A stretch of DNA of 64,000 bases from NCBI GenBank assembly GCA_003134765.1, contig PLCM01000020.1, positions 1-64,000 on the forward strand, given 5' to 3'. Shown here piece after piece: positions 1-64,000 of the stretch. A program made the translations under genes and the position numbers. The number at the start of each line of letters is the position of its first letter. The stretch's first letter is position 1. The stretch is from Spartobacteria bacterium. GTDB lineage: Bacteria; Verrucomicrobiota; Verrucomicrobiia; Chthoniobacterales; UBA10450. The notes below the pieces were generated by a model. That model saw only the letters and a program-made list of their open reading frames with translations, did no database searches and had not been told where the DNA came from.

Positions 1-134
1 TCCCTTCATGTCATCTATGCGATGGAGCCGACGGCGAGCCGGCGTTATACCTAGTTTTCTCATGACTTCCTTACCTTTTCCCGCCGCGAGGCGCGCTCTC
101 GCTCGCCGCCGCTCATCTTGTTCTCGTTAGACGT

Positions 135-542
135 ATGCTCGCGCACACCATGAAGGAAGCTTCAGAAAGTCTTTTGCATATCGCGCCCGTTTTCCGCGTG
201 GCCGATATTCCTCGCTCGCTTGCGTTCTATCGCGATCGGCTCGGCTTCACCGTCGAGTTTGTTCACGAGAGTTTCTACGCGGGAGTTTGCCGCGATGGCT
301 GCCACATTCATTTGAAGTGCTCTTCACCCACACCACGCGACCAAACCGCATTTGAGCGCGAGGAGCACATCGACATCTGCATCAGCGTTCAGAGTGCAGA
401 GACGCTCTCGGAGCGTTTTGCTTCTGCGGGCGTTGCATTCGTTGTCCCATTGCGCCACATGCCGTATGGCACAGAGTTCTATATTCGCGATCCAGACGGA
501 TATGTCTTGGGTTTCGTTCAGTCCACGCCAACCTCCAAATGA
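135..542 (+). CDS. VOC/glyoxalase-bleomycin resistance family protein
   Basis: LLHIAPVFRVADIPRSLAFYRDRLGFTVEF...EFYIRDPDGYVLGFVQ, a typical VOC fold; the ATG is close to GTTAGAC. Confidence 0.85.
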   Translation: MLAHTMKEASESLLHIAPVFRVADIPRSLAFYRDRLGFTVEFVHESFYAGVCRDGCHIHLKCSSPTPRDQTAFEREEHIDICISVQSAETLSERFASAGVAFVVPLRHMPYGTEFYIRDPDGYVLGFVQSTPTSK

Positions 543-550
543 CCGCAAAC

Positions 551-671
551 GTCAAACAGACGATGCAGCGAACGCCTACCCGCTGTTCGCTCCCCACTTT
601 CCATGATTAAAACCCTCCACATCCGATTGACGCTCGCCCTCGGTAGGCGTCGCTGATCTCTTTCGTTAGGC
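551..671 (+). repeat. attC-like (integron recombination site-like) imperfect inverted repeat
   Basis: GTCAAAC (551) ... CAGCGAACGCCTACC (566-580) pairs with GGTAGGCGTCGCTG (642-655) ... GTTAGGC (665-671); one extrahelical base in the arm. Confidence 0.4.
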
Positions 672-684
672 CTCATCGCGCGCT

Positions 685-1815
685 ATGAACATTGGAACCT
701 TTTTCGGCCACGCTTCTTTCGCACTTTTTTGCCTGATATCCGGGACCCCCGGACTGACTGCTGAGGATGCACCGCAGCCGAAAGCGATTGACTCGGAGTA
801 TCGTAAGTTCGATGGGCTACTTTCACTGCTGCGGTCGCGCAATACACAGCAGTTCGCCATCCGTTCCGCGAAGGGCATTGATGAGGCGAGCTTCGTTTCC
901 ATCGGCGGCATCGAACAGTGGGTCACGATTCGTGGCTGGGATCGTGACAACCCGGTGTTGCTATTCCTGCACGGTGGGCCCGGTGACGTGACAAATCCCT
1001 GGGCCTTCGCGTTATTCGCCGCTTGGGAGAAGCAGTTCACGGTGGTGCAATGGGATCAGCGAGGCGCAGGGAGGACGTTGCGAAAAAGTGGCCTCGCAGT
1101 CGCGCCGACGATCACGGTTCCTAAAATGGTGGCGGATGGCATCGAGCTTTCGGATTACTTGCGCAAGCACCTGGGCAAAGAGAAGGTGATCATCGTGGCC
1201 CATTCGTTTGGTTCAATCATCGGTCTGCAAATGGCGCGAGCAAAACCCGAACTCTTCTACGCATACGTGGGCACGGGTCAGGTCGGGGACAACGCTAAGA
1301 ACTACTTTGTGGCCTACGAAGAGTTACTGAAAAAGGCACGAGCGATTGGTAACCAAGAGGCCATTGATGACCTGACCCGCGTCGGCCCACCGCCCTACAA
1401 ATCCGGTGAAGGATACGGCGTGCAGCGGAGATGGGCGAATGCCTTCGAGGGAGCGGATCAGTTCTTATTCGGAACGATTGGCCTCACACTCGTCGCCCCG
1501 GGCAATTCCATGCAAGACCTTAATGACTCCGCCGATGGTCAGAACCTGAGCGGTGAGCAACTCGTCCCGCAAACGAAGTCAATTGGAGCACAGGAGCTTG
1601 GTCAGGAATTTTCGGTGCCGATTTTTTTCTTTCAAGGCGCTGAAGATTTCACGACACCGACGGCGCTGGCCCGGAAATATCTCGACTCGATCAAGGCACC
1701 CCGGAAGGCATTTGTCTCAATTCAAGGTGGCGGGCACTTTGCCGTCTTCATGAACTCCAAACAGTTCTTGCAGGAACTTGTGACGCGAGTTCGCCCGTTA
1801 GCTGTCAGGCAATAG
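685..1815 (+). CDS. alpha/beta hydrolase (proline iminopeptidase-like), secreted
   Basis: LFLHGGPGDVTNPW, VVQWDQRGAGRT, VAHSFGSIIGLQMA motifs; N-terminal signal peptide-like segment. Confidence 0.85.
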   Translation: MNIGTFFGHASFALFCLISGTPGLTAEDAPQPKAIDSEYRKFDGLLSLLRSRNTQQFAIRSAKGIDEASFVSIGGIEQWVTIRGWDRDNPVLLFLHGGPGDVTNPWAFALFAAWEKQFTVVQWDQRGAGRTLRKSGLAVAPTITVPKMVADGIELSDYLRKHLGKEKVIIVAHSFGSIIGLQMARAKPELFYAYVGTGQVGDNAKNYFVAYEELLKKARAIGNQEAIDDLTRVGPPPYKSGEGYGVQRRWANAFEGADQFLFGTIGLTLVAPGNSMQDLNDSADGQNLSGEQLVPQTKSIGAQELGQEFSVPIFFFQGAEDFTTPTALARKYLDSIKAPRKAFVSIQGGGHFAVFMNSKQFLQELVTRVRPLAVRQ

Positions 1816-2189
1816 ACTCCGATTAGTATAAGGCTAAGATTAACGGCGGAGTCTCCCAAGGCCTAAACCCCTATGTAAGGAGTCAAGCGTAGATGCAGGT
1901 GTGGGTTGGTTTTAGTTCATTGGGTTAGGTAAGGTGGGTGGATTGAGGTTTGGGTCGCTTCCTCTTCCTTTGACTCGGTCGGTTTGTTTCCAGCGGCTCT
2001 TACTCCTATCCGTGCATCCGGCCGCAGCCGGAGCACCATTTGATCAATGCGATTTTTTGGCAGAGGAACTTGAGGCGGCCCAATCTAAGGCGTCGAACAA
2101 GGACGTGTCACCTTTTTCAGGTTAAATGACGGGCGCGCCTCACGTTCCAAAGTGGTAAGTGATGATCAGTGGGGCGGCGTGTTTTGGTT

Positions 2190-2372
2190 CATTTCTGTTC
2201 CATTATCGGTTCCTATCATAAAGTGAGCATTAAGCATCTGGACGCCTATCTGGACGAGCTAGAGCATCGCTTCAATAATCGGAAAAACGAATACATTTTC
2301 AGGGATACTCTCATGAAGCTGGTGACGGCTGCGAAGCTTCCTTACTCGGAGTTGGTGAAGAGGGCGGCGTGA
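2190..2372 (+). pseudogene. C-terminal remnant of an IS1595-family (ISXO2-like) transposase
   Basis: IIGSYHKVSIKHLDAYLDELEHRFNNRKNEYIFRDTLMKLVTAAKLPYSELV matches the ISXO2 C-terminus; no upstream catalytic region. Confidence 0.7.
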
Positions 2373-3282
2373 TTAATTCTCTTAAAAGCAGCCCGTCCCC
2401 ACTGAATGTCATCTGTGTTTGTTTGTCGCGCACGTTACTGTCTGTCACAACGAATTTCGGTATATTCAGCGTCACCGTGTTCTGACTATTGATTATTAAG
2501 GTGACCGACGCGCTTTCTATTTCGATGCCTGCGGGCAGGAGGTAAGCCGGGAAATTGAGCACAAGAGAACGTGCGTTCTCTGCCAATGACCTGACTGGCT
2601 TGCCCATCATGGGATTGTCGAAAGAACAATTTACCGTGAAGTTTAGTCCTCCATCTCCTTCGTTAAAATATTGAATGGTTGAACCCATAATCAATAGTTG
2701 GCCGTCTTTCATCAGGGCAGCGCCAGTGCTAGGACCATAATCCGTGATGCTAGAAGGCTTCTCTTTCTTGCTTTCGTCCTGTCTCCTCTTCAAGACGATG
2801 AAGAAACGGGCGGACAATAATGGTTTATCCAATGGGTCCGCCTCTATCCGTCGCTCTTTCATCGCCTTGTTGGCCGCAGCTAACTCAGTTTTTACCGTTT
2901 CAAGCTCTTTGCGAACCTCCACGTCTTTTACATCAAATGTTATAGGCGCTGGCGTTGCGCTCTTTAGTGCATTCTCCGCTGCCGTTTTAGCTTTCTCTGC
3001 CTCCTTCTTAGCAGCGTGTTCTTCGCTGTATAAAGCCGCAGGAGTGAAGATGAGAACATTCAATAAGAACACTACCAGGAAAGCGCACGCTGTTATTAAC
3101 GCCGCAATCCCGAAGTCTCTCAGTGCCCGCTTCGCTTCTTCGTGCTGCTTGCGACAGCGCAAAAACCAAAATGTGCCAAAGAATATGCCGAGCGCGATCA
3201 CGGCTGACAAAAACGAGCGGTCGAAAACGAGATTCCATGTGTTAGTGAACGCTCTTTGAAGTAATGTCTGGAGGTAGTCCAT
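2311..3282 (-). CDS. hypothetical membrane protein (two N-terminal TM segments, coiled coil, C-terminal beta-rich domain)
   Basis: 323 aa ORF, hydrophobic segments near the N-terminus, AAKKEAEKAKTAAENAL coiled coil. Confidence 0.65.
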   Translation of the reverse strand: MDYLQTLLQRAFTNTWNLVFDRSFLSAVIALGIFFGTFWFLRCRKQHEEAKRALRDFGIAALITACAFLVVFLLNVLIFTPAALYSEEHAAKKEAEKAKTAAENALKSATPAPITFDVKDVEVRKELETVKTELAAANKAMKERRIEADPLDKPLLSARFFIVLKRRQDESKKEKPSSITDYGPSTGAALMKDGQLLIMGSTIQYFNEGDGGLNFTVNCSFDNPMMGKPVRSLAENARSLVLNFPAYLLPAGIEIESASVTLIINSQNTVTLNIPKFVVTDSNVRDKQTQMTFSGDGLLLRELITPPSSPTPSKEASQPSPAS

Positions 3283-3632
3283 TTCTCAGGTTTGCGACGA
3301 TTACTCCCTGCGTCAAGCCGATAATCCCGCTTCGATTAACGCTCGCTCCGGTAGCCGTCGCTGATCTTATTCTCGTTAACACCGACGAATAATTCTAAGC
3401 GGTGCTGCCCTTGTCCAGTACAGAGGACATAACTCAATAATAGCCCTCTACCTATAGGACACAATTACCAGGTGTCCATGTAACCAACGGCCCCAAAACC
3501 GTCGTTGTAGAAAGTTGGTTGCGCAACGCGCAAACGGGTGCATAAGCTAACATGAATACACAAGACTACGACGGTAACATAATAACAGGCGACGATCCTG
3601 GAGCAACATCGTAGGCAGAACAACGGAGCGAC

Positions 3633-3706
3633 ACTTAACAAATCCGCCGAATCGAAGCAGCTCTCTCAAATAGCTTCGCGATTGTCGGCTTGACACAAGG
3701 TTAGAG
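3633..3706 (+). repeat. attC-like imperfect palindrome
   Basis: ACTTAAC (3633-3639), GCCGAATCGAAGC (3646-3658) paired with GCTTCGCGATTGTCGGC (3673-3689) with bulges, GTTAGAG (3700-3706). Confidence 0.45.
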
Positions 3707-3753
3707 TCCCATAATTATTCGGCGAATGCGAGGCTCTTTCGCACTGCCGTAAT

Positions 3754-5064
3754 ATGCTCAAACGTATGTGGAGTCACATCTTGGCCTTTATATCGCACCC
3801 TGTGTTTGGAATCGTGCTCGCAATTCTGGTCTTGGTCGCGGGATGGAAGATGACTGCAAACGGAGCCAACGCATTGCTGTTCACGGCTTGGGCTATTGTG
3901 GTTGCTTATGCCTTTCTTACAGGCCCACTGCCACAACTGGAAGTGATTCCGAGAATTGCGGGCACCCTCGTCATTGCCGGGGCGTTCGGTCTGGCGATCT
4001 ATTACACGCTTTGGACGATCAAAAATCCTGCTCCAGCTCCAACGGAAGTAGAAACACCTTCAACGGTAAGACCCAGTTCGCCGTCGCCCGCGCCATCTCC
4101 AACGGTAGTCCCAGAATCCGACCTGGTTCCCGACCTACACAAGCAATACCTGACGGATTATAAGGGAATGAAGTTTGGGTTCGACAAGGTGCTTCAATCT
4201 CCAGATGGCACAGTGAAAAGTACGATAAATGTTCAGATTAATTTAGATCACCAAGCAAAATCAAAGTTCCTAAGTGTCTATATTCCTCACGTGCCTTCCA
4301 CGTATGATGTTTGCAAGTCATTGCCTGAACTTCATAAGACCTTTCTTGCTGATGGGGACACCGTTCGTTCGGACATGCAGATGCCGGGGGACGCCACGGT
4401 AAGCTCTTCGAGAGATATGATCTTCACCGGGGTAATCTACATTTATCACGAAGATCGTCTGACGCTGGAAGAACTGGGTTCCTTAGAGAATCTGTTCAAG
4501 GCACAAAAGCTATTCGTCCATTTTAGGGACACAAATTACGCAACAACAATGTGGCTATCGAGAAAGGCGGCTGCATCTGGGCATCCTTCATCAACGTCCA
4601 CCGAAACTACGGCGAAAAACCTCGATCTGAGAGTTTCTGCCTTAGGAATTGAATATGACCAGGAAAAGAAAGAATTGGTCGCTCATTTTATGTTCCGCAA
4701 TAACGGAAGTATGCAAAGAACTGTACTCAATCTCACGTTCATCTATTGGGATCCGAACCGTGAATCGAAGAACAGTTACCAAATACTTTCCACGCGCGAG
4801 TCGGAATCACCGTATCCAGGCGACGTTAAACCAACAACCATGAACGCTCAGACTGAGCAGATGCTTACATGTCGTAGAATCATTGGCCTTCCAGCATACG
4901 CAAAGGTGGGAGGAATGATCGGGATTAGAATAAACACCACCGACCCGAATGGAGTCGTTAAGACAAAGGAGCTAGAGTTAATGGAGATACAAAAGATGGC
5001 ACTCGTTGGCGATGGAATTAGTTATACGGGCAAGCGGGTTGAGAATGTGTCGTTAGATGACTAA
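3754..5064 (+). CDS. hypothetical membrane protein with Pro/Ser-rich linker and soluble C-terminal domain
   Basis: 436 aa ORF with three to four TM segments then PAPAPTEVETPSTVRPSSPSPAPSPTVVPE. Confidence 0.65.
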   Translation: MLKRMWSHILAFISHPVFGIVLAILVLVAGWKMTANGANALLFTAWAIVVAYAFLTGPLPQLEVIPRIAGTLVIAGAFGLAIYYTLWTIKNPAPAPTEVETPSTVRPSSPSPAPSPTVVPESDLVPDLHKQYLTDYKGMKFGFDKVLQSPDGTVKSTINVQINLDHQAKSKFLSVYIPHVPSTYDVCKSLPELHKTFLADGDTVRSDMQMPGDATVSSSRDMIFTGVIYIYHEDRLTLEELGSLENLFKAQKLFVHFRDTNYATTMWLSRKAAASGHPSSTSTETTAKNLDLRVSALGIEYDQEKKELVAHFMFRNNGSMQRTVLNLTFIYWDPNRESKNSYQILSTRESESPYPGDVKPTTMNAQTEQMLTCRRIIGLPAYAKVGGMIGIRINTTDPNGVVKTKELELMEIQKMALVGDGISYTGKRVENVSLDD

Positions 5065-5404
5065 TAGTTACGCCGCTTGCGTTAGTTTCGAACACAGCAT
5101 GAAGACGCTGCTATCGAGACTGTCCCCAGCAAACATCTAACCGATTTAATATGCCGGACGATAGCGGGACAGCAAGAGGTGAATCCTGGGACAATTGTGC
5201 AAGGTAACAGCAGGCATAAAATTGCCGCCCGAGCAATCGATCTGGCGAATTGGATCCTGAGAGCCGAGTGCAAGATAGCTTCCCTTGGCTCAGCGTCATC
5301 GCTTCGGTAATGCTCGTTCCTGCGCCTTATCCGAGCGATCACGCCTTCGCCCCCATACGGAGCGACACTGTGCAAGGCCACAGAGTCGCGACCTTAAATC
5401 GCCG

Positions 5405-5917
5405 CTAATAACAGATGCCGTCAAGCGGATCGAACATATCGGACCGCTTCTTCTTTTTCGCTTTCTTCTTTTCGCGAGTTGTCAACACCACTGAAACCAC
5501 AACGTGTTTCTCCGGAGCGGATTCCTTTTGAGGCAAGGGCTCACATTCTGAAGCCATCGTTAGGCCCGCTCCCGCTTCGAGCGCTTCGTCCGAATCTGAC
5601 TGAAAATCGATTTGCCCGTCGGGATAGAGTTCGAGGAATAGCGCGACATGAGCCGCCCTGGCCAGCTTGTTCATCAACCAGCATTGAAACCGTTTTCTTC
5701 CGCTCGGTCGAACCAGCCAAAACTCTAGTGCGAGAGTATCGCCGTCCTCTGGGAATGTGGCGGGAACAATTCCTCGTTTTCCTTGACTGTTTTTACCTGC
5801 GAACCAGAGGTTCATAGCGCGCATCGTAAAGTCGGTAAAGCCATGACTGAATTGGCCCTTATCTGCACCACGGTTTAACGCTTCATAATCGGCTTCGGTA
5901 GTTTCAATCTCTTTCAT
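5405..5917 (-). CDS. hypothetical protein, translationally coupled to the upstream gene
   Basis: 170 aa ORF; start overlaps the stop of the 403 aa gene (5914-5917). Confidence 0.55.
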   Translation of the reverse strand: MKEIETTEADYEALNRGADKGQFSHGFTDFTMRAMNLWFAGKNSQGKRGIVPATFPEDGDTLALEFWLVRPSGRKRFQCWLMNKLARAAHVALFLELYPDGQIDFQSDSDEALEAGAGLTMASECEPLPQKESAPEKHVVVSVVLTTREKKKAKKKKRSDMFDPLDGICY

Positions 5918-7125
5918 AAATATCGACCGTCACGATGCGCAGACGGTTTGCGGGTTTTGGATGCTTTTCTGGCCGACTTGAGGATTGCTCTACCACTGGC
6001 CACGGTGAGCTGTAGCAAGAGATCCGACACCGACGGATTGCGGTCCAACTCCAGCAGATCGGACAATATCTGCGCAGCGGTCATAGCGTTCATCAGAAAA
6101 GAAAAGAGCGGGGGAGGTAACGCGACGCGGAGAGCATGGACCGCGATTCTTTCCGCTAATCGCGTTGCGCCTTTGCCGGAAGCACGCTCTTCGGCCCATT
6201 GCTCTTTACGAGGATCAGTTTCGGAGACCCACTTCCGATATTCTGCTTTTGATTCTTCCCAAAGCTTTGAATGGCCCTGGCTCCCGACCCATTCTTCGAA
6301 ATTCTGATCCAGCTTTTCATGCAGCCGGAGCAAAATGGGCTGACGACTACCATGCCGTTCAGAAAAACGCTGCAAGTTTTGGTCAAGCCACTTGGACTTC
6401 GTGTCGGTCAACTTGCAACCAAGCTTCCCTTGCCTCCAAGCCCCGACGGTCCATGCTTCATTCGAAAGGGATGGAAGACTCTTTTCACCGCAAAGATTAT
6501 TCTCGGGGTCAATTCGACTCGATAAAATATCGAAGTGTAGAATTCCGCTGTCAGCATGTTGGGCGGTTCCGATCAAATGCCGTCCGGTTTGCTCAGTAAA
6601 CAATTGAACGGACTTCTCTTGAAGAGAGGTCAACAGACGCTTTGCCTCGCCTGCACTGAGGTCCAGCTTTTGAACGATACGCATTTGGGGAGGGGAGAAG
6701 GACACGGTATGGCGATCACAGGTCTTCCCGACACGATTGCGCTCAACCTTCCGCTTCGCCTTTCTAGTGCCCCCTTTATCAGTCCGTAAACTCCAATACC
6801 AATCGATTCGATTGATGCGATTTGAAGCAGCAACAAAAGCTTTCCCGTCACACTCCGTCAGTTTCGTCCGGAGCTTATTGCCGGTCGTGAGCTGGAATGT
6901 GGTCGTCTCAATAAGGTACGTGTCACCCTTCCATCCTTCCCAATGCTTTTCCCATCGGTCCCCGAGAGCGTTCAGCTTAGCCGCATCATCTCGCCTGACA
7001 TCAACTACCACACGGTCAATTACGCGACGACCAGCGGCATCGCGAACGTGATGCTCATGAAGAAGACTTTTCGGATCGCAGTGTCGAACCGCACTTGTTC
7101 CGATGCCTGATGCTGATAGTGCCAT
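5914..7125 (-). CDS. hypothetical protein with a relaxase-like HxDxGxxH motif
   Basis: 403 aa ORF; DRHTVSFSPPQ and GRHLIGTAQHADSGILHFDILSSRI resemble motif III of MobV/Pre- or MobA-type relaxases. Confidence 0.5.
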   Translation of the reverse strand: MALSASGIGTSAVRHCDPKSLLHEHHVRDAAGRRVIDRVVVDVRRDDAAKLNALGDRWEKHWEGWKGDTYLIETTTFQLTTGNKLRTKLTECDGKAFVAASNRINRIDWYWSLRTDKGGTRKAKRKVERNRVGKTCDRHTVSFSPPQMRIVQKLDLSAGEAKRLLTSLQEKSVQLFTEQTGRHLIGTAQHADSGILHFDILSSRIDPENNLCGEKSLPSLSNEAWTVGAWRQGKLGCKLTDTKSKWLDQNLQRFSERHGSRQPILLRLHEKLDQNFEEWVGSQGHSKLWEESKAEYRKWVSETDPRKEQWAEERASGKGATRLAERIAVHALRVALPPPLFSFLMNAMTAAQILSDLLELDRNPSVSDLLLQLTVASGRAILKSARKASKTRKPSAHRDGRYL

Positions 7126-7220
7126 TCATATGATAAGAGCAAAAGTAATGCCGTAGGCCTAACGACCCAATAACACGTTAGCATGGAGCCCTCAGGTATT
7201 CTACAGACGACTGTCTGGGC

Positions 7221-7425
7221 GTTCTACAAAGCCTACGGAACGCAGTTACCCGCGTACTACAATCGTTACGTCTGCGGGTCGCGAAGAGCGCGTTTATGTA
7301 CTACAATGCTTTACGGAAGGCGTTACCGGCGTACTACAATGGCTACGGCTGGAGGTAGCAAATATCGCGTATATGTACTACAAAGCTTACGGAATGCGTT
7401 ACCATGATGTACTACAATCGTTACG
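7221..7425. repeat. iteron-like tandem array, six copies of GTACTACAAnnnTTACGG arranged as a 77-bp period
   Basis: copies start at 7221, 7254, 7298, 7331, 7375, 7409 (spacing 33/44/33/44/34). Confidence 0.85.
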
Positions 7426-7467
7426 GTTTGGGGGTACAGAAGCGAAGACAAAATACAACTGCGAGAT

Positions 7468-7496
7468 GACATTACTGGACAGCGCCCAGTAATGTC
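7468..7496. repeat. perfect 11-bp inverted repeat with 7-nt loop (possible terminator of the NHL gene)
   Basis: GACATTACTGG-ACAGCGC-CCAGTAATGTC. Confidence 0.8.
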
Positions 7497-7559
7497 TATG
7501 TCACTGTGCTGAAGCACGGTTATCAACACAGGAAGCTGCGCGTACGCGTTCGGTGTTGG

Positions 7560-10500
7560 CTACTGCAAATTGTAAACCTCTACCAGTCCCACCCCGGTCG
7601 TGTTGTTCTTGCCGCGCACAATCGCGGTGTAGTTGCCGGGTGGGACCGACTGCACGAGAGCGGATTCGAGATCGTTGCCTGGAGCGAGCGTTGTCGCCTC
7701 GATTTCAGCTTGCTGGCTGCTTCCATCAGCTCGCAATTTCCAATTGTCGTTCGTTGCCAGAGTCGTGCCGTTGCCGTCGTGCAATTCCAATGTCGGATCG
7801 GCCAATGTATTTTGGACACCGAATGCGGCAAGCGACGGACCGATAGCGCGGGCAACCACTTTGGCGGGAGCTATCCCCTGGGTGCCTCCAACAATAAACC
7901 CCCCGATCATCACGTTGTCTCCAGTATCGACGAATCCCCGGGTGCTGATGTTCGCCAACCTCGCTTTCGCTCCCTGGGAGAGATCGTAGAGTTCGACCAG
8001 TCCGACCCCGGTGCCGTTGTTCTTGCCTGCCAGGATTGCGGTGTAGTTGCCAGGAGCAAGAGTTGCGATAAGGGCCGATTCCAAATCGTTCGTCGGCGGG
8101 ATGGTAGTTGCCTCGATCTCCGCCTGTTGACTGGTTCCATCGGGCTTAACCTTCCAGTTGTCATTAGTAGAAATCGTGGTGCTCCCCTGGTGCAGTTCCA
8201 GCGTCGGATCGGATACGGTCGCGCCGACTCCGCCAAGGGATGGTCCGATTCCACGAAGAATAACCTTCTTCGGTTCGGTTCCCGTGATAATGAAGCCGGC
8301 AATCAAGACCTGTTCGCCAGTCAGCACACGCATGCGGGTGGAAATATTCAGTGGCTGAAAGGTCGGAGGGTTGAACCACACTTTCCGAATGCGATCATTG
8401 AGCGTATCGGCAATATAAAGATCGCCAGCGGAGTCGGTAGCCAGCTCGCCCGGTGAGCCACTAAGCCGCGCGGTAAGCGCAGGGCCACCGTCTCCGCCAA
8501 AGAGATGTGGGGCGCTCGGGTCATTGCCAACCAAGTAGCTGATAGTGTTGTCGCTCGCCACCTTCGTAACAAGGGTCTCAGAACCAATAAAGTACCCGCC
8601 ACGGCCATCAAAAGCAACATTACAAACTGTTTCGAGCGTCACCTGTGTCGCCAGAGTTTGTGGACTAGGAATATTGGTAGCCCCTGCTTGTCCATCATCT
8701 CCTGCAAATCTCGTGATGATTCCCTGCGGATCGACCTTGCGCACTTGGGTTGGCTTCCCAAGGGGGCCTGATATGTAGACGCTGCCATCACTTTCTACTG
8801 CTACTGCATAGGGGTTGTTGATTGCAGCGTTCGTCGCGAGCCCACCGTCGCCGCTGTAACTGTACTGGCCGTTGCCGGCAATTGTCGTGATGATCCCAGA
8901 AGTATCGACCTTGCGAATCCGAGCATGACCTTGGTCCGCGATATAAAGGTTCCCGGCAAGGTCAACCGCAATGCCATTGACTCCCCCGAGACTAGCATTG
9001 ATCGCCGGCCCTCCATCTCCGAGAGAGTTGCTGCAACAATCGCCGTTGCCTGCATAGGTGCTGATAATGCCATTCTTGTCGATTTTTCGAATTCGATTGT
9101 TGCGGTAATCCGACACGTAAACATTGCCGGTGCTGTCCCCCGCAACCCCCCGAGGCTCGTCGAGCATCGCATTCACGGCTGGTCCGTTGTCCCCTGAAAA
9201 TCCGGCGACGCCCGTGCCGGCGATCGTGCTGATAGTCCCGGCTGTTGTTACCTTCCGTATCTTATTGTTCAAAGTATCGCCTATATACATGTTGCCGTCA
9301 GGATCAAAGGCGACCCCGCCGGGCCGATTAAGTCCTGCCGAGGTTGCTGGACCGCCATCGCCGAAAGAATTGCCTGCACCGTTACCCGCGATGGTCGTGA
9401 TCGTGCCCGAAGAGTCGATCTTGCGGACACGGCTATTGAATGTGTCAGTAACGTAGCTGTTGCCCGCGTTATCCATGAAGATATCGAAAATGCTCCTGAA
9501 CGTTGCGTTGAGCGCTTGACCACCATCGCCGGAGAACCCATAGGCACCGGTGCCAATGACTGTTGCTATTTTTCCGTCCGTGGAAATTTTTCGAACAACG
9601 TTGGCGTTCATGTCGGCGAAGTATAAGTTGCCGGCCGTGTCCGGAAACAAGCCGTTTGGTTGACTAAGGACGGCGTTGACCGCCAGTCCTCCATCACCTG
9701 AATAACCGTTCTGTCCCGTCCCGGCGATGGTTTGAATGATGCCGTCGGTTGTTACCTTACGGATACGATGCGCATCTTTGTCAGCTATGTAGAGATTGCC
9801 GCTCAAGTCGACAGCCAAGCCGGTGGCGAAATTGATGGAAGCGGACGTGGCTGGGCCTCCATCTCCGGAGAATCCCTGAACGCCGTTCCCGGCGACTGTG
9901 ACGACAGTGCGGTCAGTTCTTATTTTTCGGATGGTCTTGTGATTCCCGTCGGAAACATAAAGATTCCCCGTCGAATCGATGGCGATCCCATTGGGGGAGA
10001 GGAACGTGCTTGTCGCTGCTATTCCTTCAACCGGTGTCGTATTTACGTCCTGGCCTCCGCCGGCAAAGGTGCTAATTATTCCAGCCGGTGTCACTCGCCG
10101 AACGCGATTATGGTCCAGGTCCGCGATGTAAAGATTATCCGAAGCGTCGAACAGGAGAAACCCCGGACTGTTCAATCCCGCCTGAGTGGCCGGGCCGTTG
10201 TCGCCGCTGTATTCGGTGAGTCCATTGCCGGCAAACACTGTGAGCGTGCCCGACGGAGTAATCTTTACCACAATGTTGTTCGTCTGATCCGAAACATAAA
10301 GACTTCCTACCGAGTCGCGGGCCAGTCCACTTACTTCCCCCAAATTTACCTGCGTCGCTGGACCTCCGACTCCAAGCAACTTTCTGCCGCTCCCAGCGAC
10401 CGTGGTGATGATGGGAGTCGGTGTAGGAGAGGACGCTGTCTGGGAAGAGGGTCGAAAAGAGGCGCTAAGATCGACTCCCTTGTTTACCTGTTCTCTTTTT

Positions 10501-10577
10501 TCTCCGAATACCAGCCCAACTGCCGCTACCGACGCTCCAAGGCAAAATATCGCGGCGATAAATCTCGGGGAACTCAT
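7560..10577 (-). CDS. secreted NHL-repeat beta-propeller protein with duplicated C-terminal domain
   Basis: 1005 aa; many NHL-like repeats (AVDLSGNLYIADKDAHRIRKVTTDGIIQTIAGTG); two C-terminal copies of GPSL...DPTLELH...DNWK...GNYTAI...GVGLVE. Confidence 0.9.
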   Translation of the reverse strand: MSSPRFIAAIFCLGASVAAVGLVFGEKREQVNKGVDLSASFRPSSQTASSPTPTPIITTVAGSGRKLLGVGGPATQVNLGEVSGLARDSVGSLYVSDQTNNIVVKITPSGTLTVFAGNGLTEYSGDNGPATQAGLNSPGFLLFDASDNLYIADLDHNRVRRVTPAGIISTFAGGGQDVNTTPVEGIAATSTFLSPNGIAIDSTGNLYVSDGNHKTIRKIRTDRTVVTVAGNGVQGFSGDGGPATSASINFATGLAVDLSGNLYIADKDAHRIRKVTTDGIIQTIAGTGQNGYSGDGGLAVNAVLSQPNGLFPDTAGNLYFADMNANVVRKISTDGKIATVIGTGAYGFSGDGGQALNATFRSIFDIFMDNAGNSYVTDTFNSRVRKIDSSGTITTIAGNGAGNSFGDGGPATSAGLNRPGGVAFDPDGNMYIGDTLNNKIRKVTTAGTISTIAGTGVAGFSGDNGPAVNAMLDEPRGVAGDSTGNVYVSDYRNNRIRKIDKNGIISTYAGNGDCCSNSLGDGGPAINASLGGVNGIAVDLAGNLYIADQGHARIRKVDTSGIITTIAGNGQYSYSGDGGLATNAAINNPYAVAVESDGSVYISGPLGKPTQVRKVDPQGIITRFAGDDGQAGATNIPSPQTLATQVTLETVCNVAFDGRGGYFIGSETLVTKVASDNTISYLVGNDPSAPHLFGGDGGPALTARLSGSPGELATDSAGDLYIADTLNDRIRKVWFNPPTFQPLNISTRMRVLTGEQVLIAGFIITGTEPKKVILRGIGPSLGGVGATVSDPTLELHQGSTTISTNDNWKVKPDGTSQQAEIEATTIPPTNDLESALIATLAPGNYTAILAGKNNGTGVGLVELYDLSQGAKARLANISTRGFVDTGDNVMIGGFIVGGTQGIAPAKVVARAIGPSLAAFGVQNTLADPTLELHDGNGTTLATNDNWKLRADGSSQQAEIEATTLAPGNDLESALVQSVPPGNYTAIVRGKNNTTGVGLVEVYNLQ

Positions 10578-10848
10578 GGCATTTACATGTTATTACGCTC
10601 CAGATGCGCCTCTGGGCGGGTTGAGGATAGGCGAATGACTTGCTCGTAGACAAGGATATTTATTGGATCTCTTGCACGCTCATAAGCATGTAATCGCAAA
10701 AATTGGTGATGACGGACTGTCCGTTCATGAACCAGCGTATTAGCCGACAAACGCCGCAACTGTTCAAGATTGCTACACCGCGAGCAGACGCTCGATCCCG
10801 TTTCGCCAGAATGTCGCGTTACAAAAAAGGTTGATCGTGCAGTTGTTA

Positions 10849-11056
10849 TTAGGCCGCCATTTTCGGGGAAGCGTTTTCCACATCGTCAGCGGCATCAAAA
10901 ACGCGGACTTTGCCTTGGTTGTAACCGGCTGTAGAATTTCGCGTAGCCGATGGCCGCCTGTGAGTCTTGATACCAAAGACGGCCAAAGGGTAGCGCGTCG
11001 GAAATCAGATCGAATCCGCGACGATCTTTGCGCGGTCGGACTTCGTAAAGGTGCAT
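10849..11056 (-). pseudogene. small conserved protein MHLYEVRPRKDRRGFDLISDALPFGRLWY..., frameshifted
   Basis: Frame 1 runs MHLYEVRPRKDRRGFDLISDALPFGRLWYQDSQAAIGYAKFYSR; a -1/+2 shift continues GKVRVFDAADDVENASPKMAA-stop. Confidence 0.6.
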
Positions 11057-11217
11057 CCCGGCGCATTATATGTGCGCGCGAACAGGAGGCGAGACTTCTG
11101 CCATGAAACGGAGTCGGGCATGTGCCCGAAAGAGTGACGGTGTCCGACCCTTGTTCCCAAAACAAGCCACACGGATAGCAAACGACGGATTGCAGCAAGC
11201 CCTAACGGGCCGGTCTG

Positions 11218-12858
11218 CTAATATCCTCCAAAATACTCGCCCTCCTCTTCATCTTCTTCCTCATCTGGGCGGCCAGTTAAACGAGTGACGGCGTCCGCGT
11301 CGTAGAAACGCACGTTCTGATCACGGAGAAAGGAAAAGACGGCGTCTTCGGCGATGTGGTCTTTTTTTGGAAGCGATACCCAACCCTGAACCGCTAATTC
11401 ATAGGACAGTAACCAGTGCGGCCCCCTGAGTGATTCGGGGGTAAACGACTCTTGAAAGGCCTGTGACGGCGGCGGGATTTCCGTCAAATTTCTTTTCGCT
11501 GCATGAAACAGTAGGATTGAGCAGCAGTCGTCTACCATCTGCGCGACCGCCTCAACGGCTTCCTGTGTCACCACAATGTCGAAGACTAATGCCGCCCACA
11601 AACTCCACGCCACTTCGCTACTGTGTTTCACAGGCGCGCACTTTTTGATCATGGCATGGATTGTCTCGCGAACCGCTTCCTCGCTCAGGCTTGCGTGAGT
11701 CTCGTGCAAATCTTTCAATGCTTTTATGGCGAAGGGCCAAACGCCCGGTTCGTGCATCACCGCTTGGAGGATCAAAGCTTGGAGCAACTCAGCCGTAGCG
11801 GATGAAACCCTGACGCCAGAAAGCGAGCTGACCGTGTATCGAAGTATTGACTTGTCGGGAAATTCGCGTTGGCGAGCAAAAGCCCTGGTAAACAAGTGGA
11901 GCAGATCGGACGGCTGTATTGACGGCAAGTCCTGGCCCAGATGAATCCCCGTACGATGATGACTGTCGCGGCGAGGAAAGGCTCGTATCTCCTGTATGCC
12001 TGGATTGTCGAGTTCCTGCGGCAGGTCGCAAATCTTGGTTTTGAGAGGGTTTAGCTCCAACTCGAACTCGGCGAGCGCATCTTCAAGAACGGTTAGCGCG
12101 CGTTCGGCTTTTGACCGTTCAGTAAACACGAGTTCGTAATCATCAATGAAACGGAATCCATCTCGGATACCTTCCTTTTCCAACCGGGCGTCGACTTGCG
12201 AGAGAATGATTTCAGCTAAAAGCATCGACGACACCGGACCGATTGGGACACCGCGAGTTTGCCCGCTCTGGCACGCTTGAACCAAAGAGTCGATCTTCGC
12301 GCCTACAGATTCTTCCGCCGGTCTAGCTCGCAACCGCTTTTTGGCAGCCTCTTTCGAACTCAGCGCCCATTCAATCGCATGAGTGTACACTGATGGGTAA
12401 AACCGACTCACGTCTGCGTAGAGTATGACGTGTTTGCCGAACCGAACCAAGGCACGGTGCGGCGGAACTGCATCGAGAGGCGGCGAACGCGTCAGGCTTC
12501 CGTCACTCCTGATTGTGGGCTTCGGGAGGCAGAATATAGAAGCGCGCGCCTTTCGGAGCAGTTCGTCCTGATGGGCGACAATGGCAGCGGCGAGTCGATA
12601 ATACGGGATGGGATTGGCAATGGCTAACCGGCGGCGTAACAATGCTGGCCTCGCTAGGCTGTAGGCGGAATAGTCGCACCATTTACCCTTTTTCGCGTCA
12701 GTCAGCTCCTCAGGCAGCATATCCTTCCCAACGGTGATCGCCCTTGCAAATTTGGAGGTCGTGAATCCGGGAGGTAATTCAACGGGAAAATATCCGCGAC
12801 TCAGCAATGCGGATAGACTTAGTTTTGGCAGCGATTCAGGGGGCTTTTTTTTTGCCAT
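11218..12858 (-). CDS. stand-alone reverse transcriptase, DRT/Abi-like or unknown-group (UG) type
   Basis: 546 aa; YADVSRFYPSVYTHAIEWAL, TRGVPIGPVSSMLLAEIILSQVDARL, FRFIDDYELVF (xIDD catalytic motif), LNPLKTKI; ~250 aa helical C-terminal extension and acidic tail. Confidence 0.9.
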   Translation of the reverse strand: MAKKKPPESLPKLSLSALLSRGYFPVELPPGFTTSKFARAITVGKDMLPEELTDAKKGKWCDYSAYSLARPALLRRRLAIANPIPYYRLAAAIVAHQDELLRKARASIFCLPKPTIRSDGSLTRSPPLDAVPPHRALVRFGKHVILYADVSRFYPSVYTHAIEWALSSKEAAKKRLRARPAEESVGAKIDSLVQACQSGQTRGVPIGPVSSMLLAEIILSQVDARLEKEGIRDGFRFIDDYELVFTERSKAERALTVLEDALAEFELELNPLKTKICDLPQELDNPGIQEIRAFPRRDSHHRTGIHLGQDLPSIQPSDLLHLFTRAFARQREFPDKSILRYTVSSLSGVRVSSATAELLQALILQAVMHEPGVWPFAIKALKDLHETHASLSEEAVRETIHAMIKKCAPVKHSSEVAWSLWAALVFDIVVTQEAVEAVAQMVDDCCSILLFHAAKRNLTEIPPPSQAFQESFTPESLRGPHWLLSYELAVQGWVSLPKKDHIAEDAVFSFLRDQNVRFYDADAVTRLTGRPDEEEDEEEGEYFGGY

Positions 12859-12918
12859 CGGATTACTAATGAGAGCGTAGTGGAACTCTGCTCACACTGC
12901 CAGATTACTCCGCCATCA

Positions 12919-12987
12919 TCAAAATGGGTTCTCAATCAGATTAAATCCGCGTCGGTCTTTGCGGGGTCGGACTTCGTAACCGTGCAT
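12919..12987 (-). pseudogene. truncated second copy of the MHxYEVRPRKDRRGF small gene
   Basis: MHGYEVRPRKDRRGFNLIENPF-stop; near-identical at DNA level to 11006-11056. Confidence 0.6.
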
Positions 12988-12998
12988 CCGCGCATCCT

Positions 12999-13065
12999 AT
13001 CTTCCGGCAGGTTGCGGAGCTGTTCCAAATTATCGCCACAGTAAATTACCCGCGTATCGATGAGG
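12999..13065 (-). pseudogene. N-terminal fragment of a site-specific DNA methyltransferase
   Basis: TRVIYCGDNLEQLRNLPEDR resembles the N-terminus of DNA methyltransferases with NLEQLRxLP...DLIYIDPPF; catalytic part missing. Confidence 0.45.
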
Positions 13066-13460
13066 GCCGAGGGTTTCGCTGGCACGCCGGAAGTTATCTG
13101 GGAAATGGGGACGAGGTCAACAAACGGTCGCAGACTGACCGAGTTTTTGAACGTATTTGTCCGGAAGTTTGGGGAAACTGACGCGAATTTCCGAAACTTC
13201 GGGCGACAGAAACGGTTAAATCAATTGAAATGGAATTCTCCCCCAGGAGTCCGTCGTTTGAGGCAATGGTGCGCTCGACTTTCCCTGATCTGGCATCGAT
13301 GTCCGGACCGGAAGTCAATGAGGCGAATTTCGTCAACCGCGTTTGCGAGCTCTTACGGCTCAGATTGGCCGACGAATCCGAGCCATCAAAAGTGGGGGTC
13401 CCAAGAGACGGATTAATTCACAACGACTAATCACCAAGCGATTAAGGGGGTGCCCATCTG

Positions 13461-13492
13461 CACGCGACATTTGACGGGGAGTCGTCGCGTGA
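13461..13492. repeat. perfect 8-bp stem hairpin upstream of the 180 aa gene
   Basis: CACGCGAC...GTCGCGTG. Confidence 0.5.
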
Positions 13493-13505
13493 GCGAAGTA
13501 AAAGC

Positions 13506-14048
13506 ATGCCGCTAAACATCGAAAGTCTTCACATCGGAATGAGGGTGACGCATCCGCGTTACGGAATCGGCATCATCAAAGCACTCACACAGCACACCGC
13601 AGACATTTCGTTCGACGACACTCCGAGAACAGTCGATCCAAGTTCGAGCGAACTCACGTCGACAGAAGCGACCGCCACTTTAACAGAGCTGCAAGTGCCC
13701 CTGGCGAATCTCATCCGCGAAACGACTCAAGCAGTGGTCGATGCGCTTGGCTTTGAAAAACGCGATGTAATCGTTGAAGGACTCGCGAACCGGTGGCAGC
13801 GCGGATCGCTTATCATGCAACCTGCGGACAGCTCGATTCAGGCAAAGGAGGTACCAATCGAGACCTTCTTCCACAAAATTGTTATGGTTCGGAATCAGCT
13901 CCGCGTTCTGGAGCAGAAGGTCAACGCGAGCGACAAACTGAGCGATGCCGACAAATTTGACATCCAGCAGTACATCACTCGCTGTTATGGATCGCTGACG
14001 ACTTTCAATGTTCTCTTTAAGCGAAAAGAGGACCATTTCGGAAACTGA
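13506..14048 (+). CDS. conserved hypothetical protein
   Basis: 180 aa ORF, VTHPRYGIGIIKAL N-terminal (CarD/Tudor-like beta) segment plus helical C-terminus. Confidence 0.7.
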   Translation: MPLNIESLHIGMRVTHPRYGIGIIKALTQHTADISFDDTPRTVDPSSSELTSTEATATLTELQVPLANLIRETTQAVVDALGFEKRDVIVEGLANRWQRGSLIMQPADSSIQAKEVPIETFFHKIVMVRNQLRVLEQKVNASDKLSDADKFDIQQYITRCYGSLTTFNVLFKRKEDHFGN

Positions 14049-14129
14049 GCAGTTCGGACAGCCACGACCGAAGCGGCACGCTAGGGCATGGTTCGCAATG
14101 GTGGCACAGAAAGGTGATAAAAGTTCGTG

Positions 14130-14300
14130 ATGATTCGGAACAACCTGCGGGTGCTCGAGCAAAAGGTGAACGCGAGCGACAAGCTCAGCGACGCGGACAA
14201 GTTCGAGCTCCAACAATACATCACGCGCTGTTACGGCTCTCTCACCACGTTCAACATTCTGTTCAAGAACAAGGACGATCAGTTCCGCACCGGCGGTTGA
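14130..14300 (+). pseudogene. 3' fragment paralogue of the preceding 180 aa gene
   Basis: [52 protein letters not shown] versus [52 protein letters not shown]; in-frame stop just upstream. Confidence 0.7.
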
Positions 14301-14314
14301 GCGAGCACAACTCC

Positions 14315-14396
14315 GTCATCCCGAGCGAAGTCGAGGGATCCCGTGTTGTTAGCTGCACGTTACGCGACGGGATCCCTCGACTTCGCTCGGGATGAC
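14315..14396. repeat. REP/MITE-like palindrome, family A
   Basis: GTCATCCCGAGCGAAGTCGAGGGATCCCGT...ACGGGATCCCTCGACTTCGCTCGGGATGAC. Confidence 0.9.
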
Positions 14397-14406
14397 AGGT
14401 TGAGAA

Positions 14407-15270
14407 TTATCGGATCGTCGCGACGATGACCACGACGGACGCGAGAGCACAGAGAATTCCGGCAATTTGCATCCGGCTAAGATGTTCCTTCAAAAACCAG
14501 CGCGCCAGGAGAACGGTGCTCGCGGGATAGAGAGAGGCGAGCGTCACAACGATACTGAGCGGCCCGATCCGGGCGGCAATCATGTAGAGAACGTTCGCCG
14601 CCATATCAAGTGCGCCGCCAGCAAAGGCGGTCGCCGCTGGCGTCCGGCTCATCCGAAGCGTTCGCTTCGTTACGAGGGCGATCGCGCCGAACAATGCGAT
14701 CGACGAAATTCGCGCAGCGACCAGCGGCCACATTCCCGCGGACGTTGCAGTGCGGGCCAGCGAGAGGAAAAAAACTCCCACCGACAGGCCGGCAAACAGT
14801 GCCAGCACGAAACCGGGCGGAAGAGCACCCTTTTTCGATTCAACGGTAACGACACCTTCCTGCTTCGGCGGACGGCTCACGAGCGCAATTGCGATGAGGG
14901 CGAGAGCAACCCCGACAAGGGTCAACGGTCGCAGCCGCTCACCCAACAGAAACGCAAACAGCACGGGAATCATCGCCGCGATCACCGCGGTCGTGGGGGC
15001 GACCACCGCCATCGTACCGACAGCAAGGGCGCGATACAACAGCGCCACACCGATGCCGCCGCTCAAGCCGGCGATGAAGCCCCAGACCCAATCGTGAGGT
15101 GAGATCGTCGACGCCGGTAGAAATGGCAGCACCATCACCAGCAAGACCAGGCCGACGAATTGCGACCAGAAAACGGTCGCGATCGTGTTCGCGCGGCGCG
15201 CGGTTAATCCGCCGAAGAAATCGGCGGAGCCGTAGAGAACGGCGGAGCCAAGCGCGAGAAGCTCAATCAT
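14407..15270 (-). CDS. EamA/DMT family transporter
   Basis: MIELLALGSAVLYGSADFFGG..., about ten TM segments, two EamA-like halves. Confidence 0.85.
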   Translation of the reverse strand: MIELLALGSAVLYGSADFFGGLTARRANTIATVFWSQFVGLVLLVMVLPFLPASTISPHDWVWGFIAGLSGGIGVALLYRALAVGTMAVVAPTTAVIAAMIPVLFAFLLGERLRPLTLVGVALALIAIALVSRPPKQEGVVTVESKKGALPPGFVLALFAGLSVGVFFLSLARTATSAGMWPLVAARISSIALFGAIALVTKRTLRMSRTPAATAFAGGALDMAANVLYMIAARIGPLSIVVTLASLYPASTVLLARWFLKEHLSRMQIAGILCALASVVVIVATIR

Positions 15271-15292
15271 GGAGCCCCGACCTCTGCCGAAA

Positions 15293-15354
15293 TTGCAGGG
15301 CGTTTCTGTGAAACGCCGTCGGGGTTGGCGTCTGACAGAGACGCCCTGCAATTG
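15293..15354. repeat. palindromic intergenic repeat (ATTGCAGGGCGTTTCTGT / ACAGAGACGCCCTGCAAT)
   Basis: near-perfect 18-bp inverted repeat. Confidence 0.75.
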
Positions 15355-15427
15355 CAATTCCGGGCCGTGGCCGACGAGCGCCGAATCGTTTCAAAAAATG
15401 CAATAATGCCGCGATCATCGATCGCGG

Positions 15428-16345
15428 CTACAGGTTCCACTTCCTTGGGATCTTCTGTTTCAGCTTCTCGACGGGCTCAAACAAATCGCCCATTTTTTCG
15501 ACGCGCTGCAGGACTTTGTCGGAAGAAAAGACGAGCAGATTCGCGTTCTTCTTCTTCAGGGTGCGCTCCACTTCGTCCCAGGTCACCGGCGTGGAAACGG
15601 TGGGCTGTTCCTTCGCGCGCAGCGAGTAAACGTTTACCGTCGTCTTGTGCTCGTCGTTTTGACTCCAATCAACGAAAACCTTTCCCGTCCGCAGCGCTCT
15701 CGCCATTTTTGAAATGACAAGCTTCGGGTGTTCGTGTTCCAGGTGTCCGGCCAGGGCGCGGGACAAGGCCTTGGTTTGATCGAAGGTCGCCGCAGTATTG
15801 AGCGGCACATAGATCTGTAATCCTTTCGAGCCGGATGTTTTCGCCCAGCTCTTGAGTTTCATCTCCGCGAGCAAATCCCGCAGCCAGAGCCCGACCTGAC
15901 AGCATTGAACGATGTCGGCGGGCGCGCCCGGATCGAGATCGAATACCATCATGGTGGGGCGCGCGACGTCTTTTTTGCGGGCGAGCGAGGTGTGCAATTC
16001 GATGTCGGCAAGGTTCGCTGCCCAGACCAGGGTCGGCAGGTCCTGCGCGAGGCAATAATGCATGTCGCGCTGATTGCCTTCGCTCCAGACTCTTGCGGTC
16101 TTGACCCAGCTCGGCCGATGAGCCGGGCAATTCTTTTCGTAGAAAAACGGCTGATCGACGCCGTTCGGGTAGCGCTTCATGGTGAGCGGACGGTCCCGGA
16201 GGTGCGGAAGGAGAACGGGCGCGATCCGAATGTAATAATCGATCAGCTGGCCCTTGGTGAACCCGGCCTTGGGATAAAGCACCTTGTTCAGGTTCGACAC
16301 CGCGAGCTTTTTCCCTTCGACGATCAACCGCGCCTTATCGCTCAT
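15428..16345 (-). CDS. LigD-type DNA polymerase/primase domain protein (stand-alone)
   Basis: LSNLNKVLYPKAGFTKGQLIDYYIRIAPVLLPHLRDRPLTMKRYPNGVDQPFFYEKN..., MMVFDLDPGAPADIV, TSGSKGLQIYVPL. Confidence 0.88.
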   Translation of the reverse strand: MSDKARLIVEGKKLAVSNLNKVLYPKAGFTKGQLIDYYIRIAPVLLPHLRDRPLTMKRYPNGVDQPFFYEKNCPAHRPSWVKTARVWSEGNQRDMHYCLAQDLPTLVWAANLADIELHTSLARKKDVARPTMMVFDLDPGAPADIVQCCQVGLWLRDLLAEMKLKSWAKTSGSKGLQIYVPLNTAATFDQTKALSRALAGHLEHEHPKLVISKMARALRTGKVFVDWSQNDEHKTTVNVYSLRAKEQPTVSTPVTWDEVERTLKKKNANLLVFSSDKVLQRVEKMGDLFEPVEKLKQKIPRKWNL

Positions 16346-16405
16346 GTTTTTCCAAGATATCGAACAGAGCGCGATGTCGAACAAGGCTTAAGCGCATGTC
16401 TAGCC

Positions 16406-16488
16406 CTCATCCCAGGCGCAGTCGAGGGATCCCGAAGCGAAACGTGCAGGTAGCACCACGGGATCCCTCGACTTTGCTCGGGATGACA
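16406..16488. repeat. REP/MITE-like palindrome, family A
   Basis: TCATCCCAGGCGCAGTCGAGGGATCCC...GGGATCCCTCGACTTTGCTCGGGATGACA. Confidence 0.85.
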
Positions 16489-16492
16489 GAAG

Positions 16493-17683
16493 CTAGGCGA
16501 AGAAACGCGCGGGCGACAAAAGGGGCTGGGGTTTGCAGATGCGCGCCACGCAGTGCTCCCAGCTTTCGTGGCCGCTCAAGATCTCGATCTCGACCCGGAG
16601 AAAATAAATCGGCACATCCGTCTTGGTGAGGCGCGGTAATCGGACGGCGTCTTTTTCTGTCGTCACGATCATTTCGAGATCGCGGCGGACGCAACGGGTG
16701 ATGAAACTGTTCAGCTCCGCCTCGGTGTAGCGGTGGTGATCGGTGTAGCGCTTGGAGAGCTCGAGGCGCGCGCCGAGTTTGCGAAGCCCTTCCTCGAAAC
16801 TCTCCGGCGCGGCGATGCCGCAAATCGAGCCGATGTAGGTGTCGCGCAGCCGTTCGAGTGGAACCTGCTCTCCGGTGAAAACATCCTGCAAATGGAGGGG
16901 CCGGTGCGCGCACTCGATGATTTCCGCGGTCCGATTGTAACGCCGGATGCGTTTGATCAATTCGTCATCGGGCTCACCAGTGCTCTTGGTGATGAAGATG
17001 TAGCTGGCGCGCCGGAGATTCCGCGGCGGTTCGCGGAGAGTGCCGCGCGGCAGGAGATGTTCGTTTCCGAAGGGCGCCTGGCGATCGATCAACACGATAT
17101 CGAGCCGGTGTTTGAGGTGCAGATACTGGAGGCCGTCGTCGAGCAAAAGCGTATCGGCCTTCAGTTCCTTGATAGCGAACAGGCCACTTTTCACGCGGTC
17201 CTTGTCCACGAGCACGATCACGTCCTTGAGATTGTTCGCGAGCATGTAGGGCTCGTCGCCCGCGGTCAGCGAATCGAGGAGAAGAGTCTTTCCGTCCGAA
17301 ACGATCCGCGGCGGGGTCGGCTCCTTTTTGCCGAGGAAGTGCCACCATTTTCGAGGGGAGCGGCGCGGAACGCTTTTGTAACCGCGGCTGAGAATGGCCA
17401 CGCGCCGCCCGCCGGCGCGCATGGCCCGCGCGAATTTTTCTACGATTGGAGTCTTACCAGTCCCGCCGACGGTGAGATTACCGATGCTGATGACGAGACA
17501 GCCGAGCGTGTGCTCGCGGATAAGGCGATGCCGATAAAGAAACAAGCGCAGCTGGACCAGCCGCTCGTAAACAAACGAGAGCGCATAGAGAAGGGCGCGG
17601 AGGAGCGCGGCGCGGGCGCCATGGCGACGCTCGAGAATGACGTCGATGGCAAACTGCTCGAGATTCTCAGTGCGCTGGCCCAT
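16493..17683 (-). CDS. lpxK: tetraacyldisaccharide 4'-kinase
   Basis: VISIGNLTVGGTGKTPIVEKFARAM, LSRGYKS, DEPYML, DDGLQYLHLKHRLDIVLID, TTEKDAVRL. Confidence 0.9.
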   Translation of the reverse strand: MGQRTENLEQFAIDVILERRHGARAALLRALLYALSFVYERLVQLRLFLYRHRLIREHTLGCLVISIGNLTVGGTGKTPIVEKFARAMRAGGRRVAILSRGYKSVPRRSPRKWWHFLGKKEPTPPRIVSDGKTLLLDSLTAGDEPYMLANNLKDVIVLVDKDRVKSGLFAIKELKADTLLLDDGLQYLHLKHRLDIVLIDRQAPFGNEHLLPRGTLREPPRNLRRASYIFITKSTGEPDDELIKRIRRYNRTAEIIECAHRPLHLQDVFTGEQVPLERLRDTYIGSICGIAAPESFEEGLRKLGARLELSKRYTDHHRYTEAELNSFITRCVRRDLEMIVTTEKDAVRLPRLTKTDVPIYFLRVEIEILSGHESWEHCVARICKPQPLLSPARFFA

Positions 17684-17687
17684 GAAG

Positions 17688-18557
17688 TTAATTTCGAATT
17701 TCGAATTTCGAATTTCGAGTTTCCAAGATTCGCGCCCCGCGGTTGTCGGCGGTGGTGATGATCGTGCGCGCACCAGGCGAAGCGGCGGCGGCGAGCATGG
17801 CACGGGCGACTTTTTCAGGGGAACGAAGCGTGATGGCGCAGATAGTGGAACCCGAGCCGCTCAGGAAGGCGCCGAGCGCGCCGGCGGATTCGGCGCCGGC
17901 AATGACTTCGTCGAGGAAAGGAATCAGTTTTTTCCGGAAAGGTTGATGGAGATGGTCCACGAAGGCGCCGTGCAGGGATTGATATTCGCGCGAAGCAAAT
18001 GCCGCGGTGAGAGCACAGGCGTTTCGTGAGTTTTCCACGGCGTGGACTCGGTCGATACGGGCCGGCAGGAGCTGCCGGGCTGCGGAGGTCGCGATCTCGA
18101 AATCGGGGACCAGGAGGACAAAATGGAGCTGCGCGGAGACGGTGAACATTTGCCGTTCGAATCCGCGCACAACATTGAATCCGCCGTAACAGCCGGGCGC
18201 GGCGTTGTCGGGGTGGCCTTCCAGCCGGGCACAGAGCTCGAAAATTTCGCGGCGCTGGAGCGGACGATCCATCAGCTCGTTCAACCCATGGAGAGCGCCG
18301 AGCCGGATCGTCGCGCTGCTACCCAGTCCACGCGATGGCGGGATCTCTCCTGCGATCGAGCAGGAAAACGAGAAAGCCTTCCGGGCGGTGCGTTCAAAAA
18401 AGGCGTCGCCAGCCAGGCGCGCCATTGCCGCCATCCGCTCCCCTCGCCCCCGCGCCACTGTGACCTGATTGTAAAGGCGAAGCGCCACTCCGAGGCAGTC
18501 GAAACCCGGGCCGAGATTGGATGTGCTCGCCGGAACGCGGAAGGTGACCTGTTGCAT
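17688..18557 (-). CDS. thrB: homoserine kinase
   Basis: VTFRVPASTSNLGPGFDCLGVALRLYN, PPSRGLGSSATIRLGAL, GAFLSGSGSTICAI (GHMP kinase). Confidence 0.9.
   Translation of the reverse strand: MQQVTFRVPASTSNLGPGFDCLGVALRLYNQVTVARGRGERMAAMARLAGDAFFERTARKAFSFSCSIAGEIPPSRGLGSSATIRLGALHGLNELMDRPLQRREIFELCARLEGHPDNAAPGCYGGFNVVRGFERQMFTVSAQLHFVLLVPDFEIATSAARQLLPARIDRVHAVENSRNACALTAAFASREYQSLHGAFVDHLHQPFRKKLIPFLDEVIAGAESAGALGAFLSGSGSTICAITLRSPEKVARAMLAAAASPGARTIITTADNRGARILETRNSKFEIRN
17690..17720. repeat. heptanucleotide tandem repeat (AATTTCG)x~4
   Basis: TTAATTTCGAATTTCGAATTTCGAATTTCGAG. Confidence 0.85.
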
Positions 18558-18707
18558 GATTGGTAGGGCGAGACTCTGTCGAGCCGCGGCGCGATCCAAA
18601 GCGAAGCGCATGGCATTGTAACCGGCGTGGCCTAACGGGCAAGAGACGGACACTCAGGGCGCGACAACCGAATGAGGTAATGACCTCTGTCGCTGCGTGA
18701 TTTCGTC

Positions 18708-19622
18708 ATGAGAATGTCCGAATGGATCGACCCAAACCTGCATGGGGATTTCATCGCGCAGCAAACCGATGCGCTACGGCTTTGCACCGGCCCGGACGGC
18801 TGGGTCGAGCGCTTCGGGGTCGATGTGCTGATTTCCTACAAAACCGACGCGACTCTGGAGCGGCTCAAGACCGAGCTGTGCCTTTGGGCCCTGAACCTGG
18901 ACTTCCAGTTCCGCCGCGTCTTCGCCCGTTTCCTGCCGAAACAAAATGCCGACCGCGAGGCGCCGCGCCTGATCCTCGGAGATCCGGGGACAAACCTGGA
19001 AAGCACGGCGTTGGAGCGGACCCTGCGTTACGCCATCGACTTCGGTGCCGGATACTCGGTCGGCCTTTTTATCGATCAACGGGAGAACCGGCGCTTCGTG
19101 CGCGACATTGCTCCGAAAACGCTGCTGAACTGTTTTGCTTATACCTCGTCGTTCTCGGTCGCAGCGGCAACCGTGGGCGCGCAAACGGTCAGCGTTGATC
19201 TCTCGAAGAAATCGCTCAACCGCGGACGGGAGAATTTTGCGCTCAATTCGCTGCCGACCACTGACCATCGTTTTCTGGCCGACGACGTGATGGAGGTGTT
19301 GCCGCGGCTCGCCCGCAAAGGCGAAAAGTTCGACGTCATTATTCTCGATCCGCCAACGTTCTCGCGTTCGCACCGCGGCAAAGCGTTTCAGGTAGAGCAG
19401 GACTTCGAGACGCTGCTGCTGGCGGCGCTGGAAGTGGCGGAACGGAACGCGAAGATCCTGCTTTCAACCAATTGCTCGACTTTGGGTGAGCGCGCGCTCG
19501 AAGTGATGGGCCGATTTTGCCTGAAGGCGACGCGGCGCGCCGGCGAATTTCATCGCGAGCCTGCCCTGCCCGATTTTCCCCCCGGAGTCGGAGCAGCCAC
19601 GATCTGGCTGGCGTTGCGATAG
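18708..19622 (+). CDS. class I SAM-dependent (rRNA) methyltransferase, RlmI/RlmK-like
   Basis: LLNCFAYTSSFSVAAATVGAQTVSVDLSKKSLNRGRENF, DVIILDPPTFSRS. Confidence 0.85.
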   Translation: MRMSEWIDPNLHGDFIAQQTDALRLCTGPDGWVERFGVDVLISYKTDATLERLKTELCLWALNLDFQFRRVFARFLPKQNADREAPRLILGDPGTNLESTALERTLRYAIDFGAGYSVGLFIDQRENRRFVRDIAPKTLLNCFAYTSSFSVAAATVGAQTVSVDLSKKSLNRGRENFALNSLPTTDHRFLADDVMEVLPRLARKGEKFDVIILDPPTFSRSHRGKAFQVEQDFETLLLAALEVAERNAKILLSTNCSTLGERALEVMGRFCLKATRRAGEFHREPALPDFPPGVGAATIWLALR

Positions 19623-19713
19623 GTGGATCGCGCGCTCCGTCGCGCGATGTCAATTAAGTGCCGACGAAGTCGGGAAATTAGAAGCATCGAGCGACGGAGC
19701 GCTCGATCCACCA
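19621..19713. repeat. palindromic intergenic repeat (GGTGGATCGCGCGCTCCGTCGC / GCGACGGAGCGCTCGATCCACC)
   Basis: imperfect inverted repeat. Confidence 0.75.
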
Positions 19714-19758
19714 TTTCGAAACACGCGACAAGGCAATGGAATTCGATACATAAGTAAC

Positions 19759-20043
19759 ATGGATGAAGAGACTTCAGGAACCTCCGGGGACGTGGCCGAG
19801 CGCGGCCTGCGCTACACCAAAGATCAGTTCGAACAGATCCTCGAGCAGACGGAAGAATACGTACGCGAGAACCCGGGCCGCTCGATCGCTTACGCGCTGG
19901 CGGCCGGTTTTATTCTGAATCGTTTGCCGATCGGCCGGATCCTGGGCGCGATCGTGCGGCTGGCCATAATTGCTTTCAAGCCAGCGATTCTCGCTTACGG
20001 CGCGACGAAGCTTTATCAGGCCGCGCAATGCGAGGAAGAATAG
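19759..20043 (+). CDS. small membrane-associated protein (DUF883/ElaB-like)
   Basis: EQTEEYVRENPGRSIAYALAAGFILNRLPIGRILGAI. Confidence 0.6.
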   Translation: MDEETSGTSGDVAERGLRYTKDQFEQILEQTEEYVRENPGRSIAYALAAGFILNRLPIGRILGAIVRLAIIAFKPAILAYGATKLYQAAQCEEE

Positions 20044-20138
20044 GCCTCTATAGCCGCTGCCGTGTGGGGGCAGCGCGGGTATGAATGTGAATGCCTGGTA
20101 GTCATCACGCTTCGCACAGCGAAACGGCTACAGGGCCG

Positions 20139-20348
20139 TTATTTGTCGAGCGTGAAACCGACTTTGACGGTCACCTGCCACTCGTTGATCTTGCCGTCCT
20201 CGATATAGCCGCGGGTTTCGACCACCTCGAACCACCGCATGTTGCGAATGGTTTTCTGGGCGCGGGTCAGCGCATTCAGCACCGCATCTTCGATGCTCGT
20301 GGAGGAGGCGCCGACCAGTTCGATCTTCTTGTAAATATGATCGCTCAT
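20139..20348 (-). CDS. dodecin family protein
   Basis: [69 protein letters not shown]. Confidence 0.9.
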
Positions 20349-20424
20349 GAAGTCACTGTTGAGCGCGGATCCAATTAAGACAAATCAAATAAACTGCCAA
20401 CCGGATAGTCCGTCGTGAAGACTT

Positions 20425-20508
20425 GGTTATCCCGAGCACAGTCGAGGGATCCCGTGATGAACCGGTCAGGTAGCGCAACGGGATTCCTCGACTGCGTTCG
20501 GAATGACA
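20425..20508. repeat. REP/MITE-like palindrome, family A
   Basis: TTATCCCGAGCACAGTCGAGGGATCCCGT...ACGGGATTCCTCGACTGCGTTCGGAATGACA. Confidence 0.85.
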
Positions 20509-20574
20509 GTGTCCGCGAAGCGGCTACAGGTTTTCGATTGAGCCTAACCTCCAGATCGCTAGCCTCTCTTTGCC

Positions 20575-22518
<1,944 letters not shown>

Positions 22519-22545
22519 GAAGAAAGCCGGTTCCAATCCGAGCCT

Positions 22546-22619
22546 GGTAGGGCGAGACTCTGTCGAGCCGTTCGTGGTCACAGTTAAATCGCTGCGGCTC
22601 GACGGAGTCTCGCCCTACC
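22546..22619. repeat. palindrome, family B (TGGTAGGGCGAGACTCTGTCGAGCCG / CGGCTCGACGGAGTCTCGCCCTACC)
   Basis: near-perfect ~25-bp inverted repeat; half copies at 18561 and 33828. Confidence 0.85.
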
Positions 22620-22679
22620 GGAAATGCGACGCTCCTTGAAATTCCTTTGTCAAAGCCTGACTTCGGTTAGCCTTACCGC

Positions 22680-24551
22680 GTGAGTTTTATTCGAACAGGG
22701 CTGCGCGAGATCGGACTGAAGATTCGCCGGCAGAAGACGCGCATGGCGTTAAGGCACGAGAAACGCGTCCTCCAGAAAAGCGAGATCAACCTGGGCCGGG
22801 AAGGCTGCTCCCAGGCTGTAAATTTTCCCGAGGTCCGCAATGAAATTGTCGCGCTCAAGAAACTTGAGCAGGAACAGAAGGAGGTGGCGCTGCGAATCGC
22901 CACGATCGAAGAGGGAATCCGAAAGGTCGAGTTGCAGCGCGATCAGAATGCGAAGGAACAAAACGCGGCGCTGACCAAGCTGGAGGAGGAAAAAAAGCCG
23001 GTCCTCCAACGGCAGACTGAAGCCAAGGCGGCCGCCGACCTGTGCGACCGCGAGCTGGCGAGTGTCGAGCGCCGCCTCCAGGAGAACGACGCTGCGGATC
23101 GTGATTTGTTGAACAAACTCGCGGAATTGCAGCGGCAAACCCCGCCGCCGGCGGATTACGAGAAACAAATGACGGGCATTAGCGCGCGGCGCGTTCGCTT
23201 GCCGGAAGAAAAGGCCGAGGTAACGCGCGCCCGGCTTGGCGCCGCTGACGCGTGCCGCGCCGCCCGCGAGAAACTGGGCGAGCAGGAGACCGCGCTCGCG
23301 GCCATGGACAAAAACATTGCGAAAGTCCGGGAAGAATACGAGGCGCGCGATCGCGTCCTGAACGAAAACAGCCGGGCCCAGCAGGAGGCGCTCAAGGAAG
23401 CGCGGGGCCATCATCAGATCGTCGAGGAGAAAAAGAACCCGGCTTACCTGAACATCGGGCGCCACCTCGCTTCGCAGGGGATCGCGCCCCCGAACGCGCC
23501 CCATTTGCTGGCCGAAGTCCAAAAACACCGCGCCGCGGTCGAACGCCATTCCCAACACACCGCCGAGCTGGCGGTGCTTTCGGGCCAGATCGACAAACAG
23601 GAGCTGCGGAAATTTTATTTCGCGGGACTCTCGGTGGTCGTCTTGATGGCGATCGTCCTGGTCGTGGTTTTTCAATCGCCCCAAAAGCGCGAATGGCTGC
23701 CGCAGGAAACCGATACGATTCTCTCCGTAAACCTCGAGCAGCTCGAACGGGAGGATTTGCCCAAACGCTGGCGGAAGGACCAGGCGCCCGACTGGCAGAA
23801 TGTCTGGGCCGGTTTGATCGCGAGCGCGCAACGCACCCCGGTTTTGAACCTGCCGCGGGATGCCGTCCGGGTAACGCGTGCCATGGCCGCGACGGATTCC
23901 GGCACAACCCACGAATATGTTCTCGTCGAAGCGCGCACGGACGTTTCCAGAGTGGTGAATTCAATCGAACGCGACAAGGCCTTCGAGCGCCAGACCATCA
24001 CGGGACTTCCGATGTGGCGGCGGCCGGAATTCGCCCTCGCCCGGGTGGGCCCGAGAACGCTCGCGATTGGCGGCGAAAACGAGGTGGCTTCCCTCGCGCG
24101 CGTGCGGCTCGGGATCGATCCCGACCTGAAAATCAGCGGGCCTCTGTTCGATCGCCTGCAGTCGTTGAAAGAAGGCACCGCGCTCCGCCTGGTCTCACGC
24201 GAACCGGCGAAACTCGGCCAAATCTTCTCCCCGCTTTTCAACAACGAATTGCTCGACAACTGCGAGCTCTTCGGCTTATCGCTGACGCTGCAAAACCCCG
24301 TGAAGGCGCGCCTGATTCTCCAGGCGAAATCGACCCAGGCGGCGAATGACCTGGCCGGCCGGATTCGAAACGAACCCCAGCGCCTGCTCAAGCTGGCGGA
24401 TTCCGATCTTCTTCTCTACACTCAACCACCAGAGGTCGAAGTGCAGGGCACGAATGTGCAGCTCCGCTTCGATGTTCCGGAAAACAGCGCGCGGCTCATG
24501 TTGCAGCGCCTCGCAAAAGTCACGCCGGTCGCCGCCGTCGCCGGGAATTGA
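22680..24551 (+). CDS. coiled-coil membrane protein of unknown function
   Basis: 623 aa; extensive E/K/Q/R heptads, central TM segment YFAGLSVVVLMAIVLVVVF; GTG start. Confidence 0.7.
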   Translation: MSFIRTGLREIGLKIRRQKTRMALRHEKRVLQKSEINLGREGCSQAVNFPEVRNEIVALKKLEQEQKEVALRIATIEEGIRKVELQRDQNAKEQNAALTKLEEEKKPVLQRQTEAKAAADLCDRELASVERRLQENDAADRDLLNKLAELQRQTPPPADYEKQMTGISARRVRLPEEKAEVTRARLGAADACRAAREKLGEQETALAAMDKNIAKVREEYEARDRVLNENSRAQQEALKEARGHHQIVEEKKNPAYLNIGRHLASQGIAPPNAPHLLAEVQKHRAAVERHSQHTAELAVLSGQIDKQELRKFYFAGLSVVVLMAIVLVVVFQSPQKREWLPQETDTILSVNLEQLEREDLPKRWRKDQAPDWQNVWAGLIASAQRTPVLNLPRDAVRVTRAMAATDSGTTHEYVLVEARTDVSRVVNSIERDKAFERQTITGLPMWRRPEFALARVGPRTLAIGGENEVASLARVRLGIDPDLKISGPLFDRLQSLKEGTALRLVSREPAKLGQIFSPLFNNELLDNCELFGLSLTLQNPVKARLILQAKSTQAANDLAGRIRNEPQRLLKLADSDLLLYTQPPEVEVQGTNVQLRFDVPENSARLMLQRLAKVTPVAAVAGN

Positions 24552-25300
24552 TCCCTTCTCGCGTGAGCCTCCGAAGATTTTGCCCCGCCATTCTGTTCTT
24601 GTTTTTTCTTTTACCGAATTCCGCGTTCGGCAAAAGCAACGACCCGGAGGATTTCGTGGACATCAAGCGCGTCGATCGCACCATCGCGGTTGATCTTCGT
24701 TACGCTGGTTCGAACAACGTCGCGCACCAACCGCTTTATCCGCCCGGAACTCCGGCACTCGTGCGCGCCAACGTAGCGCAACGGCTGGTCATCGCGCAGG
24801 AGTATCTAAAGAAGAAAGGTTACGGTTTGAAAATCTGGGACGCTTACCGTCCGCAAGCGACCCAGGAAAAACTGTGGCAGGTCACGCACAACCGTTCCTA
24901 CGTTTCCGATCCGAAGGAAGGGCGCGGCTCGATGCACATTCGCGGCGCGGCCGTCGACGCCACCCTCGTCGATGCAGCCGGGCGCGATGTTCCAATGCCG
25001 ACGGATTTCGACAGCTTCACACCGGCTGCTCTCCTGGAATATAAAGGCCGCGATCCAATCGTGCGGGAGAATTTGAAGCTCCTGCAAAAGGCGATGGCGC
25101 ATGCCGGCTTCTACGGATTGCGGACGGAATGGTGGCACTTCACCGCCCCGGATTGGAACCAGTATCCGCCGGTCCCGGACCTCAAATTTGAGTCGTCATC
25201 CCGAGCTCAGTCGAGGGATCCCGTGGCGCGTCGAAAGTTTTTCTTCGGGGTCCTTCGACTCCGCTCCGCTTCGCTCAGGATGGCCGGGACTGTTGTATGA
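24548..25300 (+). CDS. ddpX: D-alanyl-D-alanine dipeptidase (VanX family), C-terminus extended by a REP palindrome
   Basis: VDLRYAGSNNV, WDAYRPQATQEKLWQ, GSMHIRGAAVDATLVD, TEWWHF; tail SSRAQSRDPVARRK is translated REP. Confidence 0.88.
   Translation: MIPSRVSLRRFCPAILFLFFLLPNSAFGKSNDPEDFVDIKRVDRTIAVDLRYAGSNNVAHQPLYPPGTPALVRANVAQRLVIAQEYLKKKGYGLKIWDAYRPQATQEKLWQVTHNRSYVSDPKEGRGSMHIRGAAVDATLVDAAGRDVPMPTDFDSFTPAALLEYKGRDPIVRENLKLLQKAMAHAGFYGLRTEWWHFTAPDWNQYPPVPDLKFESSSRAQSRDPVARRKFFFGVLRLRSASLRMAGTVV
25193..25283. repeat. REP/MITE-like palindrome, family A, inside the ddpX 3' end
   Basis: GTCATCCCGAGCTCAGTCGAGGGATCCCGTGG...GGGGTCCTTCGACTCCGCTCCGCTTCGCTCAGGATG. Confidence 0.85.
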
Positions 25301-25800
25301 TCGACACAATCCTGCGCGATCTTGAGCAGCCGGAATATTTGCATGTCCTGCTGAACCCGATGCCGCTCTACGGACTGGCCATCGCGTTGTTCGGGTTGAT
25401 TGCCGCGACGTATCTGCACAGCCGCGGTGGACAGTTGACGGCGCTGGTTCTGATTTTCGCGACTGCCCTTTCCGTCTGGCCGGTCGTCTATCACGGCGAT
25501 CGCGCGTACGATCGCGTCCTCTCGCTGGCGGACGATGATGGACAGGCGTGGCTGAAAGCGCACGTCCATCGCGCCGACAAGTTGGTCTTCCTCTACTACG
25601 CCCTGGCGCTGGTTTCGGCCGGCGCCATCTTTGTCCCGAAAAAATGGCCACGTGCCGCCCGGCCGCTGGTCTTCGCGACCATCCTGCTTGCGGTTGCCTC
25701 GTTAGGCGCCGGGAGTTACATCGCACATGCCGGGGGGAAAATTCGCCACCGCGAATTCCGCAACGTGCCCCCGCCGGTCACGCAACCCGAACCGCGATAG
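25297..25800 (+). CDS. DUF2231-like integral membrane protein
   Basis: 167 aa, four TM segments; ATGA overlap with ddpX. Confidence 0.6.
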   Translation: MIDTILRDLEQPEYLHVLLNPMPLYGLAIALFGLIAATYLHSRGGQLTALVLIFATALSVWPVVYHGDRAYDRVLSLADDDGQAWLKAHVHRADKLVFLYYALALVSAGAIFVPKKWPRAARPLVFATILLAVASLGAGSYIAHAGGKIRHREFRNVPPPVTQPEPR

Positions 25801-25808
25801 CTCCCGTT

Positions 25809-27233
25809 TTGACAACTGGCTTGGAGCGCGCGGAAAACCAGGTCGAAGCGCAAAGCGCTTCCCTGCAAAAGCCGCTCCGCCTCTGGGACATTGTCCTGAC
25901 GCAGATTGTTTTCGTGGTCGGTTCGAGCTGGGTGGGGACCGCGGCCAAGCTCGGCCGCGCGCATTTGTTTTTCTGGCTGGTCGCGATCGCGCTCTTCTAC
26001 ATCCCGCAGGCGGCCGTCGTCATTTACCTCAATCGCCGGATGCCGCTCGAAGGCGGTTTGTATCAATGGGCGAAGTTCGGTTTCAACCAGTTCGCCGGAT
26101 TTATCGTGGCGTGGAACCTCTGGCTGCTCTCCATCACCGTGCTGGCGCTCGGCGGCATGTTCATCACCACGAACATTTCCTATGCGCTCGGAGACAGTGC
26201 GGCCTGGATGCGCGAGAGCAAATGGTGCATCGCGCTCGTCAGCCTTCTTCTGGTAGGCGGTCTGTTTGGGACGGGCCTCCGCGGCTTGGGGCTGGGAAAA
26301 TGGCTCCACAATCTCGGCGGCGTGGTCATGTTCGCGGCTTATGGCGCGCTCATCGCCCTGCCCTTCATCAGTCTCGCGCGCGGCGAACTGAAGGAATATC
26401 ACCCGCTGGCCATGGCCGCGCCGACGATGTCGATTTTCTATTGCCTCAACATTACCAGCAAACTGGCCGTCGGCGGTCTGAGTGGATTCGAATACGTCGC
26501 CATTCTTGCGGGCGAGTGCAACGCGCCCGCCCGGAATATCGGCCGCAGCGTCCTCATTGCCTCGCCCATCATCGCGCTCATGTTCATTCTCGGCACGAGC
26601 TCGGTGCTCGCATTCATCGGCGACAACCCGATTGATCTCATCGGCCCGGTGCCGCAAACTCTCCGGCTCGGTCTTCATTCGTTTCGGATTGCGGGCGCCA
26701 TCGCCTCGGCCGCGATTTTGATGATGACCCTGCGCTCAATCTCCTCGATGAGCATTCACTTCACCGGCAGCTCGCGTCTTCCGATGGTCGCGGGCTGGGA
26801 CGCGCTGCTGCCGGCGTGGTTCTCGCGACTTCATCCGCGCTACAAGACGCCGATCAATTCGCTCCTCTTCGTTGGCGCCGTCACACTCGTGATCGCTCTC
26901 GCGAGCCAGATCGGCGCCGGCGTCCAGGAAGCGTTCCAACTGGTGGACAATGCCGCCAATGTCTTCTACGGGCTCGTCTACATAATCATGTTCGCCATTC
27001 CGCTCATCGGCGCCGCATCCATTCGAACCGCCGCTCCGCTCTGGCTGCGAATCGCGGCCTTTGGCGGGCTCAGCGTTTGCCTCCTGGCCATCTTCTTCAC
27101 CGTTTACCCGATCATTGATGTCCCGAGCCCCCTGGCCTTCGCGATCAAGATCATCGCCGTCACCCTGATCGCGAATGCAATCGGTGTAATGATCTTCGTG
27201 TTCGGCGAGAGAAGACGCCGCGCGAATCGTTAG
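25809..27233 (+). CDS. APC-superfamily amino acid permease
   Basis: PLRLWDIVLTQIVFVVGSSWVGTAAKLG..., about 12 TM segments; TTG start proposed, uncertain. Confidence 0.85.
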   Translation: MTTGLERAENQVEAQSASLQKPLRLWDIVLTQIVFVVGSSWVGTAAKLGRAHLFFWLVAIALFYIPQAAVVIYLNRRMPLEGGLYQWAKFGFNQFAGFIVAWNLWLLSITVLALGGMFITTNISYALGDSAAWMRESKWCIALVSLLLVGGLFGTGLRGLGLGKWLHNLGGVVMFAAYGALIALPFISLARGELKEYHPLAMAAPTMSIFYCLNITSKLAVGGLSGFEYVAILAGECNAPARNIGRSVLIASPIIALMFILGTSSVLAFIGDNPIDLIGPVPQTLRLGLHSFRIAGAIASAAILMMTLRSISSMSIHFTGSSRLPMVAGWDALLPAWFSRLHPRYKTPINSLLFVGAVTLVIALASQIGAGVQEAFQLVDNAANVFYGLVYIIMFAIPLIGAASIRTAAPLWLRIAAFGGLSVCLLAIFFTVYPIIDVPSPLAFAIKIIAVTLIANAIGVMIFVFGERRRRANR

Positions 27234-27562
27234 GCGCCGCTCTCCTGGTCGCAATTCTCCGCGACCCAGCGCAAATATTCCGGCAACCCACGGTCGACCT
27301 GGCAGGAGACGATCTCGGGCACGTCGTAGGGATGCAACGAGCGCAGTCGGTTCTCGAACTCAAGGTAGCGGCTCGCGCTCAGCTTGAAAATCGCCAGGGC
27401 TTCGTCGTTCGATTCGATTTTCCCTTGCCAGCGATAAATCGAATGGATTTGCGGCAGAATATTTCCGCACGCGGCCAGGCGCAGCTCGACAATCTCTCGT
27501 GCCACTCGTCTCGCCGTGTCCGCGTCGGGAAACGTGCTGAAAGCCAGAACGGTTTCGTCGCC
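27230..27562 (-). CDS. cutA: divalent cation tolerance protein CutA
   Basis: FSTFPDADTARRVAREIVELRLAACGNILPQIHSIYRWQGKIES...LHPYDVPEIV. Confidence 0.93.
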   Translation of the reverse strand, partial: GDETVLAFSTFPDADTARRVAREIVELRLAACGNILPQIHSIYRWQGKIESNDEALAIFKLSASRYLEFENRLRSLHPYDVPEIVSCQVDRGLPEYLRWVAENCDQESGA

Positions 27563-27567
27563 CATTG

Positions 27568-28734
27568 TCAGGCCGGTTGCAAGGCCGCCGCCCGGCAAAT
27601 CCAGCCACCGCCAACGACGACGTCGCCATCGTAAATTACCGCGGCCTGGCCCGGCGTGACCGCTTTCTGCGGTTCATGCAGTTGAATGCGGGAGCGGCCA
27701 TCGTCGAGCGGCGTAATCGTCGCGCGCGTGCCGGGATGGCTGTAGCGGATTTTCACGGCCGCTTCGAACGAAGACCTGTAGCCGCGATCGCCGATCCCGG
27801 CCGCCAAAGAACCGCGATCATCCAGGCCGGGATCAACGATCCCGGCTACAGGGGGTGTAATCCAGTTCACTCGATCGACTTCGAAATCGTCCGAAACGAG
27901 ATCTTCGGCGGATCCGACGATGACGCGGTTCGTCGCCGGGTCGAGGTCGATGACGTAACGCGGTTGCGCCGAACCGCCGGGCAAACCTTTGCGTTGCCCG
28001 ATCGTGAACATTTCGAGGCCTTCGTGTTCGCCGAGAAAATTTCCCTCGAGATCGTAGATGCCGCCGGGATGAAATTCGTCGCCACCGAGATGCGAGCGGA
28101 GAAAGGCTTTGTAGTCGTTGCCGGGCACGAAGCAGATTTCCTGGCTGTCGGCTTTGTCGGCAACCTTCAGGCCTAACGAGCGCGCGATCTCGCGGATGGC
28201 CGGCTTCGCCATGCCGCCGAGCGGTGTCAACGCGCGCCGCAATTGTTCCTGGCGCAGACTGAACATGAAATAGGACTGGTCCTTGCGCGGATCGATTCCT
28301 TTGCGCAGGACGGCGCGGTCCGGATGATGTTCGATGATCGCGTAATGACCGGTGGCGATGTAAGCGCACCCGAGCGCCTCGGCCTTGTTCCAAAGATTGC
28401 CGAACTTCAGCTTTTCGTTGCACATCACACACGGATTGGGCGTCCGGCCCGCCTGGTATTCGCTGGAAAAATAATCGATCACTAAACGCTCGAATTGGTC
28501 CGCCTCGTCCACAACGTAATGGGGAATGCCCAGCGAGTGGGCCACGCCGCGGGCATCGGCTACGGCTTGCGGCCCGCAGCACTTGTCCTCCGCCCGCGAG
28601 ATGCAATCCTGCGGCCAGACCTTCATGGTGACTCCAACGACGTCATAACCCTGCTGGCGCAGAAGATAGCCCGCCACGCTGGAATCGACGCCGCCGCTCA
28701 TGCCGAGAAGGACGCGTTTCTTGCCGTTGTTCAT
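27568..28734 (-). CDS. mnmA: tRNA 2-thiouridine(34) synthase MnmA
   Basis: VLLGMSGGVDSSVAGYLLRQQGYDVVGVTMKVW, TPNPCVMCNEKLKFG, DSQEICFVP, FTIGQRKGLPGG. Confidence 0.95.
   Translation of the reverse strand: MNNGKKRVLLGMSGGVDSSVAGYLLRQQGYDVVGVTMKVWPQDCISRAEDKCCGPQAVADARGVAHSLGIPHYVVDEADQFERLVIDYFSSEYQAGRTPNPCVMCNEKLKFGNLWNKAEALGCAYIATGHYAIIEHHPDRAVLRKGIDPRKDQSYFMFSLRQEQLRRALTPLGGMAKPAIREIARSLGLKVADKADSQEICFVPGNDYKAFLRSHLGGDEFHPGGIYDLEGNFLGEHEGLEMFTIGQRKGLPGGSAQPRYVIDLDPATNRVIVGSAEDLVSDDFEVDRVNWITPPVAGIVDPGLDDRGSLAAGIGDRGYRSSFEAAVKIRYSHPGTRATITPLDDGRSRIQLHEPQKAVTPGQAAVIYDGDVVVGGGWICRAAALQPA
27776..27852. repeat. palindrome, family C, inserted in-frame within mnmA
   Basis: TGTAGCCGCGATCGCCGATCCCGGCC...GGCCGGGATCAACGATCCCGGCTACA. 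Confidence 0.85.
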
Positions 28735-29357
28735 CGCGCGGGCAACGTCATGGCACTCCCGCGCCGGGTCAACGGCGACCGAACCGGCACGCTGACAAAC
28801 GGGCTGCCCGCCAGGGTGAAACGCCACGGAAAATCCCTGGAGCGGCTGATCCCGATGCGCTGGTCGGCGACAACGCGAATTTCCGGCCCCTCCGGTCGCA
28901 AGAGGCAATGCCGCGAATCAGCGCAGATGTTCATCTCGTGATGACGCTTTGTGATATCGAGCGCCTGCGCGAGTTTTCCCGGGCCGGAACAAAGCTGGCG
29001 AACCTCCTCCACGCCCCGCCGGGCCTTCATCAAGGTGAGACCGCGCCGTGGTTCGAGGGCGCGAATCAAAATCAGGCCGCTGCGGCTCCCGCCCTTTACC
29101 AGCAGGTTCAACATCCAGTGGACGCCGTAGTTCAGGTAAATGTAAACGGCGCCGGCGGTGTTCCGCTCGACGAAACCGCGCGTGCTCGGCCGCGTGAAGG
29201 TATGGCATGCTTCGTCGTTCAACGTGAGATAAGCCTCGACCTCCACCACCACGCCGGAACATTTTCCCCAAACCAGCTCGGTGCCGATGAGCTCGCGCGC
29301 GCAGACCAGTGGGTCGCGCTCGAAAAACGAGCACGGCAAAAAAGACCTTTTCGCCAC
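28731..29357 (-). CDS. DNA-3-methyladenine glycosylase (AAG/Mpg family)
   Basis: CARELIGTELVWG...VVEVEAYLTLNDEACHTF...NTAGAVYIYLNYGVHWMLNLL...GPGKLAQALDIT. Confidence 0.93.
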   Translation of the reverse strand: MAKRSFLPCSFFERDPLVCARELIGTELVWGKCSGVVVEVEAYLTLNDEACHTFTRPSTRGFVERNTAGAVYIYLNYGVHWMLNLLVKGGSRSGLILIRALEPRRGLTLMKARRGVEEVRQLCSGPGKLAQALDITKRHHEMNICADSRHCLLRPEGPEIRVVADQRIGISRSRDFPWRFTLAGSPFVSVPVRSPLTRRGSAMTLPAR

Positions 29358-29385
29358 GACAATGAACCGCAGAGTCCGCGCGGGC

Positions 29386-30219
29386 CTAGGGTTCGTAATA
29401 AACCGGAATCGTCACGCTGCACTCGACCGGTTTCCCATCGCGGAACGCCGGAATGAATGACGCTACGCGGAAATCCTCTGCCGCGGCCCGTTCAAATCCC
29501 ACCAGCGGCGGATATTCCGAAACCACTCGCAGCTCCTTCAAGGCTCCCGTCGCGTCGACCTTCATCGCCAATTCCACAATGCCGCTCAGCTCGTTAGTCA
29601 CCGTGTCGGCCGGATAATGGAGTCCCTCGAACTTGGAGCCGCGCCCGAGAAAGGGCTGGGGACCGATGAAGTCGCTTTCCTTCTTTAACTCTTCGGCTTC
29701 CTGGTTGGCAAAGATACGCAGCCGGGGTTTTCCATTCACCACCTTGAAGGTGATGGTTCCGAAAAAGAGCACGTAAACTGGTTCGTGATCATAAATCGCG
29801 GGGACAAAGACAGCCGTGTCGAGGCAACGGACTAATTCTCTCTCGAGCAACGTCGAATCGGGCGATTGCCGATAGGTCCACGTATTGGCGATCTCGCCGG
29901 TCTTCCTGATGGAGCAACAAAAAAAGAGCGAGGCATCTTTTTGGCCATCCCTGATCAACCCCGCCGTATCGATGCGATTGATGACGGAGGTCGGACCCGT
30001 TCCAAGAAGAGCCGGACGGTATTGAGGCAACTGGGCTGAGGCCGGAGTCGGAGACGGAGTGCCGGCAGGACGCGATGGGCCGGGGGTGGCCGGGGAAGTC
30101 CCGGCAGGTCGTGAGGGGGCGGCCGTGGGCGAAGGCTTGACCTGCACTTGCACTTCCGCGGCAAAAAGAGTCCCGCTCACGGCAACGGCCGCGGCAATAG
30201 ATAACCAAAGTCTAACCAT
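29386..30219 (-). CDS. TonB C-terminal-domain-like secreted protein
   Basis: signal peptide, P/T-rich linker, LSGIVELAMKVDATGALKELRVVSEYPPLVGFERAAAEDFRVASFIPAFRDGKPVECSVTIPVYYEP. Confidence 0.6.
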   Translation of the reverse strand: MVRLWLSIAAAVAVSGTLFAAEVQVQVKPSPTAAPSRPAGTSPATPGPSRPAGTPSPTPASAQLPQYRPALLGTGPTSVINRIDTAGLIRDGQKDASLFFCCSIRKTGEIANTWTYRQSPDSTLLERELVRCLDTAVFVPAIYDHEPVYVLFFGTITFKVVNGKPRLRIFANQEAEELKKESDFIGPQPFLGRGSKFEGLHYPADTVTNELSGIVELAMKVDATGALKELRVVSEYPPLVGFERAAAEDFRVASFIPAFRDGKPVECSVTIPVYYEP

Positions 30220-30345
30220 GAGTGCCTACGCAACGCAGTGCTCGCGCTTTCGCAACCTCAATTCTCGCCGGAATGGAAACGAGGTCACGGACGGGACCGC
30301 GGATCCCGTTCGCAGGCAGAGGCAAAGCGCACCTCCCCGGAAATA

Positions 30346-30774
30346 CTATTTCTTGGGCGCCTTGTTTCCGTGCGAATTCTTCCGCCCGATCGCTTTGGGG
30401 GAGGGACGGTGCCGCACCGGCGATTGATTCGATTCCACTCTAGGGTGGGTTACGCCGCGATCTTGGGGTGACGGCGAGGGAGATTCCTGTCGCGCCTGCA
30501 CCGCGGCCGCGTTTGCGTTGGCTCGTGACAGCTGGAGCGATGTCGGCATGCTGCCGTCAATTGGAAGGTCGTTGCTTTGGACTTTAGCCTGGGAATGCAA
30601 CGTCGCCGCGTAGTTAGAGGAAGGCAGATGGTAAATCACCTGGGGCTGGGCCCGCAAAATCACGGTCTTCTTCGACGGGGTGTCGGGCGGCTCCGCCCGG
30701 ACCGTGATGGCAAGCACCAGCAAAGCAATCCAACCAAACAAAGCCAATCGGTAAGGGAATGCGGGGTTTTTCAT
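30346..30774 (-). CDS. hypothetical secreted protein
   Basis: MKNPAFPYRLALFGWIALLVLAITVRA signal peptide; low-complexity C-terminus. Confidence 0.5.
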   Translation of the reverse strand: MKNPAFPYRLALFGWIALLVLAITVRAEPPDTPSKKTVILRAQPQVIYHLPSSNYAATLHSQAKVQSNDLPIDGSMPTSLQLSRANANAAAVQARQESPSPSPQDRGVTHPRVESNQSPVRHRPSPKAIGRKNSHGNKAPKK

Positions 30775-31038
30775 ACGCTCGCGGCAGCGCAGCCGCGTAG
30801 AGAAGAGAGAAGATACCTCATTCCTGATCGGTCGGAAATGAAAAATGCAGGGCGGCAATCCCAAAGACTCTTGTCGCGAGGCGGCGCGCGTCCCCGGAAT
30901 TACCTGGCGGCGGGGGCTCCGCGGTGGGTCGACCTCCCATCCGATTCTTTCAAATCGCTGTTCGTCGTTCCGGTGCGCTCGCCGCTAGACGATCTCCGCA
31001 GGGCGCGATAGGTTGGCGCGCAACGCAGCTTTTTTCGC

Positions 31039-32325
31039 ATGCCACAATTCTCTTATCGGGCGCGGAACGCGCAGGGCGGTCTCGTCGAAGGCGTCTTGGA
31101 TTGTCCGGACCGCGCCGTCGCCATTCGGCAGATCGAGCAGTTGCATTACGTGCCGGTGCGCATCGAGCTGATCGGCGCTACGGCGCCGCCGTCGGCCAGG
31201 AGCGCCAAAAATGGAGCCGTCGCGCCGGCAAAGGCGAACGCTCCTTCCGCCGCACCCGCCGCGCCAACCCAGAAGCTAACAATTCCGCATAACCAGTTGC
31301 TCATTTTCACCGAGCAGCTCGGTCATTTGCTCAAAGCCGGCATGACCCTCGACGAGGGCCTCTCCGTGCTCGAGAAGCGACTCAAGCAACCGCGCGTGCA
31401 ACAAATGACGCACGCTTTGCACCAGGCGCTGGTGGACGGCCGCAGTTTTTCGCAGGCCTTGCGCGATTTTCCCCGCGTCTTTCCACCAATCTATGTGAAC
31501 CTCGTCGCCGCCGGTGAGGCGAGCGGCGCGCTGTCGGATATTTTGGCGAGGCTGGTCGAACACCTGATGCAGGCGAAAAATCTGCGCGACCGCGTCCAAC
31601 AAGCGCTGATTTATCCCGCGTTCCTGGCGCTGGCCGGCATCGGCCTCATCACGCTTTTCATCACCTTCATGGTGCCGCAATTGGTCGGCTTCATGTCACA
31701 AAATGGCGGGGCCCTCCCGTTGCCGACCCAAATTCTGCTGGGCGTGAATCATTTGATCACCGCCTACTGGTGGCTCGGGCTCGTCATCGCCCTGGGAGTC
31801 GCCGTCGCCTTCCGCGCTTTCGTCCGCACTGACGAAGGCCGGATCGGCTGGGACCGTTTCCGCCTCCTGATTCCGGGGTACGGCCGCGTGATTCGGCACC
31901 GCTACTACGCGCAATTTTCGCGCACGCTCGGGACTCTGATGGAGAACGGAGTTCCATTGCTTCGCGCGATCGATCTGGTGTCGGAGATCGCCGGCAATCG
32001 TTACCTCGAGGTCAAGATGACGGAAGTGCGGCGCTCGGTTATTGATGGCGCCACGCTTTCAACGGCCCTGACGGCCCAGAAACTCTTCCCTGATTTGCTT
32101 ACCGACATGATGGCGGTCGGTGAGCAAACCGGGCGCTTTGCCCAAACGATGCAAACCATCGCCGACGTCTACGAGCGGGAACTGGATCGGACCGTAAAAA
32201 CAATTTCGGCCCTCATCCCGCCGGTGATCATTGTGCTGATCGCGTTGGTCGTAGGTTTCGTTGTTTACAGCATCCTCTCGGCGGTCTTCGAAATGACGCA
32301 CAGTTTGCAGGTTCGGCCGACTTGA
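31039..32325 (+). CDS. gspF: type II secretion system inner-membrane protein F
   Basis: QLGHLLKAGMTLDEGLSVLEKRLKQPRVQ, YPAFLALAGIGLITLFITFMVPQL, T2SF repeats. Confidence 0.92.
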   Translation: MPQFSYRARNAQGGLVEGVLDCPDRAVAIRQIEQLHYVPVRIELIGATAPPSARSAKNGAVAPAKANAPSAAPAAPTQKLTIPHNQLLIFTEQLGHLLKAGMTLDEGLSVLEKRLKQPRVQQMTHALHQALVDGRSFSQALRDFPRVFPPIYVNLVAAGEASGALSDILARLVEHLMQAKNLRDRVQQALIYPAFLALAGIGLITLFITFMVPQLVGFMSQNGGALPLPTQILLGVNHLITAYWWLGLVIALGVAVAFRAFVRTDEGRIGWDRFRLLIPGYGRVIRHRYYAQFSRTLGTLMENGVPLLRAIDLVSEIAGNRYLEVKMTEVRRSVIDGATLSTALTAQKLFPDLLTDMMAVGEQTGRFAQTMQTIADVYERELDRTVKTISALIPPVIIVLIALVVGFVVYSILSAVFEMTHSLQVRPT

Positions 32326-32343
32326 GGTAACCTCAGGCCGCAA

Positions 32344-33405
32344 ATGCTTTCACGGGTTGCCGCGCTTCTCCTCCTGGTCTTCGCGGTTTCGTCGACTCGC
32401 GGCCAGGAAGTTTTTGACGACTCTCTGGCAAAGCCTTCTCCAAAAGGCCCGGCTCATGTCGATAGCGCGTGGCTCGATCTGCGACAAATTCCCGCCGCCA
32501 GCTCCAAACCGCAGGCGAGTCCGGAGTGGGTGGAAGCGATCTCGATCGTGGCCGTGGAAAAGACGCCGGGAGTTCCCGAAGAAACGGTTTTTCGAATTCG
32601 CCTTACGCGTCCGAACGCAGACGCCCAGGTTCTTTTTTTCCGACTCTTCTTTGACGATACCGCGGAACAGCACCCACGGCTGACCGCCTGGGATGAATCA
32701 GGGACGGTGGTTATGCAATCCGGTCCACTCGGCGCCGGCATTGGCCTGCCGACTTCGGAAAGCGTCATCGTTCCGATGCTGGGAACGTCCACGATCGATG
32801 TCGAAGTGCCGGGGGATGGAAAGACCGTGCGCGGCGCGTATCTCGATTGGATGGCCACCGCGGAAGTGCTCCATCCCCTCAGCGCCGAACATCGTGATTT
32901 GATTCCCGAGCCGTTCACGGCGATGGCGCCGCTCCACCCCGCGACGCAGGACACGGAGCGTTTCGGCACCGTTACGGCCTCACTCGCGGACGAAACGATT
33001 CCAATCGGTGCGAGCGTTTCGCAGGGCGCGGCCTTTCAGTTCGGGCTTGAATCGCAGCCGCTCGTCGCACTGATTACATTCGAGGTCGCCAGCCCAAACA
33101 TCACCTCGCCCCCGGAGATTTTCGTCAACGGCGAGAGCCTCGGGCCGGTTTCCGTTACCTTCCCGGACCTGGCCGATCCAGCGTATCGCGGGCAGACGGC
33201 GTCGCTCCTGCGCGGAATGCGATTTCAATACACGGGCTGGCTCCGCGCGCAGAAACTGGTGCCCGCCAACAGCCTTAAAGTGGGGAGTAACGATGTCCTT
33301 ATCATCGGCGGAGCGGGCACCGCCGCCTCGGCCATTCGCGCCACCCAAATTCAATTGAAGTATCTCTGGGATAAAACAGATTACCAACTGCAAACCGATC
33401 GTTAA
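32344..33405 (+). CDS. hypothetical secreted protein in the T2SS locus
   Basis: 353 aa with signal peptide, between gspF and gspG. Confidence 0.65.
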   Translation: MLSRVAALLLLVFAVSSTRGQEVFDDSLAKPSPKGPAHVDSAWLDLRQIPAASSKPQASPEWVEAISIVAVEKTPGVPEETVFRIRLTRPNADAQVLFFRLFFDDTAEQHPRLTAWDESGTVVMQSGPLGAGIGLPTSESVIVPMLGTSTIDVEVPGDGKTVRGAYLDWMATAEVLHPLSAEHRDLIPEPFTAMAPLHPATQDTERFGTVTASLADETIPIGASVSQGAAFQFGLESQPLVALITFEVASPNITSPPEIFVNGESLGPVSVTFPDLADPAYRGQTASLLRGMRFQYTGWLRAQKLVPANSLKVGSNDVLIIGGAGTAASAIRATQIQLKYLWDKTDYQLQTDR

Positions 33406-33411
33406 ACGAGA

Positions 33412-33822
33412 ATGAAAAAACGACAGAGCGCCTTCACCCTTTTGGAAATCATGCTGGTCATCAGCATCATCGTTATTTTGCTCGGCGTGGCCGTCAGCAA
33501 GCTCGGGAACACCACCGGCGTGGCCAAGGGCGTGGCGGTGCGGGCCGATGTCCAGTCGATCGGGACGCAGCTCAAGCTTTACGAAAGCATGAACGGTTTC
33601 CTGCCGACGACCGAACAAGGCCTTGGAGCACTCGTGACCCAGCCTTCGAGCGAACCGCGGCCGACCCACTGGTATCAGCTCTTCAAGGAAATGCCGAAAG
33701 ATCCCTGGGGCAGCAACTACATTTACCTTTGCCCGGGCCGCAAGAATCCCACCGGCTACGATCTCTATTCGGCCGGCCCCGATCGCAAAGCCGACACCGC
33801 CGACGACGACTGGGGGCAATAG
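33412..33822 (+). CDS. gspG: type II secretion major pseudopilin G
   Basis: QSAFTLLEIMLVISIIVILLGVAV prepilin signal; PKDPWGSNYIYLCPG. Confidence 0.94.
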   Translation: MKKRQSAFTLLEIMLVISIIVILLGVAVSKLGNTTGVAKGVAVRADVQSIGTQLKLYESMNGFLPTTEQGLGALVTQPSSEPRPTHWYQLFKEMPKDPWGSNYIYLCPGRKNPTGYDLYSAGPDRKADTADDDWGQ

Positions 33823-33827
33823 TCCTC

Positions 33828-34090
33828 CTGGTAGGGCGAGACTCTGTCGAGGCGGCACCGCCGTCATCCCGAGCTGAGCGAAGTCAAGTCGAGGGATCCC
33901 TCGTGGCCAGATGGATTATAAAACAAGGATGTCATCCCGAGGCTGGCGTAGCGCGCCGAGGGACCCCCGCAATTGCAATCCCGGCTGTCGCAAAGTTGGC
34001 GCCCTCGCTGACGCGGAACGCGCCTCGGTTTCGCGGTAGCGCTTGAGCGCCCGCGAGGTCCCTCGCCGTCTGCGCGGCTCGGGATGACGG
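33828..34090. repeat. cluster of family B half-palindrome and two family A/A' REP elements
   Basis: TGGTAGGGCGAGACTCTGTCGAG, then GTCATCCCGAGCTGAGCGAAGTCAAGTCGAGGGATCCC, then GTCATCCCGAGGCTGGCGTAGCGCGCCGAGGGACCCC...GGTCCCTCGCCGTCTGCGCGGCTCGGGATGAC. Confidence 0.8.
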
Positions 34091-34114
34091 CGTTTTCTGC
34101 GGCCTAACGACTCC

Positions 34115-34768
34115 CTACAACTCCGGCTCGGGCGTCGTCGGCGCGGGCACGGGGGTCGGGATCACGGCCGCAGGGTTTTTCGGGATAACCCCCCGCACCC
34201 GCGGCGGGGGAGTCGGCAAGGTTGGGATCGGCGCCGGCCGCTGGGCATTCGGCTGGGGCGCATAGGCGTTGGGCTGGGGCGCATAGGCATTGGGCTGCGG
34301 AACGATTGGCTGCGCTTGCGTTTGGGGTTGCATCGGGACCTGCTGCGGCTGGCCAGTGGCGATGGTTTGCTTCAACAACGCCTCATTGAACGTCAGCGTC
34401 GCGGTCTGCCCGTCTTTTGCGATCGTGACCTTGGTCGCGCCGACTTTTTCCGACCACTCGACATTGGTGATCGTGTAGCCGTCTTCCGGCCCATTCGTCG
34501 TGAGATATTTCTTGAAATTCTTGTCCGCGCTCGAAGCGATCGTTACGAGATCACCATCCTTCGAATGCGCCGCATTGGCGACGTAGAGGTCCTTCGCGAA
34601 ATTCGGCGTCGCGGCCGGCGCCGCCACTGCAGTCGCGACCGCAAACGGTGAGCGATCCATCATCGCCTGGTACCGCGCGAAGGTAAAAGCCTTCGGCACA
34701 TCGTCGGCCAGGAGCATCTGCAACGGAACTGTGGCCAGAAGAACGAGTGAGAGATTCTTAGTTTTCAT
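34115..34768 (-). CDS. hypothetical secreted protein with Pro/Gln-rich repeats
   Basis: signal peptide; PQPNAYAPQPNAYAPQPNAQ tandem repeat. Confidence 0.6.
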   Translation of the reverse strand: MKTKNLSLVLLATVPLQMLLADDVPKAFTFARYQAMMDRSPFAVATAVAAPAATPNFAKDLYVANAAHSKDGDLVTIASSADKNFKKYLTTNGPEDGYTITNVEWSEKVGATKVTIAKDGQTATLTFNEALLKQTIATGQPQQVPMQPQTQAQPIVPQPNAYAPQPNAYAPQPNAQRPAPIPTLPTPPPRVRGVIPKNPAAVIPTPVPAPTTPEPEL

Positions 34769-34825
34769 GTTTGCGACCTTGGTTTCACTTACGACAACAA
34801 AAACGACCGCCGTGTTCGAACATCG

Positions 34826-35371
34826 TCATTTTCCCGCCGGCGCAAACCAGCGCGCGGCCTTCATCTTGCCGCGCATCATCGTCGGATCCGCAGGATCGAT
34901 GTTGAGCGTCACGCTTTCAAAGACCACGAACGATTCCGGTTGTTGGACATCGTAAAGAAAATGGACCAGAGGAGGCCAGGGACTCTTCACTTCGAAAGAG
35001 GCGAAGACCGCCTGGCGATCCGGGGTGGCGTCGCTCGTGCCGATCGCGGGATTCTCAATTAGGATATTCTGTTTGCCGGCCATTTGTTTGATCTGGTCGA
35101 GCAGAGTCGAGGCGTCCCCGGGCCCTTTTAGAACCGGCTGGTGCTCCTTCAGCCATTGCGCCCTCTTTTCCCACAGCGTCTTTTCGCGAATGAAGACCTC
35201 CTGGACTTTGCGGGTGTTTTGCCGGGTCGCGAGATCGGCCCGGGCCTGGTCGAGCGCGCCGAAAAGCTTGCCCCAGATGTACCAGTTCAGAAGAAGGAAG
35301 ATCACGCCCGCCACGATCGCGCTGAGGAGGCGTTCGCGTTGGTTCAGGCGCTGATACCAACCCGCAATCAT
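34826..35371 (-). CDS. GspM-like type II secretion protein
   Basis: short N-terminal TM, RLNQRERLLSAIVAGVIFLLLNWYIW; neighbours GspL/GspK. Confidence 0.65.
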   Translation of the reverse strand: MIAGWYQRLNQRERLLSAIVAGVIFLLLNWYIWGKLFGALDQARADLATRQNTRKVQEVFIREKTLWEKRAQWLKEHQPVLKGPGDASTLLDQIKQMAGKQNILIENPAIGTSDATPDRQAVFASFEVKSPWPPLVHFLYDVQQPESFVVFESVTLNIDPADPTMMRGKMKAARWFAPAGK

Positions 35372-36546
35372 TTCGGCTTGCCCTCCAGACGAAACTGCGC
35401 GTGATCGTTCGGCAGGAGCCTGGGCGCGCCCAATTCAAACTGGAACGTTGCCAAGTCCGGGTTTTTTTTGACTTTTTCCGCAAACTGGTAGGCGAGCGCC
35501 GCCGAGTTCGCTTCGCCATCGATGGAAATCTGCCGGGCTGATTGGTTGAAAACCGTAATGCGAACGTCGGCCGACGGCAGGCTATCGAAGATATGGAGAA
35601 TGACTTCGATCGGGTAGTAATGCGGATCGATCGCCGGAGCGAGCGCCTTCCACCTTGCTTCCGTAGCCCGGACAAATTCCGTCCGCGGCGCGTCGCGCGA
35701 GATCCGCTTGTCGAGCCGGCTGATTTGAAAGCGAAGGATAAGAAGGTAGGCGAGAAAAAGGAGAAAAAGGCCGGCGTAAGCCGCGGCGCCGATGAGCAAA
35801 CGTTTGCGCCATTCTTTTTGCCGGACGCTTTGAGCGCGGCGGGCGCGCCAGCTTTCGGGCAGCAGGTTCAGGCGCGACTCGGCGGGCGGAACTTCCACCG
35901 CGATCAACTCGGCACTCGTCGCGAAGATTCCCTCTACGGTATCGCGGAATTCATAGAGGCTTTCGGCCAGCAGGATGCGCGGTGTGGAAGTGTTGATCCC
36001 CTGCATTCCGGCGCTCAAGGTCAGCTGCGGCAGGTCGCGCTGGAGCTGTAAAGCGTCGGCTCCATCGAGGCTGTGGGTAAAACTCAGCTTCCCTTCCTCG
36101 GCGATCGCGCAAACGATCGATTCGTTCTCCGGATAAATGAAGAGCGACGTCCCTTCCGGGCTGTGGGTCGCCGCCCGATGTCCCGCGTAAACAGTCACCT
36201 GGCTTGGGATCAGTCCGCGGGTGAGGAGCGGGGCCGCGAGCTCATTCAATTTCTCGTTGTTCACCGCCACGGCCGAAATGACGCTCCCCTCGTCGCTTTG
36301 GGAAATTACTTCCGAGTCCGTCGTCATTTCCTCCGGCGAATAAGGCATGGCCTTCTCGATTTGGATGCGCACCATTTCGCCGAACTCCGCGGGATCCGTG
36401 GTCGGCAGGCGCATCCGTTGCGCGAGCACGAGATCAATCGGCAGCGCCAAAACGATGTCGTCCTCCGGTTGCAGCAATTCCGCCGCTTCCTCGACGCTCG
36501 CCACCGCCCGCACTTCCCACGCGCTGCTGTGCTCGGCAAAGCGCAC
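35368..36546 (-). CDS. GspL/PilM-like type II secretion protein (coding frame probably extends upstream to ~36600)
   Basis: actin-like PilM/GspL cytoplasmic domain, single TM then PilN-like domain; frame upstream reads IEPATKRIYLVPSANGWDLV. Confidence 0.7.
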   Translation of the reverse strand: MRFAEHSSAWEVRAVASVEEAAELLQPEDDIVLALPIDLVLAQRMRLPTTDPAEFGEMVRIQIEKAMPYSPEEMTTDSEVISQSDEGSVISAVAVNNEKLNELAAPLLTRGLIPSQVTVYAGHRAATHSPEGTSLFIYPENESIVCAIAEEGKLSFTHSLDGADALQLQRDLPQLTLSAGMQGINTSTPRILLAESLYEFRDTVEGIFATSAELIAVEVPPAESRLNLLPESWRARRAQSVRQKEWRKRLLIGAAAYAGLFLLFLAYLLILRFQISRLDKRISRDAPRTEFVRATEARWKALAPAIDPHYYPIEVILHIFDSLPSADVRITVFNQSARQISIDGEANSAALAYQFAEKVKKNPDLATFQFELGAPRLLPNDHAQFRLEGKPK

Positions 36547-36604
36547 CAGGTCCCAGCCGTTCGCGGATGGGACCAGGTAGATGCGTTTTGTTGCCGGCTC
36601 GATA

Positions 36605-37525
36605 CTAAAGCTCCTTCCAGGAAAGTAATATACTGCGCGCGCTGTTGATAACCATTTGCACCCTCCGCGTTACGTTGCCAGATTTGCCAACGCTCACCAC
36701 TCGCAATGCCTGACTATTTACGGTGATCAAAGGGGCGAGCGGAGCAAATTGGTCCGGTCGAAAGCCAAGTGCATTTTGCACTTGCTGCAGGTCCGTAAAG
36801 ATAACGTCATCTTCGGTCCCCTCGATATTATCGGGGCCGCGACGCAGCTGGAGAAAGCGATCCGCGAGTGGTTCCGTGAATCCCGGTAAAGCTAGGAGCA
36901 CATCGCGCGAAGCCCAGTTAATGTCGATTTTCCAGTCGGTTGTGTTCAGGGTGAAGTCTGCATCCCAATCCGGCATCGAGGTAAACTCCGCCCATCCCCT
37001 GACTCGCTTCAACTCATCCAAAGTCTTGAGCGCCGCATTCGATGGCTTGTAACCAGGTTCTTCTTCAGCCCCGTTGAGCCGGACGAGATTGTCCGGATCA
37101 ACCCAGTCTAGGAGACAATCGATCATCCGATCGCGTTCGTTAAGATCCACACCCTTAACCTCCAAATACTTGCGAAACAGTTCGGTCGCTGCGGGGTCGT
37201 TGGCAATCATCGCCGCCACCAGCCGGTTCAAACTCAATCGTCCCCCCTCGCCCGTGATCTTGGCTTCGTAACTCTGGTTCGATGGAAACGATCCGCGCAA
37301 AACGGCGGAGCCAGGTTTGACGGCTGGATGCAATGCAATCTCGGCGCCCGAGCATGCCATCGCCTCCGCTTCGAGCAGGCGATTCGCACTGCCGGAAATT
37401 GTCAGCCGGGTGTTGATGTCAAGCGCCCAGGAAATCACCATCGCGCTCAACAAAAAAAGCGCCCAGAGCGCCAGCATGATCGCCGCGCCTCGTGGACGCC
37501 TCGTCTGGTTGAAGTGCCGAATCAT
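36605..37525 (-). CDS. GspK-like minor pseudopilin
   Basis: RGAAIMLALWALFLLSAMVISWALD prepilin-like N-terminus; NLVRLNGAEEEPGYKPSN. Confidence 0.8.
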   Translation of the reverse strand: MIRHFNQTRRPRGAAIMLALWALFLLSAMVISWALDINTRLTISGSANRLLEAEAMACSGAEIALHPAVKPGSAVLRGSFPSNQSYEAKITGEGGRLSLNRLVAAMIANDPAATELFRKYLEVKGVDLNERDRMIDCLLDWVDPDNLVRLNGAEEEPGYKPSNAALKTLDELKRVRGWAEFTSMPDWDADFTLNTTDWKIDINWASRDVLLALPGFTEPLADRFLQLRRGPDNIEGTEDDVIFTDLQQVQNALGFRPDQFAPLAPLITVNSQALRVVSVGKSGNVTRRVQMVINSARSILLSWKEL

Positions 37526-38151
37526 GGGAAAGAAGTCCGGCCAATCGCAACGATCGCCCGCCAGTTCGTCCCGTTGGGACGCTCGATGATCAGTTCGATC
37601 AGTCGAGGCAAATGACCGGTATCCGTCCATCGTTCCACCCAAGCGTTTAGCATAGGACTGAAGTAGCGAATCCGTAAGCCGTTCACGTCATCGATCAAAG
37701 GCACCCAGGTTTCTGTCTCATCAGAGCCCTCCGCTTCATCGCGAGGTTTGCGATAACAGCCGAGTTGCAGCCGGTCGCTGCCTTCTTTTATCGGCCGTAA
37801 ACGCATCCGCACCGTGAACTCGCCGCCCGCATAGCGCGTGAGCAAGCCCGGTCCGGCGCTACAGGCCCATATGATTTCGTCACGAGGCCGGTCGTTGAAC
37901 TTGTAGGTATCGCCCGCGAGCGCGCCGTCCCCAGTCGGCAGGTTCTGCCATTGCGATGTGAGCAGATCGAGTAACCCGGCGTAACGCGCCTCTTCCATGC
38001 TTTCCGTCGCCGAAATCCGGAGCGCCGAAATATTGGTCTGGACGAAGCGGAAAATCGCCATCGACATCAACCCCAGGATCGCCGCGGCGAGGATGATCTC
38101 GAGCAGAGTGAAACCGGGGAGATTCCTGCGCCTAACCGGAGCGATAAACAT
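37522..38151 (-). CDS. GspJ-like minor pseudopilin
   Basis: LPGFTLLEIILAAAILGLMSMAIFRFV prepilin signal. Confidence 0.8.
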   Translation of the reverse strand: MFIAPVRRRNLPGFTLLEIILAAAILGLMSMAIFRFVQTNISALRISATESMEEARYAGLLDLLTSQWQNLPTGDGALAGDTYKFNDRPRDEIIWACSAGPGLLTRYAGGEFTVRMRLRPIKEGSDRLQLGCYRKPRDEAEGSDETETWVPLIDDVNGLRIRYFSPMLNAWVERWTDTGHLPRLIELIIERPNGTNWRAIVAIGRTSFP

Positions 38152-38533
38152 AAAATTGAATCTTGCGCGACTGGTCCGCGCCCCCACGTCTCCATTGTGC
38201 CGTCAAGGTAACGAGATTAATCCCGTTCAGCTCCGTATTGTCCTCGCCTTGCAGCGCTGCCGGCACGGATTGTTGCACCAACAGGATATCGCCGTATCCG
38301 GTCGCCACTTTCGTTTCCTTCTTGGCGTCGGGAAACCCAGGCGTCGCCTGAATCTCCGCCATCCGATCGGCCAGGATCTGGCGGACCCGGTTTTCTTCGG
38401 AATTGAGCCCGCTCGCGTTCAGGCAATTCTGGACCGATCGGCCCAGCGCGAGCACACCAATGGAAAAAATTGCGAGGCCGATGAGGACCTCGTAAAGGGC
38501 GAACGCGGCGCGCGCGCGTTTACTTTGCCACAT
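38132..38533 (-). CDS. GspI-like minor pseudopilin
   Basis: RAAFALYEVLIGLAIFSIGVLALG. Confidence 0.75.
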   Translation of the reverse strand: MWQSKRARAAFALYEVLIGLAIFSIGVLALGRSVQNCLNASGLNSEENRVRQILADRMAEIQATPGFPDAKKETKVATGYGDILLVQQSVPAALQGEDNTELNGINLVTLTAQWRRGGADQSRKIQFYVYRSG

Positions 38534-38999
38534 AAGTCACGATCTCAGCGCGGGCGGTCAGCGCGGAGTAATTCGCCGTCCAGCCCCCATCTTTTCCGCG
38601 ATAACTCACCACCGCCGGCTCGCAGTTTCCCGAGGGCCAGAAAATCCATTCCGCCGGTGTCTCATCCAGGAGCGCCGCCGGGAAAGAAAACTTGAGCGAT
38701 TCGTTTTTTCCCAGTCTCAATTTCACGGCCGGCTCGGGATCTTCGCCCTTGAGCAATCCTTCGGGCCGCAATCCCACCGCGCCCTCGTGCCAGACAATCA
38801 GGTAAGGACGCCGCTCCGTGATGCTGCGTTCCTGGGCTTCGCGGACGATCGCATTGAACCCATCGAGCGAACGGCGGAGACGGCGATCGGCCAGGACGCC
38901 GTTCATACTCGGCACCGCCAGCATCATGAGAACCACCAGGATCACCACCGCGATCGCAAGTTCGACTAACGTAAAACCAGTCTCGGTGCGTCTTGTCAT
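38520..38999 (-). CDS. GspH-like minor pseudopilin
   Basis: ETGFTLVELAIAVVILVVLMMLAVPSM prepilin signal. Confidence 0.8.
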   Translation of the reverse strand: MTRRTETGFTLVELAIAVVILVVLMMLAVPSMNGVLADRRLRRSLDGFNAIVREAQERSITERRPYLIVWHEGAVGLRPEGLLKGEDPEPAVKLRLGKNESLKFSFPAALLDETPAEWIFWPSGNCEPAVVSYRGKDGGWTANYSALTARAEIVTYVAK

Positions 39000-39290
39000 G
39001 TCGAGTTAGAGTTTATCCGGAGCGACGTCGAAGGAAGACATCTCTAACTATTTAGCGTTTGCGCATCGACAATCAGTTCGAGGTCGAACCTTCCCGAAAA
39101 GTTACGCGGTCGGCGGCAAATCACAAGGTAGGGCTCCCATCCTGTTCCTGATCCTGATCTTGCTCATGGTCTTTTGCCTCCATTAGACCCGACAGAGCCT
39201 GGTCACGACTGGGATGGCGACGGCAAGACTCCGCTAAAAAAACGCAAGCGACCAGCAGCACCCGGCCTTCTCCTATGTTAGCTTTCCCTC

Positions 39291-40346
39291 GTGAACGCGG
39301 TGCCGCGACGCCATTCGAAAATCCTTGCTCTTAGCCTTTGCCTGGGCGCCGCCGGGATTGCCGCCGTCCTCATCTGGCAGGGCCTGGCCGAACAGGGCGC
39401 TCCCGATCCGATGCGGCCCAACACCAGCCCGACGGTCGCGTTTCTCGATATCGGCGTGCTGGTTTTCCGCGAAGGCCTCGAATGCATCCTGGTCCTGGCC
39501 GCGATCACGGCGAGCATGATCGGGGCAAAACAAGCGCATCGCCGGCCGGTCGCACTCGGCGCGGGAATCGCATTCGGCGCGACTCTCGTCACGTGGTTGA
39601 TCGCGGTGGGCATCGTCGGGTCGCTGATGGAGAGCGTGCCGGCGCTGGATCTGCAAGCGGCAACCGGATTGCTGGCAGTTATCGTCCTGCTCGTCATCAT
39701 GAACTGGTTTTTCCACAAGATCTATTGGGGTGGATGGATTCGGGCGCACAATCGCCGCCGCAAATCGCTCCTCGCCCCCGGTCCGGTAAAAAAGAACGGT
39801 CACTCGCGTTTGTGGTGGGGGCTGGTCCTGCTCGGCTTCACCTCGCTTTACCGCGAAGGATTCGAGGTGGTCCTCTTTCTCCAAAGCTACAACTTGCGCC
39901 TCGGCGGCGGCGTCGTTCTAAAAGGAGCTCTTCTTGGTCTGCTCCTGTCGGGCATTGTGGCCATGCTCACCTTCGTGCTTCAGCGACGGCTCCCGTACCG
40001 GAAAATGCTCATCACCACCGGCACTCTCCTCGGCGTGGTTCTGCTCGTGATGGTGGGCGAGCAAGCGCAGGAGATGCAGCTCGCTCATTGGATTTCGCGG
40101 ACCGAAATCCCGTGGTTGGCCAGCACATTGCCGGCGTGGCTCGGAATGTGGTTCGCGGTTTTCCCGACCTATGAAACGCTGATCGCGCAAGGGCTCGCCG
40201 CGATTCTGGTCGTAGGTTCATATTACGCCGCGCGGCACATGGGGGCCACGGCCGATCAAGAGATCGCGCCAGAGCCCGATGCTGCCATCGTCCGGCGTCT
40301 CGAGACCGCGTCCGTAATCCATCGGAGCAGTATGAGGCGGTCCTGA
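39291..40346 (+). CDS. FTR1-family high-affinity iron permease
   Basis: two REGLE-type motifs (REGLE, REGFE), about seven TM segments; GTG start. Confidence 0.88.
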   Translation: MNAVPRRHSKILALSLCLGAAGIAAVLIWQGLAEQGAPDPMRPNTSPTVAFLDIGVLVFREGLECILVLAAITASMIGAKQAHRRPVALGAGIAFGATLVTWLIAVGIVGSLMESVPALDLQAATGLLAVIVLLVIMNWFFHKIYWGGWIRAHNRRRKSLLAPGPVKKNGHSRLWWGLVLLGFTSLYREGFEVVLFLQSYNLRLGGGVVLKGALLGLLLSGIVAMLTFVLQRRLPYRKMLITTGTLLGVVLLVMVGEQAQEMQLAHWISRTEIPWLASTLPAWLGMWFAVFPTYETLIAQGLAAILVVGSYYAARHMGATADQEIAPEPDAAIVRRLETASVIHRSSMRRS

Positions 40347-40621
40347 GCCGGTGGGTGCTCGCTCCCCGGTGTAGCCGCGGCGTTCTGTCGCCGCGTTTCT
40401 CTCGGTCCAAGTTCGACACCGTAGCCCCGCGCTCTCTCGCCGCGTTCCTCGCTACGAACCAACGCCCCGAAAAGGGCGGGGCGTTTCGCTGTCGCCGCGT
40501 CCCTCGCCGCGAAAGAACTCCACGACTGAGCGGGCCGGCTGTCGCGAGGGTGGCAGAGCCACGTTTTTCACCAGGGAACGCTCTCGCAGGGGCATGATCC
40601 TAGCTTTCCTTTGCGGAACCA

Positions 40622-41839
40622 ATGGATCGCCAAACTGTTGACGCCTTATTGACGGGCATGCTCGAAAGTGCCGACGGGGTCTCCGATTTGCTTTTTATCT
40701 CGGGGAAACCCCCCCTGGTCGAGGTCCACGGCCGTTTGAGCGATTTCCCAATCGATACGCCTGAATCGGTTCTGACCCCGGCGCTGATCGAACAGCTCGC
40801 CGGCCAGATCATGAACGGAAGCGAACGGCTGCGTCTGGAATTTTCCAATACCGGTTCGTGCGATTGCAGCTACGCCATTGATGACCTGGCGCGCTTTCGG
40901 GTAAATATCTTCAAACAGAACGGCCGTCACGCGATCGTGATGCGCAAGCTGCAATCGAAAATCCCCACCCTCGATGTGCTGGGGCTTCCCCCGATTTTTC
41001 GCGAAATCGTCAAGGAAAAGGACGGCATTATTCTCCTGACTGGCGGCACCGGCACCGGCAAGACGACGACCCTGGCCGCGATGCTAGACGAGCTGAATGA
41101 AACGCAGGAGATTCACATCGTTACTCTGGAAGACCCGATCGAGTTCTTTCATACGCATCGCAAAGCCGCCATCAGCCAGCGCGAATTAGGGAAGGACTTC
41201 CCAAACTTTGCCGACGGTTTGCGCGCCGCCCTGCGGCAGGCGCCGAAAGCGATCCTGGTGGGCGAAATCCGCGACCGCGAAACCCTCGAGATCGCCATGA
41301 CCGCATCCGAAACGGGACACATTGTTTTCAGCACCCTGCATACGATTAACGCGGGGCAGACGATCAACCGCATTCTCGGCATGTTTTCGCGGGAGGAAGA
41401 ACAACAACTCCGCCAGCGCCTGGCCGCGACGCTGCGCTACGTGGTGAGCCAGCGTCTCGTGGGCAAAATCGATGGTGGCCGGCTGCTTGTCACCGAAATC
41501 ATGGGAAGCAGCCTGCGCACGCGCGAGACGATTGTTTACGGAGAATCAGAGAACAAATCATTCCTGGAAATCATAGAGGCCGGGTCAAGCCTGGGCTGGC
41601 ATAGTTTCGACCAATCGATCATGGCAGCGTTCAAGGCTGGAATTATCACGGAGGAGACGGCGATGGCTTCCTGCTCGAACAAGGGAAAGCTGCGGCGAGA
41701 ACTTGAATTGGTCCAGAAACAACGCGGGGTCGCAAACGAGCAGGCGCCATCCGGGTTGAAACTGCACATTCCCGAGCCGATCCGGATCATCGAAGAAGGC
41801 GCAGCCGCGGTTGCTTCGGCCCGGCGCACCAAAAGCTGA
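40622..41839 (+). CDS. PilT/PilU-like type IV pilus ATPase
   Basis: LLTGGTGTGKTTTLAAMLDELN (Walker A), TLEDPIEF, AILVGEIRDRETLEIAMTASETGHIVFSTLHT. Confidence 0.93.
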   Translation: MDRQTVDALLTGMLESADGVSDLLFISGKPPLVEVHGRLSDFPIDTPESVLTPALIEQLAGQIMNGSERLRLEFSNTGSCDCSYAIDDLARFRVNIFKQNGRHAIVMRKLQSKIPTLDVLGLPPIFREIVKEKDGIILLTGGTGTGKTTTLAAMLDELNETQEIHIVTLEDPIEFFHTHRKAAISQRELGKDFPNFADGLRAALRQAPKAILVGEIRDRETLEIAMTASETGHIVFSTLHTINAGQTINRILGMFSREEEQQLRQRLAATLRYVVSQRLVGKIDGGRLLVTEIMGSSLRTRETIVYGESENKSFLEIIEAGSSLGWHSFDQSIMAAFKAGIITEETAMASCSNKGKLRRELELVQKQRGVANEQAPSGLKLHIPEPIRIIEEGAAAVASARRTKS

Positions 41840-41883
41840 CACATTCTGTTTGAGCAGAGGCGTCGCCTCGCCCAATCTACGGA

Positions 41884-44800
41884 ATGTCGCTTCGCCTCGT
41901 CTCGCGCTTCTTGCTTCTCCTTTTTCTCTGCAATCTCCCTCCGGCTCGGGCTGCCGAGCCTTCCCCCGCACCCGCCGGTCCAGGCGCGATTGATGAAAAA
42001 CTCTTTCGCGGGATGCAATGGCGCCAGGTCGGCCCGTTCCGCGGCGGCCGCGCCTTGGTCATCGAAGGCATCCCGAACGAACCGGGCGTTTACTATTTCG
42101 GCGCCGTCGCGGGCGGCGTCTGGAAAACAACCGATGGCGGCGCAAACTGGGCCCCCCTTTTTGACAAGGAAACAATCTCTTCCATCGGCGCAATTGCCGT
42201 GGCGGCTTCGGACCACAATGTCGTTTACGCCGGGACCGGCGAAGCGGCGGTGCGCGGAAATATTTCGTACGGCGCCGGCGTTTATAAATCGGTTGATGCC
42301 GGCAAGACCTGGAAGAACGTCGGCCTGAAAGACACCCGCCATATTGGCGCCCTGATCGTCGATCCCAAAAACTCCGACGTCGTCCTCGTTGCCGCGCTCG
42401 GTCACATCTTTGGTCCGAACCAGGAGCGCGGGATTTTTCGCACTACCGACGGCGGCAAGACCTGGACGAAAGTCTTGGGCAAGGATCAGGACACCGGCGG
42501 AATCGATGTCGTCTTCGATCCGCAAAATTCGAACGTCGTTTTCGCGGCACTCTGGCAGGCGCGCCGGCAGCCGTGGAACTTCTCGAGCGGCGGGCCGGGC
42601 AGCGGCCTCTACCGCTCCGATGATGGCGGCGCGTCGTGGAAACGCCTCGAAGGAAATGGTCTGCCGGGGGGGATTCTTGGGCGAATCGGGGTCAGCGTTT
42701 CGGGCGCGGATTCGGATCGCGTCTACGCCATGATCGAAGCGAAAGAAGGAGGGCTCTTCCGCTCCGATGACGGGGGAACCAAGTGGACGCGGGTGAATGA
42801 AGACGGCCGCTTTCGCCAGCGGGCCTGGTATTTCAGCAAGATTTACGCGGACCCGAAATCAATCGACACGGTTTATGTTTTGAACACCGGGCTCTTCCGA
42901 TCGGTCGATGGCGGCAAGTCGTTCACGCTCCTTCCGGCGCGTCACGGCGATCATCACGGTCTTTGGATCGATCCCCTGAATCCGCAACGCCTCGCGAATG
43001 CAAATGACGGTGGCGCCGCGATCTCCACCGACGGTGGCAAAACCTGGACGACGCAGAACAATCAACCGACTGCGCAATTCTATCACGTCGCGGTCGATAA
43101 CGCGTTCCCGTACCACATTTACGGCGCCCAGCAGGACAACTCGAACATCGGCATCGCGAGCCGGACCGATTCCGGTGTGATCACGGCGCAGGACTGGTTC
43201 CAGGCTGGAGGCGGTGAATGCGGGTTCGTCATTCCCGATCCGCGGGACTGGCACATCATTTATTCCAATAGCGAGGGCTACCTGACCTATTATGATAAGA
43301 CCAAAGAGCACGCGCACGACGCCAGCGTGGCGCCGCTCGATAACTCCGGGCACGGCGCAGTCGATCTCACCCATCGGTTCCAGTGGGTCTCCCCGCTAAT
43401 GATTTCGCCGCACAATCCCGATGTTATCTACACCGGCGGCGAAAGCGTTTTCAAAACAACCGATCAGGGGAAAACCTGGACCGCCATCAGCGGCGATTTG
43501 ACCCGCAACGACAAGAGCAAGCAACAGCCGAGCGGCGGCCCCCTCACCCTCGATATCACATCGGTGGAATATTACGACACCGTCTTCGCGCTCGCGGAGT
43601 CGCCAAAACAAAAGGGGATGCTTTGGGCCGGCACGGACGACGGGTTGGTTCACCTCACGACTGACGAAGGCCAGCATTGGACGAACGTCTCGCCGAAGGT
43701 GCCCGAGTGGAGCACGGTGAGTCTGATCGATCCGTCGCCGCACGATGCCACGGTTGCCTATGTCGTGTTCGACCGGCACAAGCTCGACGATTTCAAGCCT
43801 TACATTTTCAAGACCAACGATTCCGGGAAAACCTGGACGGCGATTACGACCGGCATTCCCGAAGGCGCTTACGTTCACGCGGTGCGGGAAGATCCGAAAC
43901 GGCGCGGACTCCTCTACGCCGGAACCGAGACGGGCATGTATGTCTCGTTCGACGACGGCGCTCACTGGCAGCCGCTCCAGCTGAACCTGCCGGTTACGCC
44001 CATTCACGATCTGGTTGTGAAAGACGACGACCTCGTTGTCGCAACCCACGGACGATCGTTCTGGGTCCTCGACGACGTCACCCCGCTGCGCCAGGTGACG
44101 GGGCCGTCCGCCCAGATGGACTCACTCCTTTATCAACCTCAGACCGCCTTGCGTCTCCATTACCCAACGGAAATCGACAAGCGCCAGCCCGCGGGTGACA
44201 ACCCGCCTGCCGGCGCCATCATCGATTACTTCCTGAAGGTTGCCGCGAAAGACGAAGTGACGCTCGATATTCTCGACTCACAGGGGAAGGTGGTCCGGCA
44301 TCTTTCGAGCAAGGACAAAAAGAAAAACGATCAGCCGCCGGAGTGGCCGGACCAGATCGAAACACCAAGGACGATTCCGGCCGCCGAGGGGATGAACCGT
44401 TTCGCCTGGGACCTCCATTACGACGATCCGATTGAAACGCCCGGGGCTTTTTATTACGGGGAGGGCCCCCGCGGTCCGCTCGCACTGCCGGGCGAATATC
44501 AGGTGAAGTTGACCGCCGCCGGGAAAACCCAGACCGCGCCGCTCCATCTTGTGATCGATCCGCGAACCAAGGACGCGGAGCCGGTAATTTCGAAGCAGTT
44601 CGAGCTCTCCTCGAAAGTCGCGAACCGGATCGGCGATCTGCACCAGGCCATCAATGAGATCCGTAACGTCAAGACGCAGATTCAAGGGCTGCACAAAAGA
44701 TTCGGCGAGGATGAGCGGTTGAAAGCGGCCCTGACCGCAGCGGACGATCTCACCAAAAAGATGTCCGCGGTGGAGGAACAATTGATCCAGGTGAACATGA

Positions 44801-45048
44801 AAGGTTCCGAGGGCAACCTCGCTTTTCCAAACATGCTGAACGAGGCGTTTTATTCATTCAGCCGCACCATCGAATACGCCGACTACGGACCGACCCAGCC
44901 CCAGAACGACCTTTTCAAGACCCTGGACACACGGTTGGACGAGCAACTAAAGAAATGGAATCAGCTCAAGGTTGAGGAAGTGCCAAAGATTGCGGCCTTG
45001 ATCCGGCAGGTCGAGCTGCCGGCCATATCGGTGGGCGAAAAGCCGTAG
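41884..45048 (+). CDS. secreted BNR/VPS10-sortilin-like beta-propeller protein
   Basis: 1054 aa, repeated SxDGGKTW-type Asp-box motifs. Confidence 0.9.
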   Translation: MSLRLVSRFLLLLFLCNLPPARAAEPSPAPAGPGAIDEKLFRGMQWRQVGPFRGGRALVIEGIPNEPGVYYFGAVAGGVWKTTDGGANWAPLFDKETISSIGAIAVAASDHNVVYAGTGEAAVRGNISYGAGVYKSVDAGKTWKNVGLKDTRHIGALIVDPKNSDVVLVAALGHIFGPNQERGIFRTTDGGKTWTKVLGKDQDTGGIDVVFDPQNSNVVFAALWQARRQPWNFSSGGPGSGLYRSDDGGASWKRLEGNGLPGGILGRIGVSVSGADSDRVYAMIEAKEGGLFRSDDGGTKWTRVNEDGRFRQRAWYFSKIYADPKSIDTVYVLNTGLFRSVDGGKSFTLLPARHGDHHGLWIDPLNPQRLANANDGGAAISTDGGKTWTTQNNQPTAQFYHVAVDNAFPYHIYGAQQDNSNIGIASRTDSGVITAQDWFQAGGGECGFVIPDPRDWHIIYSNSEGYLTYYDKTKEHAHDASVAPLDNSGHGAVDLTHRFQWVSPLMISPHNPDVIYTGGESVFKTTDQGKTWTAISGDLTRNDKSKQQPSGGPLTLDITSVEYYDTVFALAESPKQKGMLWAGTDDGLVHLTTDEGQHWTNVSPKVPEWSTVSLIDPSPHDATVAYVVFDRHKLDDFKPYIFKTNDSGKTWTAITTGIPEGAYVHAVREDPKRRGLLYAGTETGMYVSFDDGAHWQPLQLNLPVTPIHDLVVKDDDLVVATHGRSFWVLDDVTPLRQVTGPSAQMDSLLYQPQTALRLHYPTEIDKRQPAGDNPPAGAIIDYFLKVAAKDEVTLDILDSQGKVVRHLSSKDKKKNDQPPEWPDQIETPRTIPAAEGMNRFAWDLHYDDPIETPGAFYYGEGPRGPLALPGEYQVKLTAAGKTQTAPLHLVIDPRTKDAEPVISKQFELSSKVANRIGDLHQAINEIRNVKTQIQGLHKRFGEDERLKAALTAADDLTKKMSAVEEQLIQVNMKGSEGNLAFPNMLNEAFYSFSRTIEYADYGPTQPQNDLFKTLDTRLDEQLKKWNQLKVEEVPKIAALIRQVELPAISVGEKP

Positions 45049-45054
45049 CCGATT

Positions 45055-45456
45055 CTATGTCTTGTCGACGCTGTATTTTCCGGGACCGACAAAAAGAATA
45101 CCGGCGAGGACGAAGCACATCTCGATCGACGGCAATGCGATCCGAAAGCCGCTTCCATGTTTGACGCCAATGGCGTGGCCAATCGCGAGGACGAGCAGCA
45201 CCAGGACGCCCAGACGAAAAAATAGACCGACGATCATGAGGACCCCGCCGACGCAACCAAGCAGCGCGCCGAGAAAGCCCCAGAATTGAAAGTGCGAATG
45301 AATGCCCCAGTTCCGCGCGCCCGCACCGAAATGGGTCCACGCCGACGGACCACCCATCAGCGCCGGGGCGGTGTAGAGAATGAAGAGGAACCCCACGCTA
45401 ACGCGGAGCAAAAGCAGACCGAAGTCGGAGTATTTCGCGAGAAATGCGAGGCGCAT
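45055..45456 (-). CDS. DoxX family membrane protein
   Basis: LLLRVSVGFLFILYTAPALMG..., four TM segments. Confidence 0.75.
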   Translation of the reverse strand: MRLAFLAKYSDFGLLLLRVSVGFLFILYTAPALMGGPSAWTHFGAGARNWGIHSHFQFWGFLGALLGCVGGVLMIVGLFFRLGVLVLLVLAIGHAIGVKHGSGFRIALPSIEMCFVLAGILFVGPGKYSVDKT

Positions 45457-45496
45457 CGCGCGAAGATGAAACGATCAAAGGACGGACGCAAATCAA

Positions 45497-45566
45497 TCCT
45501 CAAGGAGCGGCGGTTTACAAACCGCCGACCCACAAAGCCCGCGGTTTGTAAACCGCCGCTCCTTGA
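45497..45566. repeat. palindromic intergenic repeat (AGGAGCGGCGGTTTACAAACCGC / GCGGTTTGTAAACCGCCGCTCCTT)
   Basis: near-perfect inverted repeat. Confidence 0.85.
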
Positions 45567-45575
45567 AGTTTACCC

Positions 45576-46280
45576 ATGAACAAAGCCGTTCTTCTCGCCG
45601 CGGGTCGCGGGACCCGAATGCGCGATCTCACTGAAACGCTGCCGAAGCCGATGCTCGAGGTGCATGCCAAACCGGTCTTGCAACATATCATCGAAGGTCT
45701 GCGCGCCAATGGCCTAACGAATCTTCTCGTCGTCGTCGGCTGGCGTGCGGAGGTGGTGAAGGAATTCTTCGGCGACGGTTCCAAATTTGGCCTGCAGATC
45801 GATTACGAGACGCAAACGGTCCAGGACGGGACCGGCCGAGTCGTCGCCCTCGCCCGGGAGTTCGTCGGCAACGATCCCTTCCTGCTCAGCTACGGCGACA
45901 TTCTGATCGCCCCGCAGAATTACGGGCGAATTTGCGCGGCCTTAACCGGGGCCGAAGCTGTCATCAGCGTGAAGCGGAGCGATGATGTCAGCCAGGGTGG
46001 CGCCGTTTTCGTGAATGAAAAATTCGAACTGACGGATCTCCGCGAAAAACCGAAACCCGGAGAGCCGACGAGCTCGTGGTACAACGCTGGGGTCTACGCT
46101 TTCCGGCCCGGCATCTTCGATCACATCGCCAGGCTGAAGCCATCGCCGCGTGGCGAATACGAGCTGACCGATGCCATTCGTAATCTGGCGCTCAGTGGAG
46201 AAAAAGTTCAGGCCCTCGAGATTGCTGGCGACTGGGTCGATGTGCGCGACCCCGAGATTCTCGCCCAACTCAACCGATAA
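45576..46280 (+). CDS. sugar-nucleotidyltransferase family protein (NDP-sugar pyrophosphorylase)
   Basis: KAVLLAAGRGTRMRDLTETLPKPMLEVHAKPVLQHIIEGL. Confidence 0.9.
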   Translation: MNKAVLLAAGRGTRMRDLTETLPKPMLEVHAKPVLQHIIEGLRANGLTNLLVVVGWRAEVVKEFFGDGSKFGLQIDYETQTVQDGTGRVVALAREFVGNDPFLLSYGDILIAPQNYGRICAALTGAEAVISVKRSDDVSQGGAVFVNEKFELTDLREKPKPGEPTSSWYNAGVYAFRPGIFDHIARLKPSPRGEYELTDAIRNLALSGEKVQALEIAGDWVDVRDPEILAQLNR

Positions 46281-47109
46281 TTTCCGGCGATTCCTCCGGA
46301 TTGTCGGGACGCGATTGTTCGCCAATCTCCTCTTCGATCTCGCGTTGCCAGGCCTTCGAGACCCATGGCCGCACCAGCCCATAGAGGAGATAAACAAGGA
46401 ACAGGACTGCGGGCATCCATTCGTAGTTGAGCACCGTGAAAAGAAGCACGACCGCAATCACGAGAAAGCGAGAGAGGGAGCGCGTCGTTCGCCAGGTGAC
46501 GGCTTTGAAACTGGGATAACGCAGCCGGCTGAACATCATGACCGAAAGAAACAGCATCAGGGGCGGCAGGACCCACTTGAATTCGCCGATCTCGTGGTCG
46601 CGTTCGCCGAACCACCAGAGCATGAAAAGCGTGATGGACGCGATCAGCCCTGCGGCCGCGGTTATCGGAAACCCCAGGAATTCCTTGCTGTTGGACGGGG
46701 TGCCGCTCGCGGCCGCGGTATTAAAACGAGCCAGCCTCAAGGCCCCACACAGCAAATAAACGAAGGCCACGACCCAGCCGACTCGCGGAAAAGCCAGCAG
46801 CACAATCCGGTAAACCATCAAGGCGGGCGCCAGCCCGAAGGAAATAACATCGGCGAGCGAATCAAACTCTCGCCCAAACGCGCTGTCGTGACCGCCCAGC
46901 CGGGCCAGCCGCCCGTCCAACACGTCGAAGATGCACGCACCCAGGATGAACCAGACCGCGATGTGGAAAAGTTGAGCGGCGGCGTCCGGATCGGAGGCTT
47001 GCAGGAGCGCGCCCTGCACAATCTGGAGCGTGGCCGCGAATCCGCAGAACAGGTTTCCCGCCGTCATCAGGTTCGGCAGGAGATAGATTTTCGGATTCGG
47101 CGTACTCAT
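46270..47109 (-). CDS. pssA: CDP-diacylglycerol-serine O-phosphatidyltransferase
   Basis: FILGACIFDVLDGRLARLGGHDSAFGREFDSLADVISFGLAP (CDP-alcohol transferase motif). Confidence 0.92.
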   Translation of the reverse strand: MSTPNPKIYLLPNLMTAGNLFCGFAATLQIVQGALLQASDPDAAAQLFHIAVWFILGACIFDVLDGRLARLGGHDSAFGREFDSLADVISFGLAPALMVYRIVLLAFPRVGWVVAFVYLLCGALRLARFNTAAASGTPSNSKEFLGFPITAAAGLIASITLFMLWWFGERDHEIGEFKWVLPPLMLFLSVMMFSRLRYPSFKAVTWRTTRSLSRFLVIAVVLLFTVLNYEWMPAVLFLVYLLYGLVRPWVSKAWQREIEEEIGEQSRPDNPEESPEIIG

Positions 47110-47112
47110 CTT

Positions 47113-47742
47113 TCAGCGAAGCCGGGCAATCACGGTGGTCCCACCCGTGACGCGGTCGCCCACCTTCACCAACACCTCGGCTTCCAGTGGTAAGTATACT
47201 TCCGTTCGCGACCCGAAGCGAATCATCCCAAAGTGCTCCCCTTTTTTCAGCTCGTCCCCGACCTTCGACCAGCCCACGATGCGGCGCGCGATCATTCCGG
47301 TAAGCTGCCGCACGACAAACGTCCCACGCTGATTCTGGAAAGCCCACGTCATCGCGCGGTTCTTCGTCGTGCAATCCGCGTGGCGGGCGTCGAGGCAAAG
47401 GCCGGCGTGCGCTTTTCTGTAGACGATCTTGCCTTCGACCGGAGCGCGGTTGGTGTGCACATCGAAAACCGAAAGAAATATCCCAACCCTTTTCTGGAGC
47501 GCGTGCATCACCTCCACCTCCTCGATTTCGACAATGTCCGCCACGGTCCCGTCGGCCGCGGCCACAACCGCATTGGGATCAGCCGGAGAAACGCGCGCCG
47601 GGTCCCGGAAGAACCAGAAAACGTAAACCGTCAGAAGAAGAACGAGCAAGAGAAGCCACGGGAAAACGAAAGCGCTCGCGATCGCCAACGCCGCAAGGGC
47701 AGCGAAGATCCATCGGGCTTCGTAGAGGGTTTGAAATCGCAT
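47113..47742 (-). CDS. psd: phosphatidylserine decarboxylase
   Basis: FFRDPARVSPADPNAVVAAADGTV, GIFLSVFDVHTNRAPVEGKI, FGMIRFGSRTEVYLP. Confidence 0.9.
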   Translation of the reverse strand: MRFQTLYEARWIFAALAALAIASAFVFPWLLLLVLLLTVYVFWFFRDPARVSPADPNAVVAAADGTVADIVEIEEVEVMHALQKRVGIFLSVFDVHTNRAPVEGKIVYRKAHAGLCLDARHADCTTKNRAMTWAFQNQRGTFVVRQLTGMIARRIVGWSKVGDELKKGEHFGMIRFGSRTEVYLPLEAEVLVKVGDRVTGGTTVIARLR

Positions 47743-47888
47743 GAGGTGACGGGCATTTTCGAGGCCGCCGGAGCGATGGTCAAGGCGTCAAAACCGCCTG
47801 TCGCCGGGGGCCGGGATCGGGCCAGTTTCTATGTTCCGCGCAGCAAAAAAAGGGGTCTTCGGAAGATTGTCCTCCCTCCACAAGATAA

Positions 47889-50585
<2,697 letters not shown>

Positions 50586-50650
50586 AAATGACGAAGCACG
50601 AATGACGAATGTCGAAGGAAGGGTAGCGACCATCGTGTCCAGCGTTTCGT

Positions 50651-50675
50651 CATTCGTAATTCGTAATTCGTAATT
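50651..50675. repeat. heptanucleotide tandem repeat (ATTCGTA)x3 in the gyrB-gyrA spacer
   Basis: CATTCGTAATTCGTAATTCGTAATT; pairs imperfectly with GACGAAGCACGAATGACGAATG upstream. Confidence 0.85.
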
Positions 50676-50683
50676 TTATTCCC

Positions 50684-53293
50684 GTGTACAATCCGAACGA
50701 AAAAGTAGAGCTGATCAACGTGGCCGAGGAAGTGTCGAGGTCGTTCCTCGATTACTCTATGTCGGTCATTATCTCGCGCGCGTTGCCGGATGCGCGCGAC
50801 GGACTGAAGCCCTCGCAGCGCCGCATCCTTTATGCGATGCACGATTTGTCGCTCTTCCCGAACCGGCAGCATCGGAAATGCGCCAAGATTTGCGGTGACA
50901 CGAGCGGTAACTATCACCCGCATGGCGAAGCGGTGATCTACCCCACCCTCGTCCATATGGCCCAGGCCTGGGCCATGCGCGAAACGCTCGTCGACGGCCA
51001 GGGGAACTTTGGATCGGTCGAAGGCGATCCACCCGCGGCGATGCGTTACACCGAGGCTCGCATGACCCACCTCGGAGCGGCGCTCATGACCGACATGGAC
51101 AAGGACACGGTCGATTTCGTCCCTAACTACGACGAGACGCGAACCGAGCCGACTGTTTTCCCTGCGGCCTTCCCCAACCTCCTCGTCAACGGCGGCACCG
51201 GCATTGCCGTCGGGATGGCGACCAACATGCCGCCGCACAATCTCGGCGAAGTGATCGACGGAATTTGCGCGCAGATCGACGATCCCGACATCACGCTGGA
51301 AGACTTGAGAAAGCACGTGAAGGGGCCGGATTTCCCAACCGGCTGCGCCATTCTTGGTCTCGCGGGGATCAAACAATATCTCGAGACCGGGCGCGGCAGC
51401 ATGAAGGTGCGCGGCAAAGCCGGCGTCGAAGAGCTCAAGGGCAACCGCGAGCAGATCGTGATCACGGAGATTCCTTATAACGTCAACCGGGCCACCCTCG
51501 TCGAGCGGATCGCGGATTTGGTGAACGACAAGGTGCTCACCGATATCACCGCAATTCGCGACGAATCGGACGAGAACACGCGGGTCGTGATCGAGCTAAA
51601 ACGGGATGCGAACCCGAAGATCGTCATCAACAATCTTTACAAGCACACCGCGATGGAAAGCTCCTTCGCGGTCAACATGCTGGCAATCGATCACGGCAGG
51701 CCGAAGTTGCTTCCGCTCAAGCAGGCAAACCAGGCTTACATCGATCATCGCCGCGACGTCATCCTGCGCCGGACCCGTTACGAATTGCGCAAGGCCGAGG
51801 AACGCGCCGAAACGCTCGAAGGTTATCTCATCGCGCTGGCGAACCTCGACGAGTTTATTCGCATCATCCGCAGCTCGGCGAATCGCGATGAGGCCCGGGT
51901 CAAATTGCTCGCGTTCGAATTCACCCGGAAACAGGTCGAGAAAATCGGTATCCTGATCCGCAACGAAGCGAGGCTCGTCGACGGCCGCTACGCCTTCAGC
52001 GAACACCAAACGAACCAGATTCTGGAGTTGCGCCTTTACCAGCTGACTGGTCTGGAACGCGAAAAAATCACGAAGGAATACGGCGAACTGATCGAGACGA
52101 TCCAGGATTTGCGGGACATCCTCGCGAAGGAATCGCGCGTCTTCCAGATCATCAAGAAGGAACTCCGGGAAATTCGCGACAAGCACGCGTCGCCGCGACT
52201 GACCCAGCTCGTCCCCGACGAGGGCGAGATCAACATGGAGGACCTGATCGCCAACGAGGGATGCATCATCAGCATCACCCATGGCGGTTTTATCAAACGC
52301 ACCGCGATCAGCGCGTTTCGAGCACAGCGCCGCGGCGGCAAAGGCGTCATCGGCATGACCACGCGCGAAGGCGCGACCGAAGAAGAGGAAGGCGATTTCA
52401 TCGAGCATCTCTTCACCGCGACCACCCACGATTACCTGATGTTCTTTACGGAATCCGGCCGCGCCTACGTCGAAAAGGTCTACGAGATTCCGGAAATGGG
52501 CCGCGCCTCGAAGGGGCGCTCCATCGCGAACCTGCTTGAGCTGCGCGCCGACGAAAAGATCGCGGCGACCATCCGGGTCCAATCCAAGAAATCGGGCACC
52601 GGCGCGGCGCAGATCGACGAAACCTGGGACGAGAAACTGCACATCGTTTTCGCGACGCGTTCCGGCATCGTCAAGAAGTCGAACCTTTCGGATTACAGCA
52701 ATGTCCGGAAGGGCGGGATCATCGCGATCCAAATCGAGGAAGGTGACCGGCTGATCGATGCGAAATTGACCATCGGCGACAACGAGATCGTGCTCATCAC
52801 CAAGAAAGGAATGAGCCTCCGCTTTCACGAAGAACAGTTGCGCGACCAGGGACGCAACACGGTGGGAGTTTGGGGAATTCGACCCGAGAAGGGCGATTGG
52901 GTCGTCGCCAACGCCATCGTGAATTCAAACGCGATGCTGCTCGTCGCCGGCGAAAACGGAATCGGGAAACGGACGCCGTTCGATGATTACCGACGGCAGT
53001 CGCGCGGCGGCAAAGGCATTATCACCATGAAGACCGGCGAGAAAACCGGCAACGTCGTGGGGGCTCTCACCGTAACCGAAAATGATGAATTGATGCTCAT
53101 CACCACGAAGGGCCAGATGGTCCGCACCCGGGTGAAGGAGATTCGGGCCGTCGGCCGAAACACCATGGGGGTGAAGCTGATGGATTTGCGCGGGGCGGAA
53201 AAGCTTCAGGCAATCGCGCCGGTGGTGAGCCAGGAGAGCGCCGAAGTCGAGTCCGACCCGGCGCCGGCACCGGCACCGGCACCGGCGGAATAA
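50684..53293 (+). CDS. gyrA: DNA gyrase subunit A
   Basis: LDYSMSVIISRALPDARDGLKPSQRRILYAM, GDTSGNYHPHGEAVIYPTLVHMAQ; GTG start; PAPAPAPAPAE tail. Confidence 0.97.
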   Translation: MYNPNEKVELINVAEEVSRSFLDYSMSVIISRALPDARDGLKPSQRRILYAMHDLSLFPNRQHRKCAKICGDTSGNYHPHGEAVIYPTLVHMAQAWAMRETLVDGQGNFGSVEGDPPAAMRYTEARMTHLGAALMTDMDKDTVDFVPNYDETRTEPTVFPAAFPNLLVNGGTGIAVGMATNMPPHNLGEVIDGICAQIDDPDITLEDLRKHVKGPDFPTGCAILGLAGIKQYLETGRGSMKVRGKAGVEELKGNREQIVITEIPYNVNRATLVERIADLVNDKVLTDITAIRDESDENTRVVIELKRDANPKIVINNLYKHTAMESSFAVNMLAIDHGRPKLLPLKQANQAYIDHRRDVILRRTRYELRKAEERAETLEGYLIALANLDEFIRIIRSSANRDEARVKLLAFEFTRKQVEKIGILIRNEARLVDGRYAFSEHQTNQILELRLYQLTGLEREKITKEYGELIETIQDLRDILAKESRVFQIIKKELREIRDKHASPRLTQLVPDEGEINMEDLIANEGCIISITHGGFIKRTAISAFRAQRRGGKGVIGMTTREGATEEEEGDFIEHLFTATTHDYLMFFTESGRAYVEKVYEIPEMGRASKGRSIANLLELRADEKIAATIRVQSKKSGTGAAQIDETWDEKLHIVFATRSGIVKKSNLSDYSNVRKGGIIAIQIEEGDRLIDAKLTIGDNEIVLITKKGMSLRFHEEQLRDQGRNTVGVWGIRPEKGDWVVANAIVNSNAMLLVAGENGIGKRTPFDDYRRQSRGGKGIITMKTGEKTGNVVGALTVTENDELMLITTKGQMVRTRVKEIRAVGRNTMGVKLMDLRGAEKLQAIAPVVSQESAEVESDPAPAPAPAPAE

Positions 53294-53356
53294 AAAGAAA
53301 GGGACACGCTAACAAGCGTGTCCCCTTCCTGAGTTGTTAATCGCGCGAAGCGATTC

Positions 53357-53536
53357 TTAGTAGTTGCCGGACGAACGGACGGTCGTTTCCTGCGTCGTGC
53401 TGGGAACGGTGCTCTTCTTCATCGTCGTCGTCGACGTCGTGGTCGTGGTCGGCGTCGGTTTTTCCACTACGGTGGTGCACGAAGTCAGAGCTAAGGCGAC
53501 CGCCAGCAGCGGCGTAACAATAATAAGTTTTTTCAT
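53357..53536 (-). CDS. small putative lipoprotein, Thr-rich
   Basis: MKKLIIVTPLLAVALALTSC lipobox then TTTTTSTTT. Confidence 0.6.
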   Translation of the reverse strand: MKKLIIVTPLLAVALALTSCTTVVEKPTPTTTTTSTTTMKKSTVPSTTQETTVRSSGNY

Positions 53537-53618
53537 AGTTGGAGTTGTTTCCTTCAAAGGACAATTCGTCGCAGATGCCTCAACCAGATGTGTTTCGGGC
53601 GAAGATTCTTGAAATAAG

Positions 53619-53711
53619 TGTCATCCCGAGCGAAGTCGAGGGACCCCGTTTTGCCGCCTCAAGGCTTCGCCTCGGGATCCCTCGGCTGCGCTTCTCTCCG
53701 CCCCAGGCTGA
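53619..53711. repeat. REP/MITE-like palindrome, family A variant
   Basis: GTCATCCCGAGCGAAGTCGAGGGACCCCG...GGGATCCCTCGGCTGCGCTTCTCTCC. Confidence 0.75.
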
Positions 53712-53738
53712 CGAAAATCAGTCAGGCACCGCGGCCGC

Positions 53739-54092
53739 CTAATCGTCCGCGTTTCTGCGCAAGTGCTTTAGTTTGGATCTTCGCCGCTTGGATTCGAGGA
53801 TGCGCTTTTTCAAAGCCCGCGGCCGCGGCGACGCCCGCCGGCGCGCTTTCTCGCGCTCCCCTCTCGCGGCTGCGTGTTGTTCCCGTTTCTTCCGCTCGAT
53901 CAGTTCGCGCAACCGCTCGCGGGCCAGCTTCCGATTCGTCGCCTGCGACCTGGAATCCTGCACCGTTACGCTCAGACCCGAAGGCAAATGCCGCAGCGTC
54001 ACCGCAGTCGAGACCTTGTTTACATTTTGCCCGCCGGGCCCACCGGAACGCGCGAACGTTTCCTCGAGATCGGCCTCGCACAATTCCATCAT
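53739..54092 (-). CDS. peptide chain release factor-like protein (ArfB-like, GGQ)
   Basis: [33 protein letters not shown]. Confidence 0.88.
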
Positions 54093-54122
54093 CAGATCGC
54101 GGATGAGGCCGGCAGGTTGAAC

Positions 54123-54689
54123 TTAGAGGGGCGGAATCTTCTCACGGCCGTAACGCAGGACCCGGGACATCCAGACCAATTCATTGAGAAATTTCGCGAG
54201 CCGGCCGACATATTTTTCGTCCTTCAGACTCCCCTGCTCGTCAAAGGCGTCCCGGACCCGGCTGAAATTGAGATCGGTAAAAGTCACCGCCAAACCGAGC
54301 TCGCGAACCACCTGTACCATTTGTTCAATCACGCGCGAGCCGCCAAAGGGCCCCGCCGAAACACCGCAGATGGCGACCGTCTTGTGAATATATTCCTCCA
54401 GGCACATGTCGAGTGCATGCTTCAGCAGGCCCGGATATCCATGGTTATACTCCGGGGTCACGATCACGAGCCCATCGGCCCGCGTCATTTTCTCCGCATA
54501 ACTGGCGTCCTTCATCTCCTCGCCCGCATCGTCGAGGCGCATCTTCAGTGTCCGGACATCGATCAATTCGGTCTGGATCTCCGGTCGTTTCTTCATCTCG
54601 CTCAGAACAAAAGCGGCAACGTGCTCGCTTTGCCGGCCCTGCCGCGCGGTGCCGAGAAGAATCGGAATATAAAGCGGTTTGTCGTCCAT
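54123..54689 (-). CDS. NADPH-dependent FMN reductase family protein
   Basis: IPILLGTARQGRQSEHVAAFV, VIVTPEYNHGYPGLLKHALD, CGVSAGPFGG. Confidence 0.92.
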   Translation of the reverse strand: MDDKPLYIPILLGTARQGRQSEHVAAFVLSEMKKRPEIQTELIDVRTLKMRLDDAGEEMKDASYAEKMTRADGLVIVTPEYNHGYPGLLKHALDMCLEEYIHKTVAICGVSAGPFGGSRVIEQMVQVVRELGLAVTFTDLNFSRVRDAFDEQGSLKDEKYVGRLAKFLNELVWMSRVLRYGREKIPPL

Positions 54690-54718
54690 GTTTGATTACT
54701 CGTTAGGCAATTTTAATC

Positions 54719-54804
54719 TGCCGATGGCCGGACTCGAACCGGCACGGGCCGTTTAAGCCCAACGGATTTTAAGTCCGTTGCGTCTGCCATTTCGCCACAT
54801 CGGC
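54719..54804 (-). tRNA. tRNA-Leu (UAA)
   Basis: minus strand GCCGATGTGGCGAAATGGCAGACGCAACGGACTTAAAATCCGTTGGGC...GGTTCGAGTCCGGCCATCGGCA; long variable arm, anticodon TAA. Confidence 0.95.
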
Positions 54805-54918
54805 GGCTGTGCAGCCATCTTACCTCACTGGTTGCGCAGACCAAGCGGTTTTGAAAACACGTCCGGACGGCGTCGATCGCTCGTAGTATTTCAGCGACGC
54901 AATTCAACGGAGGACATT

Positions 54919-55506
54919 ATGGCAGGAACATTATCGGGGAAAAAAGTGGCGATCCTGGCGGCGGATGGATTCGAGGAAGTCGAGCTGACGAAACCAAAGA
55001 ACGCGCTGGACGATGCCGGGGCGAAGACCACCGTCGTTTCGCTGAAGTCGGGCAAGATCCAGGGAATGAATCACGCAGACAAAGGCGAGACTGTCGTGGT
55101 CGATCAAACGTTGGCGGAGGCGAAGCCGCAGGATTTTGACGCGCTCATGATCCCGGGCGGGCTGATGAATCCCGACGCCTTGCGTTCCACGGAGGAAGCG
55201 CTCGAATTCGTTCGCCATTTCTTTCGCCAGGGAAAACCAGTCGCGGCGATCTGTCACGCCCCGTGGGTCCTGATCGACGCGGGGGTGGTGCGCGGGCGAA
55301 CCCTCACTTCATGGCCGGCGATCAAAACCGACGTGCGGAACGCGGGCGGCACTTGGGTGGACCAGGAAGTGGTCGTGGACAATGGACTGGTCACGAGCCG
55401 CAAACCGGACGATATCCCCGCCTTCAACGAAAAGATGATCGAGGAATTCTGCGAAGGCCGGCACCCGACGACTTCCGGCACCAGCACGAGCGATTTGGAA
55501 ACCTAG
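54919..55506 (+). CDS. DJ-1/PfpI family protein (deglycase/protease-like)
   Basis: KKVAILAADGFEEVELTKPKNAL, ALMIPGG, VAAICHAPWVLIDAGVVRGRTLTSW. Confidence 0.92.
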   Translation: MAGTLSGKKVAILAADGFEEVELTKPKNALDDAGAKTTVVSLKSGKIQGMNHADKGETVVVDQTLAEAKPQDFDALMIPGGLMNPDALRSTEEALEFVRHFFRQGKPVAAICHAPWVLIDAGVVRGRTLTSWPAIKTDVRNAGGTWVDQEVVVDNGLVTSRKPDDIPAFNEKMIEEFCEGRHPTTSGTSTSDLET

Positions 55507-55572
55507 CGGGCAAATTGCCTTGCATGTCGGGCGGCGAGGCCGTCTATGTTTTCATGATCGGCCAGCCTGCTC

Positions 55573-56178
55573 ATGACGACTGCCAACAAAATCACCGTGA
55601 TCCGGATTCTGATGATTCCGGTGTTCGTCACGCTTGCGATCTATTACGGCGAAAGCATCCAGGAGGGTAATGCCCAGGAGTGGATGCGCTTCACGGCGAT
55701 CTCGGTTTTCCTGGTGGCTGCGCTCAGCGACGGCCTCGACGGCTACGTGGCGCGCCGCTACAATCAGCGCAGCTCGCTCGGGATGATTCTCGATCCCATC
55801 GCGGACAAGGGACTGCTCCTCAGTGGAATCATCACCCTCAGCATCAGCAACTGGAGCCAGGTCGATCCCCACTACGGAAAATTCCCGGCCTGGTTTCCAG
55901 TGCTCGTGATTACGCGCGATACCGTGATTTTGCTTGGCAGCGCCGTCCTGCATATTTTGAACGGGACCATGCGGGTTCGGCCGAGCTGGACCGGCAAAGT
56001 CGCTACCGTCCTGCAGATGGCCGCGATCGCGTGGGTCATGCTCCAAATAAGAATTCCACCGTTGATCTACATCGTTTTCGCTGCCGGATTTTTCACTCTG
56101 ATCTCGGGCGTGATTTACGTCCGCGACGGCGTGCGACAATTAACCGCGCAAGGACACGCGAACGCCAAGCTCGACTAG
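55573..56178 (+). CDS. pgsA: CDP-diacylglycerol-glycerol-3-phosphate 3-phosphatidyltransferase
   Basis: TTANKITVIRILMIPVFV, SDGLDGYVARRYNQRSSLGMILDPIADKGLL. Confidence 0.92.
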   Translation: MTTANKITVIRILMIPVFVTLAIYYGESIQEGNAQEWMRFTAISVFLVAALSDGLDGYVARRYNQRSSLGMILDPIADKGLLLSGIITLSISNWSQVDPHYGKFPAWFPVLVITRDTVILLGSAVLHILNGTMRVRPSWTGKVATVLQMAAIAWVMLQIRIPPLIYIVFAAGFFTLISGVIYVRDGVRQLTAQGHANAKLD

Positions 56179-56188
56179 AGCGCCAGTC

Positions 56189-57604
56189 ATGGAATCGAAA
56201 CACGCCGAAGAGAGCGTTGGCACCGTCGCCATCGTCGGACGGCCGAATGTCGGAAAATCCGCGCTCTTCAACCGGCTTGTCGGCCGAAACATCGCCATCG
56301 TCCACGATCAACCAGGAATCACACGCGACCGGCTCGCCGCCCTTTCGTCGCGCGGTCGCCGGCCCTTCAGTGTCTGGGACACCGGGGGAATTGGCGGCGC
56401 TGGGGAGACGGAGCTGACGGCGCTGGTGCGCCATGCGGCCGATGCAGCCATGCGCGAGAGCGACGTGATTCTCTTCGTCGTCGACGCGCAAGCCGGGCTT
56501 AATCCTATCGATCACGAGCTCGCCAAAATGCTGCGCAAGTCCAAGCGCCCCGTCGTTGTCGTCGTGAACAAGATCGACCACGACAAGCATGAAGACCTTG
56601 AGAGCGAATTCGCGCAGCTTGGTTTTGACAATTCCGTGCCCATCAGCGCGGCCCACGGCCGTGGCATTTCCGGACTCTTGGAAATCGTCGATATTTTGCT
56701 TCCGACGGAATTGGATTCCTCAATCGAAAATCGAAAATCGAAAATCGAAAATCTTCCCCTCTCCCTCGCCATCGTCGGCCGGCCAAATGCCGGGAAATCC
56801 TCTCTGATCAATTCGATCCTGCGCGACGCCCGAACCATCGTCAGCGAACTGCCTGGCACCACGCGGGATGCAGTCGACATTCTTTATGAACGGGCCGGGG
56901 AAAAATTTCTCCTCATCGACACCGCCGGGATTCGGGCGCGGAGCAAGCATTCCACCTCCGTAGAAGTCTTCAGTGTCATGCGCGCGGAGCGCGCCATCAG
57001 GCGCGCGGACCTTTGCGTTCTGGTGATCGACCTGACGAGCGGGGTCACCTCGCAGGACAAGAAAATCGCCGGCTTGATTCAGGAGGCCGAGAAACCTTGC
57101 CTGATCGTGCTGAACAAATGGGACCTGGTGAAGCCCACGCCCGGAGCGAAAGGGGCGATGGAGCGAACGATTGTCGACGTCCGGGAGCGCATCTTCTTTC
57201 TCGAGTACGCGCCGGTCCTCGTCGCTTCCGCCCTGACCGGAGAAAACGTGGAGCAGTTGTTTCACCTCATTGGCACCATCCGGCGTGCGGCCGGAGTTCG
57301 CATTGGCACGGGCGTTCTGAATCGGATGTTGCGGACGGCGTTCGAAGAAAATCCGCCGCCAATGATCGGGACCAGACGCTTGAAGTTATTCTACGCCGCC
57401 CAGACGCGCGGAGAAAATGACGTCACAGTCTCGGCGATGAAATTCGTTCTCTTCGTCAACCAGCCGAAGCTTCTGAGCGACAGTTACAAGAGGTATCTCG
57501 AGCGACGGATTCGAGCCATGTCGCCCTTTCCCGGATTGCCGGTGCTTTTGAGTTGCCGGGCTCGAAGCGAATCGGAACGACGTGCTTCCGCACGCGCCCG
57601 CTGA
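56189..57604 (+). CDS. der: ribosome biogenesis GTPase Der (EngA)
   Basis: VAIVGRPNVGKSALFNRLVG and second domain LAIVGRPNAGKSSLINSIL; two NKxD motifs. Confidence 0.95.
   Translation: MESKHAEESVGTVAIVGRPNVGKSALFNRLVGRNIAIVHDQPGITRDRLAALSSRGRRPFSVWDTGGIGGAGETELTALVRHAADAAMRESDVILFVVDAQAGLNPIDHELAKMLRKSKRPVVVVVNKIDHDKHEDLESEFAQLGFDNSVPISAAHGRGISGLLEIVDILLPTELDSSIENRKSKIENLPLSLAIVGRPNAGKSSLINSILRDARTIVSELPGTTRDAVDILYERAGEKFLLIDTAGIRARSKHSTSVEVFSVMRAERAIRRADLCVLVIDLTSGVTSQDKKIAGLIQEAEKPCLIVLNKWDLVKPTPGAKGAMERTIVDVRERIFFLEYAPVLVASALTGENVEQLFHLIGTIRRAAGVRIGTGVLNRMLRTAFEENPPPMIGTRRLKLFYAAQTRGENDVTVSAMKFVLFVNQPKLLSDSYKRYLERRIRAMSPFPGLPVLLSCRARSESERRASARAR
56722..56753. repeat. heptanucleotide tandem repeat (TCGAAAA)x4 inside der linker
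   Basis: AATCGAAAATCGAAAATCGAAAATCGAAAATC, encodes IENRKSKIEN. Confidence 0.9.
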
Positions 57605-57748
57605 ACAATCTGGAGACGGCCTGCCCTCAGGCCGTTGAGAGTTTGTTGCAACGCGTTTTCTCTCCGGCACGAGGGCGTGCCGGCTCCAAAGCCTTCCGAG
57701 CAATATCTTGATCGAACGATTTTCCGCCGTACCTGTCTCACCTTTCTT

Positions 57749-58735
57749 ATGAAATCGACGCAGGAGATCACGCAGCAGGTGCAGGAAATGGGGCAATGGA
57801 TTCCGCCGCTGCGCGAACAGATTGGCCGCGTCGTCATTGGACAAAAATATCTGGTCGACCGGCTCCTTCTCGGATTGCTCGCAAACGGCCACATCCTGCT
57901 CGAAGGCGTCCCAGGCCTGGCCAAGACCTTGACAGTGAAAACCCTGGCGGCGTGCATTCAAACCGGCTTCCAGCGTTTACAATTTACGCCGGACCTGCTG
58001 CCGGCCGATCTGATCGGGACGCTCATCTACAATCCGCGCACCGGCGAATTCACCACAAAACTCGGCCCACTCTTCTCGAACCTGATCCTGGCCGATGAAA
58101 TCAATCGCGCCCCCGCCAAGGTGCAGAGTGCGCTCTTGGAAGCGATGCAGGAGCGGCAGGTGACGATCGGCGAAACAACCTATCCGCTTTCCGATCCGTT
58201 CCTCGTTCTCGCGACCCAGAATCCGCTCGAGCAGGAAGGCACCTATCAACTCCCCGAAGCGCAGCTCGACCGCTTCATGTTGAAGCTGCACATCGGCTAC
58301 CCGGAAAAAGCCGAGGAGCGCCAGATTCTCGATCGGATGGCTACCTCCGCGCCGAATCTGAACGTTATGCCAGTGGTCGATCCGCAGCGGATCATCGCCG
58401 CGCGTTCGGTGGTGAATGAAATCTACATCGACGATCGCGTGAAGGACTACATCGTCGACGTCGTCTGGGCCACGCGCGACCCGGGCGCTTACAATTTGAA
58501 AATGGAAGGCCTGGTTCGTTACGGCGCCTCTCCACGAGCAACCATCTACCTCGCACTGGCCGCTCGCGCTCACGCCTTCCTGAACGGTCGCGGTTACGTG
58601 ACTCCCCAGGACATCAAGAGCGTTGGGACTGACGTCCTGCGTCATCGCGTCATTGTCAGTTACGAAGCGGAAGCCGAGACGATCACGAGTGAGACCATCG
58701 TCGATCGCATCTTCGCCGGCCTGCCGGTGCCGTGA
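57749..58735 (+). CDS. MoxR family AAA+ ATPase
   Basis: GHILLEGVPGLAKTLTVKTLA, FTPDLLPADLIGTLIYNPRTGEF, LADEINRAPAKVQSALLEAMQERQVT. Confidence 0.95.
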   Translation: MKSTQEITQQVQEMGQWIPPLREQIGRVVIGQKYLVDRLLLGLLANGHILLEGVPGLAKTLTVKTLAACIQTGFQRLQFTPDLLPADLIGTLIYNPRTGEFTTKLGPLFSNLILADEINRAPAKVQSALLEAMQERQVTIGETTYPLSDPFLVLATQNPLEQEGTYQLPEAQLDRFMLKLHIGYPEKAEERQILDRMATSAPNLNVMPVVDPQRIIAARSVVNEIYIDDRVKDYIVDVVWATRDPGAYNLKMEGLVRYGASPRATIYLALAARAHAFLNGRGYVTPQDIKSVGTDVLRHRVIVSYEAEAETITSETIVDRIFAGLPVP

Positions 58736-58742
58736 TCATGTC

Positions 58743-59162
58743 GTCATCCCGAGCGAAGTCGAGGGATCCCGTGATGTAACCGAGAAGGCAACGAATGCTT
58801 CATCAGAATTACTTTGTTTACATGCTCACGAATGATGACCGCCACACCGTCCTGTACATCGGCATTACCAATAGCTTGGAGCGGCGTTTAACAGAACACG
58901 GCGAGAGGAGTCGTTCTCATTTCACTCGGCAATACAACGCTCACAAGCTCGTTTACTTTGAAGCGTACGCCGATCCGCGAAGCGCGATCGAGCGCGAGAA
59001 GCAGCTGAAAAAATGGTCACGGATGAAAAAAGAGGCGCTAATCGCGAAGAGGAACCCTGAATGGCGAAATCTGCCGGATGAAATGTGCGCGACAAAAGCA
59101 GTCGGAGGTGCTCGGTAATGCCACGGGATCCCTCGACTGCGCTTCGCTCCGCTCGGGATGAC
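58743..59162. mobile_element. candidate mobile element: family A palindrome arms flanking a GIY-YIG nuclease gene
   Basis: left arm GTCATCCCGAGCGAAGTCGAGGGATCCCGTGATGTAACCGAG (58743-~58784); right arm CTCGGTAATGCCACGGGATCCCTCGACTGCGCTTCGCTCCGCTCGGGATGAC (~59111-59162), inverted. Confidence 0.7.
58795..59118 (+). CDS. GIY-YIG nuclease family protein (YhbQ/COG2827-like)
   Basis: YFVYMLTNDDRHTVLYIGITNSLERRLTEHGERSRSHFTRQYNAHKLVYFEAYADPRSAIEREKQLKKWSRMKKEALIAKRNPEWRNL. Confidence 0.93.
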   Translation: MLHQNYFVYMLTNDDRHTVLYIGITNSLERRLTEHGERSRSHFTRQYNAHKLVYFEAYADPRSAIEREKQLKKWSRMKKEALIAKRNPEWRNLPDEMCATKAVGGAR

Positions 59163-60056
59163 GGGCCGGCGAAGACTCCAGCGGAAATTCTCAAGAAAAT
59201 TCGCGCCCTCGAGATCAAAACCAAGGGCCTCGTCCAGACGATGTTTGCCGGCGATTACCACAGTGTCTTCAAGGGACGGGGCATGAACTTCGAGGACGTG
59301 CGCGAGTATCAGCCGGGCGATGAGATCCGCGCGATTGACTGGAACGTCACGGCTCGGCTCGGGACGGCGTTTGTGAAAAAATTCACCGAAGAACGGGAAT
59401 TAACGGTGGTCCTTGTCGTGGATGTGAGCGCTTCGGGAAATTTTGGGAGCGTCTCGCAGTCGAAACGGGAACTGGCCGCCGAGGTCGCATGCCTGCTCGC
59501 TTTCAGCGCCATCCGCAATAACGACAAAGTCGGGCTGCTTCTCTTCAGCGATCGCGTGGAGCTGTTTATCCCGCCGAAGAAAGGGCGTTCGCACACGCTG
59601 CGCATCATTCGCGAGATCTTGTTTTTCGAACCGGCGGGGCGCGGCACCGCGCCGGCCCTCGCGCTGGACTACTTGAACAAGGTCGTCACCCGGCGCGCCG
59701 TTGTTTTCTTCGTCTCGGATTTCCAAACCAGCGATTTCACACGCGAACTTTCGGTGAGTGGACGCCGGCACGATTTCATCGCGGTCCACGTCCAGGACCA
59801 GCGCGAGGAGCATTTGCCAAACGTCGGCCTCATCACGCTCGAGGATGCCGAGACCGGCGAACAGATTGAGATCAACACCGGCGACCGGACGACGCGGACC
59901 AGATTCAGCGCCCTTGCCGAAACCCGGCGAGTCGAGCTCAATCGCATCCTGCGCCGGAACAACATCGACGCGATCTCGCTTCGAACGGGCGAAAACTACC
60001 TGCCAGCTTTGCGATCGTTTTTTAAACAGCGCGAGCGGCGCCTGGCGGTGCGATGA
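59118..60056 (+). CDS. DUF58 domain protein (MoxR-associated); N-terminus partly REP-derived
   Basis: GRGMNFEDVREYQPGDEIRAIDWNVTARLG; likely start ATG 59118 overlapping the GIY-YIG stop (TAATG). Confidence 0.88.
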   Translation: MPRDPSTALRSARDDGPAKTPAEILKKIRALEIKTKGLVQTMFAGDYHSVFKGRGMNFEDVREYQPGDEIRAIDWNVTARLGTAFVKKFTEERELTVVLVVDVSASGNFGSVSQSKRELAAEVACLLAFSAIRNNDKVGLLLFSDRVELFIPPKKGRSHTLRIIREILFFEPAGRGTAPALALDYLNKVVTRRAVVFFVSDFQTSDFTRELSVSGRRHDFIAVHVQDQREEHLPNVGLITLEDAETGEQIEINTGDRTTRTRFSALAETRRVELNRILRRNNIDAISLRTGENYLPALRSFFKQRERRLAVR

Positions 60057-60559
60057 ACTTCTTCCTGGCTGTCGCGGATATTCACGAAATCGCGCAACCG
60101 GTCGATTACTCGCTCGTGCCTCCGTGGGTAATCTACGGCGCCGTCATCCTCGGCCTCACCGTTCTCGGATTGATTGGCTGGTGGATTCGAAAACGATCGC
60201 TCCGCCCGAAACTCGTGCCATCGCCGCGGGCGCGTGCTTTGGAGCAGCTCAAACGCATCGGTCGTGAAATGGAAATGCTGACCCCGTACGAATTCAGCAT
60301 CGCCGTCTCCGACATCCTGAGACACTACGTGACCGAACAATACCAATTGCCGGTCACCCGCCAGACCTCGGTGGAATTCCTCAGCCTGCTGGCGAAAGCC
60401 TCACCTTTTTCTGCGGATGAGTCTTCGTTGCTCGAGGATTTTCTTGGCCGGTGCGACTTAATCAAGTTCGCGCGCTACGACGCGACGCCGGACGACAGTC
60501 GACGGCTGCTGGAAGAGGCGACGCAATTCGTCGAGGGAGGCAAACTTGAACCTGCGTGA
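60053..60559 (+). CDS. DUF4381-like membrane protein of the MoxR/Bat operon
   Basis: PWVIYGAVILGLTVLGLIGWWIRKR; position between the DUF58 gene and BatA-like gene. Confidence 0.7.
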   Translation: MNFFLAVADIHEIAQPVDYSLVPPWVIYGAVILGLTVLGLIGWWIRKRSLRPKLVPSPRARALEQLKRIGREMEMLTPYEFSIAVSDILRHYVTEQYQLPVTRQTSVEFLSLLAKASPFSADESSLLEDFLGRCDLIKFARYDATPDDSRRLLEEATQFVEGGKLEPA

Positions 60560-61604
60560 TTGGTTGCCAGAAAATTCAGCGCTGACTTTCGCGCACCCCT
60601 GGTTCCTTTTGTTGTTAGTCGCAATCCCGCTTCTTGCCTGGTTCCGCGGGAAGAGCGGGCCGGCCGCGGCCCTGACCTTCTCCTCCACGGCCGTATTGCG
60701 GGCTCTCGGCAAAACAAGCGCGGCGCGAGCCGGAAAATTTCTGCGCGCCTTGATTCTGGTAAGCCTGGCGTGCTTCGCCATCGCGATGGCGCGGCCGCAA
60801 CTGGGCAAGAGCCTCACCCAAGTGGAGGCAAGTGGAATCGACATCATGCTCGCGCTTGATGTGTCCGGTTCGATGCTCACGAAAGACTTCACGATTGGCG
60901 GCGAATCGGCCACGCGCGTCGACGCCATCCGGGAGGTGACGCGCAAATTCATCGAGGGCCGGCCCAACGATCGCATCGGTATCATCGCGTTCGCCAGCCG
61001 GCCGTACGTGGTGAGCCCAATGACCCTCGACCATGACTGGCTTCTGAAAAATCTCGAGCGCGTGAAGATCGGGCTGGTGGAAGACGGGACCGCGATCGGC
61101 TCAGGCATGGCCGCGGCGGCCAATCGTTTGAGCGACAAACGTTCCAAAAGCCATGTCATCGTCCTGCTCACGGATGGCGAAAACAATACGGGGAAAATCC
61201 CGCCAAATACCGCAGCGGAAGCCGTCAAGGCGCTCAAAATCCATTTCTACGCCATTGGGGCCGGGATCAACGGCATCGCGCCCACGCCGGTCTTCAATCC
61301 GCAAAACGGCAAGCCGATCACGGACATGTTAGGCAACGTCATGTATCAAAATCAACGAGTCCATTTCAACGAGGCGGGGTTGAAGGAAGTGGCGAAGATC
61401 GCGGATGGCCAGTTCTACCGCGCCACGGACACAAAATCGCTCGAGCAAATTTTCAGCGACATCGACAAACTGGAGAAGACGACAGTCTCGGTGAAGAAAT
61501 ACCAGCAATACCGCGATTTGTTTCCGGCGTTCATTGCGACCGGATTGGGCCTGCTCCTGGCGCAACTCTTGTTGGCCCAAACGGTTTGGAAGAAATTGCC
61601 GTGA
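60546..61604 (+). CDS. VWA-domain membrane protein (BatA-like)
   Basis: DIMLALDVSGSMLTKDF (MIDAS DxSxS), VIVLLTDGENNTG, C-terminal TM. Confidence 0.9.
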   Translation: MNLRDWLPENSALTFAHPWFLLLLVAIPLLAWFRGKSGPAAALTFSSTAVLRALGKTSAARAGKFLRALILVSLACFAIAMARPQLGKSLTQVEASGIDIMLALDVSGSMLTKDFTIGGESATRVDAIREVTRKFIEGRPNDRIGIIAFASRPYVVSPMTLDHDWLLKNLERVKIGLVEDGTAIGSGMAAAANRLSDKRSKSHVIVLLTDGENNTGKIPPNTAAEAVKALKIHFYAIGAGINGIAPTPVFNPQNGKPITDMLGNVMYQNQRVHFNEAGLKEVAKIADGQFYRATDTKSLEQIFSDIDKLEKTTVSVKKYQQYRDLFPAFIATGLGLLLAQLLLAQTVWKKLP

Positions 61605-63802
61605 TGAACTTCGGCGCGCCAGGCTGGTTTTGGGCCCTGCTTCTGATCCCGGGCGCCGTCCTGCTTTTTGCGCGGGCGGAACGTCGGGCCGCGCTGCGTT
61701 TGCGCGAGTTCGTCTCCGAGCGCTTGCTGCCCAATCTCGCGCGAACCGTGGACCGGCGCCGCCGCAAATTACGATTTGGGCTGACGCTGCTGGGTGTCAT
61801 CCTCGCAATTTCCGCGCTCGCCAAACCACGCTGGGGTTACATTTACGAGGACGTGAAACGCAAGGGGCTCGATTTGATCTTCGCGGTCGACACGTCGCGC
61901 AGCATGCTTTCTAACGACGTGCAGCCAAGCCGTCTGCAACGGGTCAAACTGGCCGCGCAGGACCTGCTCAATGAATTGCAAGGCGATCGCGTCGGCCTGA
62001 TCGCCTTCGCCGGACGCGCGTTTTTGCAGGCGCCCCTGACGATTGATTACAGCGCCGCGGTCGCGGCGATCAACGATCTCGACACAAACACGATTCCTGA
62101 AGGCGGAACGAATATCTCGGCAGCCATCGATCTGGCGATGCAGACCTACGGAAAAAGTGCGATCGGCAATCGGGCCCTGATTATCTTCACCGATGGCGAG
62201 GAGTTAAGCGGCGACGCCATCAAGACGGCGAAAGCCGCCGCCGACGCCGGCGTGCGAATTTTCACGGTCGGGGTGGGCACACCGGAAGGCTCGCTTATTC
62301 CGCTCAGCGGTGCAGGGGGCGAGACTGCTTTCGTCAAAGACAGCAACGGACAGGTGGTAAAATCAAAGTTGGACGAAAAACGCCTGAAGGAAATCGCGGA
62401 AACAACCGGCGGCTTTTATATTCACCTGGAAGATGGACCGAGATCGATGAAGCAACTGTTTGATGAGGGGCTTCTCCGGATGCAAGCGGGCGAAATCGAC
62501 GACCGAATGTCGCGCCGCCCGATCGAGCGGTACCAATGGCCGCTGGGCGCGGCACTTTTGGTTTTCGGCGGGGCGTTTCTTCTTCGCGAACGCAGACGCG
62601 AGCGAGGGCGTGCCGCACCGGCGCGAACCGTCACCGCAAGGCGCGCCTTGGCGACGGCGGCTGCGGTTCTATTGTTGTTTGGCGGCACCTGTCTGGCCGC
62701 CGCACCCGGTCTCGACGCCTATCGCAACGACAATTATTCCGAGGCCTATCAGCAATTTGAAAAGACCTTAAAAGAGCATCCGAACACCCACGCGGCCGAC
62801 AGGATCGAATTCGATGCCGGAACCGCGGCCTACAAACTGGGGAACTACAACCAGGCGCTGGAATGGTTCAGTCGCTCCTTGCTTTCCCAGGACAAATCGC
62901 TCCAGGAAAAGAGCCATTACAACATTGGGCGAACGCTCGAGGAACGCGCCGATACCGCCGAAACGAACGAGAAGACGCTTGGTGATCTCCACAACGCCCA
63001 ATCGCATTACGAAGAGGCGCTGAAGCTCGATCCGAACGACGAACGGGCCCGGGCGAATCTCGAAGAGGTGAAGAAGAAGATCGAGCGCCTGAAGCAGAAC
63101 CCGAAGAAGAAACCAACACCTCCACCCAAATCCGAGAAGGACAAGAAACAGGACCAGAAAGACCAGCAACAAAAAGATCAGCAGTCGAAGGATCAGCAAT
63201 CGAAAGACCAACAACAGAAGGATCAGCAACAGAAGAACGACCAGGATCAACAGCAGCAGCAATCCAGCGGCAACGACCAGCAGCAGCAACAGCAACAAGC
63301 CAAGAACGACAAAAACCAAAAGCAGGAACCAAAAGCCGGCGAATCACCCAGTCCTTCCCCGGGCAGCGACCAGCAGAAGGAGAATCAGCCCGGTTCATCC
63401 CCCTCGCCTTCGGCCGACAAAGGAAGTGGCGCGGACAAGAAACAGGACAAACAACAGCCGACGAACGGCGAACCGGACGCGTCGCCGTCCCCTTCCCCGT
63501 CCGACGAAGGCAGCCCGTCGCCTTCGCCTGGTCTCGGCGAAGGTCCCCAGCCTGAGGGTTCGCCGAGCGCAAGCCCGGGGTCGTCGCCGGGCAAGAAATT
63601 GTCGGGCGATTTAAAGGCGGCGGGCGAAGACAACTCAAAGGAAACCCCGCAGGATGCCCAGGCGGTCGAAGCAGAGCCGGAAAAGGAAGGTCAAATGAGC
63701 GAGAAGCAAGCGCAGCTCCTCTTGCAGTCAATGAAGGACGAAGAGCAGCGGGTGCAACTTGATGAACGCAAGGCGGCGCGACATGTCTATAAGGACTGGT
63801 AG
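61604..63802 (+). CDS. fused VWA + TPR protein (BatB-BatC-like)
   Basis: DLIFAVDTSRSMLSNDV, GNRALIIFTDGEELSG; then TPR region and KDQQQKDQQSKDQQ low-complexity tail. Confidence 0.88.
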   Translation: MNFGAPGWFWALLLIPGAVLLFARAERRAALRLREFVSERLLPNLARTVDRRRRKLRFGLTLLGVILAISALAKPRWGYIYEDVKRKGLDLIFAVDTSRSMLSNDVQPSRLQRVKLAAQDLLNELQGDRVGLIAFAGRAFLQAPLTIDYSAAVAAINDLDTNTIPEGGTNISAAIDLAMQTYGKSAIGNRALIIFTDGEELSGDAIKTAKAAADAGVRIFTVGVGTPEGSLIPLSGAGGETAFVKDSNGQVVKSKLDEKRLKEIAETTGGFYIHLEDGPRSMKQLFDEGLLRMQAGEIDDRMSRRPIERYQWPLGAALLVFGGAFLLRERRRERGRAAPARTVTARRALATAAAVLLLFGGTCLAAAPGLDAYRNDNYSEAYQQFEKTLKEHPNTHAADRIEFDAGTAAYKLGNYNQALEWFSRSLLSQDKSLQEKSHYNIGRTLEERADTAETNEKTLGDLHNAQSHYEEALKLDPNDERARANLEEVKKKIERLKQNPKKKPTPPPKSEKDKKQDQKDQQQKDQQSKDQQSKDQQQKDQQQKNDQDQQQQQSSGNDQQQQQQQAKNDKNQKQEPKAGESPSPSPGSDQQKENQPGSSPSPSADKGSGADKKQDKQQPTNGEPDASPSPSPSDEGSPSPSPGLGEGPQPEGSPSASPGSSPGKKLSGDLKAAGEDNSKETPQDAQAVEAEPEKEGQMSEKQAQLLLQSMKDEEQRVQLDERKAARHVYKDW

Positions 63803-63818
63803 GAACCGGTCCCGCCCG

Positions 63819-64000
63819 ATGTTTCAGACGCTTTCATTTCGATCGGCCATTTTTCCGCGCGCGGCTCTCGCGGCCGTTTTCGCTTTTCTCGCAGCGCATC
63901 ATTCCTGGGCAGCCAACGCAGATGTCACCGCGGTCCTGAGCAATTCGAACACCACCGTCGGACAGCCGGTTCAGCTCCAGATAAAAGTAACTGGTTCGGC
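63819..64000 (+). CDS. BatD-like protein, N-terminus only (runs off window)
   Basis: signal peptide then ADVTAVLSNSNTTVGQPVQLQIKVTGSA. Confidence 0.7.
   Translation, partial: MFQTLSFRSAIFPRAALAAVFAFLAAHHSWAANADVTAVLSNSNTTVGQPVQLQIKVTGS

Follow-up and report, generated by a model that had tools for sequence, protein, structure and literature searches.

A DRT6 (UG12)-type reverse transcriptase on a serine-recombinase element of a Spartobacteria bacterium, probably a stand-alone, tyrosine-primed defence polymerase

A reverse transcriptase (RT) gene standing alone among repeats and gene remnants raises the question of what family the enzyme belongs to and, if it works by itself, on what it would start its DNA. 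Such a gene is found in the stretch of 64,000 nucleotides of a Spartobacteria bacterium genome analyzed here (contig PLCM01000020.1, positions 1 to 64,000; hereafter, the window): an ORF of 546 aa, with an ATG start and without internal stop, lies at 11218..12858 on the minus strand. An earlier note, made from the letters of the window, took it for an orphan anti-phage RT of the Abi/UG (DRT) type. It is likely, in our reading, that the gene encodes a stand-alone defence polymerase of the DRT6 (UG12) type, carried as cargo by a serine-recombinase element; the enzyme would be hexameric, would work without a template from a tyrosine primer, and would arrest the cell upon phage infection, as an abortive infection system.

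The RT motifs listed in the earlier note are found in the ORF at the places it gave. The RT domain, consisting of fingers and palm, covers about residues 1–310 (11929..12858, minus strand) as judged from the AF2 model and the match to RVT_1, which is the sole Pfam match of the protein (38.8 bits vs. a cut-off of 29.6, residues 141–278). The catalytic Asp149 in motif A is encoded at 12412..12414 and motif C, FRFIDDYELVF, with the catalytic Asp239 and Asp240, at 12124..12156, both on the minus strand. No variation is seen at D149, D239, D240, T201, G203, G207, or K273 across 31 homologues and again across 19 rows of the DRT6 clade; the pair of catalytic Asp residues is thus kept in all homologues examined, and its loss in close homologues, which the earlier note named as counter-evidence, is not observed. 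The “xIDD” of the earlier note is ordinary: FIDD, YVDD, YMDD, and YADD are all found at the equivalent site in the relatives.

Among profiles of defence RTs, the PADLOC Drt6 model (PDLC03748) gives the top score, 475 bits with an E-value of 6.5e-143 over residues 13–537, in a profile comparison of the kind that the earlier note had proposed. PADLOC models named Drt4 (PDLC02177 and PDLC02179) also score high on the window RT. A DRT4 reading based on these names is nevertheless rejected because, in the relatives scanned, DRT6-clade proteins in general reach high scores with the two models, while true DRT4 proteins match PDLC02180 and PDLC03752. In line with this rejection, the NCBIfam Drt4 equivalog reaches 255.9 bits vs. 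a cut-off of 450, and the protein lies outside the DRT4 (UG15) clade. Indeed, a maximum-likelihood tree of 42 rows, the phylogeny also proposed in the note, places the window RT together with the DRT6 protein of PDB entry 9wy8 within a DRT6 clade of 24 rows (support 95/97), while Escherichia coli DRT4 (L034, near-identical to PDB 21ou) falls outside it in a separate clade of seven rows (100/99); the long-branch warning for this tree concerns rows outside the DRT6 and DRT4 clades. The window RT has L007 and L009 as its nearest rows, with identities of 54% and about 36%, respectively. Two other lineages were considered and set aside. The retron_St85 model gives 21.6 bits vs. a cut-off of 235, and Rfam has no match around the gene; the group II intron maturase model TIGR04416 gives 52.6 bits vs. 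300, with RVT_1 as the sole Pfam match. The Abi/UG type suggested for this protein therefore stands and is sharpened by profile, tree, and fold to DRT6/UG12, whereas “orphan”, in the sense of unclassified, does not: the RT is a further member of the already known DRT6 (UG12) family, with a defence function that would follow from the family. Membership and defence role, taken together, are held with high confidence.

The predicted structure leads to the same family. An AF2 model built with 21 aligned homologues has a mean pLDDT of 86.9 and a pTM of 0.88, and its RT domain is confident except at the N-terminus and residues 298–309. Helices extend from 316 to 528 with pLDDT mostly above 85, and residues 530–546 are disordered, with pLDDT below 50. 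The fold ranked first by Foldseek in PDB is the hexameric DRT6 9wy8 (E-value 3.1e-31, TM-scores 0.83/0.91, rmsd 2.8 Å), followed by DRT4, UG15, AbiK, and Abi-P2. From this ranking, the helical C-terminal region, in which the earlier note had recognized an Abi/UG-like architecture, is the known alphaRep (alpha-helical repeat) domain of Class 1 UG RTs; it covers about residues 316–528 (11275..11913, minus strand) and is delimited by the AF2 model and by full-length alignment to hexameric DRT6 and DRT4 structures. The window RT and 9wy8 are thus alike in top profile, clade, closest fold (over 515 alignment columns), apparent single-gene organization, and the succession of RT domain, alphaRep domain, and long acidic tail, but they are only 26% identical. 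The viral-contig copy nearest to 9wy8 is, for comparison, 61% identical to it. The 9wy8 construct reads ...DDMDEEYFDSDHSDDDDD near its end, and the alignment covers it up to residue 945 of 962, so that its last 17 residues stand outside the comparison. DRT4 structures (21ou, 9vdo, and 9l9s) share the RT-plus-alphaRep architecture, with a fold E-value of 3.6e-26, and DRT4 differs in the features given above, namely its separate clade and the Drt4 score, and also in the ends of its proteins, as described below.

How would such an enzyme act? DRT4 makes untemplated, Tyr-primed ssDNA, and the phage protein ORF55 activates both DRT4 and DRT6 (reviewed in PMC13213688; PMC13314766). By homology, the window RT would assemble as a hexamer via its alphaRep domain, and it would make ssDNA without a nucleic acid template. 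Phage infection would then let this DNA accumulate, which may lead to arrest or death of the cell. Or a DRT6-family RT may work with an unrecognized ncRNA template encoded next to it, like DRT2, DRT3a, and DRT9. There is room for such a gene, as the flanks of the RT, about 650 bp on the upstream and 640 bp on the downstream side, contain no credible intact gene, and a 64-bp repeat is present on both sides. On the other hand, no Rfam match is found between 9000 and 15000 on either strand, and the flanks of the window gene and of its relatives L007, L008, L009, and L013 have no conserved sequence in common. Furthermore, DRT4 and DRT6 each consist of a single gene according to the literature (PMC13213688), and the alphaRep architecture accompanies untemplated synthesis (PMC13174585). 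A hidden ncRNA is therefore considered highly improbable, and untemplated synthesis is retained as the mode of action proposed for the window RT.

Untemplated synthesis places the emphasis on the primer. The last part of the protein, residues 529–546 (11221..11274, minus strand), is a disordered acidic tail with Y546 and Y542 as candidate priming residues, an annotation based on pLDDT and on the enrichment of terminal Tyr in the DRT6 clade. The earlier note regarded this acidic tail as distinctive of the window RT; it recurs, however, in most of the clade. DRT6 tails do not align with each other and are acidic in most members, and they end in, for example, GGY, SGYGA, GGGY, ENYE, HNYD, DEYS, NEYE, EYEY, DDGY, PFDY, DIDYF, and GYSDY. 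Among 21 DRT6 representatives of less than 70% identity, whose last 60 residues were shuffled for comparison, Tyr occurs in the last six residues of 17 (shuffle mean 5.4) and in the last three residues of 13 (shuffle mean 2.9), and none of 5000 shuffles reaches either observed count, although p-values of this kind overstate certainty because DRT6 sequences are not independent. Two of the sequences, L075 and L081, were added to the 21 after the Tyr pattern had been seen; one of them fits it within six residues and the other does not. Terminal Tyr is thus about three times as frequent as expected, in tails that are otherwise unalignable. Tyr is absent from the last six residues of the other four representatives (L009, L027, L052, and L081), of which L009 is among the nearest relatives of the window RT.

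Priming from either end of the protein is known in other systems. Drt3b is primed by the C-terminal Y666, and the Y666F substitution abolishes both product and defence (PMC13174585), and DRT9 is primed via C-terminal tyrosines (PMC12483538). In AbiK and Abi-P2, in contrast, the primers are Y44 and Y61 in the fingers loop (PMC9508834). When the same count is made in other families, a Tyr near the end is found in six of six Drt3b proteins, one of seven DRT4 proteins, and three of six AbiP2-like proteins. Since half of the AbiP2-like proteins end near a Tyr though Abi-P2 is primed from Tyr61, a terminal Tyr alone is no proof of priming. Drt3b (UG8) of the DRT3 system resembles the window RT in being a Class 1 RT with an alphaRep domain and a C-terminal tail that ends at a Tyr, which in Drt3b is proven as the primer (PMC13174585). 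It differs from the window RT in its partners, Drt3a and an ncRNA, and in its product, poly(dCdA), and it is distant in sequence: the Drt3b score is 90.4 bits vs. a cut-off of 350, over residues 145–280. AbiK and Abi-P2 are Class 1 polymerases that have a helical domain and work untemplated from a protein primer, but their primers lie in a region without a conserved Tyr in the DRT6 clade. Only two Tyr residues are invariant in this clade, Y158 next to motif A and Y486 within the alphaRep domain.

Because terminal Tyr is enriched, C-terminal priming is proven in Drt3b and described for DRT9, and no Tyr is conserved in the N-terminal region, Y546 or Y542 is proposed as the primer of DNA synthesis in the window RT, a proposal to which an even chance is given. 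An own Tyr of the enzyme would prime the synthesis, most likely one of these two, with the end of the tail swinging into the RT active site. The AF2 monomer leaves the tail disordered and so offers no geometry in support of tail priming. An internal Tyr may be used instead, at a position comparable to AbiK Y44 or Abi-P2 Y61 or near Y158, and the acidic tail would then serve in DNA mimicry, autoinhibition, or packing of the hexamer. The precedent of the two fingers-loop primers, the invariance of Y158 and Y486, the strong acidity of most tails, and the four of 21 representatives without a terminal Tyr are all in keeping with this alternative. However, the clade has no conserved Tyr in the N-terminal region, where the primers of AbiK and Abi-P2 lie, structural residues are expected at the positions of Y158 (next to motif A) and Y486 (within an alphaRep helix), and terminal Tyr is enriched although the tail is otherwise unalignable. 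Internal priming is accordingly regarded as a possible but rather doubtful explanation, and the end of the tail is kept as the candidate site. A wider proposal, which is offered tentatively and with slightly less than even confidence, is that the whole DRT6 clade starts its DNA on a Tyr ending a long, flexible, acidic tail. The tail would be a tethered terminal protein, its acidic run may hold it off the DNA until the active site is free, and DRT6 and its close relative DRT4 would differ in primer within one fold.

In this way, an odd-looking tail turns into a testable hypothesis on how DRT6 starts its DNA. Should the terminal Tyr prove to be the primer, C-terminal priming would be common to DRT3b, DRT9, and DRT6, with priming from the fingers in AbiK and Abi-P2, and the last few residues could help to sort many uncharacterized Class 1 RTs.

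The surroundings of the gene tell how it may have arrived. The earlier note supposed a recombined island, and the island is found to be a serine-recombinase element whose right boundary can be located and whose target gene is restored when the flanks are joined. Collinearity with five congeners holds in the part of the window beyond 13.5 kb and is lost on its left side, where GC drops from about 0.59 to about 0.53. All eight genomes of the genus contain a match to the target gene at 13506, and six congeners (G002–G007) have it unbroken. The genome carrying the RT has it in three sections: its native 5′ part lies on another contig (G000:C15:13025-13432, within L071), and its native 3′ part, 85.7–89.1% identical to congeners, at 14125..14300 on the plus strand; the third is an intact second allele at 13506..14048 on the plus strand, an element-borne copy of 180 aa that is 74% identical to the congener allele. 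Joining the native 5′ and 3′ parts gives an intact gene of 180 aa that is 89% identical to that of a congener. The sequence TCGTGA is common to both junctions; it forms an attR-like core at the right end of the element (14125..14130), recognized from the flank sequences, with its left counterpart at about 13055 of G000:C15. The native 5′ part adjoins a large serine recombinase of 548 aa with Resolvase and Recombinase domains (L071, C15, 11382-13028, minus strand), which marks the left end. All features of a large serine recombinase element are therefore present: the recombinase at one end, a split gene, an att-like core, and relatives with an empty site. In the simplest reading, the target gene was split by an integrative element that measures at least 27 kb, with 13.05 kb on C15 and 14.13 kb on C38, and that supplied its own copy; the interior of the element is incomplete because the two contigs are unjoined in the assembly. 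The distance from the RT to the right end is about 1.3 kb, and none of the eight island ORFs is a convincing defence neighbour.

Apart from this, the genome retains a full-length target gene despite the insertion. The element also carries two beta-propeller proteins (NHL, Kelch), at 7560-10577 of the window and 3880-7638 of L071, both on the minus strand, which are similar over about 800 bp of DNA with 70% identity. A PADLOC PD-T4-6 match on the NHL-repeat protein is weak and covers only part of the model, and the protein was not accepted as a defence gene.

The same site is disturbed in another congener. In G001, the target gene is split at the identical place by about 1.8 kb (L073, G001:C151, about 2284-4682, reverse complement), and inside lies what is left of a second allele, another copy of the end of the gene. 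This insert is probably a decayed element at the identical site and, because the split is at the matching place, repeated use of the site is probable. Closer to the RT, two copies of a 64-bp direct repeat lie on the minus strand. One, downstream of the RT at 11003..11066, is the start of a small gene family (MHLYEVRPRKD...) and is 86% identical over 64 bp to the other, upstream at 12934..12995; a search of the own genome finds only these two copies. The repeats could have framed the arrival of the RT by recombination. At about 12999-13061 on the minus strand, a remnant, IDTRVIYCGDNLEQLRNLPED, resembles the start of a DNA methyltransferase and is cut off before the RT gene.

The RT itself is sporadic. 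It is absent from the seven congeners searched, and among 98 genomes of relatives, close DRT6-type homologues are found in the own genome and in G047, G021, and G016; a draw of 390 genomes across the phylum contributed G143. Within the class of G478, a single genome out of 369 has a strong Drt6 match. Furthermore, 13 homologues of the DRT6 clade come from viral contigs, and no match is found on the viral contigs scanned with L018 alone. In G021, the copy (L008, G021:C146) is 55–58% identical and frameshifted near residue 460, at about 2820-2970, with the C-terminal part in another frame. Together with the absence from the congeners and with the gene remnants and repeats around the window gene, this frameshifted relative might suggest that the RT is a decayed or domesticated passenger on the mobile island, without a function in defence. 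Yet the frame of the window gene is open over its full length and retains every catalytic and clade-invariant residue, and full-length homologues occur both on phage-like contigs and in several lineages far from this one. We therefore regard a decayed or domesticated RT as improbable, and the locus is better read as a DRT6 system carried by a mobile element; few carriers are found in this lineage among about 490 genomes searched. In rhizobial plasmids of three genera (L050, L051, and L054), genes for a TOPRIM/AAA ATPase and an ATP-dependent helicase, a Gabija-like pair, are followed directly by a DRT6-type RT, and this order is kept in all three.
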